Source: Planctomycetota bacterium (lineage in GTDB: Bacteria; Planctomycetota; PUPC01; JACPCR01). From it: 64,000 nt of DNA. The stretch lies in NCBI GenBank assembly GCA_027625095.1, contig JAQBXN010000035.1, positions 1 through 64,000 of the forward strand. The letters are read 5' to 3'. The translations under genes were made by a program, and so were the position numbers. Positions 1 through 64,000 of the stretch are shown in pieces; position 1 is the first letter of the stretch; every line of letters begins with the position of its first letter. The notes under the pieces were generated by a model. The model was not told where the DNA came from and ran no database searches. It saw nothing but the letters and a program-made list of their open reading frames with translations.

Positions 1-266
1 CTCAAGACATCGATACCAAACCGGTGGGGAAAGAAGCGCAGAAGTTCCAGAAACTTCTGGTGGTCTGCAATAGATCGTATGAGGAAGGTCGAATCGACGG
101 GGCCGTGCCACGACAAGTTCCTTGAAATCGGGAATAAAACTCACTCCACATGGTGACCGGCCCCCCTCAAATGGCAAATGGGGTCTGACCCCAGGCCCGC
201 ACACGACTTACAACTTGTTCAAGGCGCTTCGAAAGTTGAGCGTAAGTACTTCATCGAATTCCATAT
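1..266. other. Left-edge stretch without a recognised gene
   Basis: I see no convincing coding sequence here. The stretch contains one copy of a repeat at 168-192, whose inverted partner lies at 1492-1517 (entered separately). Short open frames on either strand have no recognisable motif. It lies just downstream of the end of the minus-strand propeller gene. Confidence 0.5.
168..192 (+). repeat. Left copy of a 25-26 bp inverted repeat containing GGGGTCTGACCCC
   Basis: The copy reads CAAATGGCAAAT followed by the palindrome GGGGTCTGACCCC. The reverse complement of 1492-1517 has the same layout, with GGGGGCCTGACCCC at the end. The two copies bracket the propeller gene. Palindromes of the GGGGTC-N-GACCCC kind often accompany REP-associated (Y1/RAYT) transposases, and a transposase relic lies beside the right copy. 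Confidence 0.75.
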
Positions 267-1442
267 TTAATCCAAACGGCGCATGAATTCTTCCGGCACT
301 TCGGCGGCGAACACCTGCATGGTCCCGAAAGGCGACGCGTTGTAGATCACGTAACGATTGTCCGCTGTGAAATACGGATCGGGTTCGAAACGCGAAGATC
401 CGGCGATGCCATACGCCTGGCAATCCTGTAGCAGTGGTCTGCATTTTCTCGATTCCAGATTGCCGATCACAATTCTGACCGGACCGGAATTGCGAGAAGC
501 TAAACCCCTTGCTTCGAAATCCATGAAGTCATCGCACACGAAATATCGACCGCACTTCGAAATGGAAACGTGATAGAAACCGTGATTGGGAGCTGGGAAA
601 ACCACAGGCTTGTCGTCACCGGGCGAGGCGATTACAAGGTTGCCTTCCGGGTGTCGTGGATCGTGTTCTTTCGTCTCACGAATCCAGTTTACCGCACATG
701 CGATTTTTCCAGTAGTGGCCACCCAGGCCATGTGGCCCGTCGATTCCGCGGACCAGCTTCCACCTATGGGAACCTGCTCATCCTCCAAGGTTTCGAAATC
801 TCGCACGAAGACAGGAACTTCAGCACGGGCGCCGGATCGTATCAGTTGATAGAGGATACGATTTCTATCGCAGAGCTCGGCCTGAGCGTGAGGATTGAGA
901 TTCTCCGGTCCCTCCAACAGGACCCGACGCTTACCGTCGATCGTGCTGATGGCCACCGTTTGGAAACTCGAATCCTCGGCCGGTTCGTCTGCGATGAGCC
1001 ACTGGTTGTCTGACGTAATCGAAATCGCTACGGCTGCTGGTGGCGGCCTGAGGCTTCCGGGCGGAAGGACCTCCTGACGTTCGAGCGTCATCAGTGAGAC
1101 ACGGCGCAGGGAACCATCGTGCATGATGTAATAGGCCCACTCTCCCCAGGAAGTATGCGCCACCATCTCGCTCGGGACATCGGGTTCAATCAATGTCAGA
1201 CGTAGAGCATGGATATCCGCAACGATCAATTGCCGCCGCAGAGCAAAAGGATCAAAGGCGCGGTAAATCAACGCTTTACGGCCATCCGGCGAAGTATAGG
1301 GCTGTTCGCAGTAGATGTTGTGACTCATCGCCGGTGAACTCGTCAGCCGGAATACCTTGGCCTTGCTTTCCGGGTCAACGCCCCAATCCGAACCTTCGCG
1401 ATCCTGCGGCAGCACACCTTCAATGGTTTTGTAGTTAGGCAT
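267..1442 (-). CDS. Beta-propeller protein, oligogalacturonate-lyase-like (WD40/PD40 type)
   Basis: About 391 residues from the ATG at 1442 (MPNYKTIEG). The frame stays open to 1541, but that extension is translated through the inverted repeat at 1492-1517, so the shorter start is preferred. No signal peptide is visible. Repeated short strands with SPDGRKALIYR, SISKCGRYFVCDDF and FTADNRYVIYNAS look like PD40/TolB propeller blades. The opening, with an acidic DREGSDWGVDPESKAKVFRLT segment near HNIYCEQPYTSPDG, resembles oligogalacturonate lyase (PL22) proteins, which act on short pectin fragments in the cytoplasm. The catalytic assignment is an inference from overall look. It could be a non-enzymatic propeller. 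It has no same-strand partner nearby other than degraded genes. Confidence 0.6.
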   Translation of the reverse strand: MPNYKTIEGVLPQDREGSDWGVDPESKAKVFRLTSSPAMSHNIYCEQPYTSPDGRKALIYRAFDPFALRRQLIVADIHALRLTLIEPDVPSEMVAHTSWGEWAYYIMHDGSLRRVSLMTLERQEVLPPGSLRPPPAAVAISITSDNQWLIADEPAEDSSFQTVAISTIDGKRRVLLEGPENLNPHAQAELCDRNRILYQLIRSGARAEVPVFVRDFETLEDEQVPIGGSWSAESTGHMAWVATTGKIACAVNWIRETKEHDPRHPEGNLVIASPGDDKPVVFPAPNHGFYHVSISKCGRYFVCDDFMDFEARGLASRNSGPVRIVIGNLESRKCRPLLQDCQAYGIAGSSRFEPDPYFTADNRYVIYNASPFGTMQVFAAEVPEEFMRRLD

Positions 1443-1491
1443 AAGAAATTGCAACTGATTGTGAAAGAAGAGGGAAAAATAGGGCCAGCAC

Positions 1492-1517
1492 GGGGTCAGG
1501 CCCCCATTTGCCATTTG
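1492..1517 (-). repeat. Right copy of the inverted repeat
   Basis: Read on the minus strand this is CAAATGGCAAAT followed by GGGGGCCTGACCCC, nearly identical to 168-192. It lies between the start of the propeller gene and the end of the transposase relic at 1525, as expected for a repeat once tied to that transposase. Confidence 0.75.
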
Positions 1518-1524
1518 GATGTCC

Positions 1525-1880
1525 TCAGATTTCGAGTCCACTTTTCTTGAGTTTGGCCTGAAGTCTTTTGTCCTGTTGAAGCGCTGCTTCGCCCCTTATG
1601 CGGGCATTCGAGATACTGGTACTTCCGACATGAAACAAGTTTCCTATCTCAGATAGACGGAAACTACCTTGCCTCCAGATGAGGTAGATCAATAGATCGC
1701 GCATCGGCCTCTCGATGCCCCGGACCGGTCGTTTCAGTTGCTCCACTTCTTCTTCACTCAGCTTCATTGCCTTGGTAACGTCCTCGATGACTCGTTCCAG
1801 GCCAACTGCCCGTCCGAATCGCTTCCTCTGCTGCTTCTCCACCGGTGAGTCGCCCGTGATCACTGTGAGCTTCCGGCAAG
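1525..1880 (-). pseudogene. REP-associated/IS200-type (Y1) transposase, C-terminal remnant
   Basis: The frame encodes roughly 115 recognisable residues. An acidic helical part (GLERVIEDVTKAMKLSEEEV) is followed by a helix-turn-helix (RDLLIYLIWRQGSFRLSEIG, then NLFHVGSTSISNARIR). This resembles the DnaA-like C-terminal domain found in many RAYT proteins. The N-terminal Y1 nuclease domain with its HUH and tyrosine motifs is absent, so the product cannot transpose. The open frame runs on to 1950, but its first 24 residues overlap a kinase-like relic in another frame and are probably not native. It ends eight bases from an inverted repeat copy, consistent with a former REP/RAYT unit. Confidence 0.55.
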
Positions 1881-1909
1881 GGTGCATGAAGGGTTGAAGG
1901 CCGTGCGGT

Positions 1910-2011
1910 ATTGTCGCCGCACATTTCGTCCAGGTAGTCATTGACGGCATCCGGCGATTCGAGGTCGAGCGCGCCGTTAAAGATTGTTTCGATATCTGGC
2001 TTAAAATTCAT
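1910..2011 (-). pseudogene. Ser/Thr protein kinase, extreme N-terminal remnant
   Basis: The first 34 residues of this frame (MNFKPDIETIFNGALDLESP, then DAVNDYLDEMCGDN) match the start seen in many planctomycete and verrucomicrobial Ser/Thr kinases, which typically open with a segment like IFxxALELxxxxRxxYLDxACGxD before the kinase domain. After CGDN the similarity stops and the sequence passes into the transposase relic. No kinase domain follows. The ECF-sigma relic upstream on the same strand is the usual partner, so this looks like the stump of an ECF-kinase locus. Confidence 0.5.
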
Positions 2012-2424
2012 TTCTTTGCCTTCTCTGAAAGATTGAGTTTCAGAAGTGATTCAATAGTCACCATCATACGTCAGGCCGTCCTGCCAATCCCTAATCAACT
2101 TTTCGCGCCGTTCGCGGATGGTAGTGTCCCGCGCGCCGGTTGCGGCGAGTGCATGTGCGGCAAAGCCTCTGACACCTGTTGGTGACGATCTCCCGGCCAC
2201 AGCCGAGGCGCTTCATCCGTTTCCGCTGGAGATTCATCTCCTCGCAGTCCGCATCGATATCTTCGCAGTTGCTATCTTACGTTCATGTTCTTGAGACACC
2301 GCAAATCCCCAGTCTGAGTGCTTGAGAAGGCCGGCGCTCGCAGGCCGTCAGAAACACATGCGATGTATGCTCGATAAACGCGTCATCCTTTTTTCAGATG
2401 GATACCGACCGCCAAGGCGTGCTG
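2012..2424. other. Degenerate spacer between kinase and ECF-sigma relics
   Basis: About 410 bases with no frame that I can assign. In intact loci of this kind the sigma gene and the kinase are usually separated by only a few bases, so this may be decayed coding sequence. I see no repeat or promoter I can defend. Confidence 0.4.
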
Positions 2425-2700
2425 CTATTCCAGACTCTTCAATTCGTTGAATAGCCATGCCTTGGAGAACCGCCACATCCGGTTCGCCGTTGCCCTCGAA
2501 ATCCCCATCACGTCGGCCGCCTGTTCAATGGAAAGTCCAGCGAAGTAGCGCAACTTAACGAACTCCGCTTTCTCGGGTCTGGTTTGGCGAGGACGAGTTA
2601 AAGAGGGCAGTTTCGGAGTATGTGCAACACTACCACCAGGAACGAAATCATCAGGGATTGGAGAACAGGCTGCTTGTCCCAGAGACTCAGCCATCAACAA
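2425..2700 (-). pseudogene. ECF-type sigma factor, C-terminal (region 4) remnant
   Basis: The last 50 residues carry a clear sigma region 4: KAEFVKLRYFAGLSIEQAAD followed by VMGISRATANRMWRFSKAWL, the pattern of the PF07638 sigma group common in Planctomycetes and relatives. A full member has about 190 residues with region 2 for core binding and -10 recognition. Here region 2 is missing, and the 40 residues in front of region 4 are low-complexity sequence without similarity. It probably cannot function. It lies upstream, on the same strand, of the kinase relic at 1910-2011, matching the usual sigma-then-kinase order. Confidence 0.65.
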
Positions 2701-2948
2701 AAGGCGTCATTGAGCAAAACCAGCGAATGGGTGGATTGCTCAATTTCTATTTTAGGAAGACAGCCTAAACCAGGACGGATGAGTTTTCAGCACAGAAAAC
2801 GGGCTGAAACACTCAGGAAGACTTGTTTCAGGCCTTTTATATTGAAAATAGTTTGACCTTACGGGTTCAGAACTACGCGGAGACGTTGAAGAGCTTCTGT
2901 CGCTGGTGTTGAAGGCAATGTCACAAGGTGCGGAAACTCAGAGATTTT

Positions 2949-2976
2949 AATGCCGAATCCTGAATCCTGAATCCCG
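2949..2976. repeat. Short GAATCCT heptamer repeat
   Basis: Two GAATCCT units followed by GAATCCC. The same heptamer forms the larger array at 31016-31071. It lies in the spacer just downstream of the minus-strand dioxygenase gene. Confidence 0.7.
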
Positions 2977-2993
2977 CCCGGCTACACGCTCCC

Positions 2994-3854
2994 TCAAAAG
3001 ATCGCCTCAATCACCTCGCTCGACTCCGCGAACTCCCGCAATTTTGACTTGTGTTCCTTCGTCCGATGGTAAATCAGTGGATTCTGCCGATCGTCCTCCA
3101 GCGGGTCGCCCACCTTGAGCTTTGCGACCTGTTCCTTTTTGAGGATGTTTTGTGTTCCATTGAAAACGCATTCGTCCGGCATGAATCCGCAGGTCATCGC
3201 TCGTCGCCAGCCTGGGGTCATGTTCGCGTGCGCTGCGTGGGCCGTCAGGCCATTGTGAAATGAGCAACTGCCAGCCTTCATGGGCGCCGCCACAGATTTA
3301 ATCGTCGCGAATTCAGGATGTACGTTAAAAATCTCACGCATATTCTGACCGATACCAACATTCTTAAATGACCGTTTCTTGTGTGTGCCCGGCAGGAAAA
3401 AGAGGCAGCCGTTTTCAAATGTCGCATCGTCCAGCGCTACCCAGAGAGAAGTGGCGTGAGCGGAAGTGAACGACCAGTACGGGACGTCCAGATGCCACGA
3501 AGTCGGGTTCGCCCATGGCTCTTTGATTAGCGCCTGGTCGTGCCAGATGCGAATGCCGTCGATGCCTTCGAGGTCGCATGCCATCTTACCGATGCGCGGG
3601 TCGAGCATCAGTTTGCGGAATCGCTGGCAGTCTTTCCAGAGATTCAAGCGCTGGATAAATACGCTGTCGTAGTAGCTGGTGTTTTCCTTGGCCTCTTCCT
3701 GCCAGGGCAGCTTTCGGCCGCCGCGAGCGGCGACTGCTTGATCCACGGCCCCGCGCCATTCACCAAGTTCTTCATCGGAAAGAAAGTTATCGATGACGAT
3801 GAATCCGTTGTTTCGGTAGGACTCGATCTGTGTCTGAGTAAGTTCAGTATTCAT
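2994..3854 (-). CDS. Phytanoyl-CoA dioxygenase family protein
   Basis: A 286-residue Fe(II)/2-oxoglutarate-dependent oxygenase starting at MNTELTQTQI (ATG at 3854). The longer frame to 3932 runs through a G-rich stretch and lacks a better ribosome site. The opening YRNNGFIVIDNFLSDEEL is typical of the PhyH family. WHLDVPYW supplies the HxD metal ligands, HNGLTAHAAH the distal histidine, and the arginine in GWRRAMTC the likely 2-oxoglutarate anchor, so the active site looks complete. The substrate is not known, since family members hydroxylate many small metabolites. The gene stands opposite the oxidoreductase at 4057. A second, divergent member lies at 37971-38798. Confidence 0.85.
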   Translation of the reverse strand: MNTELTQTQIESYRNNGFIVIDNFLSDEELGEWRGAVDQAVAARGGRKLPWQEEAKENTSYYDSVFIQRLNLWKDCQRFRKLMLDPRIGKMACDLEGIDGIRIWHDQALIKEPWANPTSWHLDVPYWSFTSAHATSLWVALDDATFENGCLFFLPGTHKKRSFKNVGIGQNMREIFNVHPEFATIKSVAAPMKAGSCSFHNGLTAHAAHANMTPGWRRAMTCGFMPDECVFNGTQNILKKEQVAKLKVGDPLEDDRQNPLIYHRTKEHKSKLREFAESSEVIEAIF

Positions 3855-3895
3855 GATTTGACGGGGGGGGGGAAGTGGGTGTGAATTTCCAGTTA

Positions 3896-4044
3896 CATTA
3901 TGGAAAGCGAATGCTGCGACAAGTCGCAACACTCCAAAGCAGGGATGCCGATTCTTTGGAGAGCGGTAACTTGCTTGTTCCTGCTCTCATTTTCCATAAT
4001 GCATCGGAAATTGAAAGCCGCGACAAGTCGCACCACTCTCCAGA
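3896..4044. repeat. Paired palindromic repeats with core GCGACAAGTCGC
   Basis: Two copies of the palindrome (3915-3928 and 4020-4031) sit in similar surroundings: GAAAGC before and CACTCC or CTCTCC after. An 11-base inverted repeat (CATTATGGAAA near 3897 and TTTCCATAATG near 3991) encloses the first copy. Elements of the type GCGGCGACAAGTCGCCGCAC are familiar to me as dispersed intergenic repeats in some Verrucomicrobia. It lies directly upstream of the gene at 4057. Confidence 0.6.
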
Positions 4045-4056
4045 GATATATCTGAG

Positions 4057-5046
4057 ATGAAACCCCACAAAATTCTAGTCATCGGCGCCGGCTCGATTGG
4101 AGAGCGTCACCTCCGATGTTTTTTGGCTACCGGTCGAGCGGAGGTCAGCTTCTGCGAAGTAAACGATGATTTACGGAAGACGATAGCAGAGCGCTATGAA
4201 GTGCCCGGCTTTTCATCTACTGGAGCCACAGAGGGCTATGACTTTGATGCAGCGGTCATTTGTGTGCCCGCGCATTTGCACATTCCACTGGCACTTGAGA
4301 TGGCCGGATATGGCAGGCACCTGCTGATAGAGAAGCCGCTGAGCACATCGCTGGATCGCGTTCAGGAACTTCGGGAAATGGTCGGGGAGAATCATCTGTC
4401 TGCTGCGGTTGCTTATATTCTGCGACAGTATCCAGGGCTGCAGAAGCTGCGCGAGTTTCTGTCCAAAGGATCGCTTGGCCGCCCAAAGCAGTTCATCGTG
4501 AATATCGGTCAACACTTCCCCACTCACCGGCCGGCGTATCGTGAGATTTATTACACCGACCATGCGACTGGTGGCGGGGCTATACAAGACGCGCTGACCC
4601 ACATTTTGAATACGGGTGAATGGCTGTTCGGGCCGATTGAACGATTGACCTGTGATGCTGCACATCAAGTTTTGGATGGAGTGGACGTTGAGGACACGGC
4701 CCATCTGCTGGCCAGACACGGCCCGGTAATGGCTTCCTATACCTGTAACCAGTTCATGGCCCCCAATGAGGGAACTTACACCGTTGCCTGTGAACAGGGA
4801 ACTGTCCGCTTTGAAGTACACAAAGGCACGTTCGCATGGATGGATAGACCCGGCGGCGATTGGCACGTTGAGACTTTGGGACCGCTGGAGCGCGATGCTC
4901 CGTTCATCCAACAGGCGAATGCTTTCCTGGATTTCATTGAGGGCAAACGCTTACCGGCATGCAGCCTTGAGGAGGGCATCCAAACCCTGCGAGTAAACCT
5001 TGCGGCACTGGACGCGGCCAGGAAAAATGTCTGGGTCGACCTTTAA
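4057..5046 (+). CDS. Gfo/Idh/MocA family NAD(P)-dependent oxidoreductase
   Basis: A 329-residue cytoplasmic dehydrogenase. The N-terminal Rossmann fold opens with KILVIGAGSIGERHL (GxGxxG, residues 8-13), and LLIEKPLS carries the conserved EKP lysine that lines the active site in this family. The C-terminal half is the alpha/beta sheet domain, with DAATHILN-like DALTHILNTGEW in the substrate region. Members oxidise or epimerise sugars, inositols and sugar nucleotides. The exact substrate cannot be read here. It ends one base before the convergent response-regulator gene. Its start lies close behind the palindromic repeats, without a strong ribosome site. Confidence 0.85.
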   Translation: MKPHKILVIGAGSIGERHLRCFLATGRAEVSFCEVNDDLRKTIAERYEVPGFSSTGATEGYDFDAAVICVPAHLHIPLALEMAGYGRHLLIEKPLSTSLDRVQELREMVGENHLSAAVAYILRQYPGLQKLREFLSKGSLGRPKQFIVNIGQHFPTHRPAYREIYYTDHATGGGAIQDALTHILNTGEWLFGPIERLTCDAAHQVLDGVDVEDTAHLLARHGPVMASYTCNQFMAPNEGTYTVACEQGTVRFEVHKGTFAWMDRPGGDWHVETLGPLERDAPFIQQANAFLDFIEGKRLPACSLEEGIQTLRVNLAALDAARKNVWVDL

Positions 5047-5047
5047 T

Positions 5048-6421
5048 TCAATCCTTGTCCAATTCGCCGAGCCGCTTGCGCAGGTAATTTCGTGAGACGC
5101 CGAGAAGCTTGGATGCATGAACCTTGTTGCCCTCGGTTCTTCTCAACGCGTAATTGAACAATTGAAGCTCAAAATCATCCTTCACCCGTTCGTAAAGGTC
5201 TTCCTTGATATCGCCCAGCTTCCGAAGGTTCAGAGTGATCGGCCCCTCCGGTGAGTTATGACTGCTGTCCTGTATGTGCAGGTGTTCCGGCATAATGATG
5301 CCTCCGGGCGCTGAGATAGCGGCGCGTGCGAGTGAATTCCGCAGTTGTCGAACGTTTCCCGGCCAATCGTAGTCAAGCAGCAACCTCATCGCGTCGACAG
5401 AAAGCAGCGCGGATGGTTTCCCTGATTCGTGGGTCACCTGCCCCAGCAGGTAATTGCACAGTTCAGGCAGATCGTCCTTCCGGTTACGCAGGGGGGCCAG
5501 GTGGAGATGAATCACGTCCAGACGAAAAAAAAGGTCTTCCCGGAATCGTCCTTCCGAAACTTCCTCAGCCAGGTTGCGGTTAGTCGCCGTGATGAGGCGG
5601 ACATCGCAGTGGTGCGTTTGAGACCCACCTACACGTTCGAACGTCTTTTCCTGAATCACTCGCAAGACCTTGGCCTGCGTCATGGGAGACATCTCACCGA
5701 TCTCGTCAAGAAGAATCGTACCGCCATCCGCCTGTTCGAAGCGGCCGATCCGTTGCTGATGAGCGTCGGTGAATGAGCCTTTTTCATGACCGAAGAGTTC
5801 ACTTTCCAGGATGCTGTCCGGCAAAGACGCGCAATTAACAATAACCAGGGATCCATGGCAGCGTTTACTGTGCTGGTGAATGGCCCGGGCAACCAGTTCT
5901 TTGCCGGTGCCAGTTTCACCCGTAATCAGGACTGTCGCGTCGGAAGCCGCGGACTGGCCGATACTCTTGTATAACTCGAGCATTGGCTTGGAACGCCCCA
6001 CCATACGTTCACCTTCCGCAGGTTGCGGTGCTTCAAATTCCACCTGCACCTTTATTCGATTCCCAAGGTCGATGGCTTTGATCGCCACCTCTCTGAGAAT
6101 CTTTTCCTCTATTGGTTTTGTCAGATAATCGAAGGCGCCGTTCAGCATGGCTTGGATGGCGCTGTTGGTGTCCTGAGAGCCGGTGATCATGACTACCGGC
6201 AATTGCGGGCATTCCTTTCGTAATCTCACAAGCGTTTCAATGCCGTCCATGTCCGGCATCTTGAAGTCGGTGAACGCCACATCGACCTCTCTTTCCCGGA
6301 CAACCGATAGTGCCGCCTCGCCGCTATCGACATCAATGATTACGTCCGCAATGTCGTTCAAAAACGCGCGGATGACCATTCGATCTGCGGGGCTGTCATC
6401 AACGATGAGTATGGTAGACAT
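5048..6421 (-). CDS. NtrC-family sigma-54-dependent response regulator
   Basis: 457 residues. An N-terminal receiver (1-120) has ILIVDDS, the phospho-acceptor Asp52 in FTDFKMPDMDG, a threonine in MITGSQ and the lysine in LTKPIEE. The AAA+ domain (about 140-375) has Walker A GETGTGKE, Walker B GGTILLDEIGEM and an arginine-finger region. The sigma-54 contact loop reads GSFTDA instead of the canonical GAFTGA, a variant that exists in the family. The C-terminal Fis-type helix-turn-helix (NKVHASKLLGVSRNYLRKRL) binds enhancer DNA. It lies divergent from the hybrid histidine kinase at 6581, 159 bases away, which is its likely partner. Target promoters are unknown. Confidence 0.92.
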   Translation of the reverse strand: MSTILIVDDSPADRMVIRAFLNDIADVIIDVDSGEAALSVVREREVDVAFTDFKMPDMDGIETLVRLRKECPQLPVVMITGSQDTNSAIQAMLNGAFDYLTKPIEEKILREVAIKAIDLGNRIKVQVEFEAPQPAEGERMVGRSKPMLELYKSIGQSAASDATVLITGETGTGKELVARAIHQHSKRCHGSLVIVNCASLPDSILESELFGHEKGSFTDAHQQRIGRFEQADGGTILLDEIGEMSPMTQAKVLRVIQEKTFERVGGSQTHHCDVRLITATNRNLAEEVSEGRFREDLFFRLDVIHLHLAPLRNRKDDLPELCNYLLGQVTHESGKPSALLSVDAMRLLLDYDWPGNVRQLRNSLARAAISAPGGIIMPEHLHIQDSSHNSPEGPITLNLRKLGDIKEDLYERVKDDFELQLFNYALRRTEGNKVHASKLLGVSRNYLRKRLGELDKD

Positions 6422-6580
6422 TGGGAACGTGATGGTTGCAGGTCAAGGGCTCAAAGGTACCCGATTCACTCCCAACGTGCATGCGTACATGAGTTTTATT
6501 GTTTTACTCCATGGGGTTGCTGAGACGTCACCAGAACTCCGACTACTGATTACGTCACCCTCCGAAGATTACGCATCTGT
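6422..6580. promoter_or_regulatory. Divergent regulator/kinase intergenic region with a direct repeat
   Basis: The 159 bases between the two divergent signalling genes must hold both promoters. ACGTCACC occurs at 6525-6532 and again at 6552-6559 in the same orientation, 27 bases apart, close to the kinase start. This spacing suits a tandem operator site but is unproven. I could not find a convincing sigma-54 -24/-12 element. Confidence 0.3.
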
Positions 6581-9500
6581 ATGAAGCTTGGACTAAAGCT
6601 GGTATTAGGCCTTCTGGCCATTCTGACACTCATGGTGGCTCTGGCTGTGTTTGCTGCCCGGCAGGGCGAAAGTGATCTGATGGAGTCAGTGGGCCGCAGC
6701 ACTGTTGTGCTGGCGGAAGAAAAAATCAAACGCCTGGACTCAGGAATTGTCCGCCGTGTGGATGAACTTCAAATGCTGGCTCAAGAGCCCTGGGTGCAGA
6801 GCGCGGTCTCGAACGCAAATCAGAAAACTGAACACCTTGATCCCATCGAACGTGAGGCCACGCTGGCACAGTTGGAGAGAGCCACAAGCAAGGATGGTAC
6901 AGCTTCCTGGAAGGTCTGGCTGGATTCCGGGATCAGCCAAACGCTCGGCAAGGAATTCGTTCAGTTTCACGAGAAGAAATATGGCTTCCGAATCTTCGAA
7001 CATATTTTGATTGCCGATCGTTACGGCATCCTTTTAGCCCAGGCAGGCAGAAGACCGGTTCTAAGGGTCAGCGATGAGGCGTGGTGGCAGAAAGCACAGA
7101 CAAAGAACGGCTATGTCTCAAATGCCCGTCTTGAGCTCGGTGGGAACAAACACGTCATCGACGTCGCCGTTACTGTTTTCAATAGAGAACGACAGTTCAT
7201 AGGCGTCATCATGGGCGAATGTGCGTTCGACGGAATCATCCAAGAATCTCAGATTTCATCGGACAGTTATGAGACCTCCGAGGTCCGCCTGATTGATGCC
7301 GACGCCAGGTTGATTCACTCCAGCCTTGAATACCGGTTCCTGGAAGACCAGTCCGGGGAAGGCTTGTTCGCCAGGTTCAAGGGACGCCACGGCTTCTTTG
7401 TCGCTCACCAAGGAGGAAGGGAGAGACTCTTTTCTTACGCTCATTCCAATGGCTATCGTTCATGGCCCGGCCTTGGATGGACCCTGGTAGTGCGACATGA
7501 TGTTGAAGAAGTTCTGAAACCCATAGCCCAGCTTAACCGTTCGATACTGCTGATCGCTGCCATGGCCATTCTGCCCGCCCTGGTGATCGCTTTTGCATTG
7601 GAGCGCAGCGTCACCCGGCCGATTCGTCTGCTGAGGGAGGCCACTGAAAAAATTTCAGCCGGGGAAGAACCTGAGCTGGATGTATCCACTTTGAGATCCG
7701 GCGATGAGCTCGGTGAATTGGCGAGGTCGTTCGGCAGCATGTCTGAATCCCTGCGGATGCGGCAAATGCAGTTTCGAGATCTGTTTGATCACTCTCCCGA
7801 CCCTATTCTTATCCACGATATTCGTGGGACCATACTCGACGTCAGCCATGCAGCGGTAGCGCTCCTTGGACGCGAGCGCCATCAGCTTATCGGTACCAAC
7901 ATGCTGGATCTTTTCGTGGGTGGAGAGCAACCTGCGATGGACTCACGCTCACTCAAGAAAGGTGAGATTCGTACCTTCACCGCCAACGTGGAACGCTCGA
8001 ATGGTGTAAGCGTTCCAGTCGAAGTCCGCTGCAGCCGTATCGAATACGACGGGGGCCAGGCATCCCTGCTGCACATCCGTGATGTCACAGAGCGCCATCT
8101 CGCTGAACAGGCATTGCGGAACGCCCGTGACGAGCTGGAGGCTCGAGTGCATGAAAGGACCTCTCAATTGAACCAGGCCAACACGCAACTGGAGGAAGAC
8201 CTCCGCAAGCGAGAACAAGCCGAGTATGAGCTCCTCGAGAGTGAAGAAAAGCTGCGTAAGGCCATCAAAATTGCGGAGGCTGCCAGCCGGACGAAGAGCG
8301 ATTTCCTTGCGAATATGTCACACGAAATCCGGACCCCAATGAATGGCGTTCTGGGGATGACCGAACTGCTTTTCAAAACGGAACTCGATGACGACCAGCG
8401 CGAGTATGCCGAAGTGGTCAAGGTCTCTGCGGAATCGCTCCTGACGCTCCTGAATGACATTCTCGACATTTCAAAAGTTGAGGAGGGTAAACTTGATATT
8501 GAAAGCATTCCTTTTGATCTGAGGGCCACCCTCGATCAAGTGGCCGAAAGCCTTGCCTTCCGCGCCAGGCAGACGGGAATCGAGTTCATCCTCCATTACG
8601 CGCCGGATGCTCCTCAACACGTTGTCGGGGATCCCGGACGCATCAGGCAAGTCATCACCAATCTGGCATCCAATGCGATCAAGTTCACTCATACCGGCCA
8701 CGTGGTCATCCGGGTGAAGGCTGCGGAAATCAGTAAGGAATCTGCGCTCCTGCGAATCTCGGTTGAGGATACGGGAATAGGCATTCCCCAGGATCGCCAT
8801 GAAGCTATTTTCGAAAAATTCACCCAGGCGGATTCCACCACGACTCGCCAATACGGTGGTACCGGTCTTGGGCTTTCGATTTCACGAGAGCTGATTCAAA
8901 TCATGGGAGGCCGGATGGGGCTGGAAAGCTCGCCGGGAGACGGATCTACCTTCTGGTTCGAATTGAGGATGCCATTACCTTCTGTGCCGATGGCATCCGA
9001 TATACCGTTTGTAGATCTCGACGGGCTCCGAGTCCTCATCGTTGATGACAATGAAGTCAGCCGCAAGGTTCTCAGTGAGGAGCTCACAACCAAGGGAATT
9101 GAGAGCACGGTATCTAATAACGGAATGGAGGCCGTTGGCGTCCTTCGTGAAGCCGCAGCACAGGGTGAGCGGTTTGATGCTGCCTTCGTCGATTACAATA
9201 TGCCGGGCATGGACGGGGATAGCCTCGGCAGGCTGATTAAGAAGGATGAATCAATCTCTGATGTCGTCCTGATCCTCCTGACATCCGCAGGCGAGCGTGG
9301 AGACGCCAGCCGATTTAAGGCTGCCGGCTTCGACGGTTACCTCACCAAACCAGTCAGATCGGGTCTGCTGTTGCAGGCTCTGTCCACTGCCATGGGCGCG
9401 GCCAGGAGTGGAAAGCCGGCGCCCATGATCACACAACACAGCCTGGCGTCCGGAATCCAGCTAAACAGAAGGAGCATCACTTCCACGTTCGAGTTTTGCT

Positions 9501-9694
9501 TGCAGAGGACAACCTCGTCAATCAGCAGGTCGCAATCGGAATGCTTAGCCTTTTGGGCTGTGATGTTGAGATTGCCAGCACTGGAAGAGAAGCGCTCCAG
9601 AAAGCTGAGGCAGAGCTCTTCGATCTCATTTATATGGATATTCAGATGCCGGAAATGGATGGCCGCGAAGCCACGACGGCCATTCGGAGTTTGA
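6581..9694 (+). CDS. Hybrid sensor histidine kinase, main part, frame broken near its C-terminus
   Basis: The frame gives 1037 residues, but only about the first 955 are native. In order: membrane segment (7-27), large periplasmic sensor region (about 30-320, Cache-like), second membrane segment (near 320-342), HAMP, PAS (about 400-510), coiled coil, HisKA with NMSHEIRTPMNGVLG (phospho-His near 580), HATPase with DPGRIRQVITNLASNAIKFT and GGTGLGLSIS, then a complete receiver (VDDNEVSRK, VDYNMPGMDG, LLTSAG, LTKPV). After ITQHSLAS the frame turns to nonsense, while a second receiver and an Hpt domain continue in the -1 frame (9496-10251). It probably works with the divergent NtrC-type regulator. 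The break may be a real mutation, an assembly error or recoding. Confidence 0.88.
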   Translation: MKLGLKLVLGLLAILTLMVALAVFAARQGESDLMESVGRSTVVLAEEKIKRLDSGIVRRVDELQMLAQEPWVQSAVSNANQKTEHLDPIEREATLAQLERATSKDGTASWKVWLDSGISQTLGKEFVQFHEKKYGFRIFEHILIADRYGILLAQAGRRPVLRVSDEAWWQKAQTKNGYVSNARLELGGNKHVIDVAVTVFNRERQFIGVIMGECAFDGIIQESQISSDSYETSEVRLIDADARLIHSSLEYRFLEDQSGEGLFARFKGRHGFFVAHQGGRERLFSYAHSNGYRSWPGLGWTLVVRHDVEEVLKPIAQLNRSILLIAAMAILPALVIAFALERSVTRPIRLLREATEKISAGEEPELDVSTLRSGDELGELARSFGSMSESLRMRQMQFRDLFDHSPDPILIHDIRGTILDVSHAAVALLGRERHQLIGTNMLDLFVGGEQPAMDSRSLKKGEIRTFTANVERSNGVSVPVEVRCSRIEYDGGQASLLHIRDVTERHLAEQALRNARDELEARVHERTSQLNQANTQLEEDLRKREQAEYELLESEEKLRKAIKIAEAASRTKSDFLANMSHEIRTPMNGVLGMTELLFKTELDDDQREYAEVVKVSAESLLTLLNDILDISKVEEGKLDIESIPFDLRATLDQVAESLAFRARQTGIEFILHYAPDAPQHVVGDPGRIRQVITNLASNAIKFTHTGHVVIRVKAAEISKESALLRISVEDTGIGIPQDRHEAIFEKFTQADSTTTRQYGGTGLGLSISRELIQIMGGRMGLESSPGDGSTFWFELRMPLPSVPMASDIPFVDLDGLRVLIVDDNEVSRKVLSEELTTKGIESTVSNNGMEAVGVLREAAAQGERFDAAFVDYNMPGMDGDSLGRLIKKDESISDVVLILLTSAGERGDASRFKAAGFDGYLTKPVRSGLLLQALSTAMGAARSGKPAPMITQHSLASGIQLNRRSITSTFEFCLQRTTSSISRSQSECLAFWAVMLRLPALEEKRSRKLRQSSSISFIWIFRCRKWMAAKPRRPFGV

Positions 9695-10251
9695 AGAGTG
9701 AAGCTTCTCGAACGCCTGTGGTGGCGATGACCGCGCACGCCATGTCCGGTGAACGAGATCGCTGCCTTGCCGCGGGCATGAACGATTACATGTCAAAGCC
9801 GGTCACCGAAGCAGAATTCGTACGCACTCTCAATCGTTGGACGGATTCCGAATTCGAGGGTGGGCCACCGGTGGGAAAAGCTCACGCACCAACTACCTCC
9901 CCAGCCATCGATCTGAATCGCTGGAAATCTATTTCCAAAACAGCAAAAGGAATGGGGCCGGAATTCCTCGGGCAGCTCATCAGATCCTTTCTTGATGACA
10001 TCAAAGGCCGGGTAAGAACGATTTCGGAAGCGATCGATACGGGCGACCTCAAACAACTGGGGCACGCATGCCACAGCCTCAAAGGCAGCGCAGCCAACAT
10101 GGGCGCATCCGCACTCTCGAAAGCGGCGGCCTCGCTGGAAAATCTAATCGAAGAGGGCGAGTTGGATGGCCTCGGTGAACAGCTTGATGAACTAGAGCGG
10201 CTGGCCCGTGTGGCAGAGGCCGAATTGGCAGTACTGGCGGAAGCGGAATAA
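9496..10251 (+). CDS. Second receiver plus Hpt domain of the hybrid kinase (frame-shifted continuation)
   Basis: 251 residues from a TTG codon. In the same frame the sequence already reads sensibly upstream (RNPAKQKEHHFHVRVLLAED), so it is a continuation and not a natural start. The receiver has LLAEDN, the acceptor Asp in YMDIQMPEMDG, the VAMTAHA threonine and the lysine in MSKPVTE. The C-terminal Hpt has HACHSLKGSAANMGA with the phospho-histidine. Together these are the usual tail of a REC-REC-Hpt hybrid kinase. An AAGGAG (9469-9474) sits 21 bases before the TTG, too far for normal initiation but a possible stimulator of slippage. Joining the frames needs a -1 shift between about 9440 and 9480. 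Confidence 0.85.
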   Translation: MLAEDNLVNQQVAIGMLSLLGCDVEIASTGREALQKAEAELFDLIYMDIQMPEMDGREATTAIRSLKSEASRTPVVAMTAHAMSGERDRCLAAGMNDYMSKPVTEAEFVRTLNRWTDSEFEGGPPVGKAHAPTTSPAIDLNRWKSISKTAKGMGPEFLGQLIRSFLDDIKGRVRTISEAIDTGDLKQLGHACHSLKGSAANMGASALSKAAASLENLIEEGELDGLGEQLDELERLARVAEAELAVLAEAE

Positions 10252-10728
10252 CTTGCCCGCACCGAGTTTGTTATGTCCTTTCCCCCTGTTCTTTCCCCAT
10301 AAATCTCGCTGAGCAATGATGCCTTTATAAGACCACGGCCTGCTTGCCCTGGTCTTTACCGACACTTTTTGCCCCGGAGGGCAGGGGCAGGTACCTGCTG
10401 GTTTCAGCCACCAGATCAGGAGGAGATAGATTCGCTCAGCCCTGGAGGAGCGAAAGCATGCGGCCCCGGGCGCAAGCCTTGCTCTTTGCCCACCTTACCT
10501 CTCTTGAACACCAAAGGTGTTCCGTCTTACAGCCCAGGGTTCGCGAGTCTTCGAGCAACCCTGGGTAATCGGAAGGAAGGAGTCTTCAGCCCCAACGGGG
10601 TTGCATCCATATAATCTGTCATTGCAAGCACTTTGGGTATGGACACAACACCTTCGGGGCTGCAGAAAATGTGTGCAAAGAGCAGGGCGCAAGCCATCTT
10701 TCCTGAACGCTGAAACCTGCCGCCGCCG
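10252..10728. repeat. Intergenic region with REP-like palindromes
   Basis: No gene is apparent. CCCAGGGTT (10533-10541) and AACCCTGGG (10557-10565) form a perfect inverted repeat. The neighbouring CCCCAACGGGG near 10593 and the ACCTTCGGGGCTGCAG stretch near 10650 resemble GC-rich mobile palindromes that are dispersed in planctomycete and verrucomicrobial genomes. Short open frames on both strands are translations of these palindromes. Confidence 0.5.
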
Positions 10729-13191
10729 CTACTTCCCTTTGCCGGCGGCACTCAGTTTCGCCAATTCGGCCTTCACTGTTTTTGTGGGCAGCCAGCCGAG
10801 GCCACAGTGCTGGAGGTGTTGCAGGAGGGTCTCAAGGCCAGCATCGGAATACTGCGGGGGGCCGTTCGGGCGGAGGGTGTTCGGATCTACCGGCGAGTGT
10901 AAGTAGATGAAGCATTGAAGTAATGCACCCAGGGTGGGGCCGGGATCCGTCGACGGATCCGGGAAGGTGTAATCCCAGTCCAGCTCCCATACCGCCGCAG
11001 TGCCGTCCATGGAAGCGGAAACCGCACGCGAGCCATCCTGGCTGAAGCACACGCTCTTCACCTCACCTTCGTGGCCCTTGAGCTCGTGCAGGATCTGGCC
11101 GGACTGCAGATCAAGAATCCGAATGGAACTGTCCAGCAGCGCGGTAATCACGAACCTGCCGTCAGGAGTGAAAGCCAGGGAAGTGACACCTTCCCCCACT
11201 TCGATGGTCTTTATGGTCTCCCAGGTTTTGACGTTCCAGATTCGGATAGTGCCGTCGAGACTGCCGGAAACGAGAAGCCGGCCACTTGGACTGAAGCTCA
11301 GTGCGGCCACCAGTTCTTCATGCCCAACACAGATTTTCAATGCCCTGCCCTTCGAAATGTCCCAGATGACAAAGGTGGTGTCTTCGCTACCTCCGGCGCA
11401 GTAGAGGCCGGCAGGATGAAAACAGACAGATGAAACGGGCTCGATATGTTCAAAATTGCGAAGCACGTTCCCGGTCTCCGCATCAAACAATTGCAGCGCG
11501 GCTTCACGGAGAACTTCTCTTCCTCCGGCAAGAACCCATCGGCCCCCCGGACTGAATGTGATTGCTGCGATCCCCTGTTGGAACTCCAGGTGATGGATGG
11601 TTTCGCCGGAAGAAATATCCCAGACTCTGGCTGAACAGTCTGCCCCTCGAAAAAGTCCTGAGCCGGTGGCCACCGAGGCCCGCTCGGGATGCCAGGCAAT
11701 ACAGTTCACCATCGATGTATGGCCGGTGAAGGTGCGGATGACTTCCCCGGAATCGACGTCCCAGAGCCTTAAGGCACCCGCTGAATCGCCCGTCAGAATC
11801 TGGTTGTGGTCCGGAGACAAGACTGCGCTGGTCACCGGAACCGGGTGCCGAAACGAACGCACCTGCCAGCCACCAGTCAGGCTTCGGCGAATGCCGCCAA
11901 GTCCCGATTGATGCCACAACCGAACTAAATGCGGATTCCTGGCGCCCTCATTTGTTTTTCTGGCCTGGCTTACCACTCTGGCGGCCTCCCCCCATTTGTT
12001 TTGTTTAAGGAGTTTTGAAGCGGCCTGTGCGGCTTTTTCAATGGGCGGCTGCCTGGTCGATGCCTTGACCTGCTCATGAAGGGAATGGAAGCTGAACGGT
12101 GTGGCGTAATATGGCGTTCCCAAATCCCACAGCCGCACGGTGGAATCAGGCCCGGCACGAAGGCAGAAGCGGCATTCCAGGTCGAGAGCGATGGGAACGC
12201 CCGGTGCATCCTCGCGGGTCATCAGACACCGGGAGGTTGGGAGGTGCCACAGGCGTATGGTACCGTCTTCGGAAACAGTGACGCAGTTATGCGTATTGCC
12301 GCCGTAGGCAATGGAAATCACCTGCCCGGTATGACCGTGAAGCTCACCGATCTTTTCAGGAACTCTGAGATCCCATATTTCAACGACGGGGCCAACGTGT
12401 GCCACGGCTGCTGTCAGACCATCCGGAGCGAGGGCTACCGCGGTGATCTCTCTGCCGCCAGGCAGAGTGCCCTTTGACCAGTTACGGAAATCCCATTGAT
12501 GCCATTCATGTCCGCTGCAGGAGAGTCCTTTCAAGCCGTTGCTGCTGACTTTGAAATGAGTAAAGCCCTGAGCGATTTTCATTTCACCGGTTTGGGAAGC
12601 ATTCGGAAGATACCAGGAACGGATTTGGCCGTCTCTGCTCGCGGTGATAGCTCTATTCGTCTCAAAGATCAGGGCGACATGGATGAGCTCGTCGCCTTCG
12701 TGGGTGAAGCGTTGAATTTTCTTTTGCTGCTCGATACTCCAGAGTCGGATAGGCCCGTCGACGCGTCCTGTAAGAAAATGCTTTCCATCTTCGCCGAAGC
12801 TCACAGCGGCATAGTGGCTGTTCCCTGCATCCGCCTTGAAGACAGGCTTTCCAGTCAGAAAATTCCAGAGCTTCAGCTCCGAACCGAATTCACTGCCTAC
12901 GGAAACGCCGAATCTCCCGGCAGGATCAATCGCTACCGCGCCGACCGCACCTGCGTGGCCCTCGAATTTGTAAGGTTGACAGGCGCCATGAAATGCGGAT
13001 CGCAACAAGGCGAGCGAGGTCTCGCCCGGCCAGATTGCTTGTGCTTTATCGTTTTCTCCTGCCAGATAAAGGGCACTGGCGGCCCGGCGTTTGATGACTG
13101 CTGCCGGGGCATTTCGGTGGATAGCCTCCTGATAAGAATGGAGGGCATCACCATAGTGGCCGGCCCCCGCCTGGGCGTCAGCCCGGGCCAT
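10729..13191 (-). CDS. WD40-repeat protein (TPR then WD40), in frame with the upstream pseudokinase
   Basis: 820 residues from the first ATG. The coding frame is already meaningful upstream (RASTLYAQALLETRDAIQAE immediately after the TGA at 13303-13305), so the ATG at 13191 is not a natural start. Residues 1-60 read as tetratricopeptide helices (GHYGDALHSYQEAIHRN). From about 80 to 740 there are many WD40 blades with GH and WD dipeptides (GHTSMVNCIAWHPERASVAT, SGSLDGTIRIWNVKTWE), enough for two propellers. The C-terminus holds a short extra helical segment. Such proteins are scaffolds for protein-protein contacts. The whole appears to be the C-terminal two-thirds of a kinase-TPR-WD40 protein interrupted by a nonsense codon. 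Confidence 0.85.
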   Translation of the reverse strand: MARADAQAGAGHYGDALHSYQEAIHRNAPAAVIKRRAASALYLAGENDKAQAIWPGETSLALLRSAFHGACQPYKFEGHAGAVGAVAIDPAGRFGVSVGSEFGSELKLWNFLTGKPVFKADAGNSHYAAVSFGEDGKHFLTGRVDGPIRLWSIEQQKKIQRFTHEGDELIHVALIFETNRAITASRDGQIRSWYLPNASQTGEMKIAQGFTHFKVSSNGLKGLSCSGHEWHQWDFRNWSKGTLPGGREITAVALAPDGLTAAVAHVGPVVEIWDLRVPEKIGELHGHTGQVISIAYGGNTHNCVTVSEDGTIRLWHLPTSRCLMTREDAPGVPIALDLECRFCLRAGPDSTVRLWDLGTPYYATPFSFHSLHEQVKASTRQPPIEKAAQAASKLLKQNKWGEAARVVSQARKTNEGARNPHLVRLWHQSGLGGIRRSLTGGWQVRSFRHPVPVTSAVLSPDHNQILTGDSAGALRLWDVDSGEVIRTFTGHTSMVNCIAWHPERASVATGSGLFRGADCSARVWDISSGETIHHLEFQQGIAAITFSPGGRWVLAGGREVLREAALQLFDAETGNVLRNFEHIEPVSSVCFHPAGLYCAGGSEDTTFVIWDISKGRALKICVGHEELVAALSFSPSGRLLVSGSLDGTIRIWNVKTWETIKTIEVGEGVTSLAFTPDGRFVITALLDSSIRILDLQSGQILHELKGHEGEVKSVCFSQDGSRAVSASMDGTAAVWELDWDYTFPDPSTDPGPTLGALLQCFIYLHSPVDPNTLRPNGPPQYSDAGLETLLQHLQHCGLGWLPTKTVKAELAKLSAAGKGK

Positions 13192-13302
13192 CCACGCGGT
13201 GAAGTCCGCCTGTTCATTCAGGCAGACGTTCTCAAGGAGTTTCTCGGCCTGGATAGCGTCTCTGGTCTCCAGGAGCGCCTGCGCGTAGAGCGTCGAAGCC
13301 CG

Positions 13303-14238
13303 TCAATCCGATGAGTCTTTCATGCGAATGTGATTGATCCGCTCCAGAGCTTCAAGATCCGTAATCTGGCCGTACCTCCATGCCATCATCGAACGATTGT
13401 AAATCGTCTCCGGGTCATCAGGCATTACCTGTTGTGCGTTCCCCAGCGCGGAGAGTGCCGGGCCGATTTTCTTTCGTTCCTGAAGCGCTAGGGCGTGAAC
13501 GTTTTCTGTGAGGGCAACAAGCCTCTCCGGCCTCTGAATTTCCGGCAGCGGCTCTCCGGTATGTTTCTGAAAGGTATTCGCCAGACTGTCGCGAATCGTT
13601 CCAAGCTCTTCGGCTGCCTTTCCGGGAAGAGCCTCTAACCAATCGACGAGGGCAGGCGGGAGGCCATCGGCGGTACGCAAAAGCGCGGGCAGCATTTCAA
13701 CCAGGGCTGCGAGGTCGGATTGTGCATCATTCTCAAGTGGCTCGTTCTCCAGCCCGATAAGGATGGGCCCGGTTTCCTGAACCAGGCAATGCCGAGCATC
13801 CAGGCTGCCGTGCGTCAGTCCATGCTTATGAAGATGGAGCAGGGCATCGCAGATTCTGCAGGCGAATTCCAGACGCTCCGGCAATTCATGATCCTCGACC
13901 ATCCAATGATCCAGAGACTGTCCCGACTCATGAGGCAGGATAATGGCTGTGCCATCGCTGGTAACAAGGGCAGCAAGACATGGCAGCAGGTTGGGATGCA
14001 GCGGCAGTTCCATCCACCTCTGCAACCTCAAACCGAGCGAAGCAGAGAAGGAATCCTCATTCCGCTTCACGATGAGCACATACATGTTCCATTGCTGGTG
14101 CCATCCAAGCCACGATTCCGCCGCGCCCTTGGACTCCAGTTGATTTAGAAGGACAAATCGCTTCGACGTATCCTGAGCAACCTGTCCGCTGTCACCAGGG
14201 GGATTTTCGAGATTTTTCTGGGGGCCTGATTCTGCCAT
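13303..14238 (-). CDS. Protein-kinase-like (pseudokinase) N-terminal part, ends at an in-frame TGA
   Basis: 311 residues. The fold is a Ser/Thr kinase: lysine 58 in YVLIVKRN fits the ATP-anchoring lysine, and HPNLLPCLA and CDALLHLHKHGLTHG follow the usual order of lobes. But the catalytic HRD is HGS (143-145), the following asparagine is not conserved, the glycine loop is broken and DFG is replaced by IGL (161-163). It is therefore expected to be inactive. Residues 235-311 are TPR-like. The TGA at 13303-13305 is followed directly, in the same frame, by more TPR and then the WD40 part. Together the two halves would make about 1,169 residues. Confidence 0.75.
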   Translation of the reverse strand: MAESGPQKNLENPPGDSGQVAQDTSKRFVLLNQLESKGAAESWLGWHQQWNMYVLIVKRNEDSFSASLGLRLQRWMELPLHPNLLPCLAALVTSDGTAIILPHESGQSLDHWMVEDHELPERLEFACRICDALLHLHKHGLTHGSLDARHCLVQETGPILIGLENEPLENDAQSDLAALVEMLPALLRTADGLPPALVDWLEALPGKAAEELGTIRDSLANTFQKHTGEPLPEIQRPERLVALTENVHALALQERKKIGPALSALGNAQQVMPDDPETIYNRSMMAWRYGQITDLEALERINHIRMKDSSD

Positions 14239-15047
14239 CAGTCTGCAATCTCTTTAGATATTTCAATACAACAAAGCAAAGGCTCCCACACTCTCCTGTG
14301 TCAATAATAACAAGTCTAATACTACAGCAATCGCGTTGCCTGCCTCAACCAGTAGTCCGCGACGGAAGTGATTTGCGGATTTAGCCCCGGAAGGTCTCGC
14401 TAAAAATTCCGGACTGGACGACTTGGAAATTCACACCCTGGAAACCAAGCTGAAGCGTGAGCTCAAAACCGTGAAACAATCCGCTTTGGCCGTAGCTCAT
14501 CTTGGAGGCCACATGAATCGCAAAGCTGACGGCATGCCCGGCTGGATTACTCTCTGGCGAGGAATGAAAACACTCCAACTCCTCAAAGAGCGGGTCGCCT
14601 TTAGATTAATGTACAGAGTTTTGGGTAATGACAAGGTTGAAACCGGGGGCCACTCGCCTGCGCCCATCCGGAACTACCACCGGATTGTTTTTTCGGGTTC
14701 AAATTGATGCGGCAGTTGGCAAGTTAATTTCGATCAGCCTCCTACGCCAGGGCTCAGCGCTCACGGCAGCGTTGTTCGTTTATTCCCGGGCAGGCTGATT
14801 AGCGAAGTTAGCGTACAAGAATGAATGCTGGAACTTGATCGCTGATTTGTATCGTCAGGAACTCAAGGGAAGGAGAGGCCATGCTCCCGCTCTGAAGAGC
14901 CCATGGTAGCACCGGCCTCCAGGCTGGAGTGGCTTTCTCCAACGAGCCATGGGCTTGCAAGCACCCCGCGCTGGAGGGCAGCGTTACGGGGCCACCCCGG
15001 AGAAATCTCCTGGCCTCGGATGTTTACATGCTGGCAGCAGCATGTGG
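14239..15047. other. Intergenic block with transposase relic and repeats
   Basis: This 800-base stretch holds a transposase fragment (14402-14610) and, from about 14898, repeats of the type GTAGCACCGGCCTCCAGG. GAGCCCATGG near 14898 and CCATGGGCTT near 14947 are inverted. I find no intact gene. Confidence 0.5.
14402..14610 (+). pseudogene. IS4-type transposase, C-terminal remnant
   Basis: The frame contains VAHLGGHMNRKADGMPGWIT followed by LWRGMKTLQLLKE. This is the characteristic end of IS4-like transposases (LGGxxxRKxDGxPGxxTLWRG). Everything before residue about 25 and after about 62 of the frame is unrelated, and the DDE catalytic core is absent. It marks an old insertion next to the repeat block and the truncated esterase. 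Confidence 0.65.
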
Positions 15048-15090
15048 CTACGACCGCGAAGCCCCGGAGGCCAGCGCTACGATGGTCACC
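14898..15090. repeat. GC-rich dispersed repeat block
   Basis: GTAGCACCGGCCTCCAGGCT (from 14908) and, near 15058-15083, the inverted form with CCCCGGAGGCCAGCGCTAC resemble the GTAGCGCCGGCCTCCAGGCC elements common between genes in some Verrucomicrobia. A central segment (CGCGCTGGAGGGCAGCGTTA) is another variant. The block replaces the rest of the sialate O-acetylesterase gene. Confidence 0.5.
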
Positions 15091-15515
15091 AGATTGACTC
15101 CGAGCAAACGGATCTGCGGATAATTTGCCGCTGCGATTTCTTCCGTCCCGTTGATTACGCCACTTACAGTCATGCCCATGTTCGACTGACCGGAGCAGAG
15201 CCAGACTTCGCCGATGAGCACGTCCTTGAACTCGATGGTGTTGTCGCCCTTGACCGTGACGGTAAACGGCCCGCCGGCTTCAGGCGTCTTCAAAGCAACT
15301 TTCCACTTGCTGTCCTTCCCGGTGATCGTTGAAACCGTCTCACCCCACGACCCGGTGACGTTGATCTTTTCGTTCGGATTTGCCCACCCCCAGAAAGTGG
15401 CTGAAGTCTCTCGCTGTAACACCATGTGGTCGGCAAAGACGGTCGGGAGTTTGATGTCCGCGGTGACCGTAGCGGCAGCACTCAGTGCTGCGAGTATCCA
15501 TGCTGAGGTTCTCAT
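15048..15515 (-). pseudogene. Sialate O-acetylesterase, N-terminal fragment
   Basis: 155 residues starting with a signal peptide (MRTSAWILAALSAAATVTA). The following KLPTVFADHMVLQRETSATF and the GEVWLCSGQSNMGM block, which carries the catalytic serine of the SASA/SGNH family, identify it. Full members have 450-650 residues and remove O-acetyl groups from sialic acids or other glycans in the periplasm. Here the match stops after NYPQIRLLGV and the last 17 residues are encoded by the dispersed repeat. The distal catalytic His/Asp are lost, so it is a broken gene. Confidence 0.8.
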
Positions 15516-16165
15516 ATTTTTCTATTCCTCTCTGCTTTTGTGTTCGCCGCACGCTGGACGAGCATGTTAGATGTGCTCACTGGTGCCGCCATCAGGCTGC
15601 CGGTAATATTAATATCGAGCGTGCCCACTTTGTTTTTTACTTTGATAACTGTTCAGGCATGGCAGAAACGTGGTGTGAGTAACAGCTTTATCGTGGCGCT
15701 CTCACTCCCCGCGGAGCGTGGAGACCACGTAGTTTCTGGGGAGCCGGGTTCCTAAGGAAGGGCAGACCCGGCTAAAGTTGTTACTCCAACTCCGGCCCCG
15801 AATCACCGCACTACGCCTGAATGGATAGTTCGTCACCTTATTTTTTTAGCTTCCATCTTGCAGACGCATTCGATGACCTTAATGTCGCACGCATGATTGT
15901 CTGGCTTGAAACTTAAAGCGGCCTTCCGGCCGCAACTTGGTTAACCACGACAGGCACGAACAACACCCGAGTTCTCCATTCCTACTCCTTCTCGTTTTTC
16001 GTGTTTTTCGTGGTTCCAAAGATCCCCGCACGACGCGGAGAAGTTACTGGCTTAGACTCTCATCGACCGAGAATTTCTCCAATCACCCGCATCGAAATCT
16101 GTCCGCGTCCGAAGTTGTGGGACGCCTGGCCATGGAAATAAATCTCTAACCGCTACCTTGCCCCG
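15516..16165. other. Intergenic region with a GCCGGGTT hairpin
   Basis: No gene is apparent in 650 bases. GCCGGGTT (15743-15750) and ACCCGGC (15766-15772) can form a hairpin, and the adjoining CTCCCC (near 15705) and GGGGAG (near 15738) can pair around it. The same GCCGGGTT element forms a tighter palindrome at 40179-40197. The promoter of the large hydrolase gene presumably lies at the right end. Confidence 0.45.
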
Positions 16166-19100
16166 ATGACCTTCCGAATCGTCCCCATTTTAGTTCTGTT
16201 TTTCGGTTTCTTTGTGGACTCGTCAGCGGAATACACCCGCCTCTCACGTTCGCTCTGGTGGGAGCCTTACCATTACGACGCCGGGACAAGCGCCCTGTTT
16301 CATCTGGATGCGAAAGGCAAGAAGGAGGAAGCCGTGGATTTCGATGCCCTGGACGACGAACCTGACTTGAACGCAATCGACAGTGATGTCTCGCTGTCAC
16401 CGAACAAGGCAGGCAATCTCAACAGTGCAGCGAATGCCGTCCCCAGCGGGCAGGGGGCGAATCTGGTGGGCAAGGCCGCGTATGTGGTCCAGGGCCGATT
16501 CGGCGGGGGCCTGAAACTCGACGGCGGGTTACTCTTCTGTAAGTCGCAAGAGAAGAGCGGCTGGCGCGGCACTGAATTCTGGATTCGGCTGGCAGCCTAT
16601 CCCGAAAAAAAGGCAGTCCTTCTGGAGCATGCAGCAGCTCCCCGTCGCGCTGCCGGGGCCTACGATTCACAGGAATGGAATGCGAGCCTGGCGCCCCTTT
16701 CAATCCTGGTTTTGAAAGATGGCACTCTGGCCTGCGAATCGCCGAAAGCCGGTAAGCGAGCAGGCGTGTTCGAGTCCTTTGATGCGCAGCTCCCGCTGGA
16801 TAAATGGGCACACGTTTCCGTCACAGTGACACACATCTGGCCGCATGGCAGCGCTGTTTACCTGTATGTAAACGGTGAATCGAAGGGCAAGCTCGCACTG
16901 GAAGGGGAGCTGACAGGACACATAACGCTTCACTCGGAGGCATGCACGATTGGGAACGCTCCCTCGGGGGTTGAGGGACTCCGCGCTACCATTGATGAGG
17001 TGCGCCTCTCAACCGTATTTCGCAGCTATTACAAATTCGATCTCAATTGGCCACAGCCTGATCGCAAAGTTGAAGTCACCAACCGGCAGCCATGGTTTCG
17101 AGATGAAAACGACCTGCTGTTTCACCTGGATTTCAACGGAACGTGTAAGCCGGTGAAGTGCGCGCCTGATACGAACTACCCGGACATGGCGATTACGAAC
17201 AACGATATCGAATTCAATCCATCCAAGGTGGCAGCAACCTATCCGACAGGTATCGAAGGCCGCGGGCTCATGCTGGGGGACGGGAGTCTTCGCCCGGCCT
17301 TCAGCGCGAAGGGGAACATCCTGCCAGCACGGGGAACTATCGCCTTCTGGATGCAGCCCATTGATTGGGACAACTTCACCCGTGACTATCGTCTGGACTC
17401 GATTCATCCGACAGCCTTTGGCCTCCTTCAGTTGGACAGTCGCACGGTGGAGGGATCCAACGAAGCGGTCTATCGCCAGATCGGCCCTCTGCTGCAATAC
17501 AGCGCAAACATGCACTTGCCTGAAGATGTAACGAACCCGCCCGTCTTCCAACCTGGTAACTGGGCTCACGTAACGGCCACGTGGGAAGGCACTGATGTCA
17601 GCTACTACATAAACGGCCTGCGCCGAAATCCGGAGGGCGCCGTTGTTGCGGCCATGGAGATCCGGTCTGCCGGCGACCCCTACCCCTACAAAAAAGCCAA
17701 CCCCAGATGGTGGATCGAGTCCGAACCGGTGATCCTGCGCTTTCGAGAAAATCTTTACTGGGAGCAACGCGGCACACCCATGCCGAAAACGATCATCGAT
17801 GACTTCCGGATTTATCGTCGGCCACTCGCACCTTCAGAAATCGCCAATCTCGTCAGGCTCTTCGACCCGCGAGAAAAAGTCGAACCACTTCCGCAGGCCG
17901 ATATGCACCTCTATACGAATGGTGTCAGCGGGACAGCGAATGCTGACCTGATTCCCCTGATCGATTCATACAAGGAAGTCACCGCCGGCCGACTGACGGT
18001 AAAAAAGTCCGGTGATCCAACGAACGTGGGCCAGGCGGAAGCCAGCTTTGGCGAACAGCGGCAGGGCAAGGTCGAGGTCAAGACGCCGCCGCTCGATTTC
18101 GGTAACTACGACATTCTGGCCGAACTCCTCAACGCCGACGGCAAGATACTCGCGACCGTCAAGGACTCCTTCACGCGAAAGCCGCCTCCGTGGTGGCAGA
18201 ACAAAGCGGGGGTTTCAGACAAACCGCTTCCAGAGTGGGATTCGGTGACCATTGAAGGCAACATCGCCAAGGTATCTCTCAGGCAGATTTATCTCAGCGG
18301 CTCCGGACTTCCGGACAAAGTGGTCTCCGTTGGTGAAGATATTCTGGCAGCACCGGTGGCCCTGAACATTCGGAGCGCAGGCAAGACTCTCTCCCTGAAA
18401 CCTGAAAAAGAATCCATTGATATCGTCCGGCACATACCGGCCCGGTGCGATTGGCAAGGCTCTCTCTCCTCCGATCTACTCACCGTCAAGACCAATGCCT
18501 ATATCGAGTTCGACGGCATGATGTGGTTTGACGTGACTCTGAAACCAAAGGGACAAAAGGCCAGGATCGACATGGTTGAACTGCGAATCCCCTATCGGAA
18601 GGAGGCAGCGAATCTAACCCACTGGTGGAGCGGTCACAGAAACTTCCGCGATCCCCAAGCCGTGCACATCGGCGCCCTTCCGGAAAGCGAAGGCGTCATC
18701 TTTCGCAGCAACGACAGCAACAGAATCAAACTTCTTGATGAAATGCGGGGCAGCTTCATCCCGTATGTCATGGTAACCGGCGACCACCGTGGCATGGCCT
18801 GGTTCGCCGAAAATGATCAGGGCTGGACTCAGAGTCGGGAGAAGCCGGCCTTATTCATCGAACATAACGGCGACACAGTGACACTTGTTCTGAATATCGT
18901 TTCGGAGAGTATTGAGATCCCTGAGGAACGGACATTTTCCTTTGGTCTCCATCCCACACCGGTTCGCAAACTAGATCCCTTGTGGCGGGAGTCCCCCGTC
19001 TATTCCAATGTCTTTCCCGATACTTTCTGCGGGAATAACCTGAAGGGCCGCAAGGGCCCGACCTCGTTCTACCTTTACCCGGAAGACGACTGGGATGCGG

Positions 19101-20359
19101 TCAATCAGCGCATCAATGGCGAGGGCCTTACCAAAGGGGCAGCCGGTCTTCGTGGCCTTTACAAGGGGCAGATGGATGGGCTGAAATCCAGAGGCATTAC
19201 CAACCCGCCACCGCAGTCGCTCACAGTGCCTGGTCTTTATTGGGACATGCAATGGAACGCCATTCCCGCACTCGAGCACACTCGCGAATGGTCAGAGACC
19301 TGGGCGCCTGACTACCAGTACTACACGCCGGAGTTCATAAATTTCGCCTCCTGGGCATGGAACGAATGGATCGGGAAGACGGACAAATTTGTGCAAGGCG
19401 CCTATATCGACAACTGCTGGGGCGCTCCACTGACCAAAGCCGGCGGGCCGGTGACTTACACGCTACCCGACGGCCACACCCAGCCGGGCTTTCAGTTTCG
19501 GGGCTACCGGGAACGCTTCAAACGTATGCGACAGATTTCGCACGACAATGGCGTCTTTCCGCACCTGACCAGCCACACCACCCACACTCTCCTGATTCCA
19601 TACCATTCTTTCTTCGACCTGATTCTGGATGGTGAAGATTTTTATTCATCGCCGCCGGCCCAACACGACTTCATCGATCACTGGCCCCTCGACCGTATGC
19701 GCTTCATGCACAACGCCAAGTGGGGCCTGGTCACCACCTGGCTCGGCTGGCACGGCAACTCGCTCAAGAAAGATAAATGGCCGGCCTGGACGTTTCGCCA
19801 GTCCCGCGCTTACGACGGGCACATGGCCCAGCACGATATCATGTGGGGTTTCGATCCAGAGCTCATAAATGAATTCGGATTGAAGCAGCCGGATACGGAA
19901 TTCATTCCGTACTGGGAACCAGAATCTCCGGTCCAGAGCAGCAGTAAGAACGTGAAGGTAACCATCTGGAAACGGCCGAAGAAGTGCCTGATCCTGTTAG
20001 TCAACGTCGGCCCCGGACGCGAGGAGGCAACAGCTACTTTAAGCCTTTCGCGACTCGGTTTTGATCCCGAGAAGACCGCTATTCGGGATGTCGATCCAAC
20101 TTTGCTGACCTACTTCAAAGAAGACATCACTTCCGATGCGACACCAGACGCCCCCAAGATCTCCGCCAAGCTGGACGCGGCCGCCGACCTGGGATTTGAG
20201 GACACCCCGGAAAAAGAACTCGAAGAGACTCCCGACAAACTCCCCCTCGAAGAGCGCCGCCTCAAAGATCCTGACGGCAAATGGGAATGGAAGGACAGCA
20301 AACTCAGATGCCCCGTTCGCCGACACGACTACCGCCTGTTTGAGATGTTGGTCAAATGA
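16166..20359 (+). CDS. Large secreted two-lectin-domain protein with glycoside-hydrolase-like core (DUF6067-like)
   Basis: 1,397 residues with a signal peptide (FRIVPILVLFFGFFVDSSA). Two concanavalin/LamG-type lectin modules follow, roughly 45-290 (KWAHVSVTVTHIWPHGSAVY, YVNGESKGKLALEG) and 320-560 (GNWAHVTATWEGTDVSYYIN). A beta-rich linker leads to a large catalytic-looking part (about 690-1300) with GLHPTPVRKLDPLWR, GLYWDMQWN, GAYIDNCWG and LILDGEDF, arranged like a TIM-barrel glycosidase. This resembles the DUF6067 proteins of Planctomycetes and Verrucomicrobia, but that is from memory. It probably binds and cleaves polysaccharide outside the cytoplasm. The acidic tail (TPEKELEETPDKLPLEE) is unusual. 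A HEAT-repeat gene follows 154 bases later. Confidence 0.7.
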   Translation: MTFRIVPILVLFFGFFVDSSAEYTRLSRSLWWEPYHYDAGTSALFHLDAKGKKEEAVDFDALDDEPDLNAIDSDVSLSPNKAGNLNSAANAVPSGQGANLVGKAAYVVQGRFGGGLKLDGGLLFCKSQEKSGWRGTEFWIRLAAYPEKKAVLLEHAAAPRRAAGAYDSQEWNASLAPLSILVLKDGTLACESPKAGKRAGVFESFDAQLPLDKWAHVSVTVTHIWPHGSAVYLYVNGESKGKLALEGELTGHITLHSEACTIGNAPSGVEGLRATIDEVRLSTVFRSYYKFDLNWPQPDRKVEVTNRQPWFRDENDLLFHLDFNGTCKPVKCAPDTNYPDMAITNNDIEFNPSKVAATYPTGIEGRGLMLGDGSLRPAFSAKGNILPARGTIAFWMQPIDWDNFTRDYRLDSIHPTAFGLLQLDSRTVEGSNEAVYRQIGPLLQYSANMHLPEDVTNPPVFQPGNWAHVTATWEGTDVSYYINGLRRNPEGAVVAAMEIRSAGDPYPYKKANPRWWIESEPVILRFRENLYWEQRGTPMPKTIIDDFRIYRRPLAPSEIANLVRLFDPREKVEPLPQADMHLYTNGVSGTANADLIPLIDSYKEVTAGRLTVKKSGDPTNVGQAEASFGEQRQGKVEVKTPPLDFGNYDILAELLNADGKILATVKDSFTRKPPPWWQNKAGVSDKPLPEWDSVTIEGNIAKVSLRQIYLSGSGLPDKVVSVGEDILAAPVALNIRSAGKTLSLKPEKESIDIVRHIPARCDWQGSLSSDLLTVKTNAYIEFDGMMWFDVTLKPKGQKARIDMVELRIPYRKEAANLTHWWSGHRNFRDPQAVHIGALPESEGVIFRSNDSNRIKLLDEMRGSFIPYVMVTGDHRGMAWFAENDQGWTQSREKPALFIEHNGDTVTLVLNIVSESIEIPEERTFSFGLHPTPVRKLDPLWRESPVYSNVFPDTFCGNNLKGRKGPTSFYLYPEDDWDAVNQRINGEGLTKGAAGLRGLYKGQMDGLKSRGITNPPPQSLTVPGLYWDMQWNAIPALEHTREWSETWAPDYQYYTPEFINFASWAWNEWIGKTDKFVQGAYIDNCWGAPLTKAGGPVTYTLPDGHTQPGFQFRGYRERFKRMRQISHDNGVFPHLTSHTTHTLLIPYHSFFDLILDGEDFYSSPPAQHDFIDHWPLDRMRFMHNAKWGLVTTWLGWHGNSLKKDKWPAWTFRQSRAYDGHMAQHDIMWGFDPELINEFGLKQPDTEFIPYWEPESPVQSSSKNVKVTIWKRPKKCLILLVNVGPGREEATATLSLSRLGFDPEKTAIRDVDPTLLTYFKEDITSDATPDAPKISAKLDAAADLGFEDTPEKELEETPDKLPLEERRLKDPDGKWEWKDSKLRCPVRRHDYRLFEMLVK

Positions 20360-20513
20360 GACGACGCCCAAGTTCCGGAGAGTAATCATTGTCTGCACTT
20401 CAACCGGAATGATGTTCTGGAACAGGACTTCGAGAGTTTGAGCAGTGTAATGAGATTTGACCCATATGAGCTTCTACACCACACGCGCTGATCCAAGGAG
20501 CGAGCGAAGCAAG

Positions 20514-22400
20514 ATGAAGCTTCAGGTTACTCAACTCCGCGCGCTGTTCGTGGCCCTGGCCCTATGCTTCACGCAAACCAGATGGATTTGCAGTCAGGAA
20601 CAGATGGCTCCGGACGACCTCGCAGCAACACTCATCAAGCAGGTAGAAGCGGGAGAAGCAACCACCAACACAATTAAGCAGCTTGAATCCTGGGGGATGG
20701 CTGCCGCCGCAGCCGGCGCCCGTCATCTGGATGAGGAAAGGCCACGCACCAACCGAATCCTCTTCCGATTGATTTCACGCGTCGGGCTGGCGCGTCAGGC
20801 ACCCCGGCAGATGCTCCAACTCTACGATCCGGAAGCGAATAAAGTTTTCTACTCAGAATCAGCAGCAGAGATGCAGCGACAGATCGCTGTCTGCCTGAGC
20901 TGGAAGAGTTTGCCTTCTGAGGCATACGAGGCCTTGGTTAAAGCAGCACCAGTTCCATTGCTCGGATGGCTTCTCGAAGAAGCAAAATCAGAGACGCCCA
21001 GGCATGACCAAATCCGCAAGACACTTGGCTACTGGGGCTGGTGGGTCAAAGTTGGATACGAACGGCAGTTCAAAGAGAAACTCCAGGAGGCGGCAGGGGT
21101 TCTGAGCTCTAACCCGGAGGTCATCCGAGACCCAACAACGTTTACTGCGTTGCTTCAATTCGTCGAAGAGATTTCTGTGCCTGACTCAAGCGGGCTGATC
21201 TTGAAGGGCCTGTCACATGAGTTGCCGGAGGTAAGGCTCAGTGCAGTTCTTGCCATCAAAGACGACCTCAGCCCCGAAGGAAGGGCAATGTATCTCAAAG
21301 CTCTTGAGACCGAACCGAAACCAAGCGTTCAAGTGAGTCTTGCCCGGTCGGCCGCAAACTTTCCGACAGATAACGAAGTTGGGTCAGCCGTTGCAAGGCT
21401 CTATGACCGCAGCAATGACATGCAGGTTAGAAGCGCCGTTCTCCAGAGCCTCAACAGAGTTCAATGGCCCGAATGTGAAGCCCTCATTCTGAAGGCACTC
21501 GACGATTCATCGCAGGAGATCAGGCAGTCAGCGATTCAGGCGATTCCTGAAAAGGCAGGCATAGCGGTTTCATCAAAGTGCCTGTCTCTGGCAAAAGATG
21601 CCGACCGCCCGGATCCGTATTTAACCGATGCCCTCGGAAGGCTGAAGACACAAGAAGCAGTCTCCTTATTGGCCAGGTGGCTGGGTGATGAAAGTGCTCT
21701 GGTGCGAGTTCGGACAGTTCTGGCCCTCGAGAATATCGGAGGTGCTGCCGCGCAGGGCGCCCTGCTCAAACAGCTCATGAATGAGCGCCAGGAAATCGTC
21801 CTCAGCCAGCTCGTTCGCATTTGCAGCCGGTTATCCCTTCCGGGCGCTGAGGCAAGACTTGCCGAATTGTGCACTGATACCCGTCAGAAATTTCATCTTC
21901 GTATCGAGGCCTTCTGGTCAATGGCAGCATACGACCGGCCGGACGTGCGAAACTTCCTCCGCGAGAAAAAGAAGGCCCTTCAGAGTTTTGAAGAGGATTC
22001 GGATCACGCCCCGGATGCGATAGCTGACCGCTCCGACCAGTCCGAAGCGTTCCTTGTCATGTCGCTCTTTCGACTGAACGAACCTGATAGCCCTGAAGAG
22101 GTACTTCGTGTTTTCGACGCGAGCACGCCGGGCACGAAAGTTTCAATGCTGTTTATGCTCACCGAGTTGAAGCGCGACCATCCGATCATTGGAAAGGCTC
22201 TTCTGTCGTCAGACTACGCTGTCCTTAGAGGAGGGGTGGCCGCAGCGCTGGAAGCGAATCCTTCAATTTACCGAGCAAGGCTCAAAGAACTCTCAGAAAA
22301 CCCCACGTTGCAATCCATCCTCGCCTCCGGCCTCGAGACACTTGGGCTCAAGAAATTGTTGGATGAAAGCCCCGAAGCAGGCAAAGGGGAACATCCTTGA
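20514..22400 (+). CDS. Secreted HEAT-repeat protein
   Basis: 628 residues from the ATG at 20514 (MKLQVTQLRALFVALALCFT), chosen because it starts a clear signal peptide and has AAGGAG upstream. The frame is open to 20457. From about residue 180 onward the protein is built of paired helices typical of HEAT repeats: LSHELPEVRLSAVLAIKDDL, ALDDSSQEIRQSAIQAI, WLGDESALVRVRTVLALENI. Such solenoids are scaffolds, and no enzyme motif is visible. Its stop overlaps the start of the next gene, so the two are probably translated together. It may act in the periplasm alongside the hydrolase upstream or the outer-membrane transporter downstream, but its partner is not evident. Confidence 0.75.
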   Translation: MKLQVTQLRALFVALALCFTQTRWICSQEQMAPDDLAATLIKQVEAGEATTNTIKQLESWGMAAAAAGARHLDEERPRTNRILFRLISRVGLARQAPRQMLQLYDPEANKVFYSESAAEMQRQIAVCLSWKSLPSEAYEALVKAAPVPLLGWLLEEAKSETPRHDQIRKTLGYWGWWVKVGYERQFKEKLQEAAGVLSSNPEVIRDPTTFTALLQFVEEISVPDSSGLILKGLSHELPEVRLSAVLAIKDDLSPEGRAMYLKALETEPKPSVQVSLARSAANFPTDNEVGSAVARLYDRSNDMQVRSAVLQSLNRVQWPECEALILKALDDSSQEIRQSAIQAIPEKAGIAVSSKCLSLAKDADRPDPYLTDALGRLKTQEAVSLLARWLGDESALVRVRTVLALENIGGAAAQGALLKQLMNERQEIVLSQLVRICSRLSLPGAEARLAELCTDTRQKFHLRIEAFWSMAAYDRPDVRNFLREKKKALQSFEEDSDHAPDAIADRSDQSEAFLVMSLFRLNEPDSPEEVLRVFDASTPGTKVSMLFMLTELKRDHPIIGKALLSSDYAVLRGGVAAALEANPSIYRARLKELSENPTLQSILASGLETLGLKKLLDESPEAGKGEHP

Positions 22401-23098
22401 AAGCGAACATTCATCCAATTGGCCACGCCCTCTGGGAACGCATTTACAGACGGCCCCGCAAAATCTGTCTCCAAGGCACAAAAGTTCTGGCCAAGGCGGC
22501 CAATGTTTGTGATGTCGCGAGCGAACCGTTCCGCCCTGATTTATGCCGCTGGGCACTAAGTCTCCTCCTCTTAATGACCGCTCATGCGTCTGCCCACGAA
22601 CCACCCGTAGACCACATCGATCGAGAAGCGGAGATGTGGGTCGAAGGTGGCCGGTTGTGGCTGCGTTACGAGATCTCGCTCCCCTTGCGTGCGGCGATGA
22701 TGCAGATTTATGAGATGGACAAGAACACAAATGGGACAGTCGAGGAGCAGGAGCGGGAGCGCTTCTTCAAGGAATTCGGACTGAAGCTGGCGTCACTTTT
22801 ACGACTTGATTTGGAAGGGGAAGGACAGGTCTTTGAGCCGGTCGGAGAGGTGAAGCTCTCACCTCCTCAAAAGCAGACCTGGCTGCTTGCAACGCGAACC
22901 GGTGCGTTGAGGCCAGGCAAGTATTCAGGCCAGTTGCTAGATAGATTTTCGTTGAACTATGCAGGCTTTTACCGCTATGTGCGTTCCCCCGGAAAGGCGG
23001 AGGACTCCCGCGTTGTCGTTTCTGCTTCGCAGACGATCGAGAATCGGTTCCGGCATCCCAACATGGTCGTGCTGAAGTTCAGCATAGAAGTGCCGTGA
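22397..23098 (+). CDS. Predicted exported protein with one EF-hand
   Basis: 233 residues from a TTG that overlaps the preceding stop by three bases. A hydrophobic segment (WALSLLLLMTAHASA, residues 52-66) could be a signal peptide, though it lies far from the start, so the true start may be internal. DKNTNGTVEEQE fits a canonical calcium-binding EF-hand loop (D1, N3, N5, G6, E12). The remaining part is beta-rich (EMWVEGGRLWLRYEISLPL). I do not recognise the family. A calcium-bound periplasmic protein is a guess from the motif. It is coupled to the HEAT gene and precedes the TpsB gene. Confidence 0.6.
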   Translation: MKANIHPIGHALWERIYRRPRKICLQGTKVLAKAANVCDVASEPFRPDLCRWALSLLLLMTAHASAHEPPVDHIDREAEMWVEGGRLWLRYEISLPLRAAMMQIYEMDKNTNGTVEEQERERFFKEFGLKLASLLRLDLEGEGQVFEPVGEVKLSPPQKQTWLLATRTGALRPGKYSGQLLDRFSLNYAGFYRYVRSPGKAEDSRVVVSASQTIENRFRHPNMVVLKFSIEVP

Positions 23099-23422
23099 TT
23101 AGGAAGCCCTGGGGGCACCAGACCGAAAAATCGTTTTCAGAGTTGGCTATGCGGCTATTCCCCGGTCATGCATGAGCTTCTTCATCTTCCGCCTGAACCG
23201 CTTTGAATCTGATCTCGAACGATCCGACCGCGGGTCAGCAGCCACAAATGGTGAACGTGAGGCGGTTAATTCTTAATGTCCGGGAACGAGACATTGGCGG
23301 CTTTCCTTAACTAAAGTTCTGCACGGTAAACCGATAATTTCATGGGACATGGAAGGATCCAACCTTGGCCGGTGGATGAATCCCCAACGTAACCCGTTGG
23401 CCCTAAACGACTAGGGGGATGC
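23099..23422. other. Intergenic leader before the TpsB gene
   Basis: No gene. The left part shows nothing I can name. The right part (23320-23420) holds several short hairpins, the best of which form a compact three-way junction entered separately. Confidence 0.5.
23380..23420 (+). ncRNA. Candidate structured leader (three-way junction) upstream of TpsB
   Basis: The strand reads ATCC (23380-23383), CCAACG (23384-23389), loop of 5, CGTTGG (23395-23400), CCCTA (23401-23405), loop of 6, TAGGG (23412-23416), GGAT (23417-23420). All stems pair perfectly and no base is left over at the junction. Two smaller hairpins precede it (CGG/CCG at 23324-23333 and AAGG/CCTT at 23353-23366). It does not match a riboswitch class I know. 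It may be a cis-regulatory RNA or a mobile palindrome. Confidence 0.35.
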
Positions 23423-25426
23423 TTGCAGGGGAATACATGCTCGACATATCCACTGTTTCGATCAGAGAAATTCTCTATGCACTCGCCGCGGGCAGCCCAA
23501 AAATCGAATATTCGAAGGAGGCTAATGCAAGGCATCCCCGCCAGCCTGGGTATCTTCTGCCTGTTGCTTACGGCCTCGAGGAGTGAAGAGGCGGGCCGAA
23601 CATTTTCGCCATTCAAGGTAAAGGCAGCGGCCGAACAAGAGCAGGCTGAGAACCAGGCCCCGGTACCCGGTTTTACGACGAGAGCGACTTCAAATGATGG
23701 GGAGCGGGGGGCTGAATCAGACGCAGGCAACAGGTCACCCATCCCGGCATTTTCAACGACAAGAGCTACTTCCCCGAACGCCGATAACGAATCAACCCTC
23801 GAGCAGGAAGCCCTGGAAGAGCAAAAGCCACCCCAACAGCTTGCATTGCAGAACGGGCTGGCTTCGGCCGGCTTTACTCGTGCCAACGGCAGTAACTCAT
23901 CGCCGCAGATTACTATCAGTTCATTCAACATCCCCGAAAGCAGTATTCCGCAAGAGGAACTCGACCTGATCCTTCAGCCGATGAAGGATGCGCCAATGGG
24001 TTTGGCGGAACTGAAGGCCAAAATACGTGAGGCCCTTCTGGAGGCATACGAACAGCGCGGCATCAAAGGCGTCCAGGTCTTCATCCCCCCTCAGACCATC
24101 AAAAATCGTGAGCTGCTGGTTAACCTGATTGAGCCAAAGCTCGGCAAGATCACCATCGAAGGCAACCACTATTTTAAAGAGGCCAACCTTCTCCGTTACC
24201 TCAAAGGCATCTCAACTACCAGTGGCACGATTGTCATCGAACAACTGGAACAACGACTACGCCGGGTCAACAGACACCCGGACAGGAAAGTCGCGGTGGT
24301 CCTTAAAAAGGGCGAGCAGGAGGGCGAGACCGACATCGTCATGAATGTGAAAGAACGAGAGGCCATCCATGGGATCTCCCCTCTGCATGTCAGCACCGGC
24401 ATTGCCAATACCGGATCGGCCAGCACAGGCCGAATCCGGGTGAATCACGCCGTCCAATACACCAACGCCTTTGGAAAAGAACACGTCGCCGGCGTCACCT
24501 GGCAGTACAACCCGGAGGACTTAAACCAGGTGCGAGCCATCTCGGGCTCCTACCAGATTCCGCTGGGTATTACAGGGCACAGCATCTCTTTCTTCGGTGG
24601 GCATTCTGATGTTGAGTCCCCCACATCACTGGATGGTATTGAGCTATTCGGCAACAGCATCACTGCGGGCGTTCAGGCGAATTTTGAATTACCTGAGTTC
24701 TGGAATCTTGAATCCAATCTCACCGTTGGAATTGAATGGACAGAGCTCAAGAACAGCATCGACTTCGCCGGCCAGGAGGTGCTGAATTCGAACCTCGGAA
24801 TGCTGCCGATGACCGCCCGTTACTCGTTCGTAAAGCGCGGCACTTCGGGAGTAACTACCGGAAGGATTGGTTTCAAATATCACGCAGGTGGGCTCGCTTC
24901 GAAAAGCGACCAGGCAGACTTCAATATTTTCCGTGACGGGGCCCCTTCCGATTTTCTCGTGGTGGAGATGGGGCTTCAACGATACCAGCGCCTTGGCAAA
25001 TACCTCATGTTGAATGTTGATCTCAAGGGGCAATGGACACCGGATGACCTGCTGCCCGCGGAGCAGATGCACATCGGAGGAGCAAGCACTGTCCGAGGTA
25101 TCGAGCGCTCAGAAGTTTCGGGCGACCAAGGCTTTATCGCCCGCACGGAGATCGAAGGCCCTCCCATGCGCGGCCCTCTCAATCGTATCTCATCAGCAGA
25201 AGACACCTTCAGCGTCAAGGCCTTTCTTGACTACGGCATGGCCTTTCTGGAAGACTTCACGGGCAATTCCCGTTCGAGTGATATCGCCGGGGCTGGCGTA
25301 GGGTTGAACTACAGAATCAGCAACTACATCGAGGCGAATGTCGAGGCCGGTGCCGCACTGATGGACGCCCAGCAGACCGAGAGCGGCGATGTGTTTGTGC
25401 ATTTCAACATTTCCATAAAATTCTGA
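23423..25426 (+). CDS. TpsB/FhaC-type outer-membrane transporter (two-partner secretion, ShlB family)
   Basis: 667 residues. The first ATG lies 55 residues before a likely signal region (IPASLGIFCLLLTASRSEE), so the true start may be at 23477 or 23525. A disordered stretch with TTRATS repeats (about 70-160) precedes a POTRA_2-type domain (QITISSFNIPESSIPQEELD, GKITIEGNHYF). The C-terminal half is a 16-strand-like barrel, with the family signature HIGGASTVRGIERSEVSGDQ and a terminal phenylalanine (FNISIKF) for BAM recognition. TpsB proteins export large TpsA exoproteins by recognising their N-terminal domain. No TpsA gene is in view, which leaves the cargo unknown. The HEAT and EF-hand genes upstream may be linked. 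Confidence 0.85.
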   Translation: MQGNTCSTYPLFRSEKFSMHSPRAAQKSNIRRRLMQGIPASLGIFCLLLTASRSEEAGRTFSPFKVKAAAEQEQAENQAPVPGFTTRATSNDGERGAESDAGNRSPIPAFSTTRATSPNADNESTLEQEALEEQKPPQQLALQNGLASAGFTRANGSNSSPQITISSFNIPESSIPQEELDLILQPMKDAPMGLAELKAKIREALLEAYEQRGIKGVQVFIPPQTIKNRELLVNLIEPKLGKITIEGNHYFKEANLLRYLKGISTTSGTIVIEQLEQRLRRVNRHPDRKVAVVLKKGEQEGETDIVMNVKEREAIHGISPLHVSTGIANTGSASTGRIRVNHAVQYTNAFGKEHVAGVTWQYNPEDLNQVRAISGSYQIPLGITGHSISFFGGHSDVESPTSLDGIELFGNSITAGVQANFELPEFWNLESNLTVGIEWTELKNSIDFAGQEVLNSNLGMLPMTARYSFVKRGTSGVTTGRIGFKYHAGGLASKSDQADFNIFRDGAPSDFLVVEMGLQRYQRLGKYLMLNVDLKGQWTPDDLLPAEQMHIGGASTVRGIERSEVSGDQGFIARTEIEGPPMRGPLNRISSAEDTFSVKAFLDYGMAFLEDFTGNSRSSDIAGAGVGLNYRISNYIEANVEAGAALMDAQQTESGDVFVHFNISIKF

Positions 25427-25702
25427 TCGGCGTTTCAAAACTGCATTGGACAGGAAAGCCGGCGCTGGATAATCCTGAGGCTGCGGGTCTTAACCTTGTC
25501 GTTACCCAGATCGCGTGCAGCGTCCCCTGCCAGCTCGTCTGGCAGAGGCCGTATCTCACTCTCTTGAGCGCTTTTAGCTTAGAGATCTCATCCCCTTGTG
25601 GGCAAGCTCACAGGGACTCGGGCCCTGCGAACGACCTGGGTAACGACAAGACCTTAACCAGCGGCTCCGCTGTGTGCTGAACTCCAAGCGATAATCAATT
25701 AC

Positions 25703-27376
25703 ATGCAAGATCTGGAAACGATCGACCTCATCGTGTTCGTCTCGTACTTCGTCGCATTGGTCGGGATCGGGCTGTTTGTTGCACGCAAAGGCAAGCAGAC
25801 CAGTGAGGACTACTTCCTCGCGGGGCGAAGCCTCCCCTGGTATGTTGTCGGCACCTCATTCATTGGGTCGAACATATCCACAGAGCACTTTATCGGGATG
25901 GTGGGTGCTGCTTACGTTTATGGGATCTGCATCGCACAGTGGGAATGGGGAAACATCTTTGCATTCTCGGCCCTGATCTGGTTCTTCATCCCGTTCCTGC
26001 TCGCGAGCCGTGTCTTTACGGCGCCTGAGTTTCTTGAAAGGCGATACAACGCTACTTGCAGGCTTCTCTTTGCTGTGTTTACAGTGGTGGCCAATATCAC
26101 CGCATTTCTAGCCGCAGTTCTTTATTCTGCGGCGCTCGGGCTGCAGCAGATGTTCGGATGGGAAATCTGGATCGGGGTCCTCGTCATGGCTGTCACGGCC
26201 GGCAGCTACGCTATCTATGGGGGGCTTCGGTCTGTTGCCTGGACGGATTTGTTTCAGACCACCGTCATGGTGATCGGTGGTGTCATCGTTACCTACCTCG
26301 GCCTCAGCGCGCTGGGAGATGGGGAGGGCGTGCTGGCAGGCTGGCGAATCATGATTGAACGCAATCTTGGAAGGGGCGATGCCTGGGCGAAGGCGCTTGC
26401 CGATTCCGGACAGAAACTGCTCGGTTCGGACTCCTACCATCGGCTTTCGGTTTTCCAACCTTTAAATCATCCTATCGTTCCCTGGGTCACTATCTTCACT
26501 ACCTGGCTCTCGATCAGCATCTGGTACAACTGCATCAATCAGTTTATGGTTCAACGGGTTCTCGCGGCCAGGGATGACTGGCATGCCCGAATGGGCATCG
26601 TCCTCGCCATGTTCATGAAGATCTTTCTACCGCTCATTATCGTCATTCCCGGGCTCATCTACTTTGCCATGAAGCCCGGAATTACTGACCAGAAAGTGAT
26701 CGATCAGACCTACCCGGTCCTGGTAACCACCCTCGTGCATGCCGGATTGAAGGGCCTCCTTCTCGCTGCACTTTTCGGCGCGATCCAGTCGACGGTCGAT
26801 TCGGTGCTGAACGCAACTTCGACGATTGTTACACTCGACCTGTATAAGAAGTTTTTGAAGCCGGATGCTGACGAACCCTCACTGGCCCGCATGGGCATGT
26901 ACACATCGGCAGCAGTTCTCGTCTTCGCCTCAATCCTGGCCCCCTTCATCGAGATGCTCGGTAAGGGGGTTTTTATTTACGTCCAGAATCTGTATGCGCA
27001 CTTTGCGCCGCCCTTTGCCGCCATCTTTCTTGTTGGGATTTTGTGGAAACGAGCGAATGGCCCGTCGGCGACCGCTTCCATTGCGTTTGGAATTCTGGCC
27101 AGCATTTGCATTCAGTTCACCACAGAGATGTCATTCACTCTGCGTGCGACAATCGTGTGGGCTGGCTGCGTGGTTCTGCAGGTGATAGTGAGCCTGATCA
27201 CCGATCCTCCGCCAAAAGAAAAGACCACCCCGGACCTGGTAGCCGCTTGGGGATCGTTACAGATATTCAATAATCTCGGAACGCCGTGGCATCAAAACCT
27301 GCTGGTGTGGTATGCAGTAGCTGCCTTTGGAATGGTTGCCTGTTACGTGGTGTTCTCGGGATTGGTCTTCGGATAA
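25703..27376 (+). CDS. Sodium/solute symporter (SSS/SLC5 family)
   Basis: 557 residues, mostly hydrophobic, with about 13-14 membrane helices. SEDYFLAGRSLPWYVVGTSF and IGSNISTEHFIGM form the sodium and substrate region of the first helices. GSYAIYGGLRSVAWTDLFQT is the conserved SSS signature, and GAIQSTVDSVLNATSTIVTL matches the helix-8 region. It carries a small molecule, typically a sugar, inositol, sialic acid or carboxylate, into the cell with sodium. The substrate is not visible. Sugar-type SLC5 members with similar layouts are common in polysaccharide degraders. The downstream gene is convergent and there is no obvious operon partner. Confidence 0.92.
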   Translation: MQDLETIDLIVFVSYFVALVGIGLFVARKGKQTSEDYFLAGRSLPWYVVGTSFIGSNISTEHFIGMVGAAYVYGICIAQWEWGNIFAFSALIWFFIPFLLASRVFTAPEFLERRYNATCRLLFAVFTVVANITAFLAAVLYSAALGLQQMFGWEIWIGVLVMAVTAGSYAIYGGLRSVAWTDLFQTTVMVIGGVIVTYLGLSALGDGEGVLAGWRIMIERNLGRGDAWAKALADSGQKLLGSDSYHRLSVFQPLNHPIVPWVTIFTTWLSISIWYNCINQFMVQRVLAARDDWHARMGIVLAMFMKIFLPLIIVIPGLIYFAMKPGITDQKVIDQTYPVLVTTLVHAGLKGLLLAALFGAIQSTVDSVLNATSTIVTLDLYKKFLKPDADEPSLARMGMYTSAAVLVFASILAPFIEMLGKGVFIYVQNLYAHFAPPFAAIFLVGILWKRANGPSATASIAFGILASICIQFTTEMSFTLRATIVWAGCVVLQVIVSLITDPPPKEKTTPDLVAAWGSLQIFNNLGTPWHQNLLVWYAVAAFGMVACYVVFSGLVFG

Positions 27377-27510
27377 ACGACAAGACGAACAATAAAGTTG
27401 TTTGGGCCTGTCGATTTTGTGATCCCACCGGGCAAACCAGTGGCATCATCAGCGAGAAAACATCGCCGGGAGGCCCCGATCGTGACCAAAGGGCTTATCC
27501 GTATCAGGGA

Positions 27511-29352
27511 CTACATAGAGGCCAGCCCCAACTCTGACAGCTTCGTTCCTGTCGGTACGCCTTCCAAGTCCCAACCACGCTCAGCGTAGTACTCGGGCAG
27601 CATTTTATCGAGATTGACGGTCACGCCTTTTGATGGGCCAGCTTTGTGTGCGTCCTTGAGCAGACGCTGTGGGAGGTTGTCGTCCGCTTTTGAAAGGCCG
27701 GCACGGAGATTCCATAAACGCTCGATGTTCCAGATCCGTTCACCGATTTTGGTGACGCGTTCGAGAGTAAAATCCTCGCCGGTTGCTGCGGCCAGCAGTG
27801 GGGTAAGGAAATTGATCCCAGCGCCTCCGGCCCCAGTGAAGAGGCAGATACCGGTGGCATCATGGGCGGTGGTACGGTTCTGTTCTTCGGCGACCCACTT
27901 GGCTTTGCCATCCGTTGTGTGCGGGTCGTAAGCCCCTGAGGTTTCGATGGCGGGCGTCCAGGCGCGCAGGTGGCACGCGCCCCGGTTGCTGGTGGCATAG
28001 GCCACGCCCATGCCCTGGAAGCCGCGAGGATCGTAGGCTGGAAACTCCTGGCCTTTGACGCCCATGAAGACGTCGGGCCGCTTGAATTTATCGCCGAGAA
28101 TTTTGCTACCCTCGGCCAGAACATCGCCGAAGCCCTCGCGATAGGCGGTCGCTTCTATCATACGGATGAGCGCTTCCGCGCTGCCGAAATTAAGTGGCAT
28201 TTCGACCATGGAATCATCAATAACCCCATCTTCATAAAGCTCCATGGCAGCGGCGAGAGTGGCGCCCATGGAAATCGGATCCATTCCAAGATCGTTGCAG
28301 AGCCAGTTGGCTTTGATAACGGCATCGATATCACCGACACCAGTATCCGCACCGAGAGCCCAGCCGGCTTCGTATTCGAAACCTTCACCCGCTTCCTTCC
28401 AGTTCCTTGGATGCATGTTCACCATGAATTTGTCATGGCCTTCGTCTGCAAGCTGGGTCACCCGGCCACAGGCGATCGTACAGCCAAAGCAGGCCTTGTT
28501 GGCCACAAGGCGCTGATCCTTGAGGCTGTTCCCGTTCAGGTTTTCGGCGTGTTCAAACTGCCCTTCCTTGAAATTACGGGTGGGCAGCCCGCCGAATTCG
28601 TTCACCAGATCCATGGTCGGTGCGGTACCCAGCTCGGTCAATCCCTGCCTGCCAGGGCTGTTCTTCAAAACGCCGTGCATTTCACCCAGGGCCTTCATGA
28701 ATTTACCCGGATTTGCAATCGTGACCCCTTTCGTCCCGCGAACGGCAATTGCCTTCAAATTCTTTGAGCCCATGACCGCGCCTACGCCCGAACGCCCGGC
28801 TGCGCGATGCTTGTCATTCATGATACAAGCGTACCGAACCAGGTTTTCGCCGGCCGGCCCAATGCAGGAGACGCGAGTGCCGGGCACACCGAGTTCGTCA
28901 CGGATCTTGTCTTCCGTGTAAGGAACGGTCTTTCCCCATACGTTTTTCGCGTCACGGATTTCTACGCGGTCGTTATGAATGGATATGTAAGAAGGCTTGG
29001 GCGCCTTTCCTTCAATGATCAGCAGGTCATAGCCGGCAAATCGGAGTTCCGGCCCCCAGAACCCACCGGAATTGGAGGTCGTAATCGCATTGGTGAGCGG
29101 CCCCTTGGTGACGACCATGTAGCGGGCGCCGCTGGAGACTGGCGTACCGGTCAGTGGGCCGGGCGCAAGGATTAACTTGTTCTCGGGGCTGAGAGGGTCT
29201 GCCTTGGGATCCATCTCTTCGTAAAGATATTTGGCAGCGAGACCGCGACCGCCGATAAAGCTATGAAGCCATTCGGACGGGATATCCTCCACCGTGCAGC
29301 GGCTTTCGGTGAGATTGATTCGTAGCAGCTTACCTGTCCAGCAATGAAGCAT
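27511..29352 (-). CDS. Aldehyde ferredoxin oxidoreductase family protein (tungsten/molybdopterin)
   Basis: 613 residues. The N-terminus (GKLLRINL, FIGGRGLAAKYLY, GPLTGTPVSSGARYMVVTKG) is typical of the AOR N-terminal domain. SGVGAVMGSKNLKAIAVRG is the pterin-binding segment. CFGCTIACGR (CxxCxxxC) and the later cysteine in HDATGICLF supply the [4Fe-4S] ligands. The enzyme oxidises aldehydes to carboxylates with ferredoxin, or acts in reverse. The length matches the family. No ferredoxin, MoaD or tungstate transporter gene is adjacent. Presence of this gene suggests anaerobic or microaerobic capability. A good ribosome site (AGGAAA) precedes the ATG. Confidence 0.93.
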   Translation of the reverse strand: MLHCWTGKLLRINLTESRCTVEDIPSEWLHSFIGGRGLAAKYLYEEMDPKADPLSPENKLILAPGPLTGTPVSSGARYMVVTKGPLTNAITTSNSGGFWGPELRFAGYDLLIIEGKAPKPSYISIHNDRVEIRDAKNVWGKTVPYTEDKIRDELGVPGTRVSCIGPAGENLVRYACIMNDKHRAAGRSGVGAVMGSKNLKAIAVRGTKGVTIANPGKFMKALGEMHGVLKNSPGRQGLTELGTAPTMDLVNEFGGLPTRNFKEGQFEHAENLNGNSLKDQRLVANKACFGCTIACGRVTQLADEGHDKFMVNMHPRNWKEAGEGFEYEAGWALGADTGVGDIDAVIKANWLCNDLGMDPISMGATLAAAMELYEDGVIDDSMVEMPLNFGSAEALIRMIEATAYREGFGDVLAEGSKILGDKFKRPDVFMGVKGQEFPAYDPRGFQGMGVAYATSNRGACHLRAWTPAIETSGAYDPHTTDGKAKWVAEEQNRTTAHDATGICLFTGAGGAGINFLTPLLAAATGEDFTLERVTKIGERIWNIERLWNLRAGLSKADDNLPQRLLKDAHKAGPSKGVTVNLDKMLPEYYAERGWDLEGVPTGTKLSELGLASM

Positions 29353-29534
29353 AGGAATTTCCTCTGTTTAGTCGTCAAGAGCAGCCTGCACTTTGTAGCC
29401 TTTCCTGGCCGCGGATCAAGTTGAAGAGGAAAGTGGCACTTTTTAGGTCTTTATTGACTAAGCAGATAGCGGAAATCATAATGCCCGATCCTTGGTGGCC
29501 AGCCGTGCAGCCCGTTTAAGACCGGAGATCTCCC

Positions 29535-30821
29535 GTGCCAGAATTGAAGCTCCAGACAGGAATTGAAACCATCGGAGGCGTTAAGTTCACGCGCCTTTCG
29601 CTCGCAGGCTTCATCAACTCGTCGACATTTCAGAATTTTCAGAAAACGCTGGATGTATTGCTCCAGGCACCACCCAAGGAGCTTGTGCTTGATTTTGCCG
29701 AGGTGCAATACATTAACTCGACCGGCATGAGCACTCTGGCCAATTATCGCAACGCTTTTCTGAAGGCCGGCACGGAAATGGTTGTTCTCAACCCCTCCGA
29801 TCCTGTCTATGGCATCATGTCCCTCATTGGCCTTCCGGAGATTCTCCCCATCTTCGGCAATGAAGATCTGCTCTTCAGCTATTTCCGCAGCGGCAAGGTG
29901 GGTGACCGCCGGACCGATATCGCCCAGGAAGAGACCCCGGAAGCCTGGAAACCCAAAGGTAAAGACGGCCCTGCGAACGCAAAGGAATTTGAGATGCTCA
30001 AGCCTGAGGACTCGACAGTCCTCATGGTCGTGCGGCAGCGGGATCGTTTTACCGAAATTACCCGCCGCCGGCTGATGGCCCCCAAGGGCCGCTTTGAGTT
30101 TGCCTTTAATTGCGATGAAGCACTCAATATGTTCGACCGGCTGAATCCGGACCTGGTGATTCTCGAGGATCAGCTCGAAGGGGCGGAGGATTTTCTCGCG
30201 ACCATAAAGGTGCAGAAGGGCAAGAGCATCACTCCGATCATCAAGGTCTATGACCCTGGCACGGATCTGGCCAAGCGCAAACAGTTTAAGATTTGGGAGG
30301 ATGCCTACCTGGTCGAGCCGTTCGAGATGGTCGAGCTCTTCACCTTATCTGAAGCCGAGCTCCGGCAGATACCGAAGAACCGGCAGATTTTACTGCATCT
30401 GACCCATTTTGAATTTCGCAGTTCGGCACTCGATGTTGAAAAATCCAAAGAACTGTCCAAGCAGTTGCTATCCGTTTCCGGCCTGAGCAAAACGGCTGCA
30501 ACAGAGACGCAGGCTGCCTTCACCGAGGCTGTGGACAACGGTGTTCTGCACGGGCACAAGGGTGATACCTCCAAGCAGATCGATGTCGTGGTGCTGATCG
30601 ATAATGACAAGATCCAGATAACGGTCGAAGATCAGGGCGCTGGTTTTGATTATCAGAAACACCTGAAGGCGGTGCGTGAATCTCCGAACCCCCTCGAAAA
30701 GCGCGTCTCCGGCCGAACTGGTGGGCTCGGCATTCACCTGATGACCCGCTGTACGGATCAATTGGAATACCTGGGTGCGGGCAATTGCGTGCGACTGACA
30801 AAATACCTTACAGCGGGGTAA
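29535..30821 (+). CDS. STAS / pseudo-receiver / RsbW-type ATPase fusion (anti-sigma antagonist and kinase in one chain)
   Basis: 428 residues, cytoplasmic. Residues 1-118 are a STAS domain of the RsbV type, with the phosphorylatable serine at 62 in YINSTGMSTL. Residues 160-275 look like a receiver, but the phospho-site aspartate is glutamate (E211 in PDLVILED), the lysine is E261 (LVEPFEM) and the threonine is lost. Residues 290-428 are a GHKL/RsbW ATPase, with N-box E331 and N335 (TEAVDNGVLHG), VEDQGAGFD and GGLGIHLM. In Bacillus RsbV and RsbW are separate partners that set sigma-B activity. Here antagonist and kinase are joined through a glutamate-bearing receiver. The partner sigma factor or target is not in view. 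Confidence 0.85.
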   Translation: MPELKLQTGIETIGGVKFTRLSLAGFINSSTFQNFQKTLDVLLQAPPKELVLDFAEVQYINSTGMSTLANYRNAFLKAGTEMVVLNPSDPVYGIMSLIGLPEILPIFGNEDLLFSYFRSGKVGDRRTDIAQEETPEAWKPKGKDGPANAKEFEMLKPEDSTVLMVVRQRDRFTEITRRRLMAPKGRFEFAFNCDEALNMFDRLNPDLVILEDQLEGAEDFLATIKVQKGKSITPIIKVYDPGTDLAKRKQFKIWEDAYLVEPFEMVELFTLSEAELRQIPKNRQILLHLTHFEFRSSALDVEKSKELSKQLLSVSGLSKTAATETQAAFTEAVDNGVLHGHKGDTSKQIDVVVLIDNDKIQITVEDQGAGFDYQKHLKAVRESPNPLEKRVSGRTGGLGIHLMTRCTDQLEYLGAGNCVRLTKYLTAG

Positions 30822-31015
30822 CGCGTGTGAGTGTTCAGCTCCCTGCCGATCTCACACTTTCTGAATTTCTCCTGAATGGAGCGGGGTAGCTATAGCTAAG
30901 TAGGTTTCAGAGGTCAGTCGTCAGGACAGAACCGATCTGAAACCTGGAAGCACGAACTATGAAATATCTCAAGAGTTCAGGATCGGTGACAAACACAGGT
31001 TAAACCCGCGACACC

Positions 31016-31071
31016 GAAACCTGAAACCTGAAACCTGAAACCTGAATCCTGAATCCTGAATCCTGAATCCA
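31016..31071 (+). repeat. Heptamer tandem array, GAAACCT x4 then GAATCCT x3 plus a variant unit
   Basis: Eight consecutive 7-base units lie 20 bases before the start of the nucleotide-sugar dehydrogenase gene. The first four read GAAACCT, the next three GAATCCT and the last GAATCCA. Seven-base spacing makes the array prone to slippage. A related pair of units lies at 2949-2976 and single copies such as TGAAACCTGG occur at 30939. It lies in the promoter or leader position. Confidence 0.8.
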
Positions 31072-31091
31072 CCGGGCTCAAAAAACCAGAT

Positions 31092-32405
31092 ATGTCCGCA
31101 CTAGAAACACTCGAACAACGCATCAAGGATAAATCCGCCCACCTCGGCGTCGTCGGTATGGGCTACGTTGGCCTGCCACTCGGTGTAGCTATGGCCAGTG
31201 CTGGTTTCCGAACCACTTGCATAGATGTCGATCCTCGCAGGGTGGAGCGCGTAAATCGGGGAGAATCTCACATTCAAGATATAACAAATGAAGTCCTCGC
31301 ACCGTTGGTGAAGAGCGGTCTTCTGGATGCGTCGACCGATCCGGCGATCATCGCCGAACTCGACGCGGTCAGCATCTGTGTGCCCACGCCGCTGCGGAAG
31401 ACAAAAGAGCCGGATATGACATTCATCGATAAAGCGGTGGACATGATCGCCAGGAATATGAAATCCGGCAGCCTGATCGTATTGGAGAGCACCACCTATC
31501 CCGGCACGACAGAGGAGGTGGCTTTGCATCGTCTGGAACAGGGCGGCTGGAAAGTGGGCAAAGATTTTTACCTGGCCTTCTCCCCCGAACGCATCGATCC
31601 GGGCAATAAGACCTACACCGTCGTAAACACGCCCAAAATCGTCGGAGGCATCACCGACCGCTGTACTGAAGTGGCCACGATTTACTATGAACAGTTCATT
31701 GATAGGGTTGTCCGGGTCTCCAGTGCCCGCACGGCCGAGATGGTGAAGCTGCTGGAGAACACCTTTCGCGCGGTCAACATCGGTTTGGTGAACGAGCTCG
31801 CCCTTATGTGTGATCGCATGGATATCGACGTCTGGGAAATCGTCGATGCCGCGGCCACCAAGCCCTTCGGATTCATGCCGTTCTATCCCGGCCCCGGTCT
31901 GGGCGGACACTGTCTGCCCGTGGATCCGCACTACCTTTCATGGAAAGCCAAGACCTACGAGTTTTATGCACGCTTCATCGAGCTTGCGAGCGAAATCAAC
32001 AGTTCGATGCCGGAGTATGTCTTCCAGAAAATCTCGAAGGGGCTCAACCAGCAGAAAAAGTGCATCAATGGCTCGAAGATTCTCGTGCTCGGAGTTTCCT
32101 ACAAACGTGACGTCGGTGACATTCGCGAGTCGCCCGCACTCGACGTGATGGAACTCCTGCGCCGGGCGGGGGCCGACCTCTCCTATCATGATCCTTATGT
32201 AGATCAATTGGCCATTGGGTCGCTGCAATTGAGTTCTTGTTCCCTGGACAGTCGCGCAGTAAGCAGCGCTGACTGCGTGGCAATCATGACCGATCACACC
32301 TCTTTCGATATGTCCTCAATCGCGGCCGGGGCGACTCTGATTATTGATACCAGAAACGCAACCAAGAATGTTGGAGGGGACCGGGGTCATATCGTCAAGC
32401 TCTAG
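31092..32405 (+). CDS. Nucleotide-sugar 6-dehydrogenase (UDP-N-acetylglucosamine dehydrogenase type, WbpA/WecC-like)
   Basis: 437 residues. GVVGMGYVGLPLG (19-31) is the NAD-binding motif, and ESTTYPGTTEEV and FSPERIDPGNK are the standard family segments. KLLENTFRAVNIGLVNEL gives the catalytic lysine and asparagine. GPGLGGHCLPVDPHYLSWKA contains catalytic cysteine 274. SYKRDVGDIRESPALDVM starts the C-terminal UDP-binding domain. The enzyme oxidises C6 of a UDP-N-acetylhexosamine to the uronic acid with two NAD, for surface polysaccharides. The WbpA class is favoured over UDP-glucose dehydrogenase because of the FSPERIDPGN segment. No polysaccharide cluster surrounds it. Confidence 0.93.
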   Translation: MSALETLEQRIKDKSAHLGVVGMGYVGLPLGVAMASAGFRTTCIDVDPRRVERVNRGESHIQDITNEVLAPLVKSGLLDASTDPAIIAELDAVSICVPTPLRKTKEPDMTFIDKAVDMIARNMKSGSLIVLESTTYPGTTEEVALHRLEQGGWKVGKDFYLAFSPERIDPGNKTYTVVNTPKIVGGITDRCTEVATIYYEQFIDRVVRVSSARTAEMVKLLENTFRAVNIGLVNELALMCDRMDIDVWEIVDAAATKPFGFMPFYPGPGLGGHCLPVDPHYLSWKAKTYEFYARFIELASEINSSMPEYVFQKISKGLNQQKKCINGSKILVLGVSYKRDVGDIRESPALDVMELLRRAGADLSYHDPYVDQLAIGSLQLSSCSLDSRAVSSADCVAIMTDHTSFDMSSIAAGATLIIDTRNATKNVGGDRGHIVKL

Positions 32406-32480
32406 GCCCGACCTGCCCAGCGTCATCGGGTGCTGAGGGGGAGGGCTTGATGTGGCGGACGCGGCATGATGCAGGTTGAG

Positions 32481-33272
32481 TTAGTCGATAAATCTGTTCC
32501 CCAGACGAGCTTCGGCAATCCGTGGATCGACGAAAACGTTATCATGGATACCGAAAAGTTCTCCGGGAAGCATGGCCTCCTCAGGACCGGATTCTGCACT
32601 TGCCGTGGGTTCGTGACTGTAGCTTGAGAACTCCAGGATTACGGCCCCTTTATCTCCAGCAGTAAATGCATGGTTTGTGCTTCTCGGCATCCAGACCACT
32701 TCATCTCCGGCCGAAATCGGCATGTGGAAAGGCGTCAAATCGTGGTAAAAATGCTCTCTCCCTGGAGGCAAAACAATACCAGAATCTTCCAGTCGTCGAT
32801 CTCCAGGAAGATGCGAGGCCATCTGAATGAATCCAGATTTTGTTTCTTTTTTATTAAGTTCTGCATAGTCTGACTCTGTCCAATCCATGGAATAAGCCAG
32901 ATGCATGGTGCCATGCATGACGAGATAGCATTCAGTCTTTCTTGGATGTTTATGGACGCAACAGAATTGCCCCTTTTCAACAACCATCACCTTCACACAA
33001 AGCCCGCCCAGACCAATGGATTTCAGCCACGCCTTAGGAAATCCTGACATACCAAAAATATTAAGAAGCTGAAAGATGGCGAATCTTTCATAAGCGCTCT
33101 TCTGTTGGCTTTTGGGATCGTTGATGTCCTCATAGTCATCGAAAACTAGGCCCGTGTTGTCGTTTACATAACGACTGAAATCGATGTGTGGGAGACCTTT
33201 TTGAGCAAGCCCACAGACTCGTTTCATCCAAGCTTTGTAAGCACTCCGAGTAATACCGTCTTTCTGTCCCAT
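32481..33272 (-). CDS. Cupin-fold sugar-isomerase-like protein (D-lyxose isomerase type)
   Basis: 263 residues, cytoplasmic. The first cupin motif is complete: GQFCCVHKHPRKTECYLVMHG follows G-x5-HxH-x4-E-x6-G and provides metal ligands. The second, GDEVVWMPRSTNHAF, keeps the histidine. The layout, with an N-terminal helical part and HKHPRKTE, is like D-lyxose ketol-isomerases, which interconvert D-lyxose and D-xylulose or D-mannose and D-fructose. A sugar isomerase is an inference; other cupin enzymes remain possible. It is transcribed toward the convergent dehydrogenase gene. Confidence 0.65.
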   Translation of the reverse strand: MGQKDGITRSAYKAWMKRVCGLAQKGLPHIDFSRYVNDNTGLVFDDYEDINDPKSQQKSAYERFAIFQLLNIFGMSGFPKAWLKSIGLGGLCVKVMVVEKGQFCCVHKHPRKTECYLVMHGTMHLAYSMDWTESDYAELNKKETKSGFIQMASHLPGDRRLEDSGIVLPPGREHFYHDLTPFHMPISAGDEVVWMPRSTNHAFTAGDKGAVILEFSSYSHEPTASAESGPEEAMLPGELFGIHDNVFVDPRIAEARLGNRFID

Positions 33273-34136
33273 CTAATCTCCTCCTCCCCTTACGGGATCT
33301 CAAGTAACGAAACTTCAAAACACCTGCTCCAAGCAGGGGCTCCATCTTGCATTCTTTGTCCGACCTTCTTGGTGAAGAAAATGTTTCTTCGGCCAACGTT
33401 TGGCCTCATTGCACCGATGTTCTGTCCGCTTCCTTTCCAACAGAGCACGCTCTCGACATTCCATCGTTTGCAGCGCGGGCAGCCAAGGCTGGCGTGAAGG
33501 ATAACGGTCTGATCCGTAACTCCCAAATCATTCCCGAATTCCGAAGCCGTTAGCCCATAACGACGCCTCTCAAGAGATGAAACAGAGCGAAGGCGCGTTA
33601 TGTTTTCTTTGGGTATCACTTCACTCCGAAGGCGAAGAGCCTTGCTCCTCGCGTCAAGTGCAAGACAATTCGAGCCAGTTGACCAGCGAACATACTCAGA
33701 TCGCCTCCGCTGAAATGAATCGGCAATTCAAGGGCATCCGTTGCAAAAAAACAGGCAGATCTGGCTGATACGAAGATAAAAATCCCGTGCGGATGAACTG
33801 TTCCAAGTGGCAACTTAGTCGTGTCAACTCTCTCTTGATAATACATCGCACGGGAGACATAAGTTGAATAAGGATTCCATCGGCCAGGCTCCCCAGTCGG
33901 TGCTGGGTCATAGGCGCGGTATAGGGTTTCCAGCGCCTGGTCTTTAGCTTCACCCTCGCCATTGGCGAGTTGCTCGCCACCCACGACCGTGCGCTCCAGG
34001 AACTGGAATAAAAGAGCGAAAGCAGAACCCCAGAAAGGCTGGAAATTCTTCGTCCCGGATATCAATACGGACTGCCCGAGGATTCCTGAATTCAAGGTTT
34101 AAGCAGCCTCAGAGCTCAGCGATAAGATCTAAAATT
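33273..34136. other. Stretch with only unrecognised frames
   Basis: About 860 bases between the cupin gene and the terminator of the phosphoesterase gene. Two overlapping minus-strand frames (33616-34095, 159 residues, and 33290-33619, 109 residues, sharing an ATGA) are the longest, but composition and motif content do not look like a known protein. The second has HASLGCPRCKRWN, a short CxxC. It may be decayed sequence or a small novel gene pair. Confidence 0.35.
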
Positions 34137-34170
34137 GAAAGGCCGGCTCATTGAGCCGACCTTTATTAAT
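34137..34170 (-). terminator. Rho-independent terminator of the phosphoesterase gene
   Basis: On the minus strand AAAGGTCGGCTCA and TGAGCCGGCCTTT form a near-perfect hairpin, followed by a T-containing tail (CAATTTTAG). It begins 26 bases beyond the stop codon at 34197. Confidence 0.75.
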
Positions 34171-34196
34171 TTAATCTATATTCGCAGAAGAAGTGC

Positions 34197-37100
34197 CTAC
34201 TCAGCAACCACGGCCCGTCCGAAGAATTGCGGAGCGTGATTGGATTTCTTGTTAGTGTGCGACCACTGACTAAGTTCTTTGTGGATTGGATTATTGCGGC
34301 AGATGTTGAAGCGGAGCACATCCCCCTTTTTGAGCGGTGGGCCGAGCATGTCCAGTGGGATCAAAGCCTCAACAACCCAGTTGTCATCACCGATCTTCAC
34401 GGCTGAAGTGATCTTCGCGTTCCAGGCAATGGAAGCGGGTGTCCAACCGTCCTTTGAATCGTAAATACCGTTCGCGGCGCTGACGATCACCTGGTAGTAG
34501 TCTTTCACTCCCTCCCTTTGGATGAAGATCTCGTCGCAGTCGTCCTGCCAGACATCTCCGTCACGCGGCCTGGGCATGATCTTCATTTTATTCATCTCCG
34601 ATTCGTGATTGATGATCGCAACATACAAATGGTTCTGATGCAGGCCGACGAAGAACTCCGTGGGGTTCTTGCTCATTCCGCTTCCGTTGTATTCGATCAT
34701 GCCTTCGTTCGGCTTCATCCCGCCTTCTTTTACCTCCGTCAGAAGGCCGTCGATTTGGGGCGCCGACTTCATACTCTGAATGGTCGTATTCCGGTAGGGC
34801 GGTATCACCAGGCTCGCGACACCTGCGGAGGTCAACTCTTTCGTCTTGAAAGTAAGTTGGGGGGTAGCGATTGGAAAGAGTTGATCGGTCTGAATCTTAA
34901 AGGTTGCAATTGCAGTTGTATTAGGCTGCAGCTCAATTTCCTGCTCGGCCGGCTCAACTTTCCAGGAGGTCCCTTTCGTTGACCAGACGATGTTGGCCAA
35001 AACACCCTTCACTGGGATGCCCGGGATTTTCAATTCAGCCTCTGTCGTGCCATCTGCACTCGGCTCGCTCATTTTTATTTCAACGGCCAGTGACTTGAAG
35101 TTAACGAACCAAGGCAACTGTTTCGGATTGGCGAGAGGAACTGCTTTCACCTCTCCGCGCTTGACGATTCGAAAGCGGTCGCGGCGTCTGCCCTGGCTGT
35201 TGACCATGATGCCGGTCAACGTATCGCCGTCGACATCAATGATCACAGAGCCGTGCTCAAGCACAACGCTCTTCATTACCGGCATCGTCCCTCTTCGGGT
35301 GAGACCTGTTCCGCCGTTTCCGGTGACGATTTGTATCGTGCCTTCATTCGAGTTCAGCCCTTCGCTCTTGCGATAGGTGGATCTGCCATCGTCAAGGATG
35401 ACTTTTTCGGCCACAGTCGGCGTGTCGTAGGCGCCATCCATCAACATCGAGCGTTCGTAAATGTGCGAGTGGCCAGTCAGGACGAGGTCGACGCCCACCG
35501 ATTCAAGTATGGGCATAATGTGCTGGCGCATCTCGATAAGTTCCTCCTCGATGTCACTGTCATGCGAGCCCTTGGTGTAAGGTGGATGATGGAAATATGC
35601 GATGAGCCAGTCGGCCTTTGCATTATCGAGGTCGGCTTCGAGCCATTTGGCCATATCGCCAGTAGGCAGGCGATCCAGGTCGTATGAGTCGAGACAAACG
35701 AAGTGGGCGTTGGCGTAATCAAACGAAAAGTAGGCTTCGGTTCCCGACGCGACCCCTCCCACTTGGCCCTCAGTGGGGAGCACATAACAATCATAATATG
35801 GGCCCTTTGAAGTCTCACCTTTGGAGGTCTTTCCTTCGTGATTTCCCATCGTTGGCCAGCAGACGGTATTGCGCAACGTGGTCTGGTACGGTGTGAAAAA
35901 GTGATGTTGGAATTCCCAGTCCGTCCCTCTGCTGTAAGCCATGTCCCCGACATGCATATAAAAATCGAGTGGACGCCGCCCGACGTATTTCCGCATGGCG
36001 TTGTGGACGTCCGCCTGCGGCTGGCCTCCGGTGCCCGAATCTCCCACTACCCAGAAGCGAAAGGGCTTTTTACTTCCGGCAGGAGGCGATGTCGTGAAGA
36101 AAAAATCCTTGCCCGGACCGGCGATAGCGCGGTCGCCGGAGTAGACGGCATAAAAGTACTTCGTGCCTGGAACTAGATTGGTCAGGCGAGCTTCGAACTG
36201 GCGTGTGCCTTCACGTGCGCTGTGAAGGCGGAGCGTTTCGTCTTCAGTCTCTGTGGTTTTGAGCAGAATGTCCTTGGCGGAAACCGTGCGAAAGAGCTGA
36301 TCGGGCGCAGACCCATACCGGACAGTCGGGGGCTCTGAGTAGGCGGTGCGCCAGACAATCGTCATGGAGTCCGGAGTGCCCATTGCCAGGTATGGGCCAC
36401 GAAGGTAACGCCGGTCGAATTGAAAGATCTCTTCACCTGGCGCCGCTTCGGCCTTCACGGTGACCAGAAGTGGTTCGGTGATATCGACCTGATCTGTCTG
36501 AACGCGAAGGATGTTTTTCTCGGGCCACATGTTGTCCTTTATCCATCGATGTCCGTCCGCATGGATGTAGAGCACAGGCTTTCCAAATAGTTTTGCTGCC
36601 GCACGAAACGGCTCGAAGAAAGTATTGTGCGCAGCCTGAGGTGACGCCTGGGCGAAGACCACCGCGGCCCTCACAACATTCCCATGCCGTTGAAAATTCC
36701 CCTGAACCCACTCCGCGTTCTGGGGCAGTCGGGCGTCCCACTCCGCCTGGTCGTGGATACGGCCGCCGGGCAGATTGATGCCGATGAAAAGAACGCCTTT
36801 CCTTTGAAAGGCAAAATTCTCCGGCCGGATGGATTGCTGCTCGACGCCATAAATCCTGGAGTAAGGCGGCTTGACCAGCCGTCCCTTCAGCCAGTGGTCG
36901 TGAAAGTTCATGAAGTATCTATTCCAATATTTCCAGGCGAGATCCGGGTCGTTCTTATCGTTCCACTCGTTGTCGCCGACGACAATAAACGTCGGCATGT
37001 GCAGTTGTTTCAGAATACCGGCAACGCGGGAATACCGGTCTTCCGTGCCGGGGGGCCCGCCGGACATAATGTCGCCAAGGTGCACCATGAATTCACTTTG

Positions 37101-37277
37101 TCGCAGTCTGTTCTCCCTTTCCACCTGTTCAATGAGGTCGAATTCCTCCTGAGTTTTGTAGGGTCCACAACCAATAGCCGTGAAGGAAATCGGTTGCTGC
37201 TCGCCAAAGATTGGCCCTGGCATGGAGGTAAGCAGGGAGACGGTGACTAAAGCGGGAAGAATGTGGAGTTGCTTCAT
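34197..37277 (-). CDS. Secreted tandem metallophosphoesterase (purple-acid-phosphatase-like) with C-terminal CBM9-like domain
   Basis: 1,026 residues with a signal peptide (LHILPALVTVSLLTSM). Domain 1 (about 30-270) is a calcineurin-like phosphoesterase with HLGDIMSGG, GDNEWND and ADGHRW, but the first DxH motif is not evident, so it may be degenerate. A fibronectin-like segment (RGPYLAMGTPDSMTIVWRTA) precedes domain 2 (about 410-660), a complete phosphoesterase: VVGDSGTGG, HVGDMAYSRG, TMGNHEGK, AYFHHPPY, LTGHSHIYERS. The end (about 810-1026) resembles CBM9/DOMON carbohydrate-binding domains (APQIDGLL, DDCDEIFI). It probably hydrolyses phosphate esters outside the cytoplasm while bound to glycans. 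It has its own terminator. The receiver gene at 37364 is divergent. Confidence 0.85.
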   Translation of the reverse strand: MKQLHILPALVTVSLLTSMPGPIFGEQQPISFTAIGCGPYKTQEEFDLIEQVERENRLRQSEFMVHLGDIMSGGPPGTEDRYSRVAGILKQLHMPTFIVVGDNEWNDKNDPDLAWKYWNRYFMNFHDHWLKGRLVKPPYSRIYGVEQQSIRPENFAFQRKGVLFIGINLPGGRIHDQAEWDARLPQNAEWVQGNFQRHGNVVRAAVVFAQASPQAAHNTFFEPFRAAAKLFGKPVLYIHADGHRWIKDNMWPEKNILRVQTDQVDITEPLLVTVKAEAAPGEEIFQFDRRYLRGPYLAMGTPDSMTIVWRTAYSEPPTVRYGSAPDQLFRTVSAKDILLKTTETEDETLRLHSAREGTRQFEARLTNLVPGTKYFYAVYSGDRAIAGPGKDFFFTTSPPAGSKKPFRFWVVGDSGTGGQPQADVHNAMRKYVGRRPLDFYMHVGDMAYSRGTDWEFQHHFFTPYQTTLRNTVCWPTMGNHEGKTSKGETSKGPYYDCYVLPTEGQVGGVASGTEAYFSFDYANAHFVCLDSYDLDRLPTGDMAKWLEADLDNAKADWLIAYFHHPPYTKGSHDSDIEEELIEMRQHIMPILESVGVDLVLTGHSHIYERSMLMDGAYDTPTVAEKVILDDGRSTYRKSEGLNSNEGTIQIVTGNGGTGLTRRGTMPVMKSVVLEHGSVIIDVDGDTLTGIMVNSQGRRRDRFRIVKRGEVKAVPLANPKQLPWFVNFKSLAVEIKMSEPSADGTTEAELKIPGIPVKGVLANIVWSTKGTSWKVEPAEQEIELQPNTTAIATFKIQTDQLFPIATPQLTFKTKELTSAGVASLVIPPYRNTTIQSMKSAPQIDGLLTEVKEGGMKPNEGMIEYNGSGMSKNPTEFFVGLHQNHLYVAIINHESEMNKMKIMPRPRDGDVWQDDCDEIFIQREGVKDYYQVIVSAANGIYDSKDGWTPASIAWNAKITSAVKIGDDNWVVEALIPLDMLGPPLKKGDVLRFNICRNNPIHKELSQWSHTNKKSNHAPQFFGRAVVAE

Positions 37278-37363
37278 ATTTCTTAAAACTCTTGACTCAA
37301 CAGGGTGACGCCCGAACCAAGGATGCTACGATCCGGACCATTCGTTGTCACAGTGAGGCTATT

Positions 37364-37813
37364 ATGTTTTTTGGCAAGTTAAAAGTTCTGGTAGCAGAAG
37401 ACAGCAAACTCCAACGGGCGATGCTGGTCACCATCCTGAAGGCTCGCAAGGATTACACGATTATCGAAGCGGCAGACGGGCTCGAGGCACAGCAGCTCAT
37501 CGAAAAGAAGAGGCCGCAACTGTGCATTCTCGATGTGGAGATGCCCGGTATGAGAGGCCACGAGCTTTGCTTCTGGATGAAGAGCAATGACAAATTTGCG
37601 CATATCCCCGTGATGATCGTCACTGCTACTACCAAGAATGCGAAGATGAGTGATGAGGAGCTCTGCGTTAAATTCAAAGCGGATGACTTTATTACCAAGC
37701 CCTATCAATCTGCGGACATCTACAAGCGGATAGATCAGTTGATCAAGAGTTACACCGGGCCGGAGAAGGGCGGGACGAGGATGCTTCAGAACAAAATCAG
37801 GTGGCGCCTCTAA
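37364..37813 (+). CDS. Single-domain response regulator
   Basis: 149 residues from the ATG at 37364 (MFFGKLKVLV), preceded by a GAGG six bases upstream. The frame is open to 37292, but that extension is unlike a receiver. Canonical receiver features are all present: LVAEDS, the acceptor aspartate in LCILDVEMPGMRG, the threonine in MIVTATT and the lysine in FITKPYQ. No output domain follows, so it should relay phosphate or act by protein contact, as in CheY-like regulators. No kinase gene is adjacent. The receiver-kinase at 41123 or the hybrid kinase could be partners. Confidence 0.88.
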   Translation: MFFGKLKVLVAEDSKLQRAMLVTILKARKDYTIIEAADGLEAQQLIEKKRPQLCILDVEMPGMRGHELCFWMKSNDKFAHIPVMIVTATTKNAKMSDEELCVKFKADDFITKPYQSADIYKRIDQLIKSYTGPEKGGTRMLQNKIRWRL

Positions 37814-37970
37814 AGCCTGGAATTGGTGCTTGCTTGCTTGCTTTAGCGAGTTGCCTGGCATCTGGCTTTTGCCTACTGCGGAACAGTCACCTATCGGCTG
37901 TCCCCATTGCCGCCAGGTGGTTCAAATTCCTCGGCCTGGGGAGGAGCGGTAGGGTTGCCGCGGCTTCGGT

Positions 37971-38798
37971 TCAGTTTCGATTCTTTTTTCGTCTGTCTTC
38001 GGGCGCATCATCGGTATCCGGCCTGGGAATATGCTGCCAGTAGCCGCTGGGATCTTCGCCCCGGGCGATGATGGCTGACGCGTGGTCTGGTGCCTGGGTA
38101 CGAACATCCGGCGGCATGTATCGGAGGGTGAGCCCGCAGCGGCGGCGGGCAGATCGATTAGGGTCTGAGCCGTGCAGTAACATATCAGAATGTAAAGTGA
38201 TCTGGCCGGCCTTCATACAGACCGAAACCGGTTCGTCACCGTAGTCCAGGGCATCCCGCACCGCTTGAGATAAAACGTTTTGTTCCTCTGCAGAACTGCT
38301 CTCAAACGGGATGTGGCCGTTCAAGTGAGACCGCGGGATATATCTCATGGCGCTGTTCTCTTCGTCCACATCATCAATGGCCAGCCAGACCGTGATGACC
38401 TTGCTGGGCGACAACGGCCAGTACGAAGCGTCTTGATGCCAACTGACCTGCTTTTCATCACCGGGCGTCTTGCAGAAGTAATGGGTCATGGTCAGGACAA
38501 GATTAGGGCCAAGAAGATCTTCCATGCAGTCCAGAATGCGCTTTTCAAAACACATGTCGTAAAGGCCGCGGCAGTGACGGTGCCATCCATTAATGGAATA
38601 ACTGTTGAGCCCTTCGGCCTCGGTCCTGGCCATCAATTTATCGAAGTAAGCTCGATGCACTTCCATCTCTTCCGAGCTGAAAATGTCGATGGGGAACAGA
38701 TTGCCAAATTCGTTGAAATGCTGAATCTGTTTCCGAGTCAGCACCTTGGGGTTGTCATTCTGAACAGGGAAGAATTTTAGAGTTCGTTGCATATCCAT
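37971..38798 (-). CDS. Phytanoyl-CoA dioxygenase family protein
   Basis: About 275 residues from the ATG at 38798 (MDMQRTLKFF). A frame extension to 38891 contains no family signal. IQHFNEFGNLFPIDIFSSEE is the usual PhyH opening. SWHQDASYWP supplies the HxD iron ligands, HSDMLLHGS the distal histidine, and RRRCGLTLRYMP the arginine for 2-oxoglutarate. Its IDDVDEENSAMRYIPRSH matches the plain PhyH family better than does the protein at 2994. The C-terminal end is highly charged (DAPEDRRKKNRN). Substrate is unknown. It faces the enolase-superfamily gene at 38970. Confidence 0.88.
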   Translation of the reverse strand: MDMQRTLKFFPVQNDNPKVLTRKQIQHFNEFGNLFPIDIFSSEEMEVHRAYFDKLMARTEAEGLNSYSINGWHRHCRGLYDMCFEKRILDCMEDLLGPNLVLTMTHYFCKTPGDEKQVSWHQDASYWPLSPSKVITVWLAIDDVDEENSAMRYIPRSHLNGHIPFESSSAEEQNVLSQAVRDALDYGDEPVSVCMKAGQITLHSDMLLHGSDPNRSARRRCGLTLRYMPPDVRTQAPDHASAIIARGEDPSGYWQHIPRPDTDDAPEDRRKKNRN

Positions 38799-38969
38799 GA
38801 GTGGCGCACGAAAAGACGAGGAAAAGAGGACACCCCGGGATTCGGAATGATGAGGGAAATGTGGAGTTAACCGCTGAAGGCACTTACACATTACACATTA
38901 CTATTACTCATTAAAGCTTGTCCAGCGTAGAATGGCCCGGCCTAGTCACTCCCGCCTAGATAACACCTC

Positions 38970-40073
38970 ATGAAAATCACCAGCATCTCAGCATACCAGG
39001 TTGACCTTCCGCTCCATGAAGGCAGCTACAAGTGGTCTGGCGGTAAATCCGTCACCGTGTTCGACAGTACTATCGTGAAAGTGGAGACCGATGCCGGCGT
39101 CACCGGTTTTGGTGAAATTTGTCCGCTCGGCCCCTTCTACCTTCCCGCCTACGCCAGCGGCGCGAGGGCTGGTATTAGCGAACTGAGCCAGCATTTGATC
39201 GGAATGGACCCGGCTCAACTAGGGCCGCTTAATCGCCTCATGGATGCGGCGCTCAAGGGGCATCCTTATGTCAAGAGTGCGATTGATATTGCGTGCTGGG
39301 ATATTCTCGGGCAGGTGTCGGGCAGGAGTGTCTGCGATCTTCTTGGTGGTCGTTACGGCGAAGACTTTGTCCTTTACCGAGCCATTTCACAGGAGGAGCC
39401 GGAGGCCATGGCCGGGAAGGTGGCGGGCTATCGAGCGGAGGGTTATCGGAGGTTTCAGCTCAAGGTCGGTGGGAATCCTGATACCGATATCGAGCGTATT
39501 CGCGCAGTCGCTGAAAAGCTCGAAACCGGCGACAAACTCATCGCTGATGCGAATACCGGCTGGCTGATGCACGAGGCCATGCGAGTGGTTAATGCCGTCC
39601 GCGATGTAGACGTTTACATCGAGCAGCCTTGCGTCAGTTACGAAGAGTGTCTGTCTATTCGCCAGCGAACGAATCATCCTTTCATCATGGATGAGGTCAT
39701 TGACGGAATTCCCAGCCTGCTGCGGGGCCATTCCGACCGGGCGATGGACGTCATCAATATCAAGATCGGTAAATTCGGGGGCCTGACCAAGGCCAAACTT
39801 GCCCGCGATCTTGCTGTGGAACTCGGTATAGCGATGACCATTGAGGACAGTTGGGGAGGCGACATCACGACCGCGGCCATCGCTCCGCTGGCCCACAGCA
39901 CGCCGACCGAGTTTCTTTTCACCGCAACAGACTTCAATAGCTACGTGACGGTCAGTACAGCGGAAGGGGCGCCTCAGCGTATTGACGGGCGAATGGCCGC
40001 GTCCAAAGAACCTGGACTCGGTGTGCGGCCAAGGATGGATGTGTTGGGTGAGCCTGTGTTGATGGTCAATTAG
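38970..40073 (+). CDS. Enolase-superfamily enzyme, muconate-lactonising subgroup (cis-3-hydroxyproline dehydratase / proline-betaine epimerase-like)
   Basis: 367 residues. The capping domain has [20 protein letters not shown], which resembles the hydroxyproline-betaine 2-epimerase and cis-3-hydroxy-L-proline dehydratase clade (a WSGG near the start and YLPAY). The barrel carries acid-base lysine (FQLKVGG), metal ligands D (IADANTGW), E (YIEQPC) and D/E (FIMDEVID), and the second lysine in NIKIGKFGG. It abstracts an alpha proton and epimerises or dehydrates a carboxylate substrate. The proline-derivative assignment is by clade resemblance only. No transporter or proline catabolic gene is adjacent. 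Confidence 0.75.
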
Positions 40074-40178
40074 AAGAAGAGGCTTAGCGAGCATGGTTCG
40101 CCTTACCAATTTGGAATTGAACCCCCCGGGGCGTAAGAATCTGAATTTTGCAGGATGGGTTTGTCACTTGTTATAAGA

Positions 40179-40197
40179 GCCGGGTTACCAACCCGGC
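40179..40197. repeat. Palindrome GCCGGGTT-ACC-AACCCGGC
   Basis: A perfect 8-bp-stem hairpin in the spacer, 24 bases before the DUF483-like gene. The same GCCGGGTT/ACCCGGC element occurs at 15743-15772. It is likely a dispersed palindrome, but it could also end the transcript of the upstream gene. Confidence 0.65.
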
Positions 40198-40219
40198 CTG
40201 AGATTAAATACCTTCAATT

Positions 40220-40984
40220 ATGCGGAACGCATTCAGTCAACTGCTCTCTGAATTGGAAGGCATATCGACTTCTGATATTCCTCTTATCGAGTGGCATCAC
40301 AAGCTGTGCTTTCTCGCGGTGGTGATGGATGAGAAGCCCGCGTTTGCCATCGGATTCGATGAGCCTGTCCCCCCTCGACTGGTTCACTTTCTTGACCAGC
40401 AGTCACCACTCCTCGGGCTGAAAGTTTTTTCAACGAAGCGTCCGCCCCGAGAGTATTTGAAGATGGCTGATGTCCCTCCTGCAATAGCTCTTGCCATTGT
40501 AGACAAGTGGGACAGATCAAACCGGACGAATCACAGCGTTACCTGGGTGGTGAAGCGTGAGGATTGCAAGGAGGCAGTGGAAAGGGCCGTTAAAGGCGAA
40601 GCGAGGCTCGGTGATGCGCTTGGATATCCCGCCTGCTGTGCGGAGGCTTACAACGCTGACCGTGCGCTGCACCTTCAGATGTACTATCAGGCATTATGCA
40701 AGAGTGAAGGTTCCAACAGCACCTCCGTCATCCTGAAAGCTCTTGAAAAGAATGAATCGGTGAAAGCGGAATTGCCAAGTGCGCAGCGAGTCATCCGGAC
40801 AATGTCCCGGTTCTCATTTCTGCCGTTCATAGCCTGCCAGTCCTGCCTCGACAGTCCGGAGTCTCCGTGCTCCAAACGGAATGAAACCTACAGAAGGGTC
40901 CTGGCAACATTGGCCCCAGGGGCGGCTCGCCGCGTGTTAATCATGGCCAGGGCGATGTCCAATTATGGAGGTGGTACTAAGTAG
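40220..40984 (+). CDS. DUF483-like cysteine-containing protein of unknown function
   Basis: 254 residues with no membrane segment. GDALGYPACCAEAYNADRAL (about 137-156) is the hallmark of DUF483-type proteins, which share a GYPxCC motif. A second cluster, ACQSCLDSPESPCSKRN (about 213-229), has three cysteines. The cysteines suggest metal or [Fe-S] binding. The family has no established function that I know of. Its surroundings (enolase-superfamily enzyme before, histidine kinase after) give no clue. Confidence 0.55.
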   Translation: MRNAFSQLLSELEGISTSDIPLIEWHHKLCFLAVVMDEKPAFAIGFDEPVPPRLVHFLDQQSPLLGLKVFSTKRPPREYLKMADVPPAIALAIVDKWDRSNRTNHSVTWVVKREDCKEAVERAVKGEARLGDALGYPACCAEAYNADRALHLQMYYQALCKSEGSNSTSVILKALEKNESVKAELPSAQRVIRTMSRFSFLPFIACQSCLDSPESPCSKRNETYRRVLATLAPGAARRVLIMARAMSNYGGGTK

Positions 40985-41122
40985 AGCGGCTCTGTTCGAT
41001 TCGCTGAATAATCGGAGTATTCTTTTGCGAAGGCCGTAAGCGCTGATTGATTAGCGCCAAAGGTACACTGGCCGTTCAGGCCATAACGTTTATTCAGCAT
41101 CATTCATGACTGTGGGAGCGAA

Positions 41123-42310
41123 TTGATGTCCATGCCTGCACGGCACACGCTTCTGGTTATCGATAGTTCCGATGACGAATTGCAGACGGCTTTCGACCAT
41201 CTCAGCCATCTTTTTGAGGTGGTGGTATCCAGAACGGTTCAAGATGCGATATCAATCCTGAAGACACGTGAGGTCCATATCATCCTGACAGACCAGGGCA
41301 TCCCCCAATTGCTGCAGAGACATTTCCTCAGGATGATGGCGGGCGCTTATCCAGAAGCGGTTCAGACAATTTTTACAGGTGAATCAGAGCTTGATCTCAT
41401 CATCGATGCGATCAATCAGGGCTACGTTTTTCGCTACTTGAGCAAGCCCTGGAGAATCGTGGAACTTCGGGATGTGTTGACTGTCGCTGCCAGGCAGTAT
41501 GACCAGATCGTCGAGCGGAATATGCTGCTGAAGAAGCTGGAGGAGAAGAACCTGGAGCTCCAGGAATCGAACAACCAACTCCTAGAATTAGATCGGCTCA
41601 AGACCGCTTTCATGGCCGTGGCCAGCCACGAATTTCGGACGCCGGTCACGTTGATTGGTGGATTTGCTTCTCTACTCGAGATGAGCGCGGACAAGGTAAC
41701 GCCGGAACGGATTAAGGACACGACCTCAAAGATTGCAGAAGGGGCCCGAAGGCTGGAGCGGCTCATCCGAGGCATGTTCCAAATGCTGGAGTCCGGTGAA
41801 GTGGCGGAGATCATGCATTTTGAAGAGGTGAATCCGAAGAGCCTGGTTCAAGGCGTTTTAGAGGACGCACAACCTTTTTTCGATAAGAGGGAAATTCAAC
41901 TGAACCTCAATTTAAGAGATGTAAGCACGATTTTCGCGGATGCATCCAAGATAAAGGACGTGCTAAATAATCTTTTGCTCAACGCCATTAAATTCACACC
42001 GGACGCCGGCCAGATCGATCTTGAAATGTCTTATACCGCGGATGGAAATATGGTGGAAATTACCGTGAGGGATCACGGTGTTGGGATCGCCGAGCAGGAC
42101 ATCCAACACATCTTTGAGCCCATGTTCAGCTCGTTTGATACCCTGCACCATTCATCAGGTGTCTACGAATTTCAGCGGCGTGGCATTGGCCTGGGTCTCG
42201 CGGTCTCAAAAAAGTTTGTGGAGCTGCATGAAGGGACCATCCACCTCGAGAGCAAGCTTGGCGAGGGCACAACCATCATGATACGGCTGCCGGTGAAGCA
42301 GAACGGTTGA
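41123..42310 (+). CDS. Receiver-histidine kinase fusion
   Basis: 395 residues, no membrane segment, so cytoplasmic. An N-terminal receiver (1-115) with VIDSSDDE, the acceptor aspartate in IILTDQGIPQ, a threonine in TIFTGES and lysine in YLSKPWRI resembles RpfG-type receivers. A coiled coil (130-165, LLKKLEEKNLELQESNNQLL) leads to HisKA with ASHEFRTPVTLIGG and HATPase with DVLNNLLLNAIKFTPDAGQ and RGIGLGLAVSKKF. It senses phosphate on its own receiver and phosphorylates another regulator, possibly the single-domain receiver at 37364. The PilZ gene lies convergent downstream. Confidence 0.9.
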   Translation: MMSMPARHTLLVIDSSDDELQTAFDHLSHLFEVVVSRTVQDAISILKTREVHIILTDQGIPQLLQRHFLRMMAGAYPEAVQTIFTGESELDLIIDAINQGYVFRYLSKPWRIVELRDVLTVAARQYDQIVERNMLLKKLEEKNLELQESNNQLLELDRLKTAFMAVASHEFRTPVTLIGGFASLLEMSADKVTPERIKDTTSKIAEGARRLERLIRGMFQMLESGEVAEIMHFEEVNPKSLVQGVLEDAQPFFDKREIQLNLNLRDVSTIFADASKIKDVLNNLLLNAIKFTPDAGQIDLEMSYTADGNMVEITVRDHGVGIAEQDIQHIFEPMFSSFDTLHHSSGVYEFQRRGIGLGLAVSKKFVELHEGTIHLESKLGEGTTIMIRLPVKQNG

Positions 42311-42357
42311 GGGTGGATGGAGGATGGTCGGGCCATCTCAACCATCAGCCATATCCC

Positions 42358-42762
42358 CTATTCTTCGACTTCCGCCTCTTCCGGTTCGCCGGATCTGTGT
42401 TCCTCCACGAAACGATCAATCTTGCAGCGGTCTTCTTCAGACATGCGGTCAAAGAACAAGGCGAATGCGTGCATTTCCTTGCCATTGACGTTGACAGCAC
42501 CATCAGCTCTGACGACGACCCCCTCACAATCCAGATTTTCGAGGATCTCGTCCCCCGTCTCACTGAATTCGAGAGTAATCTTGATTCGGGCGAATTCGGG
42601 AAACGGTTTTTCGCTCAGGCAATAGGCGCCATTGCGGCTGACATTGCGCGTCTCGCAGTATTCGCTGTGCCCGCCGTTGTCATCGCCATCATGACGGATA
42701 TTACGGACGGTGAAGCGGGTATCTTTTCTCGGGGCTCTTCTTCTCTCACGGCCGTCACTCAT
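42358..42762 (-). CDS. PilZ-domain protein (c-di-GMP receptor)
   Basis: 134 residues. RERRRAPRKDTRF gives the RxxxR motif and NVSRNGAYC the D/NxSxxG motif, the two signatures for cyclic di-GMP. The strand order EFARIKITLEFSE and DCEGVVVRADGAV is typical of the PilZ barrel. It would change partner activity on binding the messenger. No diguanylate cyclase gene is in the window. The acidic tail (SGEPEEAEVEE) is unusual. An antisense frame with no motifs is ignored. Confidence 0.8.
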   Translation of the reverse strand: MSDGRERRRAPRKDTRFTVRNIRHDGDDNGGHSEYCETRNVSRNGAYCLSEKPFPEFARIKITLEFSETGDEILENLDCEGVVVRADGAVNVNGKEMHAFALFFDRMSEEDRCKIDRFVEEHRSGEPEEAEVEE

Positions 42763-42829
42763 GGCTGAACTCCTTGGCTGTGCAGTTAAATTTGAGATAG
42801 CGAATTATAGGGATGACCTGCGCAGCGTG

Positions 42830-43216
42830 TCAAAGTCCGGTCTCTTCATTCCGGGGAAGCTTGCAACCGAGTTTGAGCCGGTTGTCTGCCACCAGCCGGT
42901 ACACCTTCCGGGAGATATACATGACGCCCGGTATCCTGGTCAAAGGCCAAAACCAGTAACGGCCAAATGGAAGGAGAAGGGACATCCAATAGAACATACC
43001 TGCGGCCCCACTGTACCGAGTGCCACTTGGCAGCACGATGTGGAATTCATACAGGCGTTGCTCTAGAGTCAGGTCGTTCAACAGCGCTTCAGCTTCAGCC
43101 TCTGAATTTCCAACAGGGCGCAGCCGATTGTGCCGGTCGAGACGGACCCCCAGACCCATGCACTTCTGGCACATGCCACAGTCCTGATCATAGATGCAGA
43201 TGTATTCTTCTGGCAT
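42830..43216 (-). CDS. DCC-family (DUF393) thiol-disulfide-like protein
   Basis: 128 residues from MPEEYICIYDQ (ATG at 43216). The motif YDQDCGMCQKCM corresponds to the DCC (YDGDCxxC) motif of a predicted thiol-disulfide oxidoreductase family. The rest (MFYWMSLLLPFGRYWFWPLT) is hydrophobic with aromatic residues, as in other members. The frame extension to 43324 is antisense to the neighbouring gene start and dropped. Function in cells is unknown. It is divergent from the YfhO-like gene, 39 bases away. Confidence 0.8.
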   Translation of the reverse strand: MPEEYICIYDQDCGMCQKCMGLGVRLDRHNRLRPVGNSEAEAEALLNDLTLEQRLYEFHIVLPSGTRYSGAAGMFYWMSLLLPFGRYWFWPLTRIPGVMYISRKVYRLVADNRLKLGCKLPRNEETGL

Positions 43217-43255
43217 CGTTGAATGTGTGTATATAAAAGCGTTCAGAATGATTGC

Positions 43256-45601
43256 ATGATTCGCAAACACGCGCCTCCCATAATTATTCTGCTTGCTGTG
43301 TCTGTGCTTTTTACCTATGGGCACAGGTCATGGGATGTACCCGCATATCCGGGGAGCGCTCAGCTCGATGCGCCGAAGATGTTTGTTCCTCTGCGTTTTT
43401 GGACGTTCAAGCATGTGGCCGCAGGCACACTGCCGCTGTGGAACCCGATGATCCTCTGCGGTACGCCCAACGTGGCTGAAATTCAGAGCGCGATTTTTTA
43501 TCCACCGAATTTGATTTTCGCCGTCCTGAACACTGCGGAGGCGTACAGCGCGAGTGTCGCGCTGCATCTTTTTCTGGCCGGCGCCACCGGTTACCTTTTG
43601 ATGATTTACTATGGTTGCTCGCCGCCAGCGGGGATAGTTACTGGCATTACTTACATGTTGTGCGGGCCGCAGGTCACTCACCTGTGGGCGGGACATTTGA
43701 CCATACTCTGCGTGGTGGCGTGGGCGCCGCTCTTGCTCCTGTTGTACGACAGAGCCGTGACAAAGATGTGCCTGTCGAGTGCCGCTCTCGGTGGCGTCGT
43801 GCTTTCCTTGCAACTCTTGGCCGGGTATCCGCAATGCGCTTTATACGCCATTCATACAGCGAGTTTTCTCGGACTGTGCAGAACGGTTTCTTTGTTTGTG
43901 AAGGAAGGCAACCGTAGATCTCTCGCAATCCGATTCGGAATCCAGGCAGTTGTCTTCTCAATCGGTTTTGGACTGGCTGCGATCCAACTGTTTCCTGCGG
44001 CTGAATTCGTCCCGCACTCGGTGCGAAGCCAGACAAGTTACGAGTGGCCTGGCACCCATTCCCTGCCGCCGGAAAATCTCTTCTCGTATCTCGCGCCTGA
44101 ATTCTTCGCCTACTGGGGGCGCGAGCCATACCTCTGGGAAACGTGCGCGTACGTCGGGATCGCTCCACTGTTCCTGGTGATGGTTGCCGTATTTCAACGT
44201 GGTTTTTTTCGAAAAGCGAAGGAAGGATTTCAGTTCGGCAGGCTCGAGATCCGGATCTTCAGCGGCGTCTTTGTCCTGAGCGTTCTGTTGGCTCTGTCCA
44301 GATTCACTCCTTTGTATCATGTGGCCTACAAGATTGTGCCGGGCTTCTCACTGTTTCGGGGGCATGCGAAATACTTGCTGAATGCAGCGCTCGCTTTGAG
44401 TGTGTTGGCTGGATTCGGGCTGGACGCCTACGCCGCACTCGGGCAACAGGCTCGTAAGAACCTCCTGAGGTACTCGAGCGCCTTGACCGCATTGCTCCTG
44501 CTGCCACCCCTCACCGGAGCAATAAATGCGTCCCTGGAAACCTTCTGGCTCTCTCAACTGACTTATCTGGTCGCTCACCTGTCCCCTGGGATTCTTTCTC
44601 CTGAACGACCTGCAACCCTGGCCTTCAATGGTGTGACGGCCGCGGGAGTCGTCTTGCTGGTATTCTGTCTCTGGCAGGCGTTTTGTGTTTATTGGCCTGA
44701 AAAGGAAAGAAGGCCAGGAAATGAAACGGCTGAGAAATTCCTCCGAGGTCCTGCAGTTCGCGTGGTGCTGGTTCTCCTGTTGTTGGATGTCGGTCATGTC
44801 TCCTGGAAGTATTTCTCACTGACGCCACTTGTTTTCGAAGAAGAGCCAAGCCTGGTGATTGAAGCGTCTGACAGATTGAGCACTCGTCTCTTGAACGAGA
44901 AAGAAACGCCAGCATTTTCACTCCACAAAGTGAATGCCTCCATGCTGACCGATGTGCCATCACCTGAGGGCTATGTGGGGAATGCCATTGGTGCCTACAG
45001 CGAGTTTTTCAGGTGGGCCGAAAATGAGCCGCCAAAGAAAGTCGATTTCACTTACGAACGAAACTCGATGCCCAATTCCATGAGTTCCTTCTTCAGTGAA
45101 AGACGATCGCGTTCGTCCCTGCCGCGTGCCTTTTTTCTTGCAGATGCGAGGACGCCCAGTGAACTGCCGCCCCAATTGCCCACCTCGGGTGACGCGGGTG
45201 AATTCTATCCAAGAACCCTATCACGCATGCCTGTTCCGTTCGGGGACTTTACAGGCATCGAGTTCAAGAGAACCGCTCTAATCAGCAGATATGAGCCGAA
45301 TTCAGCAGAAGTGCTGATCGATAGGCCACGGAAGGGAAGCGAAACGGATGGCTCTGGTTATCTCGTGATTACTGACTCGTTTTATCCAGGCTGGACGGCT
45401 TACGTGGATGGTAGAAAAGAAGAATGCCTTCGAATGTATGTCACATTCCGGGGTGTTTACACCGGGCCTGATGCTGGCAGCGCCCTGTTTGTATATAGCC
45501 CATTCAGTATTCGATTCGGGATGTTCGCTAGCATGTCTGTCCTGGCTTGTACTGTGGCTCTCCTGGGATTCAAAGCCTGTCGAGATCGCCTGGCACACTG
45601 A
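43256..45601 (+). CDS. YfhO-type multi-pass membrane protein
   Basis: 781 residues from MIRKHAPPIIILLAVSVLFT (ATG at 43256), chosen over the upstream start at 43223 because the membrane helix begins here. At least ten membrane helices fill residues 5-600. GTLPLWNPMILCGTPNVAEI and AIFYPPNLIF near the N-terminus are typical of YfhO/glycosyltransferase-like membrane proteins, which decorate cell-wall or lipid-linked glycans using a lipid-linked sugar. The C-terminal part (SGYLVITDSFYPGWTAYVDG) is the soluble beta domain seen in this family. The acceptor and sugar are unknown. Confidence 0.85.
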   Translation: MIRKHAPPIIILLAVSVLFTYGHRSWDVPAYPGSAQLDAPKMFVPLRFWTFKHVAAGTLPLWNPMILCGTPNVAEIQSAIFYPPNLIFAVLNTAEAYSASVALHLFLAGATGYLLMIYYGCSPPAGIVTGITYMLCGPQVTHLWAGHLTILCVVAWAPLLLLLYDRAVTKMCLSSAALGGVVLSLQLLAGYPQCALYAIHTASFLGLCRTVSLFVKEGNRRSLAIRFGIQAVVFSIGFGLAAIQLFPAAEFVPHSVRSQTSYEWPGTHSLPPENLFSYLAPEFFAYWGREPYLWETCAYVGIAPLFLVMVAVFQRGFFRKAKEGFQFGRLEIRIFSGVFVLSVLLALSRFTPLYHVAYKIVPGFSLFRGHAKYLLNAALALSVLAGFGLDAYAALGQQARKNLLRYSSALTALLLLPPLTGAINASLETFWLSQLTYLVAHLSPGILSPERPATLAFNGVTAAGVVLLVFCLWQAFCVYWPEKERRPGNETAEKFLRGPAVRVVLVLLLLDVGHVSWKYFSLTPLVFEEEPSLVIEASDRLSTRLLNEKETPAFSLHKVNASMLTDVPSPEGYVGNAIGAYSEFFRWAENEPPKKVDFTYERNSMPNSMSSFFSERRSRSSLPRAFFLADARTPSELPPQLPTSGDAGEFYPRTLSRMPVPFGDFTGIEFKRTALISRYEPNSAEVLIDRPRKGSETDGSGYLVITDSFYPGWTAYVDGRKEECLRMYVTFRGVYTGPDAGSALFVYSPFSIRFGMFASMSVLACTVALLGFKACRDRLAH

Positions 45602-45685
45602 CTGGAATTGGAAGGGCTGCCAGATAACATGCCGCCACTTACACGGGGGACGCAGGCATCACATCAAATCATTGAGGAGAACACC

Positions 45686-46540
45686 ATGAAACTCGTTACA
45701 TACGAAATTGACGGCAAGCGAAAAGTGGGCGCACAGGTGGATGGCGAGGTCGTGGATCTCACCGCAGGCGATGAAAGCATCCCCGGAAACATGCGTTGTT
45801 TCCTCGGTGGAGGAGAGGCCACGCTCGCCGCAGCAAAAGCTGTTATAGACAGCGGTGAACACCGCGTGGCTGACTCTGCAGTGACCATCAAAGCGCCGAT
45901 TTACAATCCTGAGAAGGTCATCTGTGTCGGGCTCAATTATGCCGACCACGCGGCGGAAAGCGGTATGGCACCGCCTCCAGAGCCGGTGCTCTTCTGCAAG
46001 TTTCCAAACGCCATCATCGGGCCGAACGAAGTCATCCAACTGCCTCACGAAAGTAATGAGCCCGACTACGAGGTAGAGATGGTGATCGTCATCGGCAAAG
46101 CAGGCCGCCGCATTGCCAAAGAAAATGCGATGCAGCACGTTGCCGGCTACACGGTCGGACACGATGTCAGCGCACGCGACTGGCAGCTCAAGAAGCCCGG
46201 CGGCCAATGGATGATGGGTAAGACCTTCGATACGTTCGCCCCAATCGGGCCGGCCATCGTTACCCCGGACGAGATCTCTGACCCGCATAACCTCGGCATT
46301 CGATTGTTTCTAAATGGCGTGGCAATGCAGGATTCGACCACGGCGCAGCTCATCTTCAAGACCGACGAACTCATCGCCTACATTTCCCAAGTCGTCACCT
46401 TGCAGCCGGGCGACCTGATTTTTACGGGCACTCCCCCGGGGGTTGGCTTCGCCAAGAAACCGCCATTGTTTCTCAAAGCAGGGGACCACTGTGTCTGCGA
46501 AGTCGACGAGATCGGCCGCTTGGAAAATCCGGTGGAGTAA
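45686..46540 (+). CDS. Fumarylacetoacetate-hydrolase family enzyme
   Basis: 284 residues from the ATG at 45686, with GAGGAGA five bases ahead. The N-terminal part (KLVTYEIDGKRKVGAQVDGE) is the lid domain. ICVGLNYADHAAESG, PNEVIQLP and DYEVEMVIVIGK, with Glu metal ligands, mark the catalytic core, and GYTVGHDVSARDWQ and GDLIFTGTPPGVGF complete it. Members hydrolyse or hydrate 2-keto-acids such as 2,4-diketo-3-deoxy-fuconate or acylpyruvates. The following gene encodes a sugar-acid dehydratase, 79 bases later. A dehydratase followed by an FAH enzyme suits a 2-keto-3-deoxy-sugar-acid route, but this is an inference. Confidence 0.88.
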   Translation: MKLVTYEIDGKRKVGAQVDGEVVDLTAGDESIPGNMRCFLGGGEATLAAAKAVIDSGEHRVADSAVTIKAPIYNPEKVICVGLNYADHAAESGMAPPPEPVLFCKFPNAIIGPNEVIQLPHESNEPDYEVEMVIVIGKAGRRIAKENAMQHVAGYTVGHDVSARDWQLKKPGGQWMMGKTFDTFAPIGPAIVTPDEISDPHNLGIRLFLNGVAMQDSTTAQLIFKTDELIAYISQVVTLQPGDLIFTGTPPGVGFAKKPPLFLKAGDHCVCEVDEIGRLENPVE

Positions 46541-46619
46541 ATCGACAAATACCATCAAGACTGATAACGACGGCTCTGCACCATGCAGGGCCGTTCTTTT
46601 GACCCGACTTTGAATAGCA

Positions 46620-47753
46620 ATGAAAATCACCGACATCAAGACATTCCCCATTTATCACGGCAGCCGAAATTACTTGACCATCAAGGTAGAGACGGACGAG
46701 GGCATCTACGGTCTTGGCGAATACGGGCTCACATGGAAAGAGCTGGCCGGCATCGGTGTCATCGAGCAGGTAAAGCGCGACCTCATTGGTAAAGATCCGC
46801 ATAACATTGAACAAATCTGGCAGGAGCTGTTCCGTGGGTATTTCTTTCCCGGTGGCCGCATCAACATGGCTGCCCAGAGCGCCATTGATATTGCCCTCTG
46901 GGATATCAAAGGCAAAGCGCTCGGCCAGCCGGTACACATGCTGCTCGGCGGCCAGCTCCGTGACAAAGTTCCCTGCTACACAGGCATTGGCGGCTCACCC
47001 GAACAGGCCGCCAGGTCGGCCAAAGAGAAAGTTGCCCAGGGCTGGAAGTTCCTCCGGATGGGCTTGCCTGATAGAAAGACGATCCTCGATGCCAGCGCGG
47101 CAGTCCGCGACGCCGTTGAAATGGTGGCCGCAGTAAGGGAGGCGGTTGGCGAGGAGATTGAATTGTGTATTGACGTGCACACTCGGCTTGATCCACCGGA
47201 TACGATTCGGCTTGGACGACAGCTTGAACAATTCAATATGTATTTCATTGAGGACCCGCTTCGCTGCGAAAATCCGCAGTCGTATCGTCACGTCCGCAAT
47301 CATGTGAGTTGTCCGCTCGCGATCGGTGAACAGATGGCAACGAAGTGGGAGTTCAGGCAACTCATCGAGGAAGAACTCATGGATTACGCCCGAATCGATC
47401 TGTGCATCGTCGGCGGGCTGACCGAAGCCAGGAAAATCGCCAACTGGTGTGAAACACACTACATCAAGATCGTTCCACATAATCCCCTCGGCCCGATATC
47501 CGCCGCGGCTTGCCTGCATCTTGATCTGGCAACGGATAATTTTGGTGTGCAGGAAGGAGGGCTGGTGGGCAACACCGTGATGACAGACATCTTCCCGGTG
47601 CAAGTGCCATATGAAAGTGGCCATCTTTTGCCGCCCGGGCGCCCCGGACTCGGTGTCGAGATGGATGACGAGGCCGCACTCGCCGCCTGTGATACGACTA
47701 CAGCTCAGTCACCACGCCTGAAGCGATCTGATGGTTCGTTCACGAACTGGTAG
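46620..47753 (+). CDS. Enolase-superfamily sugar-acid dehydratase (galactonate dehydratase-like)
   Basis: 377 residues. The N-terminal cap (KITDIKTFPIYHGSRNYLTI) leads to the barrel. Metal ligands are the aspartate in CIDVHTRLDP, E in FIEDPLRC and E in IGEQMATKW. HNPLGPISAAACLHL carries the catalytic histidine. The D-x-H-x-R (DVHTRLD) motif is close to D-galactonate/mannonate dehydratases of the MR subgroup. It would dehydrate a sugar acid to a 2-keto-3-deoxy acid. The substrate is not certain. It follows the FAH gene and ends 14 bases inside the antisense hypothetical gene. Confidence 0.85.
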   Translation: MKITDIKTFPIYHGSRNYLTIKVETDEGIYGLGEYGLTWKELAGIGVIEQVKRDLIGKDPHNIEQIWQELFRGYFFPGGRINMAAQSAIDIALWDIKGKALGQPVHMLLGGQLRDKVPCYTGIGGSPEQAARSAKEKVAQGWKFLRMGLPDRKTILDASAAVRDAVEMVAAVREAVGEEIELCIDVHTRLDPPDTIRLGRQLEQFNMYFIEDPLRCENPQSYRHVRNHVSCPLAIGEQMATKWEFRQLIEEELMDYARIDLCIVGGLTEARKIANWCETHYIKIVPHNPLGPISAAACLHLDLATDNFGVQEGGLVGNTVMTDIFPVQVPYESGHLLPPGRPGLGVEMDDEAALAACDTTTAQSPRLKRSDGSFTNW

Positions 47754-48042
47754 AGGGCATTTCATCCAGATCGTCTGCATCCAGGGTGAAATGCCCGGTG
47801 GACATATTCCCCCCCTTTATCTGGACTTGATATCTCTGTGAAGCAGATTCAAGGACTATGAGCAGGGAGTCTTTTGACTTCACATATTTGGGAGGGGTAA
47901 CCAGGGGCCCAGTGTTGAAACTGGATCCGCTTACGCTCTGCTGGCCCGGCTTCTGAATCTCATTCTTGACCTCGGTCATGTTGCCATCATTGGCTACGGA
48001 GACTATGTGTCCTTCAGAGAGAGTTATCGAAAAGGTGTACAT
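47740..48042 (-). CDS. Small hypothetical protein
   Basis: 100 residues from ATG at 48042 (MYTFSITLSEGHIVSVANDG). No family is recognised. The sequence is hydrophilic, with beta-forming segments (SLLIVLESASQRYQVQIKGG) and an acidic end (DADDLDEMPSTSS). It overlaps the end of the dehydratase gene by 14 bases on the other strand. It may be real because the overlap is short, but expression is unproven. Confidence 0.4.
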   Translation of the reverse strand: MYTFSITLSEGHIVSVANDGNMTEVKNEIQKPGQQSVSGSSFNTGPLVTPPKYVKSKDSLLIVLESASQRYQVQIKGGNMSTGHFTLDADDLDEMPSTSS

Positions 48043-48253
48043 GCTAAATCTCTTAATAGGCAAAGGTCATAATATTTATACTCTAACTGTTCGATATTTT
48101 GAAGGACTTTCTTCAAAGTCAGTGAAATCATCACAACGGAAATCTGCGTCCATAGTGCCTTCCTTGACACTTAAAGCAGCATCTGTTAATTTTCGCCCCG
48201 GATTGACCCTAACCCCTAAAGAACAAAATAGTTCCGTTTCTGGAGGAATCTCA

Positions 48254-48616
48254 ATGCAGACCGACTCAAAGGTATTCCGTGTTGTCGCCATAGGCTTGCT
48301 GGCCGCTTTGGTTTCCATCTGCACGGTAGACACACCCGTCTTCGCCAAGCGGACCGGCCCCATGACCAAAATGGGCCGTGGCCTTAAGAATATCGCTGTG
48401 GCGATACTCGATGTCCCGGCAACTATTGGACGTGCAGCTCACGAAGACTCCATCTGGTACGCATTGCTGCTGGGGCCGTTCGAGGGGATTGGCAATGGCT
48501 TAACCCGGGCAGTTGCAGGCTTTCTGGAAGTCGTCTCTTCCCCTTTCCCGCGATACGATCGCCCTCTCTATGACAGACGACTCGGGGAGTCGCCAATCGG
48601 CCGCTACGACAGGTGA
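48254..48616 (+). CDS. Exosortase system-associated protein, TIGR04073-like
   Basis: 120 residues from ATG at 48254, with TGGAGGA six bases upstream. Upstream frame to 47966 is discarded because it lacks any such site. A signal peptide or membrane helix (VFRVVAIGLLAALVSICTVD) precedes GRGLKNIAVAILDVPATIG and GPFEGIGNGLTRAVAGFLEV, in the arrangement of the TIGR04073 family, found with exosortase systems in Verrucomicrobia and relatives. Its role is unknown. No exosortase gene or PEP-CTERM protein was spotted nearby. A strong terminator follows at 48639. Confidence 0.75.
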   Translation: MQTDSKVFRVVAIGLLAALVSICTVDTPVFAKRTGPMTKMGRGLKNIAVAILDVPATIGRAAHEDSIWYALLLGPFEGIGNGLTRAVAGFLEVVSSPFPRYDRPLYDRRLGESPIGRYDR

Positions 48617-48638
48617 CCGCTGAACACCCAAAATTTCA

Positions 48639-48673
48639 GGCTGCAGACAGAGATGTCTGCAGCCTTTTTTTTT
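48639..48673 (+). terminator. Rho-independent terminator
   Basis: GGCTGCAGACA and TGTCTGCAGCC pair perfectly over 11 bases around the loop GAGA, and nine T residues follow. It ends the TIGR04073-like gene. Confidence 0.95.
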
Positions 48674-48696
48674 GACGTTCTTTTTCTTAGACTGCT

Positions 48697-50091
48697 GTGG
48701 CGCTGTTCCTTTCACCTTTCCGTAATTCGGAGAATCACTTGCTCGACAATCGACCATATACATTCGACAGAGTCTTCCGAATTTTCGTGGCCATCCTGGC
48801 GGTCTATGGCATTTACTGGCTCTTGACTTATCTGAGCGAAGCGCTCGTGCCCTTTGCGGTGGCGTTTCTGTTGGCATATCTGCTCAATCCGATTGTGACT
48901 CTTGTGCAGCGAAAAATTACTCACCGTGCCGCGGCTGTCGGGGTGACACTGGCCGGTGTGCTCGTCATTTGTCTGCTCGGTCTTCTGGCATTGATTCCGA
49001 TGGTGACGAACGAAATGCGCAACATGGCATCCATCGTCAGAAAAGTCTCCGCGGATAACGAGATCGGCGACAAGATTCAGAAGGCATTCAAATTCGGAAG
49101 AAACGTTGGTGGGACTGAAAAGAACGGGGCTAGCAGTGGTGACGGAGTTCAGGGCGCCAACCAGGATTCACCAGAAAACACAGGTGCTGGTAAAGAGACG
49201 GCAGAGAGTTTGCCTGACCAGGCCCCTCATCGTCCGCTATCCGAAGTGCTTGCCGAACGATTACAGGAAGACCTTCAGAATTATTTTGAAAAGGGAGGCT
49301 TGCTGAAATTGCTCGAAGACGCGGATATTACGGCGATTGCTCAGATGGCGTTCCATAAACTACTGCCGGGCGCACAGGGATTATTCCGTGGCGCGATCAG
49401 CCTGCTGGCCGGGCTGGCGGGTCTGCTGGTCATCTTCCTTTACTTGATTTTCATGCTGCTCGAGTATCAACGAGTGAAAGGGGAATGGGAGACCCTGATC
49501 CCGCCTCGCTTCAAGGAGCCGATTCTTGTTTTCGTAAAGGAATTTGATGTGGCGATGAGCCGGCACTTCAGGGCTCAGGCTGTTGTTGCAGTGCTTGTAG
49601 GTCTGTTCTTCGCGGCTGGTTTCGTGATGATTGGGTTGCCGATGGGGATCTTGCTCGGGCTGTTCGTGGGGCTGCTTAATATGGTTCCATATCTTCAGAT
49701 TCTGGGCGTCATCCCGGCCGCATTACTTGCTGTTATGAAAGCGCTGCAAACAGACGGGAATATCTGGTGGCAACTGCTTCTCGTCCTGATGGTGTTTGGT
49801 GTGGTGCAACTCATTCAGGATGGTCTGCTCACCCCCAAGATCATGGGGGATGTTACCGGGATGAGTCCGGCGATGATCCTGCTGAGCATATCGGTCTGGG
49901 GCAAGCTCCTCGGTTTTCTGGGCCTGGTCATCGCGCTCCCGATGACCTGCCTGACGCTGGCGTACTATCGGCGGGTAATTTCCGCTCTAATGGCAGAGGA
50001 GGAGGCTGAGAGGGCTCCCCCCGAGAAGCCCTCGGAAGGGATTAAGAGGAACAGGGCTGAAGAGCGCGCAGAATCCGGGGTGGGGGATTAA
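48697..50091 (+). CDS. AI-2E/PerM-family transporter
   Basis: 464 residues from a GTG. Membrane helices at about 28-50, 55-75 and 88-108 and a block near 215-430 carry the family segments: AFLLAYLLNPIVTLVQRKI near the start, and the GLLNMVPYLQILGVIPAALL and QLIQDGLLTPKIMGDVTGMS region in the second half. A long hydrophilic insert (about 125-195, with GTEKNGASSGDGVQGANQDS) is not typical and probably faces the cytoplasm or periplasm. The C-terminal tail is charged. Members move small signals or ions. The substrate is unknown. The true start might instead be the TTG at 48739. Confidence 0.85.
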   Translation: MALFLSPFRNSENHLLDNRPYTFDRVFRIFVAILAVYGIYWLLTYLSEALVPFAVAFLLAYLLNPIVTLVQRKITHRAAAVGVTLAGVLVICLLGLLALIPMVTNEMRNMASIVRKVSADNEIGDKIQKAFKFGRNVGGTEKNGASSGDGVQGANQDSPENTGAGKETAESLPDQAPHRPLSEVLAERLQEDLQNYFEKGGLLKLLEDADITAIAQMAFHKLLPGAQGLFRGAISLLAGLAGLLVIFLYLIFMLLEYQRVKGEWETLIPPRFKEPILVFVKEFDVAMSRHFRAQAVVAVLVGLFFAAGFVMIGLPMGILLGLFVGLLNMVPYLQILGVIPAALLAVMKALQTDGNIWWQLLLVLMVFGVVQLIQDGLLTPKIMGDVTGMSPAMILLSISVWGKLLGFLGLVIALPMTCLTLAYYRRVISALMAEEEAERAPPEKPSEGIKRNRAEERAESGVGD

Positions 50092-50195
50092 AGTCTCAAG
50101 ATGGAAATTCTCAACGGCACGGGAATGCCCTGGGACAGCCGAAACTGCTGTTCCAAAGATTCTGAGAGTCGAATCTGAGCCGAAGAAATTACTGC

Positions 50196-50210
50196 GGGCG
50201 TCGAACGCCC
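50196..50210. terminator. Short hairpin between convergent genes
   Basis: GGGCGT and ACGCCC pair across the loop CGA in the 144-base gap between the convergent permease and SppA genes. There is no clear T-run. It may be a terminator for either gene or a dispersed palindrome. Confidence 0.35.
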
Positions 50211-50235
50211 GGCCTGTCTCAGCGTCTGCAGGCCA

Positions 50236-52050
50236 TCACTTCACATCGATGGCGTATGGCATGTGAATCAGGAACTGTCGCTCGGCCAGTTCAAACGCAA
50301 TCTTCACTGTCTGCATGATCGAAGGCGCCAATCGGGCCGGCAGCAGACTTGATAATGAAGGGGCTCTGGTCTCTTCGAATTTTGCGCCGAACATGTCGAA
50401 GATCGTCTTCTTGCGAGGATAAACCATAAGTTCCAGTTTGGTCTCCTGCTTAATGCCGGCATGCTTCTTGGCCAGATTGAGTGCATGCATCAAACCGCCC
50501 GTTTCATCGATCAGTCCGAGCTTCCGGGCGCGCATGCCGGTCCAGACGCGGCCCTGGGCGACCTTATCTACGTCGGCAACAGGCTTATTTCTACCCTCAG
50601 ATACTTTGCTGAGGAAGAGGTCATAGGTCTGCTTCAGCAGTGCATACATGCGGGCTCTCTCTTCTTCGGAGAGTTTGTGATGAGCAGAGAAGAGCCCTGA
50701 GCCTTCCCCTCGCTCGATGACATCCACGTGGGCACCGACAAGTTCGTAAAGTTTGGTGAGGTTAAATTTGCCCCCGATAACCCCAATGGATCCGGTGATG
50801 GAAGCACTGTGCGCTACGATGGCCCGTGCCGGCATCGAGATGTAATAACCACCCGACGCGGCTACATCGGACATGGACACGATCACAGGTTTCACCTTGT
50901 CGGTCTTTTGAACCTCGCGCCAGATCAGGTCGGACGTCACTACGTCACCGCCCGGGCTGTCCACACGCAAGACCACGGCTTTTACCGTCTTGTCGTCCCG
51001 CAATTTTTCGAGAGCCCTTGCCACAGGCTCAGCCGTGATGACCTCATCGCCGCCAAACATTCCACCGGCAGCGCTCGATACAATAGGGCCGACTGCATAA
51101 ACAATTCCCAGCTTTGGGTGCGGCGAGGAACTTGTTCCCGGCGGCTGAGAGATTTGTGTCATGAACCGCATCATTCCACCGATAGTCGAAAAATCCGGAC
51201 GTTCGAAAGCGTCGCCCATGTAATCCGACTTGGAGACGACCTTCATCTTGTCCTTCTTCTCGAGGTCAGTCAGGAAATCATCAAGATAGGCAACTGTCTG
51301 AATCAGTCCAGCCTTCTTCGCTGTATCCGCATGATAAGGGCCGCCATCGAGGAGTTTGCGGAACTGGGCCGGTTTCAGCTCCGTATCACTGCAGACACCA
51401 TCCACATAAGAATTCAGAATATCATCGATCAGTTGCTCCATAGCCTCCCGAGATTCCGGGGACATTTCGTTACGGGTGAAAGGCTCACCCGCAGCCTTGT
51501 AATCGCCAACGTGAATGATTTCCGCCTCGACGCCTATCTTGTCGAAGAGTCCCTTCATAAACGTTACTTCAGCGCGCAGCCCCATTGTCAATAAAAAGCC
51601 GGCCGGAGGCATGATGATCTCGTCCGCTGCGCTGGCCAGGAAATACTCTTTGTTCGTGCCCAGAGGTAGCCAGACCCAGACCTTTTTTCCTGCCTTCCGG
51701 ACCTCTTTGATCATCTCGCGAATCTCCTGGCACTTTGCCCAGCCCGCGCCTACCGGGCTGATGCGCAGCAGAATGCCCTTCACTGATTCATCCTGCTTCA
51801 CCCGCTGGAACAGTGTGAACAGCTCGTACAAATCCGTGGCGGACTCATTGTTTCCGAACATGGAAGGCATGTTTATGCGCTCACTTATGACGCCCTTGAT
51901 AGTCACATCAATAATCTTTCCAGTGTCGCCTGCCGTGGGATTCTCCGGGCCGATTTTTTCCGGTGGCTGATCCGGGGGCAGGTCAGGAGCCTGTTCCGCA
52001 TTGAGCGAGAAACCGATGAAAACCGCCAGCAAAAGAAAAAGACGAGGCAT
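50236..52050 (-). CDS. sppA: Signal peptide peptidase SppA, 67-kDa type
   Basis: 604 residues from the ATG at 52050, with AGGAG seven bases upstream. The N-terminal segment LFLLLAVFIGFSLNA is the membrane anchor or signal. Two S49 domains follow. The first (about 90-300) supplies the general-base lysine in HVGDYKAAGEPF. The second has LRVDSPGGDVV and the nucleophile serine in DVAASGGYYISMPA. This N-K, C-S split is the known arrangement of the 67-kDa SppA. It cleaves leftover signal peptides in the periplasm. Length agrees with the family. It stands alone between convergent genes. Confidence 0.92.
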   Translation of the reverse strand: MPRLFLLLAVFIGFSLNAEQAPDLPPDQPPEKIGPENPTAGDTGKIIDVTIKGVISERINMPSMFGNNESATDLYELFTLFQRVKQDESVKGILLRISPVGAGWAKCQEIREMIKEVRKAGKKVWVWLPLGTNKEYFLASAADEIIMPPAGFLLTMGLRAEVTFMKGLFDKIGVEAEIIHVGDYKAAGEPFTRNEMSPESREAMEQLIDDILNSYVDGVCSDTELKPAQFRKLLDGGPYHADTAKKAGLIQTVAYLDDFLTDLEKKDKMKVVSKSDYMGDAFERPDFSTIGGMMRFMTQISQPPGTSSSPHPKLGIVYAVGPIVSSAAGGMFGGDEVITAEPVARALEKLRDDKTVKAVVLRVDSPGGDVVTSDLIWREVQKTDKVKPVIVSMSDVAASGGYYISMPARAIVAHSASITGSIGVIGGKFNLTKLYELVGAHVDVIERGEGSGLFSAHHKLSEEERARMYALLKQTYDLFLSKVSEGRNKPVADVDKVAQGRVWTGMRARKLGLIDETGGLMHALNLAKKHAGIKQETKLELMVYPRKKTIFDMFGAKFEETRAPSLSSLLPARLAPSIMQTVKIAFELAERQFLIHMPYAIDVK

Positions 52051-52344
52051 ATAGAACTCCTGTTGTGTATTACCGTCCCTGAATGGAGATAGAAGACTCC
52101 AATCAGCAATGAATATCAATGCATGTCGCGATTTGACGAACTGAACTTACCCAAAGAATGCCTCACAATCGATAAATGAACCTTGCTGAGGCCCCAACTA
52201 AAGCTGCTTTCCAAGCGACAAAGGCACCCTAGGATAACAGTTAGGGTCTATTCGGCTCTGTTCGGAATCTGAACTCAGGCCACGTCCCGGGTATGTCCCC
52301 GCGGACCACGATCTGGTGCAAGAGTTCAGTTGAATCATCATTCA

Positions 52345-52385
52345 TAGCGAATGGTAACAAACATGATCGTTAGCGAATGGTAGCA
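52345..52385 (+). repeat. Direct repeat TAGCGAATGGTA at the start of the permease gene
   Basis: Two copies (52345-52359 and 52371-52385) differ in one base, 26 bases apart, and both contain an ATG. The second holds the start codon at 52377; the first ATG (52351) is in another frame. It may be a small duplication, or an operator. The real start might lie downstream, since the ribosome site is poor. Confidence 0.5.
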
Positions 52386-53723
52386 CGTTTTTTTTCAGAT
52401 TATGGAATGCTGGTCGTGCTGCTCCTGCTGTGCGCTTATTACAGTTGCGCGACATTGAATGAACAGCACCCGACGGGGGAGAGTGGCGCTAAGATTCTCG
52501 TGGTCCAGATTACGAAAGAATTTGGCTCAAGCTCGTCGGTTCTGGTCGTGGCAGGGAGTAATCAGGAGGACGTGCTTTTTGTGAAGACCGTGGTCAGTGA
52601 TCTCAGGGCGCTTGGTTTTAGGGTCCTTGAGGCAGTAAACGGTCAACCGGTGGACGCTCGGCGGGCAATCAAAAAGCAGGTCGACGATGGATCCACTATC
52701 GACATCATTGCCTGCAATCAGGTAACTGGGGCGTGGGGTGTGTTTGACAATCTGGGCACGAAATTCCCAACGCTCACGAAAACAAAGCTCGTCATCCCAA
52801 ACAGCTACTGGTGGCCTGACTTCCTCAAGAGCGACAACATTTTGAATGTCGCCAATCAAATTGTGGTGATCGCCATCATTGCAGTCGGAATGACCATGGT
52901 GATCATTACCGGAGGCATCGATCTTTCGGTTGGCAGCCTGATAGCGCTTTCCGCAGTCTTTACAGCCTTGCTGATTCGCGATTATGGAGGCGCGACTGAA
53001 GCTTCTGCGCCGGCGATGGTCTTGAGCTGTATTGGCGCCATCATCATGTGCGCTTTGATGGGGGCTTTTTCAGGAACGATGGTGACGGTGTTCAAGATCC
53101 CGCCGTTCATCGTCACCCTCGCCATGATGCTCGTGGCGAGCGGGCTGGCATTTCTCCTCGCGCAAGGCCAGTCGGTCTATCATGTGCCGGACACCTTCAT
53201 CTGGCTGGGCCGTGGGACGACCCTGTGGCGGATTCCGAATGCTGTCGTCTTGATGCTCTTTCTTTATGGGATCGCTCACATTGTCATGACTCGCATGACG
53301 CTTGGCAGATATATCTACGCAGTCGGAGGTAATGTTGAAGCCGCTCGGCTGTCGGGTGTTCCGGTCAGACGAATCCTGCTGATGGTCTATGTCGTGTGCG
53401 GCGCATTGGCGGGATTGGGCGGCGTCGTCATGGCCTCGCAGCTCAAAAGCGGCACGCCCACTTATGGCCTGATGTACGAGCTCTATGTCATCGCGGCGGT
53501 TGTGGTCGGCGGCACCTCGCTTTCCGGAGGAGAAGGCAAGGTCCTCGGCACCCTGATCGGTGCATTTATCATCGGGGTGATTCAGAACGGCATGAACCTG
53601 AGAGGTGTGGAAAGCTACACCCAAAAAGTTGTGCTGGGCCTGGTCATCCTCGGTGCGGTGATGTTGGACATGCTGAAGAAGAGCGCCTGGTTTACGAGAA
53701 AGCTGACTGAGGCCAGTATGTGA
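52377..53723 (+). CDS. Ribose-type ABC transporter permease with an extra soluble domain
   Basis: 448 residues. Helix 1 (about 9-26, GMLVVLLLLCAYYSCATL) is followed by roughly 110 hydrophilic residues (27-150) before helix 2 (VANQIVVIAIIAVGMTMVII). Ordinary RbsC-type permeases have only a short loop there. The rest is standard, with GGIDLSVGSLIALSAV, GRYIYAVGGNVEAARLSGVP and GGTSLSGGEGKVLGTLIGAF. The insert reads like a compact alpha/beta fold (SSSVLVVAGSNQEDVLFVKT, VVSDLRALGFRVLEAVNGQP). No ATPase (RbsA) or binding-protein gene is in the window, so partners lie elsewhere. Substrate is probably a sugar. Confidence 0.8.
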   Translation: MVARFFSDYGMLVVLLLLCAYYSCATLNEQHPTGESGAKILVVQITKEFGSSSSVLVVAGSNQEDVLFVKTVVSDLRALGFRVLEAVNGQPVDARRAIKKQVDDGSTIDIIACNQVTGAWGVFDNLGTKFPTLTKTKLVIPNSYWWPDFLKSDNILNVANQIVVIAIIAVGMTMVIITGGIDLSVGSLIALSAVFTALLIRDYGGATEASAPAMVLSCIGAIIMCALMGAFSGTMVTVFKIPPFIVTLAMMLVASGLAFLLAQGQSVYHVPDTFIWLGRGTTLWRIPNAVVLMLFLYGIAHIVMTRMTLGRYIYAVGGNVEAARLSGVPVRRILLMVYVVCGALAGLGGVVMASQLKSGTPTYGLMYELYVIAAVVVGGTSLSGGEGKVLGTLIGAFIIGVIQNGMNLRGVESYTQKVVLGLVILGAVMLDMLKKSAWFTRKLTEASM

Positions 53724-53915
53724 GGCGCCGAAATCCAGCAGGCGCAGACGGGGGTAACAACCATGCCCCCCTCCTGATCTTGATCGTAATTTCAGATCCC
53801 CGTCTTCCTCCATCTCTGGTCATTCAACCGGCTGAGATCAGCAATGCCAGGTGGGAGCAAAGAATACGAAGGGATTAAAGGTAAGGGCCTGCAGGCCGCC
53901 TCAACAGCGAGGGCC

Positions 53916-56465
53916 TCACTTGGTCGAGCCGTTCCTCCCATCATTCGCCCTTAAATGGAACAGCACGCTGTGTCCATTGTTCGCCGTATAAGTCGCCGTC
54001 TTGGTGCTCTTGTATTTCGGCTGTCCTCCCGCTGTAAAGTACGCGCAGTATTTCTCAAACGCTCCGCGCATGCGGCCGAGTTCAAACTCGCGGCGACTCT
54101 CATCCTCCTCAAATAGTGCTGCCCATGTCAGGGCATCGACGGTGTGCCAGGCAGCATCGTAGACGATGTACCGGTTCTTCGAGGGATCTTCATGAATGGT
54201 CTCAGCCGGCAGGCCGGTTTTTTCACCCCATCCATAACGGTGATAGCTCAGGCGATATTCGCGAACAATCTCCCGTGCCTTTTCGTGTCTCTTGCCAGTC
54301 GCCCGTTCATACTGTGTGATGAACCAGAGCGTTCCCTTCAGGAATATGGAGGCTGACCAGCCACCGATTGGGCACAGACCGTCCTCATCGATTGGGCGGC
54401 CGCCGGCCTGATTGGAAAGCCGGGTCTCGTCCAGAATTTTCTCGATGGCTTGCAGGTAGTGATCTTCTCCAGTCTGCACCCATGCGTGCGCGCAGACCGA
54501 GGTGCTGTTACCGCTGGTTCGGTCGTACCTGAACTGGGCGAATTCGTCGTTCAGAACCTTGTAAACCACAAGGTCGGCCACTTCGATTGCCGCGTCTAGC
54601 AGCACCGGATCGCCCGTGAGGTGGTAGGCCAGCATCATCCCCTCGTTATCGAAATGGCCTGACTCCGGCCCTCCGCCGCGGCCCCACGGCCAATCCAGGT
54701 CACCCCAGAAATCGAGGCTGTCCTGCCCCCGGTGGCCGGAGCGCCCAGCCTCGAGCGCATGAGCGGTGTGTACGAACTTGCCCCCGTTATAGACACCGTT
54801 GCCGTGGGGATCTTCTTTGGTGTGATAGATGTCGATATCCGCCTGGTGTCGCGCCGCATCAATTCCAAGCTCCGCCCAGATCGCGCTGCCACGCTCGTCT
54901 CGGCCACTGCGACGTAGAGCCTGCAACAACATGCCGCGGCTGAAGTCATATTCAAGGTTGTAGTGCGAGAGGATCTGGCCGCCGAGTTCACAATCCGCGA
55001 TGACCTCTCCAAAGTTTCTCCAGCCGTATTCGTCCCACTTCTCGCGGAGCTTGCAGAGGTCGAATCCTGGATCATCCGTGTAGCAGGCGATGGCCTTTTC
55101 GTAGGCTTCGAACAATTCTCCATCGTAGGGAGCGGTGGGCTGAACAACGCCCGCATCAATCACCTGCTCGATGGACGGCAATGCAACAGGCCGGCCGAGT
55201 TGACGCTCCATCGCCTGCTTCAGCGTCGGGTAAACAACCATCGGATTCGGAAGGTTTTCAATGCCCGCCCCAATTATTCTGTCCGTTCGATGAAACGAAA
55301 GAATCATGTGATGCGTCTTCTGCTCGCCTCCCTGAAGCTCGTGAAGAAATCGTGACTCATTCGGGAAGAGGGAACAGGTCAGCACCGGCCTGCCGCTCTC
55401 AAGATGACCACGTATGGCATTGGGAAAATTCTGCCAGAACTTCTCTAGCCCAATGGCCATACCGATCCGCTGATCGCCAACCGAGCCCCAGCCCTCCGAA
55501 CGGTCTCCCGAATAGCTTTCGATGCCGTCGGCCGAGATTTGAAAACCCCGGAACGAAGTGGTGATGTGCCAGTCCTGATTCACGTGATTTCGATGATGCC
55601 AGTTCTCGCCGCCACTAGAGTCCTGATACAACGCCGCCTGATTCAGGAGCGGTCCGTAGTAATCGCCCTTCCCGGATTCACCCGCGAGATAGATGAACGG
55701 CATTCCATCCTGCGGCAGAGAAAAGCCCACACCTGCATCGCGAATCATAGCCGCTCCAGCCAGACCCAGTCGGAAGTGTCCAAGCTCATCCCGGGGTTGT
55801 TGTCTCGGATTCTGTAGAGTTAAAGAGAGCCGAACGAAATGACTGTTCCGGAGTGCCAGCAGCCTCAGCACAAAGCGCACACGATCCATGCCTTCCTCAT
55901 CGTAAAACGCTCCACGGAACAGGAGTTCTCCGGCGATTGGCCCGTTGTCCAGAATCTCGGGATTACCTTCAAAGGCAGGTTTAAGCGGGCCTTCTTCCAA
56001 CTCACAGAAGAGTTGCCCTCGTTCGGTCGCGGGAGACCACTCTCGCCATTCTCCGAGAGGCCTGGCAGGAATGCTGACTTTCCTCAGCCAAGCCGACGGA
56101 TCGTTCTGAAAGGCAAGACGAAGCTCGCCAGTGTCCACCAGAACCTCTTCTCCGGTTGTAGAAAGAATGGATGGTTTACTGGACATGGCGGACGTTTCAG
56201 AAATTGAGATCTGATACGTCTGTAAACTTTCGGGCTGCAGATTCGTGACCCACCTCGCCAACGCCCATCTAACGGAACCGTCCTGCCAATGTGAGGTCAC
56301 GCGAAACTGGGCATCCACGGGCTGACCATCCTCAGTGGTAACTCTCAGGTGTGCCGCTGATGGGGCAGCGCCTTGTGGGAACGGAAGTCCAACTTCTGCC
56401 AGATCATTCCACTGTTTGCTGGAATGACTGTTACGGATTTCGACGGGGTAGGTGTAATCAGGCAT
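53916..56465 (-). CDS. Exo-rhamnogalacturonan-lyase-like protein (PL26/YetA family)
   Basis: 849 residues, no clear signal peptide. The N-terminal RIFT-like domain contains KQWNDLAEVGLPFPQGA, followed by a beta-sandwich (about 180-400). The C-terminal alpha/alpha toroid (about 450-849) carries WRNFGEVIADCELGGQILSH, NLEYDFSRGMLLQALRR and GRGGGPESGHFDNEGMMLAY, as in PcRGLX/YetA proteins. The likely activity is exo-cleavage of rhamnogalacturonan from pectin, but the catalytic residues have not been verified by me. Cytoplasmic location would suit action on imported oligosaccharides, and there is no lectin. It follows the IMPase gene by 84 bases. Confidence 0.75.
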   Translation of the reverse strand: MPDYTYPVEIRNSHSSKQWNDLAEVGLPFPQGAAPSAAHLRVTTEDGQPVDAQFRVTSHWQDGSVRWALARWVTNLQPESLQTYQISISETSAMSSKPSILSTTGEEVLVDTGELRLAFQNDPSAWLRKVSIPARPLGEWREWSPATERGQLFCELEEGPLKPAFEGNPEILDNGPIAGELLFRGAFYDEEGMDRVRFVLRLLALRNSHFVRLSLTLQNPRQQPRDELGHFRLGLAGAAMIRDAGVGFSLPQDGMPFIYLAGESGKGDYYGPLLNQAALYQDSSGGENWHHRNHVNQDWHITTSFRGFQISADGIESYSGDRSEGWGSVGDQRIGMAIGLEKFWQNFPNAIRGHLESGRPVLTCSLFPNESRFLHELQGGEQKTHHMILSFHRTDRIIGAGIENLPNPMVVYPTLKQAMERQLGRPVALPSIEQVIDAGVVQPTAPYDGELFEAYEKAIACYTDDPGFDLCKLREKWDEYGWRNFGEVIADCELGGQILSHYNLEYDFSRGMLLQALRRSGRDERGSAIWAELGIDAARHQADIDIYHTKEDPHGNGVYNGGKFVHTAHALEAGRSGHRGQDSLDFWGDLDWPWGRGGGPESGHFDNEGMMLAYHLTGDPVLLDAAIEVADLVVYKVLNDEFAQFRYDRTSGNSTSVCAHAWVQTGEDHYLQAIEKILDETRLSNQAGGRPIDEDGLCPIGGWSASIFLKGTLWFITQYERATGKRHEKAREIVREYRLSYHRYGWGEKTGLPAETIHEDPSKNRYIVYDAAWHTVDALTWAALFEEDESRREFELGRMRGAFEKYCAYFTAGGQPKYKSTKTATYTANNGHSVLFHLRANDGRNGSTK

Positions 56466-56549
56466 GTTAAAAAGGGGCGCCAGGATCGAAGCCGGGCTTC
56501 AAACTATCAGGCCGTGCCAATTGTGAAAAGCAAGGCGGCTGGACTGGCA

Positions 56550-57317
56550 TTAAGAATTCGCCGCCTTCAGCGCCTCGATTACCAACGGATGCAGGGCTGA
56601 ATTTGCTGAAACAGCGCCGTGACCGTAAATGGTTCGAACGCCGTTGAGGTCTGTGAAAACGCCCCCCGCTTCTTCCACAAGAATTTTGATGGCTGCAATA
56701 TCCCAAGGATTTACCGATGGCTCCATCATGATTTCCGCCCGGCCGGAGGCGACCAGCACATGCCCAAAGTAGTCACCAAATCCACGAGAGCGCTCAGATT
56801 GGCCTGCAAGCTCAAACAATGCCTGGCGGTAAGCCTCATCTTTCAGCTTGCTGAAGCTCGGATAAATCAGGTGCGCCTGGCCCATAGAGCCGACTCCTGA
56901 TACGCGAATGGTCACTCCGTTCAGGGAGGCACCGGCCCCTTTCTCCGCAAGGTAAAATTCATTCATCAAAGGACTGTTCGCTATTCCGCCAACGACCTCG
57001 CCCTCTTGTTCAATACCGATCAGCGTGGCGAACATCGGGATACGCCGGACGAAGTTCCGTGTGCCGTCAATAGGGTCGACAATCCAGCGAAAACCCGACT
57101 TACCTGGGCGACCCCCTGACTCTTCACCGAAAAAGCCATCCTCCGGAAAATGCTCATCGACAGCATTCGCGAGCATCTGCTCAATCTCCCGATCTGCAAT
57201 CGTGACCGGCGACTGATCTTTTTTGGTGTCAACAGAGAATTCACCTTTGAAATAGTGGACTGCAATCCGGGCCGCCTCATTCGCCAGCTCTACAGCCAAT
57301 TCAGTTCTCTCGGTCAT
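56550..57317 (-). CDS. Inositol-monophosphatase family phosphatase (histidinol-phosphatase-like)
   Basis: 255 residues. FFGEESGGR (Glu ligands), VDPIDGTRNFVRRIP (DPxDGT) and NPWDIAAIKILVEEAGG (WD) are the three magnesium motifs of the family. The pattern DGTRNF with short linkers resembles HisN-type histidinol-phosphatases, but inositol phosphates or PAP could also be substrates. It lies 3 bases from the DUF3592 gene and the PL26-like gene follows, in one likely transcript, though no functional link is obvious. Confidence 0.85.
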   Translation of the reverse strand: MTERTELAVELANEAARIAVHYFKGEFSVDTKKDQSPVTIADREIEQMLANAVDEHFPEDGFFGEESGGRPGKSGFRWIVDPIDGTRNFVRRIPMFATLIGIEQEGEVVGGIANSPLMNEFYLAEKGAGASLNGVTIRVSGVGSMGQAHLIYPSFSKLKDEAYRQALFELAGQSERSRGFGDYFGHVLVASGRAEIMMEPSVNPWDIAAIKILVEEAGGVFTDLNGVRTIYGHGAVSANSALHPLVIEALKAANS

Positions 57318-57320
57318 CGA

Positions 57321-57848
57321 TTACTCATTCGCTCTTAAGGTGGACGATTCAGTATCCGGCATTCCACGAGCTTTACTGGTCAATAGCAGCACAACGCCGA
57401 ACAAAGTCAGGACAAAACCTGCCACGAGAAGGCAAGCCCCCAGGTGCATGAGCTTTTTCAGAAAAAGAACTTCCTTCTCCGGCTCATAGGCCGTTATTTC
57501 AGGAGAGGCGGGGTTGTAGTGGATGTCCGCGGATGTTCCCGGTTGAAACTCGCTTTTTCCCGCGATCAAAACGGCTTCATCTCTGTCTTCGTATGCCTCG
57601 CCGAATTTGGTTCTGCCTTTGAATAACTCGCCATTGGCAAGGTAGTCGAATTTAAAAGCCGGGTAGAAATAAACGCCACCGCCGCGGTGATCCTTTGATA
57701 TCCAGACGTCCAGGGCCGTGACCGTTGCCGTAACTTTTGGCCATTCAGTCTGCGACTCAACATAGTCCAGACTCTGGCCAACATTCAGCCGCATGATCAG
57801 GCCGAAACCAATGAGCCCGACGCCGAAAGCGGTGCAAGTGATTCGCAT
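57321..57848 (-). CDS. DUF3592-like membrane protein
   Basis: 175 residues from ATG at 57848 (MRITCTAFGVGLI). Membrane helices at the start (CTAFGVGLIGFGLIM) and near 135-158 (LMHLGACLLVAGFVLTLFGV) enclose a beta-rich soluble part with EWPKVTATVTALDVWISKD and TSADIHYNPASPE, matching DUF3592. The family function is unknown. It ends 3 bases before the next start, hence co-transcribed with the phosphatase. A hairpin lies just upstream. Confidence 0.75.
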   Translation of the reverse strand: MRITCTAFGVGLIGFGLIMRLNVGQSLDYVESQTEWPKVTATVTALDVWISKDHRGGGVYFYPAFKFDYLANGELFKGRTKFGEAYEDRDEAVLIAGKSEFQPGTSADIHYNPASPEITAYEPEKEVLFLKKLMHLGACLLVAGFVLTLFGVVLLLTSKARGMPDTESSTLRANE

Positions 57849-57866
57849 TTGAGAGCAGTGCCAGTA

Positions 57867-57899
57867 ATTGTGGGGCAAATCAAAAATCTGCCCCACAAT
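57867..57899 (-). terminator. Inverted repeat in the gap before the DUF3592 gene
   Basis: ATTGTGGGGCA and TGCCCCACAAT pair over 11 bases with an 11-base loop. It sits in the 59-base gap after the oxidoreductase stop and before the next start. It can act as a terminator or attenuator, although a T-run is missing. Confidence 0.5.
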
Positions 57900-57907
57900 C
57901 TAGTCCA

Positions 57908-58882
57908 TTAGAGCTTCACCTTCTCAAAGTTGCCCGACTTCATGGATTCGGAAGCGGCGATGGAGACGGCTGCACTCTTTGCTGCGTCTTCGAATGGTGA
58001 ACGGATCTTTGAACCATCTCCTGAAAGAATCGCGTCAATAAAAGTCTGGTCTTCAATGAGAGTGGAGTTATTCGCATTCCGGAAGACTTCAGTTTTGGCC
58101 TTCCTCTCGATGCTGACGCTGCGGCGGCCCTGATATTCGATGTAGAAATCCTTGCCGTAGATATCAAGCCCTACCTTGCTGCCGCCGGCTTGAAGAAAGC
58201 AGGCGCTGAAGATGGTACCCACCAGACCGCTGGCGAATTCGAGGTGCACCGCGGATGCGTCCTGAATGTCATATTTTTCATGTTCGGTCATCAGGCCTGT
58301 CGATCCGACTGCGGCCACTCTTTTCACATCCCCGAACAGATAGCGGGCCATATCAAAGGTATGAGTGGTCTGCTCGAGATGCTGCCCGCCTGAGAGCTTT
58401 TTCTGACGCCACCACATGACGGGAGGCATGCCGCCCATCCAGTAGCCTTTGATCAATCCGACCGGACGACCATCCAGGAATTTCTTCAATTTCTCGATGA
58501 TATCGAGGTAGCGATCCTGATAGCCCACCGCAGTGATCAATTTCTTCCGCTGAATTCCAGCGCGAATCTTCTTCAGAGTTTCGATGTCTGCCCCAACCGG
58601 TTTCTCGATGAACATGGGGACACCCTGTTTGATGCAGGCTAATTCCGGCACTCCGTGGTCGCCGGGACGGATGCAGACGTAGACTGCGTCCAGGTCTTCG
58701 CTCGCCAGCATCTTGTTGAAATCGGTATACGCGTTTGCCTCAAATCGAGCTGCCGCTGCCACTGCCTTTTCTTTAACGATGTCTGTCAGAGCGACAATCT
58801 TGGCATCTTTGATCTGCTCGAGATTCTTGAAGTGCATACCTGCGATACCGCCGGTGCCGATGAAGCCGAGTCTTACTGGCAT
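57908..58882 (-). CDS. Gfo/Idh/MocA family NAD(P)-dependent oxidoreductase
   Basis: 324 residues. RLGFIGTGGIAGMHFKNLEQ gives the GxGGxA-type dinucleotide fold, PMFIEKPVGADIETL the EKP motif, and ITAVGYQDRYLDIIEKLKKF the usual next helix. The C-terminal sheet domain (GGQHLEQTTHTFDMARYLFG) has the H-x3-D type of catalytic site seen in several sugar dehydrogenases. The substrate is not evident. It is the first gene of the minus-strand group that runs to the PL26-like gene, although an inverted repeat may separate them. Related to but divergent from the protein at 4057. Confidence 0.88.
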   Translation of the reverse strand: MPVRLGFIGTGGIAGMHFKNLEQIKDAKIVALTDIVKEKAVAAAARFEANAYTDFNKMLASEDLDAVYVCIRPGDHGVPELACIKQGVPMFIEKPVGADIETLKKIRAGIQRKKLITAVGYQDRYLDIIEKLKKFLDGRPVGLIKGYWMGGMPPVMWWRQKKLSGGQHLEQTTHTFDMARYLFGDVKRVAAVGSTGLMTEHEKYDIQDASAVHLEFASGLVGTIFSACFLQAGGSKVGLDIYGKDFYIEYQGRRSVSIERKAKTEVFRNANNSTLIEDQTFIDAILSGDGSKIRSPFEDAAKSAAVSIAASESMKSGNFEKVKL

Positions 58883-59009
58883 ATGGTGTCTCCTCTGTTG
58901 TCATCAAACTGCGAACGGACGCCTGTCACGTTCGTCAGGAAAGGGCGGATTGTGCAGTTTGGTCGGCCCACGTCAAGGAAGAGACGGGCAGACGAGGAGA
59001 CGGAGTCCT

Positions 59010-60602
59010 TTAACTCCCCTGCCGGTCAACCTTCAGGCCGCTGGGTACGGTGTACGGGGCAACGTCGGCCAGGTCCTTCACCGCAGGATCGGTCAAGGCT
59101 CTGAGGAAAGCGAGGAGTTTCTCGAATTCAGTCTCGTTCAGGTAACCGATGCTTCGCAATTTCGGATCGAGATTCTTGAGAATGGCGACCTGTACTTCCG
59201 GATCGTCCTGGACTTGTTTGCGCAGGTCTGGGCGGAGGCCCCTTGATGTGTAGTTCAAGACAGATCGGACCGGATCCAGGTGATGTCTGACTGCGTCTTC
59301 CAGTTTCGTGAATGCTCCATTGTGCATCCAGGGGCCAGTGACTGTTGAGTTTCTCAGTGGTGGCGTGCGGAAGGTGAAAAGGTCCTCCTGCAAACCGGTT
59401 ACTTCCGCACGGCCAACGTCGAGCCCGTTCTTCTTGCCGGGGCCCACCTGCGGCACGCCAATGTTGTGGTGCTCCTGATCGGTGAACAGGTTGCCGGTAT
59501 GGCAGGATGAGCAATTTGCTTTGCCATAGAAGAGAATCGCGCCATCGATTGCATTGTCTGACATCGCGTTCTTTTCCCCCTTGAGATATCTGTCCCAGGG
59601 GCTTTCCACGAAAGTGAACGTCTCCAATTCAAAAGCGGCAATGGCATTGGCCGCATGCTCAAAACCCAACTCACGGACTGACCGGCTGGGATACGCGTCT
59701 TCAAACAGCCTGACGTATGCGGGTATTTCTCGAAGCTGCCTCATCAGCATCCGCCAGATGCCTCGAAAATCAGAGTCGATCAGCAAAGCGATTTCGTTTG
59801 GTGCACCCTGGGTATCAATTTCGCCGAAGCGGCCCCGCATTTCATCACGCGAGGTTGGCGGAAACATGGCCTGTGCGGCCAGGACGTTATCCAGTTCGTC
59901 CGGCAGTTTGTTACCGGCCGGAGTAATCAGCTTGCCCCATTGGTTCATTGAGACGCGGCTATCCCAGAACATCGTGCGCCATTCACCGAAACCACGATTA
60001 AAGACTTCCGGAGAATTACGGGGAATGAAATCACGCCCGTAACCCAACTGACGTTGCGCACCAAGAAATACCCCACGAGTGCCTATGGGCAGTGAAATAT
60101 CATCCCCGGAATGAAACGCCGGATGATGGCACGTGGCACAGGCAATATCCTTATTCCCGCTGAGTATCTTGTCGAAGAAAAGATTGCGACCGAGTTCAAC
60201 TTTAGCCCTGTCCTGTTTCGGCAGCTCAGGCAGTGCTGTAATCCCGTGTAATTTCAGCAGGCTCCCGAGTTCGGCGTGTGCATCCTTACCGGACTTGGTG
60301 ACTGGCTCTTGAATGGCAGCCTTCGAGGCGGAAGCTTCTCTTGCCGGTGCAGCCGCGAGAATCGGCTCAGGGCTCGGACGATTTACCTCGACTTGCTTAC
60401 CCGCAGAGATGTGCGAAGGAGTAACTCCGTTTACCCGTATGACTCGTTCCGCGTCCACTTTCTCCACTTGCAAATCGGGATGGAAGCCGTGGACATCGGC
60501 CTCAGCGGCTGGTTGTGCTACTAGACACACGGCAGCAAAAATGGCGAACAGGCCGATCAAGACACCACAGACGGCTGGAAGGATAATCTGTTTGTTACGC
60601 AT
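59010..60602 (-). CDS. Di-haem cytochrome-c peroxidase/MauG family protein
   Basis: 530 residues from ATG at 60602 (MRNKQIILPAVCGVLIGLFA), chosen because the membrane anchor begins here. The longer frame to 60740 would add a proline-rich start. CATCHHPAFH and CSSCHTGNLF are the two haem-c motifs. KVELGRNLFFDKILSGNKD is the family opening, and TPPLRNSTVTGPWMHNGAF with a methionine and histidine is the C-terminal domain typical of CcpA/MauG. It reduces hydrogen peroxide with electrons from cytochrome c, or modifies a protein as MauG does. The long region between anchor and first haem (about 30-150) is disordered and rich in A, P and S. Confidence 0.88.
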   Translation of the reverse strand: MRNKQIILPAVCGVLIGLFAIFAAVCLVAQPAAEADVHGFHPDLQVEKVDAERVIRVNGVTPSHISAGKQVEVNRPSPEPILAAAPAREASASKAAIQEPVTKSGKDAHAELGSLLKLHGITALPELPKQDRAKVELGRNLFFDKILSGNKDIACATCHHPAFHSGDDISLPIGTRGVFLGAQRQLGYGRDFIPRNSPEVFNRGFGEWRTMFWDSRVSMNQWGKLITPAGNKLPDELDNVLAAQAMFPPTSRDEMRGRFGEIDTQGAPNEIALLIDSDFRGIWRMLMRQLREIPAYVRLFEDAYPSRSVRELGFEHAANAIAAFELETFTFVESPWDRYLKGEKNAMSDNAIDGAILFYGKANCSSCHTGNLFTDQEHHNIGVPQVGPGKKNGLDVGRAEVTGLQEDLFTFRTPPLRNSTVTGPWMHNGAFTKLEDAVRHHLDPVRSVLNYTSRGLRPDLRKQVQDDPEVQVAILKNLDPKLRSIGYLNETEFEKLLAFLRALTDPAVKDLADVAPYTVPSGLKVDRQGS

Positions 60603-61004
60603 AGTTCGTATTCCCCGGATAAAGAGTTCCAGGGGAATTCTCGGAACTATTAAGTTTGTCCTGATGCGAGGATTTGGGGCAGAAGCGGGCTTGTCCGATG
60701 CCGGAGCCGGAGTCACGGCTTTAGCCGGACTCTTTTGCATTGCAGCAGGAAGACTCGCCTGAAGGCGTTACTCAAACTCCGGCATTGCGAAGGGGTTTGA
60801 GAGTACCAGGATTCAACGGACATCCTCATACCCATGATGAAGGTTTCTGTTAAGAAAACTTCCCCCGATTCTTCAGGTCTCCTGCTTTATAACTCCATTA
60901 AGCATTAAGGCAGGCATGTTGGCCGCAACCGTAATTGCCGCGTCCCGCCGCAGCACCAACTACCGAAGGTCGCTCCCGAAATGCGGCGAGACGCCGCAGG
61001 TACC

Positions 61005-61382
61005 TTAGTTACTCAACGCCGTGCCAAGCACACCTTTGAAGTCGCCAGAAATCTGGCCATTCGAGCAGGTGACTTTGCATCCAAGTGCCTTTGCCCGTTG
61101 CAGTTTTTGCGTATCCATGTGACCGCAGAATCCAATAAGGGGGATAGCCTGGGTTGCTTCATCCTCGCGCAAATTGGTAATCAGGGATTCGAAATCGAGA
61201 TTCTCTTTTGATAGCTCGATGACGATAGCGGAAGGGCCGTAGTCTTTTGCCCGCTGGAGCGCAGATTTGATACCGATGGCCGCTTTGTACTCGTACCCCG
61301 CAGCCTGCACCTCCCCTTTGAGTTTGGAGGCGAAAAAGAGGTCCGCGACGACGAGAATATTGGGAGATGTTTGTTCGCTCAT
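61005..61382 (-). CDS. Pseudo-receiver coupled to lipA
   Basis: 125 residues with the size and strand pattern of a receiver (PNILVVADLFFASKLKGEVQ, then AGYEYKAAIGIKSALQRAKD). Key residues are altered: the acidic pair is reduced to D14, the acceptor position is glutamate 56 (SAIVIELS), the threonine position is cysteine 86 and the lysine is missing. It therefore cannot take part in normal phosphotransfer and may mimic the phosphorylated state. Its ATG overlaps the lipA stop by four bases (ATGA), so it is translationally coupled to lipoyl synthase. Role unknown. Confidence 0.7.
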   Translation of the reverse strand: MSEQTSPNILVVADLFFASKLKGEVQAAGYEYKAAIGIKSALQRAKDYGPSAIVIELSKENLDFESLITNLREDEATQAIPLIGFCGHMDTQKLQRAKALGCKVTCSNGQISGDFKGVLGTALSN

Positions 61383-62287
61383 TTCCGGCTGGCCTCCAGT
61401 GATTGTGTCTGATCCCAGGCGTGGTACGAACTGCGAACAAGCGGGCCTGATTCCACATGGCCGAAGCCCATTTCGCGGCCCAGATCGCGCAGTTTGTCGA
61501 ACTCGTCAGGATGATAGTAACGATACAGCGGGTGGTGACGCTGGGTAGGACGAAGGTATTGGCCTATGGTCAAGATGTCGCAGCCGGTACCGGCAATCTG
61601 TTGCATACTGTCGATGAGTTCATCCCACTCTTCGCCCGCGCCGACCATGACCCCGCTCTTGGTTGGAATGGAATCGTCGAACTCCTTCGAGCGCCTCAGC
61701 AATTCCAGTGAACGTTCGAACTTTGCCTGGGGCCGCATCCAGGGATACAGACGCGGCACGGTTTCAAGATTGTGATTCAGGACATCCGGACCGGAATCAA
61801 TGATCGTTTTAAGTGCGTCCCAATTTCCTCTAAGGTCGGGGATCAGAAGCTCGATCTGAGTATCCGGACTCATCTCACGTATACGGCTGACCGTATCGGC
61901 AAAAATAGGCGCGCCGCCGTGTTCGAGTTCGTCACGATTGACTGAAGTGATTACCACATATTGGAGGTCGAGGGTGGCTACGGCTTCGGCTACACGCCTC
62001 GGTTCGTCCCAATCGAGGCCGAGAGGTTTGCCCGTCTTTACCGCGCAAAAACCGCAACTGCGGGTGCAGATGTCGCCAAGGATCATGAACGTTGCCGTGC
62101 CATGAGCCCAGCATTCAGCCTGGTTTGGGCAACGTGCCTCTTCGCAGACCGTGTGGAGATTAAGACTGGTAAATAATTTATAGAGTTTCGAGAATTCGCC
62201 TCCGCCAGGCAGCCTGACTTTAAGCCAGGGCGGCTTGCGCTGCTTTGACAAATCCATGACGGGCGATTGAAGGACGGGAAGTTTCAT
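61379..62287 (-). CDS. lipA: Lipoyl synthase
   Basis: 302 residues from the ATG at 62287 (MKLPVLQSPV). Cysteines 48, 53 and 59 (CEEARCPNQAEC) bind the auxiliary cluster. C74, C78 and C81 (CTRSCGFC) bind the radical SAM cluster. The C-terminal RSSYHAWDQ contains the conserved serine near the auxiliary cluster. The enzyme inserts two sulfurs into octanoyl groups on lipoyl proteins. Length matches the family. It lies between bioB and the pseudo-receiver in one operon of cofactor genes. Confidence 0.96.
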   Translation of the reverse strand: MKLPVLQSPVMDLSKQRKPPWLKVRLPGGGEFSKLYKLFTSLNLHTVCEEARCPNQAECWAHGTATFMILGDICTRSCGFCAVKTGKPLGLDWDEPRRVAEAVATLDLQYVVITSVNRDELEHGGAPIFADTVSRIREMSPDTQIELLIPDLRGNWDALKTIIDSGPDVLNHNLETVPRLYPWMRPQAKFERSLELLRRSKEFDDSIPTKSGVMVGAGEEWDELIDSMQQIAGTGCDILTIGQYLRPTQRHHPLYRYYHPDEFDKLRDLGREMGFGHVESGPLVRSSYHAWDQTQSLEASRK

Positions 62288-62364
62288 GGGGAAGAATGGG
62301 GTGTTGGAGAGCTGGAGGGTTAGCGGAGTGGAGTAGCTAGTTGCCACAGGCTTGCCTTCCCGAC

Positions 62365-63471
62365 CTATGCATCAACCAGATTCCTGGCGGGCCTTAATTC
62401 ACTTTCTGTCTTGAGAACGTTTAGACGTCCTTTGGAATCTACAAGTTGGTTGGCCTGGGATTTTTCACGTTCCATCAGTTCTTCGAGCGGCACTTCGGAT
62501 TTGATAGTGAATCCGGCGTCCAGGATCATCTGAAGTGTTTGCTTTCGCTCGCCTCCTCTTGCGTTGAGATAGCCCTGTAGAAAAACCGAATTAGCCGGAT
62601 AGAGGCACATGGGTTCAAGGCTGCGGAAGTAGACCTCGCGTCCGGCTGCGGCACGTATCTCGGCCTTTGGATTCAGGAAGCGGAACAGGCACAGGACGCG
62701 GAGACAGTAATCGGGCGTAAGGTCCTGCGTTGGCTCGAGTTCCGTTCCGGGCAGCGGAAGAAAGAAATTAACCGGAATGCTTTCCGCGTTCAGTTCACGC
62801 AACGTATTCGCAACTTCGAGGAGCTCCGCCCTGGTTTCGCCCATTCCGACAATGAGTCCGGAGCAGACCTGGAGTCCGGAATTGCGGGCGGCCTTGAGAG
62901 TATCGAGCCGATCCGAGTAGGTGTGGGTGGTGCAGATGTTCGGGTAGTTCCGCTCAGAAGTATTCAGGTTGTGGTTGAAACGGTTCAGCCCGGCTTCGGC
63001 GAGAACCCTGGCCTTATCCTCATCAAGAAGGCCAGCGGAGACACAGATCTCGAGCGGATACCTGCTCTTGATTTTGCGAATCAGGCCGGCCAGATGAGCC
63101 GTCCGTTTGTCCGACGGGCCGCGACCGGCGAAAACCATGCAGTACCGATGGGCGCCGCTCTCGTAGGCCAGCCTTGCCTCATCGAGGATCTCGGCATCGG
63201 GTTTCATACGATAGGACTCAATATCCGTATCGGCGGTCTTAGCCTGTGAGCAGTAGGAACAGTCCTCCGGGCAGTGTCCGTTCTGCGCGTTGTTCAGGAT
63301 GTGGATTTGGACTTCTTTGCCCCAGTATTCTTTACGGACAGTGTATGCCGCGTTCAGCAGGGGGAAGAGATCGATGTCTTGATCTTCAAGAATGCGAAGG
63401 CTGGTCGCGCCGTCGAGGAGCTTGCCATTGAGGCTGTCTGTTGTGAGGTCTGTGTAGAAATCTGGGGTCAT
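62365..63471 (-). CDS. bioB: Biotin synthase
   Basis: 368 residues. The radical SAM motif is C67, C71, C74 (CPEDCSYCSQ). NHNLNTSERNYPNICTTHTY and PVNFFLPLPGTELEPT are typical of BioB, and the arginine in ICVSAGLL-linked segments lies near the [2Fe-2S] site. It inserts sulfur into dethiobiotin. The C-terminal tail (after about 320, KSEVPLEELMEREKSQANQL) is longer than average. It starts 16 bases after the DUF2344 gene ends and lipA follows, so the group is probably one transcript. Confidence 0.95.
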   Translation of the reverse strand: MTPDFYTDLTTDSLNGKLLDGATSLRILEDQDIDLFPLLNAAYTVRKEYWGKEVQIHILNNAQNGHCPEDCSYCSQAKTADTDIESYRMKPDAEILDEARLAYESGAHRYCMVFAGRGPSDKRTAHLAGLIRKIKSRYPLEICVSAGLLDEDKARVLAEAGLNRFNHNLNTSERNYPNICTTHTYSDRLDTLKAARNSGLQVCSGLIVGMGETRAELLEVANTLRELNAESIPVNFFLPLPGTELEPTQDLTPDYCLRVLCLFRFLNPKAEIRAAAGREVYFRSLEPMCLYPANSVFLQGYLNARGGERKQTLQMILDAGFTIKSEVPLEELMEREKSQANQLVDSKGRLNVLKTESELRPARNLVDA

Positions 63472-63487
63472 TGAAATTTAATTCGTT

Positions 63488-64000
63488 TCAGTTGATGCCA
63501 ATATCTGCATACCGAATCACTGCTATCGGGTTTACCAATTCGCCTTCGGATTCAACATAACATTCCTGCTTGGTCACCAGCCAGTTCTCAGGTGAAATCT
63601 CTGGTGCGATAGCTTCAAGAATCTGCTTGGCACTTGCCTTTATGGTTTCTTCCCTTACCAGGAGCATTTCGACGGAGATGGTTCCATTTGTCTGTGTCGT
63701 AATCAACTCATAAACCGAGGGCAGAATATTTTCCCTGCGGAGCTTTCCCTTCTTATTCTTCTTCTCGACCCAGAGAGCCTCGCGATCAGTCAGGGTGTTG
63801 GCTCTGGTCACAATTTCTCCTGCCTGCCATTCGTCGATCTCGATTTCAGCCAGGTAGCGTTCGCCGACGATAGCGCTCATGAGCGAAGTAGCCTTGTACG
63901 GGATCTCGGTGGAGTCGAGAATTTCGAACCCGCCAGGCAGGACTTCATTAAGCTTGATCTGGAGCCCTTCGGGAGAAACACCTTCTCGAAGGACGATATC
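63488..64000 (-). CDS. DUF2344 radical-SAM-linked protein, partial
   Basis: 171 codons are visible, and the frame is open to the window edge at 64000, so the start lies outside. It reads DIVLREGVSPEGLQIKLNEV at the edge and GGFEILDSTEIPYKATSLMS further on, the pattern of DUF2344 (TIGR03936), proteins associated with a large radical SAM enzyme. An internal ATG at 63880 is not the native start. It heads the bioB-lipA group. Its role is not well known; TIGR03936 partners are linked to ribosomal and tRNA-related genes. Confidence 0.65.
   Translation of the reverse strand, partial: DIVLREGVSPEGLQIKLNEVLPGGFEILDSTEIPYKATSLMSAIVGERYLAEIEIDEWQAGEIVTRANTLTDREALWVEKKNKKGKLRRENILPSVYELITTQTNGTISVEMLLVREETIKASAKQILEAIAPEISPENWLVTKQECYVESEGELVNPIAVIRYADIGIN

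Follow-up and report, generated by a model that had tools for sequence, protein, structure and literature searches.

What does a protein do that carries, on one chain, both halves of a bacterial partner switch and, between them, a receiver domain that has lost its phosphorylation chemistry? In the Bacillus systems RsbW/RsbV and SpoIIAB/SpoIIAA, kinase and antagonist are separate proteins, no receiver is involved, and a sigma factor is encoded in the same operon. A gene within the 64,000-nucleotide stretch of Planctomycetota DNA analysed here (contig JAQBXN010000035.1, positions 1 to 64,000; ‘the window’) encodes domain-level homologues of both partners as a single polypeptide. A sequence-only reading of this locus had proposed a constitutively ‘on’, self-regulating switch, locked in that state by a glutamate at the position of the receiver’s phospho-accepting aspartate.

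Domain architecture and genomic setting

The open reading frame, Pfam matches, profile comparisons and an AlphaFold2 model together place a STAS domain, a receiver-like domain and an RsbW-like kinase on the polypeptide encoded at 29535-30821, as that reading had claimed; its residue numbering is also borne out by alignments, in which S62 corresponds to the SpoIIAA phosphoserine, E211 to the phospho-aspartate site and E261 to the receiver lysine. The features of the gene, all on the forward strand, are as follows.

29454..29482 (+): candidate sigma70-type promoter, TTGACT-17-CATAAT (pattern scan, 10/12 matches; weak)
29524..29527 (+): GGAG, likely ribosome-binding site, 11-8 bases before the GTG (sequence reading)
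29535..30821 (+): STAS-pseudoreceiver-HATPase gene, 428 aa, GTG start (ORF call, orthologues)
29571..29864 (+): STAS domain of anti-sigma-antagonist type, aa 13-110 (Pfam PF01740, 4.5e-13; SpoIIAA/RsbV structures by profile)
29718..29720 (+): codon of Ser62, the predicted phospho-acceptor, in an N-S-T-G motif (conservation in homologues; alignment with the SpoIIAA phosphoserine)
29889..30008 (+): linker, aa 119-158, with a disordered core at 129-154 (pLDDT < 50 at 129-154; least conserved segment)
30012..30389 (+): pseudo-receiver, aa 160-285 (VicR/YycF profile match ~2e-15, AlphaFold2, Foldseek)
30033..30038 (+): R167-Q168 at the receiver acidic-pair position (alignments)
30165..30167 (+): Glu211 at the phospho-Asp position (alignments)
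30249..30251 (+): Tyr239 at the receiver Thr/Ser position (alignments)
30315..30317 (+): Glu261 at the receiver Lys position, within a family E/D-P-F motif (alignments)
30390..30818 (+): RsbW/SpoIIAB-like HATPase (Bergerat) kinase domain, aa 286-428 (Pfam PF13581, 1.6e-18; RsbW/SpoIIAB structures)

The two ends of the protein are readily assigned. The STAS loop fits the pattern (D/N)-S-(S/T)-G, its first residue being Asn and not Asp, and the single-sequence HATPase_c_2 match (aa 309-423, 1.6e-18) covers a domain that carries the N-box Glu/Asn, the D-x-G-x-G and the G-G-x-G motifs of such kinases (E331, N335, D366, G368, G370, G397 and G399). Scores against the RsbW equivalog models fall so far under their cut-offs (53.6 versus 145 bits for NF003144 and 45.6 versus 155 bits for TIGR01924) that the domain is best described as RsbW-like, rather than as RsbW. 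The middle third gave no match in a single-sequence Pfam search, where the receiver lies below threshold; the same single sequence matched NCBIfam receiver models at ~6e-6 and VicR/YycF entries of the PDB at ~2e-5, and a profile built from 44 homologues matched receivers over the whole domain (VicR 2.4e-15, YycF 2.7e-15). The AlphaFold2 model, computed from 44 sequences (mean pLDDT 84.5, pTM 0.64), shows folds of STAS and kinase type at the two ends and, after the disordered linker, a receiver-like alternation of beta strands and alpha helices in which helix 4 is indistinct; at this pTM, the STAS domain is not shown docked onto the kinase. A Foldseek search with the model ranked LvrC of Leptospira first, followed by SpoIIAB, RsbW, SpoIIAA/RsbV and receivers. 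On the combined strength of profile matches, model and Foldseek ranking, the identification of the middle region as a receiver was upheld, and the possibility that it is something else was rejected.

The source genome (Planctomycetota, 8.95 Mb, 95% complete) offers little context for the gene at the locus itself. It is flanked by a divergent aldehyde ferredoxin oxidoreductase (AOR) gene (27511-29352, minus strand) and a UDP-sugar dehydrogenase gene (31092-32405, plus strand), neither of which explains it; genes for a phosphatase, a sigma factor or another client are absent next to it. The AOR gene is also divergent in the closest relative (L072/L040), a single close relative and thus too few genomes for the adjacency to be called functional. 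The candidate promoter lies within the 182-bp gap between the two divergent genes, in a scan that found two promoter-like sites where 1.2 are expected by chance. A search for plasmid copies of the gene found none. Elsewhere in the window are a ShlB/POTRA-type two-partner secretion transporter-like protein (23423-25426, plus strand), here in a planctomycete host, and a protein of 1397 aa that combines a laminin-G-like domain with a glycoside hydrolase region of GH123 type (16166-20359, plus strand).

Distribution and evolution of the family

The search of related genomes for the same domain order, which the earlier reading had put forward as a check, was carried out with a profile on 392 Planctomycetota genomes (E <= 1e-40) and returned matches in 118 of them. 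Full-length STAS-Rec-HATPase proteins account for 45 matches, in 44 of the 392 genomes and at least 21 family-level lineages, and an additional copy is interrupted, through either a frameshift or a sequencing error. Such retention of the domain order across dozens of related bacteria indicates that the arrangement is real; an assembly artefact was rejected, the order being identical in 44 genomes. A separate scan of the genome collection, using narrow peptide patterns taken from one protein, recovered one full-length relative and says little about other phyla. One genome (G098; L113, L114) contains two diverged full-length copies. A paralogue of 732 aa in the window protein’s own genome (L128:5585-7780) has a long N-terminus of unknown type, a diverged pseudo-receiver and HATPase, and a C-terminal extension.

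Most of the other profile matches cover receiver and kinase only, and 12 of the 13 such proteins that were aligned carry an HU/IHF-type N-terminus (PF00216) in place of the STAS domain. These HU/IHF-pseudo-receiver-kinase fusions (L118:6450-7553, L117:1215-2324 and 11 others) are widespread in Planctomycetota, some with two HU-like repeats. On a tree calculated from the shared part of 57 proteins (44 STAS-type and 13 HU-type, with column 211 omitted), the STAS/HU label requires two changes, and the HU-type proteins of L118-L120 branch inside the STAS side, next to the STAS-fused clade; the N-terminal domain has thus been swapped in the course of evolution.

The comparison includes two members of the window protein’s own family-level lineage. 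The nearest orthologue, in a Planctomycetota MAG of that lineage and the basis on which the source genome is assigned to this phylum, is 75-76% identical, with a dN of 0.18 against a dS of ~2.4 (near saturation). Divided by domain, identity is highest in the receiver (83%, pN 0.11), followed by the STAS domain (79%), the kinase (73%) and the linker (55%); as the best conserved part, the catalytically dead receiver is under selection rather than decaying.

A kinase and its candidate substrate on one chain

The profiles of the STAS and kinase domains match SpoIIAA/RsbV and RsbW/SpoIIAB, respectively, which are proteins that bind each other. Position 62 is serine in all 44 STAS-type homologues (at ~24-76% identity), E331, N335, D366, G368, G370 and G399 do not vary among the 57 members of the family, and Ser62 and these kinase residues belong to only 18 invariant columns of the 44-sequence alignment. 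Their invariance makes a self-acting partner switch plausible, so that this part of the earlier proposal stands. The loci of the HU-type relatives point the same way: in L118, L119, L120 and L127 the HU-Rec-HATPase gene is followed immediately, and in the same orientation, by a separate STAS gene, and in L122 such a gene follows on the opposite strand, which, next to the fused arrangement, suggests that STAS domain and kinase act together.

The reading favoured here, on balance, is that of a self-contained serine kinase/STAS switch. The C-terminal RsbW-like domain would bind ATP, dimerise and phosphorylate Ser62 of the STAS domain tethered to it through some 35 residues of flexible linker, either within one chain or across the dimer, and a separate PP2C phosphatase would remove the phosphate. 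Unphosphorylated STAS may cover the client-binding face of the kinase, which phospho-STAS would then free; alternatively, the two STAS states may bind different clients. The pseudo-receiver, rigidly fixed to the first (dimerisation) strand of the kinase, would provide a surface for dimerisation or for the docking of an input protein, and would not be set ‘on’ by Glu211. Domain order, conservation, the intact Ser62 and kinase residues, the lost receiver chemistry, the flexible tether and the rigid receiver-kinase joint are computational results; we infer Ser62 autophosphorylation, its reversal by a PP2C enzyme, the gating of a client by the STAS state, and the docking role. Favouring the proposed rigidity, the last receiver helix of the AlphaFold2 model (265-285) leads without interruption into kinase strand 286-295; residues 129-154 are disordered. 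Candidate phosphatases are available, since the genome contains 14 SpoIIE/PP2C (PF07228) matches, none of them beside the gene.

Weighing against a self-contained switch are the absence of a phosphatase or client gene next to it and the presence, in the genome, of free STAS proteins as alternative candidates for the kinase’s real substrates. The main rival explanation is built on the latter point: the kinase would mainly phosphorylate free STAS proteins in trans, with its own STAS domain serving as a decoy or as a docking domain for other kinases. Besides 15 matches to HATPase_c_2, the genome has a number of free STAS genes, one of which (L162:5848-6246) has the same N-S-T-G motif as the fused domain; in the cassette C126 a free N-S-T-G STAS gene lies beside one for a STAS-zinc ribbon-HATPase protein; and the HU-type sisters, which lack a fused STAS domain, must act in trans. 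Invariance of Ser62 in 44 of 44 fused domains is nevertheless what would be expected if the tethered STAS itself were modified, and the tether would hold it at high local concentration, so that a hub acting in trans is possible and yet rather unlikely.

The zinc-ribbon proteins form a group of their own, in which a STAS domain, a zinc-ribbon-like segment (CxxC...CPRC) and a degenerate HATPase follow one another, and they adjoin HU-type kinases at several loci (L118:7634-8689, L119:7135-8169, L120:6306-7349, L127:7310-8371 and L162:4607-5788). In the protein of this kind in the window genome, the STAS serine has been lost (NRAG).

A second rival is a classical sigma partner switch condensed onto one chain, with the HATPase domain holding a sigma factor that the tethered STAS domain would free. 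The ends of the protein do resemble SpoIIAB/RsbW and SpoIIAA/RsbV, and the similar Rec-RsbW protein LvrC has been interpreted as an anti-sigma factor (PMC13269768). In a search confined to sigma factors of the SigB/F/G class, however, the window genome yielded none above the TIGR02980 cut-off (best score 130 versus 234 bits), no sigma gene adjoins the locus, and in the SypE/SypA system an RsbW-like domain acts on a STAS protein with an output that is not known as a sigma factor (PMC10120452). A sigma switch is accordingly considered quite improbable.

A receiver without its chemistry

A receiver from which even one of the five catalytic residues is missing counts as a pseudo-receiver (PMC12632262). 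The window protein has the receiver fold, by profile and by model, and retains none of the five: R167 and Q168 replace the acidic pair, E211 the phospho-aspartate, Y239 the Thr/Ser and E261 the lysine, so that it is a pseudo-receiver and not a catalytic one. Much of this loss extends throughout the family. The receiver lysine is retained in none of the 57 members, being replaced by Glu (24) or Asp (20) in the 44 STAS-type proteins and by Glu (10) or Gln (3) in the 13 of HU type; the first acidic position is Pro in 47 of 57 (Arg in the window protein), the second is variable, and the Thr position is Tyr in 39 of 57.

Position 211 is not invariant in the family. Among the 44 aligned STAS-type proteins it is Asp in 33, Glu in nine, Arg in one and His in one, and in the HU-type sisters it is Asp in 13 of 13; homologues with Asp at 211, which the sequence-only reading had itself named as evidence that would overturn it, are therefore the majority. 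On the tree, Asp is ancestral, with no fewer than three losses, and the clade closest to the window protein is uniformly Glu. Judged from the alignment, Glu211 is a mark of that clade and not a trait of the family.

Glutamate at the phospho-aspartate site can partly activate true receivers, and is the commonest residue in receivers that lack the aspartate (PMC12632262), which, with its uniformity in the closest clade, is what could be said for a mechanism in which Glu211, standing in for a phosphorylated aspartate, would hold the receiver, and hence the kinase, permanently on. A phosphomimetic Glu is thought, however, to interact with the receiver’s T and K residues (PMC12632262); these positions are Tyr and Glu in the window protein, so that Glu211 lacks the pocket that phosphomimicry requires. 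Because acidic pair and lysine have been lost family-wide, E211 probably represents drift in a receiver that was already non-phosphorylatable, rather than a phosphomimic. Phosphomimicry was rejected as the main mechanism on the residue counts and the tree, and is very improbable; the claim that the switch is constitutively on because Asp became Glu is unsupported. Least credible of all is a structural scaffold whose domains serve binding only, for which the dead receiver and the related C126 protein (degenerate HATPase, serine changed in NRAG) might be cited, as kinase and Ser62 motifs invariant over at least 21 family-level lineages are unexpected without catalysis.

Gene neighbourhoods and a possible input

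Among relatives, the gene immediately before the kinase gene, and in the same orientation, encodes a free-standing MshEN domain (PF05157) at 6 of 43 STAS-type loci and, where the type is HU or unclassified, at 13 of 15. These genes (~19 loci, for example L079:4928-5581, L105:5403-6086 and L126:4854-5663) are spaced from the kinase by anything between a 14-base overlap and a 110-base gap, or, in L131, overlap it by ~120 bases according to the ORF calls. In other proteins MshEN binds c-di-GMP (PMC5013675); not all of the linked genes preserve the motif for doing so well, and a c-di-GMP input to the kinases is possible. A broader and doubtful extension would describe a Planctomycetota-wide module, consisting of an RsbW-like kinase, a non-phosphorylatable receiver and an exchangeable N-terminus (STAS as its own substrate, or HU as a DNA binder), which would receive its input from an MshEN protein (c-di-GMP-type) docking on the pseudo-receiver instead of from a histidine kinase; in this scheme, the window protein would represent the STAS-bearing single-chain form, its linked MshEN gene having been lost.

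In two family-level lineages (f19 and f67) the STAS-type gene lies ~1-2 kb from dnaA, in divergent orientation, with dnaN and gyrB beyond (L086, L087, L089, L090, L092, L093, L100, L102, L103 and L104). Downstream at these loci are tig-clpP-clpX-like genes in f19 and a phosphoribosyltransferase gene (pyrE-like) in f67.

Relation to described systems

Parts of this arrangement have been described before, although each known system departs from it. In LvrC (PDB 9qih; PMC13269768), the best structural match over both domains (Foldseek, E 1.2e-11), an RsbW-like Bergerat domain likewise comes immediately after a receiver; unlike that of the window protein, this receiver is canonical and phosphorylated (D53, Y-T switch), a STAS domain is missing, and the two domains are oriented differently from those of the model (rmsd ~14-15 A). 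TciR of Vogesella indigofera likewise joins a REC to an RsbW-like domain, but is paired, in a proposed model, with the sensor kinase TciK, and lacks a STAS domain in a host without RsbV; the architecture search in the same study already counted 13 REC-RsbW proteins in Planctomycetes (PMC12826045). In Vibrio fischeri, SypE is a receiver-attached RsbW-like serine kinase that acts on a STAS serine, differing in its N-terminal kinase, functional receiver, C-terminal PP2C domain and separate STAS partner, SypA (PMC10120452).

The earlier reading knew of no described example, but a single-chain one exists in Rv1364c of Mycobacterium tuberculosis, which carries phosphatase, RsbW-like kinase and STAS antagonist on one polypeptide, and in which Ser600 of the STAS domain is phosphorylated by the protein’s own kinase domain (PMC9138534, PMC10950880). 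It differs from the window protein in domain order (PAS-PP2C-kinase-STAS), in having its own phosphatase, and in having no receiver. With single-chain kinase and antagonist known from Rv1364c, and Rec-RsbW proteins from LvrC, TciR and SypE, the window protein is a variation on known switches.

Reviewed bacterial pseudo-receivers share with the window domain a receiver fold minus catalytic residues. The window protein departs from them in the replacement of all five, and the present family in its acidic or Gln replacement of the lysine, for which Arg is the common substitute in the review, where fusions to STAS, anti-sigma or HATPase domains go unmentioned (PMC12632262). The literature searched, whose coverage of subscription journals is thin, contained no protein with the order STAS-pseudoreceiver-kinase, an absence that is weak evidence; the architecture appears to be undescribed.

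Significance

The regulation of bacterial pseudo-receivers has been described as a mystery (PMC12632262). The present family offers a deep, phylum-wide set of kinases in which the central receiver has lost its chemistry and is yet the best conserved domain relative to the nearest orthologue. With kinase and candidate substrate on one chain, autophosphorylation of Ser62 would give a direct readout of the role of the pseudo-receiver, and the natural exchange of STAS and HU domains, together with the linked MshEN genes, provides specific and testable candidates for its output and its input.
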